Origin: Deltaproteobacteria bacterium RBG_13_61_14
GTDB taxonomy: Bacteria; RBG-13-61-14
Direction of reading: 5' to 3'
Assembly (NCBI GenBank): GCA_001797815.1
Contig: MGQK01000051.1
Location: forward strand, 24,243-32,431
Length of the DNA: 8,189 nucleotides
The position numbers and the translations under genes were made by a program. Numbering within the stretch: position 1 is the stretch's first letter; every line of letters begins with the position of its first letter. Of this stretch, positions 1 through 8,189 are shown piece after piece. The notes under the pieces are model-generated. The model was given only the letters and a program-made list of their open reading frames with translations, was not told where the DNA came from and did not search any database.

Positions 1-15
1 CTAAGGCGGAGCGAC

Positions 16-2064
16 TCATCTCGAATAGGGGATCAATCTAACCCTGGTCAAGATAATCCGAGCCAGGTTCGGGCCAGGATCAAGCCGAAACCAATGCACG
101 TTTTTCTCCTCCAGCCATCGCGGACGACCGCCCAGGTCGAGCCGGTAACGGTGGGACGCGCCATCCAGAAACAGCGGAAAGCTGGCCCGCCGGGCCTCGG
201 AAAAACGCGGCGTTGCTTCCGGCGACCAATACACCATCGCCCAGGACGGGCCCGGCCGAGAGATTCCCCATACCTGCATCTCAATCTCCAGGCTGTCCAC
301 CGCCAGGGCCGTCACCTCGGACTTGGGAAAAATCAGAAAGGGTTGGGGGCCGGTAATTTGCAAGCCGCCGGAGGAGAGGGGAACCAGGTCATGGAGGGTG
401 AGTAAATCCACGGAACCCAGGCGATAAAGTTCAAGAGGAGTAAGGGCCGGAGCGGACGCGAGCAGTTCTTGGCGTTCCTTTAAGCGGCCGAGAATAGTTT
501 CCGTGATATCCTGCAATCCTTCCGGGAGATACTGATAGACAAACCAATCCCGATCCAGCCGGGCCGGGTCCCAGCGGGGAGGCGGGATTTCCGCGGCCGG
601 GCTGATGAAGCCATAGGTTCTGGCTTCCAGGGGGACGCGCAGCCCTTGGGCCTGGCGGGTCGTGGTTTGGCGGAGGGAGAGAGGAAAGAGGGTCATGCTC
701 AGGGCCGCGGTCAGGGTCTGGTCGTCGCCGAGCACCTGAGCGCCGCGATGGAACCGGGGAAGGTCGTAAAAGATCGCGGTATCGCCCGGGTTCCATTGCG
801 GACGGAATTGGCGGACCTGCTGGAAAAGGCCGGCCACGAGGCGGGAGCTTTCTTGCCAGGGTTTCAGGTTCTGACGGGCGCCGAAGCTCTCGGCCGCGAG
901 CAGCAGGCTGAGAGGGAGGTAAAGGAAGACCCGGCGGGAGGATTGGGATACCCTCGCCGCAGCCGGCGAGGCGATCACCAGGCAGAAGCCGAGGGCCGGG
1001 AGATAGAGGTAGCGGCTCTGCTCCAGGTCGGGACCAATTCCAAAAGCGGGGAGCGCGGGCAGCACGGCGATGAGCATCCAGAGCAATCCGAAGAAGATCA
1101 GGCCAGCGGCCCGGCCCCGGATCAGCCCGAGCCCGAGCCAGGCGGTCATCCCGATTCCAAGCCCGATTAGCCCAACTTGGATTTGGCCGGTGGTCGCTTC
1201 CGGCAGGGGCACGAAGAGATATTGCACTATTTGCCGGATCGCCGCGAGGAAAACGAGGGGCAGGCCCCGGGCTTCTGCGCCTGGTCTCCAGGGCGAGCCG
1301 GCCGGTCCGGCCAAGCCGCCCAAGACCAGGACTCGGGAAAGGAGGTAACAGATTCCGATCACCCAGAGGGGGAGCCACCATCTTAAATCGGTCTTGAGCC
1401 GGGCTTCGGGCTTTTGCCGGCCGCGGAAGAGATCCAGAAGCGGGATCAAAAGCATCAGGGCAAAGCCGGTCTCCTTGGCGTAAAGCGCCAGCAAGAGGGT
1501 GGCGAGCAGGAAGCTTTTCGAGAGCCGGGTGGCCGCGGCCCGGGCGTAAAAGTAAGCGAGGAGCGCGGCCAGGATGAAAAAGGCGGCGATGATATCCACG
1601 GCGCCGGCCACCCAGCCGAGCGGCTCGGCGTGGAGGGGATGGAGCAGGAACAGGCCCGCGGCCAGGGCGGCCACGGATCGCCGGTCCGGGAAAAGCCGCG
1701 CCAGCACCTGGAAGAAGAGGAGGCCGTTGGCGAGGTGGAGCAAGAGGTGCAGGGCGTGATGGGCCGGAGCATTCAAGCCGAACAGTTGATACTCGAGATA
1801 GACCACGAACCAGGTGACCGGCCGCAGGTGGTTCTTGGGGCCCCAATGGCAGAAGTTGCCGGCATACCAGTGGGGCGCGTTCTCGGCATAATACAGGTAG
1901 ATGTAGTCGTCACCGAGAAAAGCGCGGCCCGCGAGGTCATGGCCCCACACGATTGCGGCCACGACCAGGAAGACCAGAAGCAGCAGCCAAGGTGCCTCTA
2001 TCCCAAGCCGAAACGGTCTCTCTTTGCCTTTGCTTTCCGCCATCCGGAGTTGCCAACCGGCCAC
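16..2064 (-). CDS. GT-C-type multi-spanning membrane glycosyltransferase (TMTC/PMT-like)
   Basis: The 682-residue product is an integral membrane protein, probably a lipid-phosphosugar-dependent glycosyltransferase of the GT-C fold. Visible signs are a first membrane helix (about residues 25-41), an acidic GDDY motif at 51-54 in the first outside loop (typical catalytic position of GT-C enzymes), NHLRP at 78-82, and LHPLHAEPLGWV at 141-152. KETG (197-200) and QSRYLYLP (349-356) also match TMTC-like families. About ten further hydrophobic segments run to roughly residue 395. The usual C-terminal TPR repeats are absent. Instead residues about 400-682 are soluble, the last 120 being beta-rich in appearance. 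I chose the GTG at 2064; an ATG at 2043 is an alternative and neither has a strong ribosome-binding site at ideal distance. The gene is divergent from the regulator at 2143 and shares its promoter region. Sugar and acceptor cannot be told from sequence. GT-C fold: fairly sure; exact family: unsure. Confidence 0.75.
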   Translation of the reverse strand: MAGWQLRMAESKGKERPFRLGIEAPWLLLLVFLVVAAIVWGHDLAGRAFLGDDYIYLYYAENAPHWYAGNFCHWGPKNHLRPVTWFVVYLEYQLFGLNAPAHHALHLLLHLANGLLFFQVLARLFPDRRSVAALAAGLFLLHPLHAEPLGWVAGAVDIIAAFFILAALLAYFYARAAATRLSKSFLLATLLLALYAKETGFALMLLIPLLDLFRGRQKPEARLKTDLRWWLPLWVIGICYLLSRVLVLGGLAGPAGSPWRPGAEARGLPLVFLAAIRQIVQYLFVPLPEATTGQIQVGLIGLGIGMTAWLGLGLIRGRAAGLIFFGLLWMLIAVLPALPAFGIGPDLEQSRYLYLPALGFCLVIASPAAARVSQSSRRVFLYLPLSLLLAAESFGARQNLKPWQESSRLVAGLFQQVRQFRPQWNPGDTAIFYDLPRFHRGAQVLGDDQTLTAALSMTLFPLSLRQTTTRQAQGLRVPLEARTYGFISPAAEIPPPRWDPARLDRDWFVYQYLPEGLQDITETILGRLKERQELLASAPALTPLELYRLGSVDLLTLHDLVPLSSGGLQITGPQPFLIFPKSEVTALAVDSLEIEMQVWGISRPGPSWAMVYWSPEATPRFSEARRASFPLFLDGASHRYRLDLGGRPRWLEEKNVHWFRLDPGPNLARIILTRVRLIPYSR

Positions 2065-2105
2065 TTTCCATTATCCATAAGCTCCACCCTCTTTTCAATT
2101 CTCGC

Positions 2106-2134
2106 TTGACAAGTATGTTGATATGTGTCAACAT
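2106..2134 (+). promoter_or_regulatory. Candidate promoter of the ArsR-like gene
   Basis: A consensus -35 TTGACA (2106-2111) is followed after 17 bp by a weak -10, CAACAT (2129-2134). Initiation near 2141 would place the transcript start almost on the ATG at 2143, giving a leaderless or near-leaderless mRNA. This agrees with the lack of any ribosome-binding site there. The -10 is poor, so the exact promoter is uncertain. Confidence 0.4.
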
Positions 2135-2139
2135 GTCAA
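2112..2139 (-). promoter_or_regulatory. Candidate divergent promoter for the GT-C gene
   Basis: Read on the minus strand, TTGACA (2139-2134) is followed after 16 bp by CATACT (2117-2112), four of six matches to TATAAT. It overlaps the plus-strand promoter almost completely, so the two could not be occupied at once, and both lie inside the palindromic operator. Confidence 0.35.
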
Positions 2140-2142
2140 CAA

Positions 2143-2520
2143 ATGAAAAAGCCCATCCGCAAACGCAGCCTTTCGCCGGCCCCGGCCGTCTGCTGCCCGG
2201 GCCGCGGGCCGGACCTTTTCTTGCAGCCCTTTTTCAAGACCATCCTGGAGGAGACGCGGCGGAACCTGATCCGCTTCATCGGCCGCAACCCGGGCCTGAC
2301 CGCGGGGGAGATCGCGGCTGCTTTTGCCCAGGACCGCAGCACCATCTCGCACCATCTCTCGGTCATGACCACTCACGGCTTTCTCATCGCCGCCAAGCAA
2401 GGCCGCCACCGGCGTTTTCGGGTGAACCGCGATTACATTGTCCAGACCCTGGAAGAGATCACCGAATCCATTCGCGATTGTTGTTCAAGAAACGATAAGG
2501 GGTCAGTGCTTGACTTATGA
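2143..2520 (+). CDS. ArsR/SmtB-like winged-helix regulator with two vicinal Cys pairs
   Basis: The 125-residue protein has the size and fold signature of an ArsR-type repressor. Residues 33-62 form helices leading into the helix-turn-helix (GLTAGEIAAAF, 51-61). The recognition helix is DRSTISHHLSVMTTHGFL (64-81), and the wing is AAKQGRHRRFRVN (83-95). Cysteine pairs C17-C18 in the N-terminal arm and C113-C114 in the last helix are candidate soft-metal ligands. ArsR-family sensors often place thiols in just these terminal elements, so metal release of DNA is likely but inferred. The ATG at 2143 is preferred; a GTG at 2125 would put coding sequence inside the operator, and neither has a ribosome-binding site. 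The final codons (from about 2499) and the stop lie in a palindromic repeat, so the tail KGSVLDL is probably not ancestral. The gene ends 48 bp before the HgcA-like fusion, and ArsR-like regulators have been reported upstream of hgcAB in some genomes. Confidence 0.8.
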   Translation: MKKPIRKRSLSPAPAVCCPGRGPDLFLQPFFKTILEETRRNLIRFIGRNPGLTAGEIAAAFAQDRSTISHHLSVMTTHGFLIAAKQGRHRRFRVNRDYIVQTLEEITESIRDCCSRNDKGSVLDL

Positions 2521-2557
2521 CATAACCGGGAATTGTGAATTGTCAGGACCTGACCCC
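2499..2557. repeat. Short palindromic repeat element (GGGGTCAG...CTGACCCC), REP/MITE-like
   Basis: The ends GGGGTCAG (2499-2506) and CTGACCCC (2550-2557) are a perfect 8-bp inverted repeat. Extending the arms to 16 nt (2499-2514 and 2542-2557) keeps 13 of 16 pairings. The 27-bp centre is AT-richer than the surroundings. From memory, GGGGTCAG-type palindromes are scattered in many genomes near REP-associated (IS200-like Y1) transposases; none is in this window, so mobility is inferred. The element overlaps the 3' end of the regulator gene, supplies its stop codon, and ends next to the AAGAGG ribosome-binding site of the fusion gene. As RNA it could fold into a hairpin that attenuates or processes the regulator-to-hgcA transcript. 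No T-tract follows, so it is not a classical terminator. Confidence 0.65.
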
Positions 2558-2563
2558 AAGAGG
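2558..2563 (+). promoter_or_regulatory. Ribosome-binding site of the methyltransferase-HgcA fusion
   Basis: AAGAGG lies 5 nt before the ATG at 2569 and fixes that start. It begins at the very next base after the palindromic repeat, so folding of that repeat could affect its accessibility. Confidence 0.7.
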
Positions 2564-2568
2564 CTGTC

Positions 2569-4164
2569 ATGTCTTACATTTATATGAAAATTTTGGAACG
2601 GAGGCCGGCGCGCTACGACGCCGGGATCCGGCGCCTTTCCGGCCAGGACTGGCCGGCCATCCGGGAAAAAATCTTGCAAGGGGTCAAGCCTGGCGAGCGG
2701 GTGCTGGAGATCGGGTGCGGCCCGGGCACACTGGCGCTCGAGCTGGCGCGGCGGGGGGCGCAGGTCCTTGCGCTCGACCACAACCCGGAGATGCTCACTT
2801 ATGCCCGGGGCCAGGCGGCGGAGGCTGGGGTCCAGGTGGAATTTGGGAAGCTTCCGGCGGAGGAGCTGGCCCGGCTGCAAGGCCGCTTTGATTGGGTGGT
2901 GGCATCGCTCAGCTTCTCCGAGCTGCGGCCGATCGTGCGGCGGGCGGTGCTGGTCTGGCTGCGGCGCTTGCTCAAAGAAGGCGGCCGGTTGGTGGTGGTG
3001 GACGAGGTGGTGCCGGAGAGTGCGGGCGCATGGTGGCGCTACCAGCTCTCGCGCGCCTGGCACGGGCTTCTCACCTGGCTGCGCACTCGGAAAACCACCC
3101 GGCCGCTTTCGGATTTTCAAGCAGAGCTGAGCGAGGCGGGTTATCGGATCCTTTGCGAAGAAACCTTGGCCCCGGGTAACCTCCGGCTGTGGGAAGCCCA
3201 GCCTGGGGAACAGGATGCACTTCCGGAGCCGGCGGTCTTGTCCGGCGGCTGGGGCTTGAGCGATTGGGTGGAAAGTTTTTTCCTGTGGCTCTCCTCCCAT
3301 CTTCTCAAGGTTCCATTTCGGCCCGGGCTCTATCGCATCGGCCGTCCCGGTCCGGAGGCTCCCCTGCTCGCCACCAGCAACTACCGGCTGACCGTGAACC
3401 TGGTGCGCAAGCACCTGGCCGGCCGCGACGCCTGGCTCCTGGTTAACGACACCCGGGGCGTCAACGTCTGGTGCTCGGCCGGGGAGGGAACCTTTTCCGC
3501 TGCGGAGATTGCTTTGACTTTGGCCGCGAGCCGGGCCGACCGATTCGTAAGCCACCGGCAGTTGATCTTGCCCAAGCTCTGCTTGAACGGGGTCAATCGC
3601 CGGGAGGTGAAAGAGCGGAGCGGCTTCCGCGCTCTGATCGGGCCGGTTTACGCGCGGGACCTGCCCGCTTACCTCGATCACAGTTACGAAAAAACCGAGG
3701 TCATGGAGCAAGTGCATTTCAACTTCTGGGACCGGATGTGGATCGGCGTGCCTTTTACCCTGCTGCTGGTGCTGGTCCCTGGCGTGCTGGCCCTGGGGCT
3801 GGGAAGATGGATCAGGCCCACCCTGCCGCTGTGGTTTGCCCTGGCAGGGATGCTGATTGCGGTGAGTTACACCTGGCTCCCGACCCGCCGGCACCTGGTC
3901 AAGGGGCTGATCCTGGGCGCGCTCCTGGCCGCGGCCGGCGGGGTCTACCTCTTCTGGCAGCAGGCGCCGGGAATCCGCATCGGCCGCAGCATGGCGCTGC
4001 TCCTGGCGCTAGAGCTTTTCGTGACCGCGGATTTCTCCGGGGCCACCCCGGTCAGCAACCGCACCCTGGTGGAACAGGAATTCAAATGGATCTATATTAT
4101 TCTGGTGATTCTCATTGTCCTCTATTTCGCTTTGCCCAGCCTGAAGGAGGTCTGGCCATGGTAA
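2569..4164 (+). CDS. hgcA: SAM-dependent methyltransferase fused to HgcA-like membrane corrinoid protein
   Basis: The 531-residue protein has two parts. Residues 1-210 are a class I SAM methyltransferase: motif I VLEIGCGPG (45-53), acidic D70 after the second strand, FDWVVASLSFSEL (107-119), and LLKEGGRLVVVDEV (134-147). The opening MSYIYMKILE...RYDAGI resembles, from memory, 'corrinoid protein-associated methyltransferases' (CpaM). Residues about 228-531 are a full HgcA: PGLYRIGRPGPEAPLLATSNY (252-272), cap helix NVWCSAGE (299-306) with cobalt-ligand candidate C302, PKLCLNGV (335-342), EVKERSGFRALIGPVYARDLPAYL (346-369), then five membrane helices (about 391-410, 421-437, 443-463, 474-489, 507-522), with DFSGATPVS at 488-496. 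Canonical HgcA accepts a methyl group on corrinoid and transfers it to Hg(II). Here methyl loading from SAM by the N-terminal domain is inferred. The motif differs from canonical N(V/I)WCA(A/S)GK at two places (S303, E306), so mercury may not be the acceptor. The gene overlaps the ferredoxin gene by 7 nt. Confidence 0.88.
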   Translation: MSYIYMKILERRPARYDAGIRRLSGQDWPAIREKILQGVKPGERVLEIGCGPGTLALELARRGAQVLALDHNPEMLTYARGQAAEAGVQVEFGKLPAEELARLQGRFDWVVASLSFSELRPIVRRAVLVWLRRLLKEGGRLVVVDEVVPESAGAWWRYQLSRAWHGLLTWLRTRKTTRPLSDFQAELSEAGYRILCEETLAPGNLRLWEAQPGEQDALPEPAVLSGGWGLSDWVESFFLWLSSHLLKVPFRPGLYRIGRPGPEAPLLATSNYRLTVNLVRKHLAGRDAWLLVNDTRGVNVWCSAGEGTFSAAEIALTLAASRADRFVSHRQLILPKLCLNGVNRREVKERSGFRALIGPVYARDLPAYLDHSYEKTEVMEQVHFNFWDRMWIGVPFTLLLVLVPGVLALGLGRWIRPTLPLWFALAGMLIAVSYTWLPTRRHLVKGLILGALLAAAGGVYLFWQQAPGIRIGRSMALLLALELFVTADFSGATPVSNRTLVEQEFKWIYIILVILIVLYFALPSLKEVWPW

Positions 4165-4415
4165 CGGTTGATCGAGATCGCTGCAACGGCTGCGGAGAGT
4201 GCGTGGCGGTTTGCCCGCATGCGGCCCTGTCCCTCGAGGGCAACTCTCCCCGCGCGGTCCTGACCGCGGCCGAGCGCTGCATGGAATGCGGCGCCTGCGG
4301 GCTCAACTGCCCGGAGGCGGCGATCACCGGCAACTTCGGGGTCGCTTGTTTCGCCTGCATGACCCAGCAGGCCCTGAGCGGCAAACAGAGCTCGCGCTGC
4401 GCCTGCGCCTGTTGA
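4158..4415 (+). CDS. hgcB: HgcB-like 2[4Fe-4S] ferredoxin
   Basis: The 85-residue protein has two CX2CX2CX3CP cluster motifs: C9, C12, C15, C19 and C41, C44, C47, C51. The second reads CMECGACGLNC, which fits the C(M/I)ECGAC..NC signature used to recognise HgcB. Beyond the clusters come C64 and C67 (GVACFAC), C64 matching the extra conserved cysteine of HgcB, and a tail ending CACAC (C81, C83, C85) where canonical HgcB usually ends in a vicinal Cys pair. Known role: HgcB passes electrons to reduce the HgcA corrinoid to Co(I), and its tail cysteines are thought to deliver Hg(II). The start is fixed by AAGGAGG (4144-4150) seven nt upstream. The ATG lies inside the last codons of the fusion gene (7-nt overlap), so the two are translationally coupled. 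Family assignment is strong; the metal substrate is inferred. Confidence 0.9.
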   Translation: MVTVDRDRCNGCGECVAVCPHAALSLEGNSPRAVLTAAERCMECGACGLNCPEAAITGNFGVACFACMTQQALSGKQSSRCACAC

Positions 4416-4422
4416 TCCCCGG

Positions 4423-4445
4423 ATTTTTCGCCGCAGCGGAAAAAT
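4423..4445. terminator. Possible weak terminator hairpin after hgcB
   Basis: ATTTTTC (4423-4429) pairs perfectly with GAAAAAT (4439-4445) around a 9-nt GC-rich loop, just downstream of the ferredoxin stop. The stem is AT-rich and no T-tract follows, so termination would be weak. Confidence 0.3.
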
Positions 4446-4447
4446 TC

Positions 4448-4456
4448 TGATATCAT
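4448..4456 (+). promoter_or_regulatory. Possible extended -10 promoter for the KamA-family gene
   Basis: TGATATCAT is an extended -10 (TG, one base, TATCAT; five of six to TATAAT). No recognisable -35 stands at the usual distance, which an extended -10 can tolerate. It lies 40 nt before the gene start at 4496, in the only non-coding gap between hgcB and that gene. Confidence 0.35.
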
Positions 4457-4495
4457 CAGAGGCATGGAAACTTTGCCGCGAGGAGTGCCAATTAC

Positions 4496-5524
4496 ATGAA
4501 TCCGGCCGAGGCTCGGCGCCTGGGCTTGAGGGAGACGCCGGCGGCCTGGGAAATTGAGGCCGGCCAGGGTCTGCGCTCGCTTCAGTCTCTTGGTTTGCGT
4601 TTTCCCGGAACAACCTGGGACCTTAAGGCGCTGGGGCAAGTGGCGGCGCGTTATCCCGTTCTGGTGACGCCCTATTACGCCTCCCTGATCGAGCGGCCGG
4701 AGCCGGGGGACCCGATCTTCCGGCAATGTGCGCCTTCGCCGGAGGAGTTGGTCAACTCGGGGGACTTGAGTCCCGACCCGCTGGCGGAGGGAAAGTTCAT
4801 GCCGGCGCCGGGGCTGGTCCATCGCTACCCGGACCGCTGCCTTTTGCTTTTGACCAACGCCTGCTTTGTTTATTGCCGGCATTGCCTGCGCAAGCGAATT
4901 TGGGGCATCAGCCAAGGCCGCTACGACCGCCGGCATTTCCTCCGGATGCGGGACTATCTCGCCGCCACGCCCTCGGTGCGCGAGGCCATCCTCTCCGGCG
5001 GCGACCCGCTCACCTTGAGCAACCGCGAGCTTGAGTTTGTGCTCGGCTCGCTCCGCGCCATCTCCCACCTGGAAGTGATCCGCATCCATACCCGCGCGCC
5101 GGCGGTCTTGCCGGCCCGGATTGACTCCGGGGTCCTCGCTTTGCTCGACCGCTTCGGCCCGATCTGGCTCAACACCCAGTTCAACCATCTCCGGGAGATC
5201 ACGGAAGAAGCCGCGGCCGCGGTGGACCGTCTGCTGCGGGCCGGGGTGCCGGTGGGGAACCAGGGGGTATTGCTGAAGGGAATCAACGATGACCTGGAGA
5301 CCCAGCGGGCGCTCCATCTGGGACTGGTCCGGATCAAGGTGCGGCCGTATTATTTGTTTCACTGCGACCCGGCGGAAGGCGTGGGCCATTTCCGGACCTC
5401 GGTGGAGTGCGGGCAGCGGATCGTCCAGGAGCTGAGCCGCAGCCTCTCGGGCTTGGCCATCCCAACCTTCGCAATGGAGCTTCCCGAGGGCGGGGGCAAG
5501 GTGCGGATGAGCCTACCCGGATAA
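4496..5524 (+). CDS. KamA-family radical SAM / PLP aminomutase (lysine 2,3-aminomutase or EpmB-like)
   Basis: The 342-residue cytosolic enzyme has the radical SAM motif CX3CX2C in ACFVYCRHC (C123, C127, C130), preceded by HRYPDRCLLLLT (109-120), both typical of the KamA family. LSGGDPLTL (166-174), HTRAP (198-202) and VRPYYLFHCDPAEG (282-295) are further family blocks. GGGK (332-335) carries the probable PLP-binding lysine K335. The protein ends seven residues later, so it lacks the C-terminal extension of classical lysine 2,3-aminomutases (about 416 residues) and has the length of EpmB, which makes beta-lysine for EF-P modification. No efp or epmA gene is in the window. The aspartate that contacts the substrate amino group just before the PLP loop in lysine enzymes appears as E328 (AMELP). 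The start at 4496 has GAGGAG (4480-4485) ten nt upstream. Family: sure; substrate: not determined. Confidence 0.85.
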   Translation: MNPAEARRLGLRETPAAWEIEAGQGLRSLQSLGLRFPGTTWDLKALGQVAARYPVLVTPYYASLIERPEPGDPIFRQCAPSPEELVNSGDLSPDPLAEGKFMPAPGLVHRYPDRCLLLLTNACFVYCRHCLRKRIWGISQGRYDRRHFLRMRDYLAATPSVREAILSGGDPLTLSNRELEFVLGSLRAISHLEVIRIHTRAPAVLPARIDSGVLALLDRFGPIWLNTQFNHLREITEEAAAAVDRLLRAGVPVGNQGVLLKGINDDLETQRALHLGLVRIKVRPYYLFHCDPAEGVGHFRTSVECGQRIVQELSRSLSGLAIPTFAMELPEGGGKVRMSLPG

Positions 5525-5540
5525 GCGGGGGGCGGGGGCC

Positions 5541-5558
5541 GGCTCAGTTGCTTGAGCC
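5541..5558. terminator. Hairpin downstream of the KamA-family gene
   Basis: GGCTCA (5541-5546) and TGAGCC (5553-5558) form a perfect 6-bp stem with a 6-nt loop, 17 nt after the stop. No T-tract follows directly, so its role as a terminator is only plausible. Confidence 0.3.
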
Positions 5559-5576
5559 TACGGTGTTTGCTACTAT
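5548..5576 (+). promoter_or_regulatory. Weak candidate promoter for the ZIP transporter gene
   Basis: TTGCTT (5548-5553) and TACTAT (5571-5576) are spaced by 17 bp, with three and four of six consensus matches. It sits in the 146-bp gap before the transporter and would give a leader of about 85 nt. I see no clear Zur-type operator in this gap. Confidence 0.3.
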
Positions 5577-5670
5577 TTAATTCAGAGGCATTCGGAAAGG
5601 CCGGCAGGTCAGGCCATCTGGCGAGAAGGAGGCTTGACCCGCTAACTAAAAACGAGGGAGTATCCATCTT

Positions 5671-6435
5671 TTGAGCGCAACCACCAGTATCATTGTCTTT
5701 GGAAATATCGCGGGCTTGGCCACCTGCCTGGGCATCGGACTCCTGATCTGGAAGGAAAAATGGGCGCGCGAGCATACCTACTGGCTCAATTCCTTTGCCG
5801 CGGGCGTGATCCTGGCCGCGGTCTTCCTGCATATTTTACCGGAGGCCCTGGCCGCCAACCAGGCGAAAGCGCTCCTTTATCTGCTGGGCGGGTTCATCAT
5901 TTTCTACCTGCTGGAGAACGTCCTGATCATGCATTCCAGCGCCGAGCTGGAGCACAGCGGCCATAATAAGCACGCGGCCTTCTATGCCCGCTCGCGCGTG
6001 GCCGGGACCGGGCTCTTCATCCATTCGCTGATTGACGGGATCATCATCGGCGTGGGCTTCGAGGTGAGCCGGGAGGTCGGCATGGTCGCCACCGTCGGCA
6101 TTATCATGCACGAGTTTCCGGAAGGGATCGCCATCCAGTCCGTGCTCTACGACAGCGGGATGAAACGGCGCCACGCCCTGATCTACTCCCTGGCCGTGGC
6201 CTTTGCCACCCCGGTCGGGGCCATGGGTTCTCTCGCCTTCCTGGGCAGCCTCTCGCCGGAAACCATCGGTTTGCTCCTGGCGGTGGGGGCAGGCACTTTT
6301 CTTTATGTCGCGGCTTCGGACTTGATCCCGGCCGCCCACGCCCACGGCGGCAAATCCAGCGCCGCCCTGTTCCTGGCCGGGGTCGGGTTTTTATGGGTCA
6401 CCGCCCTGCTCCTGGAGCACGGCCATGCTCATTGA
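5671..6435 (+). CDS. ZIP-family divalent metal transporter
   Basis: The 254-residue protein is an inner-membrane carrier of the ZIP family, which moves zinc and related divalent cations into the cytoplasm. It shows about eight membrane segments. The first two are near residues 5-27 and 39-60, with HILPEAL at 54-60. The metal-site helices carry HSLID (118-122) and HEFPEG (147-152), the paired His/acidic motifs of TM4 and TM5 in ZIP proteins. The loop after TM3 holds a short histidine cluster (HSGHNKH, 95-101), where ZIP proteins usually carry the variable His-rich loop, and another His-rich stretch lies at 223-225 and the C-terminus. The start is a TTG at 5671, with GAGGGAG (5654-5660) ten nt upstream; no ATG fits better because the N-terminal helix begins at once. 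Metal specificity cannot be read from sequence. Confidence 0.88.
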   Translation: MSATTSIIVFGNIAGLATCLGIGLLIWKEKWAREHTYWLNSFAAGVILAAVFLHILPEALAANQAKALLYLLGGFIIFYLLENVLIMHSSAELEHSGHNKHAAFYARSRVAGTGLFIHSLIDGIIIGVGFEVSREVGMVATVGIIMHEFPEGIAIQSVLYDSGMKRRHALIYSLAVAFATPVGAMGSLAFLGSLSPETIGLLLAVGAGTFLYVAASDLIPAAHAHGGKSSAALFLAGVGFLWVTALLLEHGHAH

Positions 6436-6453
6436 TCCCATCGAGGAGTGGGG

Positions 6454-6498
6454 ATGACCCCATCCGCCCAGGTGGCCAACTTTTCCAGATCAGGATGA
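6454..6498 (+). other. Possible 14-codon leader ORF coupled to rmlD
   Basis: A mini-ORF encoding MTPSAQVANFSRSG has a strong ribosome-binding site (GAGGAG, 6443-6448, five nt upstream). Its TGA (6496-6498) overlaps the rmlD ATG (6495-6497). rmlD itself has no good ribosome-binding site, so translation could reach it by termination-reinitiation. The mini-ORF ATG sits in the loop of a perfect 5-bp hairpin, TGGGG-ATGA-CCCCA (6449-6462). Translation of so short a peptide is unproven. Confidence 0.3.
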
Positions 6499-7415
6499 AA
6501 ATCTTAGTCATCGGCAGCGGCGGCCAACTCGGCCAGGAGTTCTTCAAGCTCGAGACCGCGCACGAGCTGATCCCGCTCAACCATGCCCAAGTGGAAGTGA
6601 AGGACCCGGCCGCGGTGCGGGCTTGCCTGCAAAAACACCAGCCGGAGGCGGTGATCAACCTGGCCTCTTTCAACCGGGTGGATGCCGGCGAGGACCAGCC
6701 GGAGCCGGCCTTCACGGTCAACGCCCTCGGCGCGCTCCACGTGGCGCGGGCCGCGAAAGAAGTCGGCGCGGCCGTGGTCTTTATCAGCACCGACTATGTG
6801 TTCGGCGGCGAGAGCGGCCGGCGCCGGCCCTATTGCGAAAGCGATCCGCCGGCGCCGCTCAACGTCTATGGCGCCTCCAAGCTGGCGGGCGAATACCTGG
6901 TCCGACTCTCTAATCCCCGTCATTTTATTATCCGCACCTGCGGGCTTTACGGCGCGGTCACCTCCCACAAGGGCTGGACCTTCCCGGAGCTGATGCTCCG
7001 CAAGGCCAAGGCCGGGGAAAAGCTCCGGGTGGTCAACGACCAGACCCTGACCCCCACCTACACCTCCGACCTGGTCCGCGCCATCCTGGCCGTGATCGAA
7101 AAAGGAAAGCCAGGCACTTATCATCTTACCTCCGCCGGCGAATGCTCCTGGTATGAATTCGCCAAGACTACTCTCGAGCTGGCCGGAGTCCAAGCCGACC
7201 TGGAGCCGGTATCCTCCTCCGAATTCGGGGCCAAGGCCCTTCGGCCGGCTTATTCAGTTTTGCAGAGCGAGCGGCTGGCCGAGCTGGGCCTCGCGGCGCT
7301 TCGGCCCTGGCCGGAGGCGCTGCGGGCCTACCTGGTGGAGAAAGGAGAAGTTCCCAAAACCACGAGGGCAGGGCAGGGGCGAGGTCCGGCTCGGACCGGG
7401 GAGGTTCCGGACTAG
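6495..7415 (+). CDS. rmlD: dTDP-4-dehydrorhamnose reductase
   Basis: The 306-residue cytosolic enzyme is an extended short-chain dehydrogenase that makes dTDP-L-rhamnose by NAD(P)H reduction of dTDP-4-dehydro-rhamnose, the last step of the RmlABCD pathway feeding surface polysaccharides. Visible motifs are the nucleotide-binding GSGGQLG (7-13), STDYVFGG (98-105), catalytic YGASK (125-129, Y125 and K129), TPTYTSDL (187-193), and RPAYSVLQSERL (250-261), which is characteristic of RmlD. The last 25 or so residues after LRAYL are a polar, Gly/Arg-rich tail beyond the usual end. The ATG at 6495 matches the normal RmlD N-terminus (MKILVIG); extending upstream would run into the ZIP gene. The gene lies 59 nt after the ZIP gene and may be co-transcribed with it. 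The other rml genes are not in the window. Confidence 0.9.
   Translation: MKILVIGSGGQLGQEFFKLETAHELIPLNHAQVEVKDPAAVRACLQKHQPEAVINLASFNRVDAGEDQPEPAFTVNALGALHVARAAKEVGAAVVFISTDYVFGGESGRRRPYCESDPPAPLNVYGASKLAGEYLVRLSNPRHFIIRTCGLYGAVTSHKGWTFPELMLRKAKAGEKLRVVNDQTLTPTYTSDLVRAILAVIEKGKPGTYHLTSAGECSWYEFAKTTLELAGVQADLEPVSSSEFGAKALRPAYSVLQSERLAELGLAALRPWPEALRAYLVEKGEVPKTTRAGQGRGPARTGEVPD
7383..7397. terminator. Hairpin near the convergent gene ends
   Basis: GGTCCG (7383-7388) and CGGACC (7392-7397) form a perfect 6-bp GC-rich stem with a 3-nt loop, inside the last codons of rmlD and just past the end of the convergent channel gene. It lacks a T-tract on either side. With no non-coding space between the two genes, it is the only obvious structure that could slow converging polymerases. 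Confidence 0.25.
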
Positions 7416-8189
7416 GACGGCCGGGGCAGGCGGCCGGACTGCTTGTTGCGGCGGATGATTTCTTCGTTGTAAGCCCGGATCAGGTCGCTGTGCCGGAGGA
7501 TTCCGAGGATGGTGTTGGGGTGCTCCGGGTCCACCACCAACAGCTCGGAAGTATTGTTGCTGAGAAAAGCGGCGAGCGCCTCGTAAAGGGTGCGGTCCGG
7601 GGTAATGGTCACCACCGGCCCGGCCAGGTCCGAGGCGATCAGCAGGTCTTCCAACCCGTCTTCAAACAGGATCGGCCGGGTCTGGTCCAGGGAGAGCATC
7701 CCCACCAGGTGGCCTTGCGCGTCGGCCAGGGGGAAAGAGGCGCTCTCGCTCTCCATGAGCACCCTCTGGATTTCACCGTAATGCAGTTCTTCCGAAAGCA
7801 CCCGCACCTTGGCCCCCCGGTCGTAAACCTTTTCCACCGTCAGCTCTTCCAGCACATTGATGGTGAAATCGCCCAGGTGCGCCGGCGAGTGGAATTTGTT
7901 TTGCACCTGCTGTTCGTAGATGGAGTAGCGTCGGGTGAAAAGGATCGCGATCACCGAAACCAGGAGCAGGGGCGCGATCAGGCCGTAGCCGCCGGTCATC
8001 TCCGCGCACATGATCAGCGAGGCCAGGGGCGCGTTGGCCACCCCCGCAAAAAAGCTGGCCATGCCCACGATCACGAACGCGCCCGGCTGGGTGACGATCT
8101 CCGGGAAGAACTGGTGGCCGAACCACCCCACGGTGCCGCCGATCATGCCGCCGATGAACAGAGTCGGGCCGAACACGCCGCCGGAGCCG
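7412..8189 (-). CDS. CLC-family chloride channel/antiporter with two CBS domains (5' end missing)
   Basis: The reading frame is open through the right edge, so the N-terminal part, including the GSGIP and GREGP filter regions, lies outside the window; 258 complete codons are visible. The visible part begins GSGGVFGPTLFIGG, the GxFxP anion-pathway motif of CLC proteins. It continues with FFAGVANAPLASLIMCAEMTGGYGL (family block with two helices) and RRYSIYEQQ, where the tyrosine matches the central gate position. Two cytoplasmic CBS domains follow, at about 7858-7661 and 7645-7457; these usually bind adenine nucleotides and tune transport. The protein moves chloride across the inner membrane, as channel or H+ antiporter; the missing gating-glutamate region would decide which. 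Its TAG stop overlaps the TAG of rmlD on the opposite strand in the shared CTAG. Confidence 0.88.
   Translation of the reverse strand, partial: GSGGVFGPTLFIGGMIGGTVGWFGHQFFPEIVTQPGAFVIVGMASFFAGVANAPLASLIMCAEMTGGYGLIAPLLLVSVIAILFTRRYSIYEQQVQNKFHSPAHLGDFTINVLEELTVEKVYDRGAKVRVLSEELHYGEIQRVLMESESASFPLADAQGHLVGMLSLDQTRPILFEDGLEDLLIASDLAGPVVTITPDRTLYEALAAFLSNNTSELLVVDPEHPNTILGILRHSDLIRAYNEEIIRRNKQSGRLPRPS

Follow-up and report, generated by a model that had tools for sequence, protein, structure and literature searches.

An in-frame fusion of a CpaM methyltransferase and an HgcA-like corrinoid protein, with fused relatives in other genomes

Background

The described systems closest to the locus reported here are canonical HgcA (NF040863), the HgcAB-like proteins (NF043039), the methyltransferase CpaM (NF043040) and the large subunit of CFeSP (PDB 2ycl, 4djd). 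Purified canonical HgcAB has its Co(I) methylated by SAM with stoichiometric formation of SAH and without CpaM (PMC11588087; PNAS 2024), whereas CFeSP receives its methyl group from methyl-THF via a TIM-barrel enzyme. For full mercury methylation in ND132, HgcB must have Cys73 as well as one or more cysteines in its tail (PMC7305189). Regulators of the ArsR type are known upstream of bacterial hgcAB, which they control (PMC7438021, PMC10349881). Two organisms with fused hgcAB genes produced no methylmercury (PMC5893877).

The name of CpaM, “corrinoid protein-associated methyltransferase”, indicates that its pairing with a corrinoid protein is known to NCBI curators (NF043040). In full-text searches of open-licence papers, no biochemical work on a CpaM was found. 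As a rule, class I methyltransferases modify O, N, C or S, and methylation of cobalt by this fold would be unusual; the SAM domain of MetH has a different fold. A CpaM-HgcA-like fusion addresses two questions, namely the source of the cobalt methyl group in HgcA-type proteins and the function of HgcAB-like proteins that form no methylmercury.

Methods

The window (the whole stretch of 8,189 nucleotides that was analysed) comes from Deltaproteobacteria bacterium RBG_13_61_14. The fusion protein was modelled with AlphaFold2 from an alignment of 60 locus proteins, without cofactors. The HgcA tree comprised 48 rows and was rooted on CFeSP. CpaM was surveyed in 386 genomes spread over many families, with the seven best candidates per genome being scored, and named genomes were additionally scanned with a CpaM alignment.

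Results and discussion

The fusion is a single polypeptide

An earlier note on this DNA had described one uninterrupted frame holding a methyltransferase and an HgcA-like protein, and its coordinates and frame agreed with those obtained here (Table 1). The frame runs from an ATG (2569-2571) to a TAA (4162-4164) over 531 codons with zero internal stops, and the identical open frame is carried by the whole-genome record (G000:C51:26811-28403). Across the junction of the two halves, GC at the third codon position remains high throughout (0.66-0.92) in a single frame. The AlphaFold2 model (mean pLDDT 91.3, pTM 0.86) consists of a Rossmann methyltransferase, then a corrinoid domain, then five C-terminal helices, with a pLDDT of 70-83 in the linker region (residues 211-250).

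An assembly or sequencing artefact that joined two genes is scarcely credible. The window genome is fragmented (132 contigs) and probably metagenome-assembled, which would favour such an error, but four fused homologues were found in other genomes, the coding statistics stay in frame through the linker, and the operon order is common to the window and to the sister fusion L138 of genome G311. Chance joining is excluded because homologues in other genomes show the same domain order, and a joining error is ruled out by the fused homologues together with the in-frame linker. The fusion is genuine.

Table 1 Features of the fusion locus (positions in the window)
Feature	Position	Strand	Basis
Imperfect inverted repeat TTGACAAGTATGTTGATATGTGTCAACAT, candidate operator/promoter region	2106..2134	.	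sequence; function inferred
ArsR-family HTH regulator, paired cysteines near both ends	2125..2520	+	Pfam HTH_20/HTH_5
AAGAGG, possible ribosome-binding site of fusion gene	2558..2563	+	sequence
cpaM-hgcA-like fusion gene, 531 aa	2569..4164	+	open frame, profiles, model
CpaM class I SAM methyltransferase domain, residues 2-211	2572..3201	+	NF043040, Coq5 fold
Inter-domain linker and N-terminal helix of HgcA half, residues 212-245	3202..3303	+	alignment, lower pLDDT
HgcA-type corrinoid-binding domain, residues 246-373	3304..3687	+	CFeSP fold, PF03599
Cap-helix motif NVWCSAGE, presumed cobalt-ligand cysteine C302	3463..3486	+	sequence
Five membrane helices of HgcA half, residues 386-528	3724..4152	+	model secondary structure
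AAGGAGG, strong ribosome-binding site of hgcB inside fusion gene end	4144..4150	+	sequence
HgcB-like two-cluster ferredoxin, 85 aa	4158..4415	+	NF040864 below cut-off, alignment

The N-terminal half is a CpaM

The methyltransferase half matches the full CpaM profile above its cut-off (228.2 bits against 180; positions 1-215 of 216). It carries the family's N-terminal signature MKILExxPxxYDxGI, the SAM-binding motif I VLEIGCGPG at residues 45-53, where the earlier note had placed it, and D70. Residues 11-213 of the model superpose on SAM-bound Coq5 (Z 21.3, rmsd 2.5 over 199 residues). Like other members of the family, which lie beside HgcA-like genes or are fused to them, this CpaM is encoded with an HgcA-like corrinoid protein, here by in-frame fusion. 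CpaM usually has its own gene, some 215 codons long, whereas here it makes up the N-terminal half of a longer protein.

The HgcA-like half scores below the cut-offs of both described families

The C-terminal half shares with canonical HgcA the cap-helix cysteine (NVWC at residues 299-302), five membrane helices, a separate downstream hgcB and an upstream arsR. The five membrane helices claimed by the earlier note were present in the model after the corrinoid domain (residues 386-411, 418-436, 442-463, 468-489 and 498-528), and the best Foldseek match of the model was PDB 9a0b, a deposited HgcAB model. To call this half a complete HgcA, as that note did, was nevertheless an overstatement: residues 250-518 reached 207.2 bits against the HgcA profile, under the curated cut-off of 275, and the sister protein L138 reached 231 bits. 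The HgcA motif N(V/I)WCA(A/G)(A/G)K (PMC8163782) is altered to NVWCSAGE, with the cysteine kept, A replaced by S and K replaced by E; L138 has NVWCAAGE, and the canonical-clade member L010 also has E. The fusion also carries a methyltransferase of a kind missing from genomes with canonical HgcA alone.

The HgcAB-like proteins resemble the fusion in their CpaM partner and in their HgcA-like corrinoid and membrane domains. The same residues scored 204.8 bits against that profile, again below the cut-off (285). The window protein is without the C-terminal HgcB domain, HgcB being a separate gene, and this HgcB has an equivalent of Cys73, unlike most HgcAB-like proteins examined. The corrinoid domain is alike in fold to the CFeSP large subunit (rmsd 1.3-1.4 Å over 124-126 residues, Z 19.6-19.7), which differs from the window protein in having its own cluster domain and in having neither a membrane domain nor a cap cysteine.

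In the tree, the window protein and L138 formed their own clade (support 95/93) outside both canonical HgcA (24 rows, 100/97) and the CpaM-associated HgcAB-like group (19 rows, 94/98). Grouping of the pair with the HgcAB-like clade had a support of only 25/0, and a position as sister to canonical HgcA was not rejected (AU p 0.58). At 33 columns specific to canonical HgcA, the canonical residue was present in 10 for the window protein and in 13 for L138. Filing the protein as canonical HgcA fails on score and motif, the sister position being compatible with the tree, and filing it as HgcAB-like fails on score and architecture. From these comparisons, the HgcA half appears to form a third deep branch of HgcA-like proteins.

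Neighbouring genes

The start of the HgcB-like gene overlaps the end of the fusion gene, lying four bases ahead of its stop codon. Its product scored 69.8 bits against NF040864, below the cut-off of 99. It has two CxxCxxCxxxC motifs (CNGCGECVAVC and CMECGACGLNC, the latter with the C(M/I)ECGA sequence), a cysteine aligned with Cys73 (in GVACFAC) and a C-terminal CACAC tail; the tail cysteines are absent from the HgcB of L138. In the genome that carries L138 (G311), fusion and hgcB are set apart by a stretch of roughly 380 bases in which GAGCGAAGCGAAGAATCTC motifs recur (L198:5213-5592), and hgcB has its own strong ribosome-binding site.

The ArsR-family gene may start at GTG 2125 or ATG 2143. 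Its matches to NCBIfam metalloregulators were all below cut-off, and its product is 35% identical to the ArsR encoded directly upstream of the L138 fusion (E 2e-26). The inverted repeat TTGACAAGTATGTTGATATGTGTCAACAT has inner perfect 7-nt arms (2115-2121/2128-2134) and covers the start region of arsR; no matching repeat was found in the sister locus L198. Downstream, a KamA-type radical SAM protein, a ZIP transporter, a dTDP-sugar reductase and a ClC channel are encoded, with no evident link to the fusion. The first of these (4496-5521) belongs to the KamA family (TIGR00238 above cut-off) and is related to lysine 2,3-aminomutase, below the cut-off of that equivalog. On the minus strand, 16-2064 encode a 682-aa membrane protein with zero Pfam or NCBIfam matches at E 0.001.

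Recurrence of the fusion in other genomes

Four further fusions were recovered in other genomes; the earlier note had advised a search for proteins of the same domain order. The fusion of G311, which belongs to another phylum, aligns with the window protein along its entire length at 43% identity and shares the operon arsR-fusion-hgcB. Among named genomes, the alignment scan detected at least nine true CpaM loci; in two of these (L061 and L063, both Chloroflexi), CpaM is fused to an HgcA-like protein and followed by a separate ferredoxin gene, and in the remainder it precedes an HgcA-like or HgcAB-like gene. A 592-aa triple fusion of CpaM, HgcA and HgcB in one chain was found in G109 (L139:1252-3030, minus strand). 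That genome also encodes a separate canonical HgcA on a different contig.

CpaM lies directly N-terminal to the corrinoid domain in all five fusions. A single clade of the five was rejected (AU p 0.00012), as was one of the four two-domain fusions (AU p 0.005), which implies repeated gain or loss of the fused state, with at least three changes by parsimony. One ancestral fusion is rejected by the AU tests; fusion and fission are not distinguishable from one another. When three genomes each were examined from the phyla of the window genome and of G311, the fusion was present only in those two genomes. The earlier note had held that the fusion would fall if relatives always encoded two separate proteins; some relatives are split and others are fused. 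No relatives of the fusion were found on the viral contigs or plasmids searched.

Pairing of CpaM with HgcA-like proteins

In the 386 genomes, 13 CpaM copies were found (one, in G058, is cut by a contig end and scores below cut-off), of which 3 are fused to an HgcA-like gene and 10 lie beside one; among the seven best candidates per genome, no orphan CpaM without an HgcA-like partner was seen. Tree distances of CpaM and of the HgcA-like proteins are correlated (r 0.71, Mantel p 1e-4, 21 pairs). The two CpaM copies of the window genome each keep their own HgcA partner lineage, and species history alone is therefore an insufficient explanation. Taken together, repeated fusion, strict pairing and co-divergence speak for an action of CpaM on the corrinoid protein or in concert with it.

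Proposed mechanism and alternative roles of CpaM

Since SAM is the shown methyl donor to the Co(I) of canonical HgcAB, the simplest reading would be a transfer from SAM via CpaM to Co(I), and CpaM is most simply regarded as a putative SAM:cob(I) methyl loader of its HgcA-like partner. We consider it probable (roughly 60%) that the fusion is a self-contained methyl-transfer unit in which CpaM passes the methyl group of SAM to the cobalt of the HgcA half, from which it reaches an acceptor. The HgcB-like ferredoxin would reduce the corrinoid to Co(I), the CpaM domain would bind SAM and hand its methyl group to cobalt, yielding methyl-Co(III) and SAH, and the Cys302-ligated methylcorrinoid would then give the methyl group to an acceptor at the membrane, probably a thiol-bound metal or metalloid and possibly mercury. 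We infer cobalt as the acceptor of CpaM, the order of the steps and the final acceptor. If this reading is true, CpaM would be a rare example of a class I SAM methyltransferase with cobalt as its methyl acceptor. The occurrence of a SAM enzyme and a corrinoid domain in one chain, repeatedly in unrelated bacteria, makes loading by CpaM testable in one protein.

CpaM may instead belong to the same pathway and act on something other than cobalt, adding a second methyl group or methylating the product, an intermediate or a side chain, with the HgcA half taking its methyl directly from SAM. Canonical HgcAB accepts the methyl group of SAM alone (PMC11588087), so a separate methyltransferase is in principle unneeded and CpaM may act otherwise; moreover, the neighbours of CpaM by fold and profile include quinone, small-molecule and metalloid methyltransferases, and fusion and gene order indicate a common pathway, not a common step. 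The strict pairing and co-divergence with the corrinoid protein, and the position of CpaM directly before the corrinoid domain in every fusion, weigh the other way, and we regard this alternative as possible but rather unlikely. Distinctly less probable is a role of CpaM in repair, by reductive methylation of oxidised corrinoid, or in the reverse reaction, removing the methyl group from methyl-Co(III), while catalysis draws on a different donor. SAM serves such reductive reactivation of an oxidised corrinoid in MetH, a parallel that counts for repair, as does the dedicated ferredoxin beside the fusion, but among the genes flanking the fusion in the window, none is recognisable as encoding a further methyl-donor enzyme. 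Loading of cobalt by CpaM is retained as the preferred reading.

The earlier note had gone further, regarding the fusion as direct evidence, at the genomic level, for loading of the HgcA corrinoid by a SAM enzyme. That claim did not hold: CpaM above cut-off occurs in 0/23 genomes with canonical HgcA alone, and purified canonical HgcAB takes the SAM methyl unaided (PMC11588087). Given these two results, the fusion informs the CpaM branch and not the loading of canonical HgcA; for that side branch only, it is strong indirect evidence of a SAM enzyme loading a corrinoid.

Mercury methylation

Several features would fit mercury as a substrate, namely the cap cysteine, the Cys73 equivalent and tail cysteines of a canonical-like separate HgcB, and the upstream arsR. 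Against it stand the score below the HgcA cut-off, the changed motif (WCS, and E for K), a CpaM partner otherwise typical of the HgcAB-like family and the lack of methylmercury production in the two organisms with fused hgcAB (PMC5893877). G311 holds a canonical HgcA in addition to its window-type fusion, which suggests a different job for the fusion. On sequence features, we lean against mercury as the main substrate of the fusion branch. It is conceivable, though doubtful, that the fusions represent a third, unrecognised HgcA branch with its own SAM-to-cobalt methyltransferase that still methylates mercury or another metal and is overlooked by profile and motif screens. This branch may escape surveys of methylmercury producers, since the HgcA half does not pass the usual score and motif filters and yet its HgcB retains the cysteines on which mercury methylation depends.

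The earlier note knew of no description of this architecture. Full-text searches of open-licence papers likewise turned up no paper that treats CpaM together with corrinoids, an HgcA-methyltransferase fusion or this third branch. Judged by these searches, the new elements are the fusion and its recurrence, the triple fusion, the co-divergence of CpaM with HgcA-like proteins and the putative third HgcA branch.

Further observations at CpaM loci

An uncultured Nitrospina encodes a CpaM/HgcA-like pair (L058:4625-8087) in which the HgcA-like protein is without an HgcB domain, and the same pair type occurs in G007/L019. Companions of the former pair, named by eye, are a MerR-like regulator, a DUF169-like protein and a cysteine-rich YHS/TRASH-like metal protein; the pair bears on claims of mercury methylation by marine Nitrospina. 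In two unrelated phyla, cpaM is immediately preceded by a DUF169-like gene (by eye; L064:5255-5971, L058:5177-5887). Directly 3' of the HgcAB-like gene, an isoprenylcysteine-methyltransferase-like membrane ORF (by eye) was seen in one bacterium and one archaeon (L065:7838-8353, L066:2422-2973). The HgcAB-like gene of L016/G058:C506 has one in-frame TGA ahead of the corrinoid motif, which may be read as selenocysteine, a frame error or decay.
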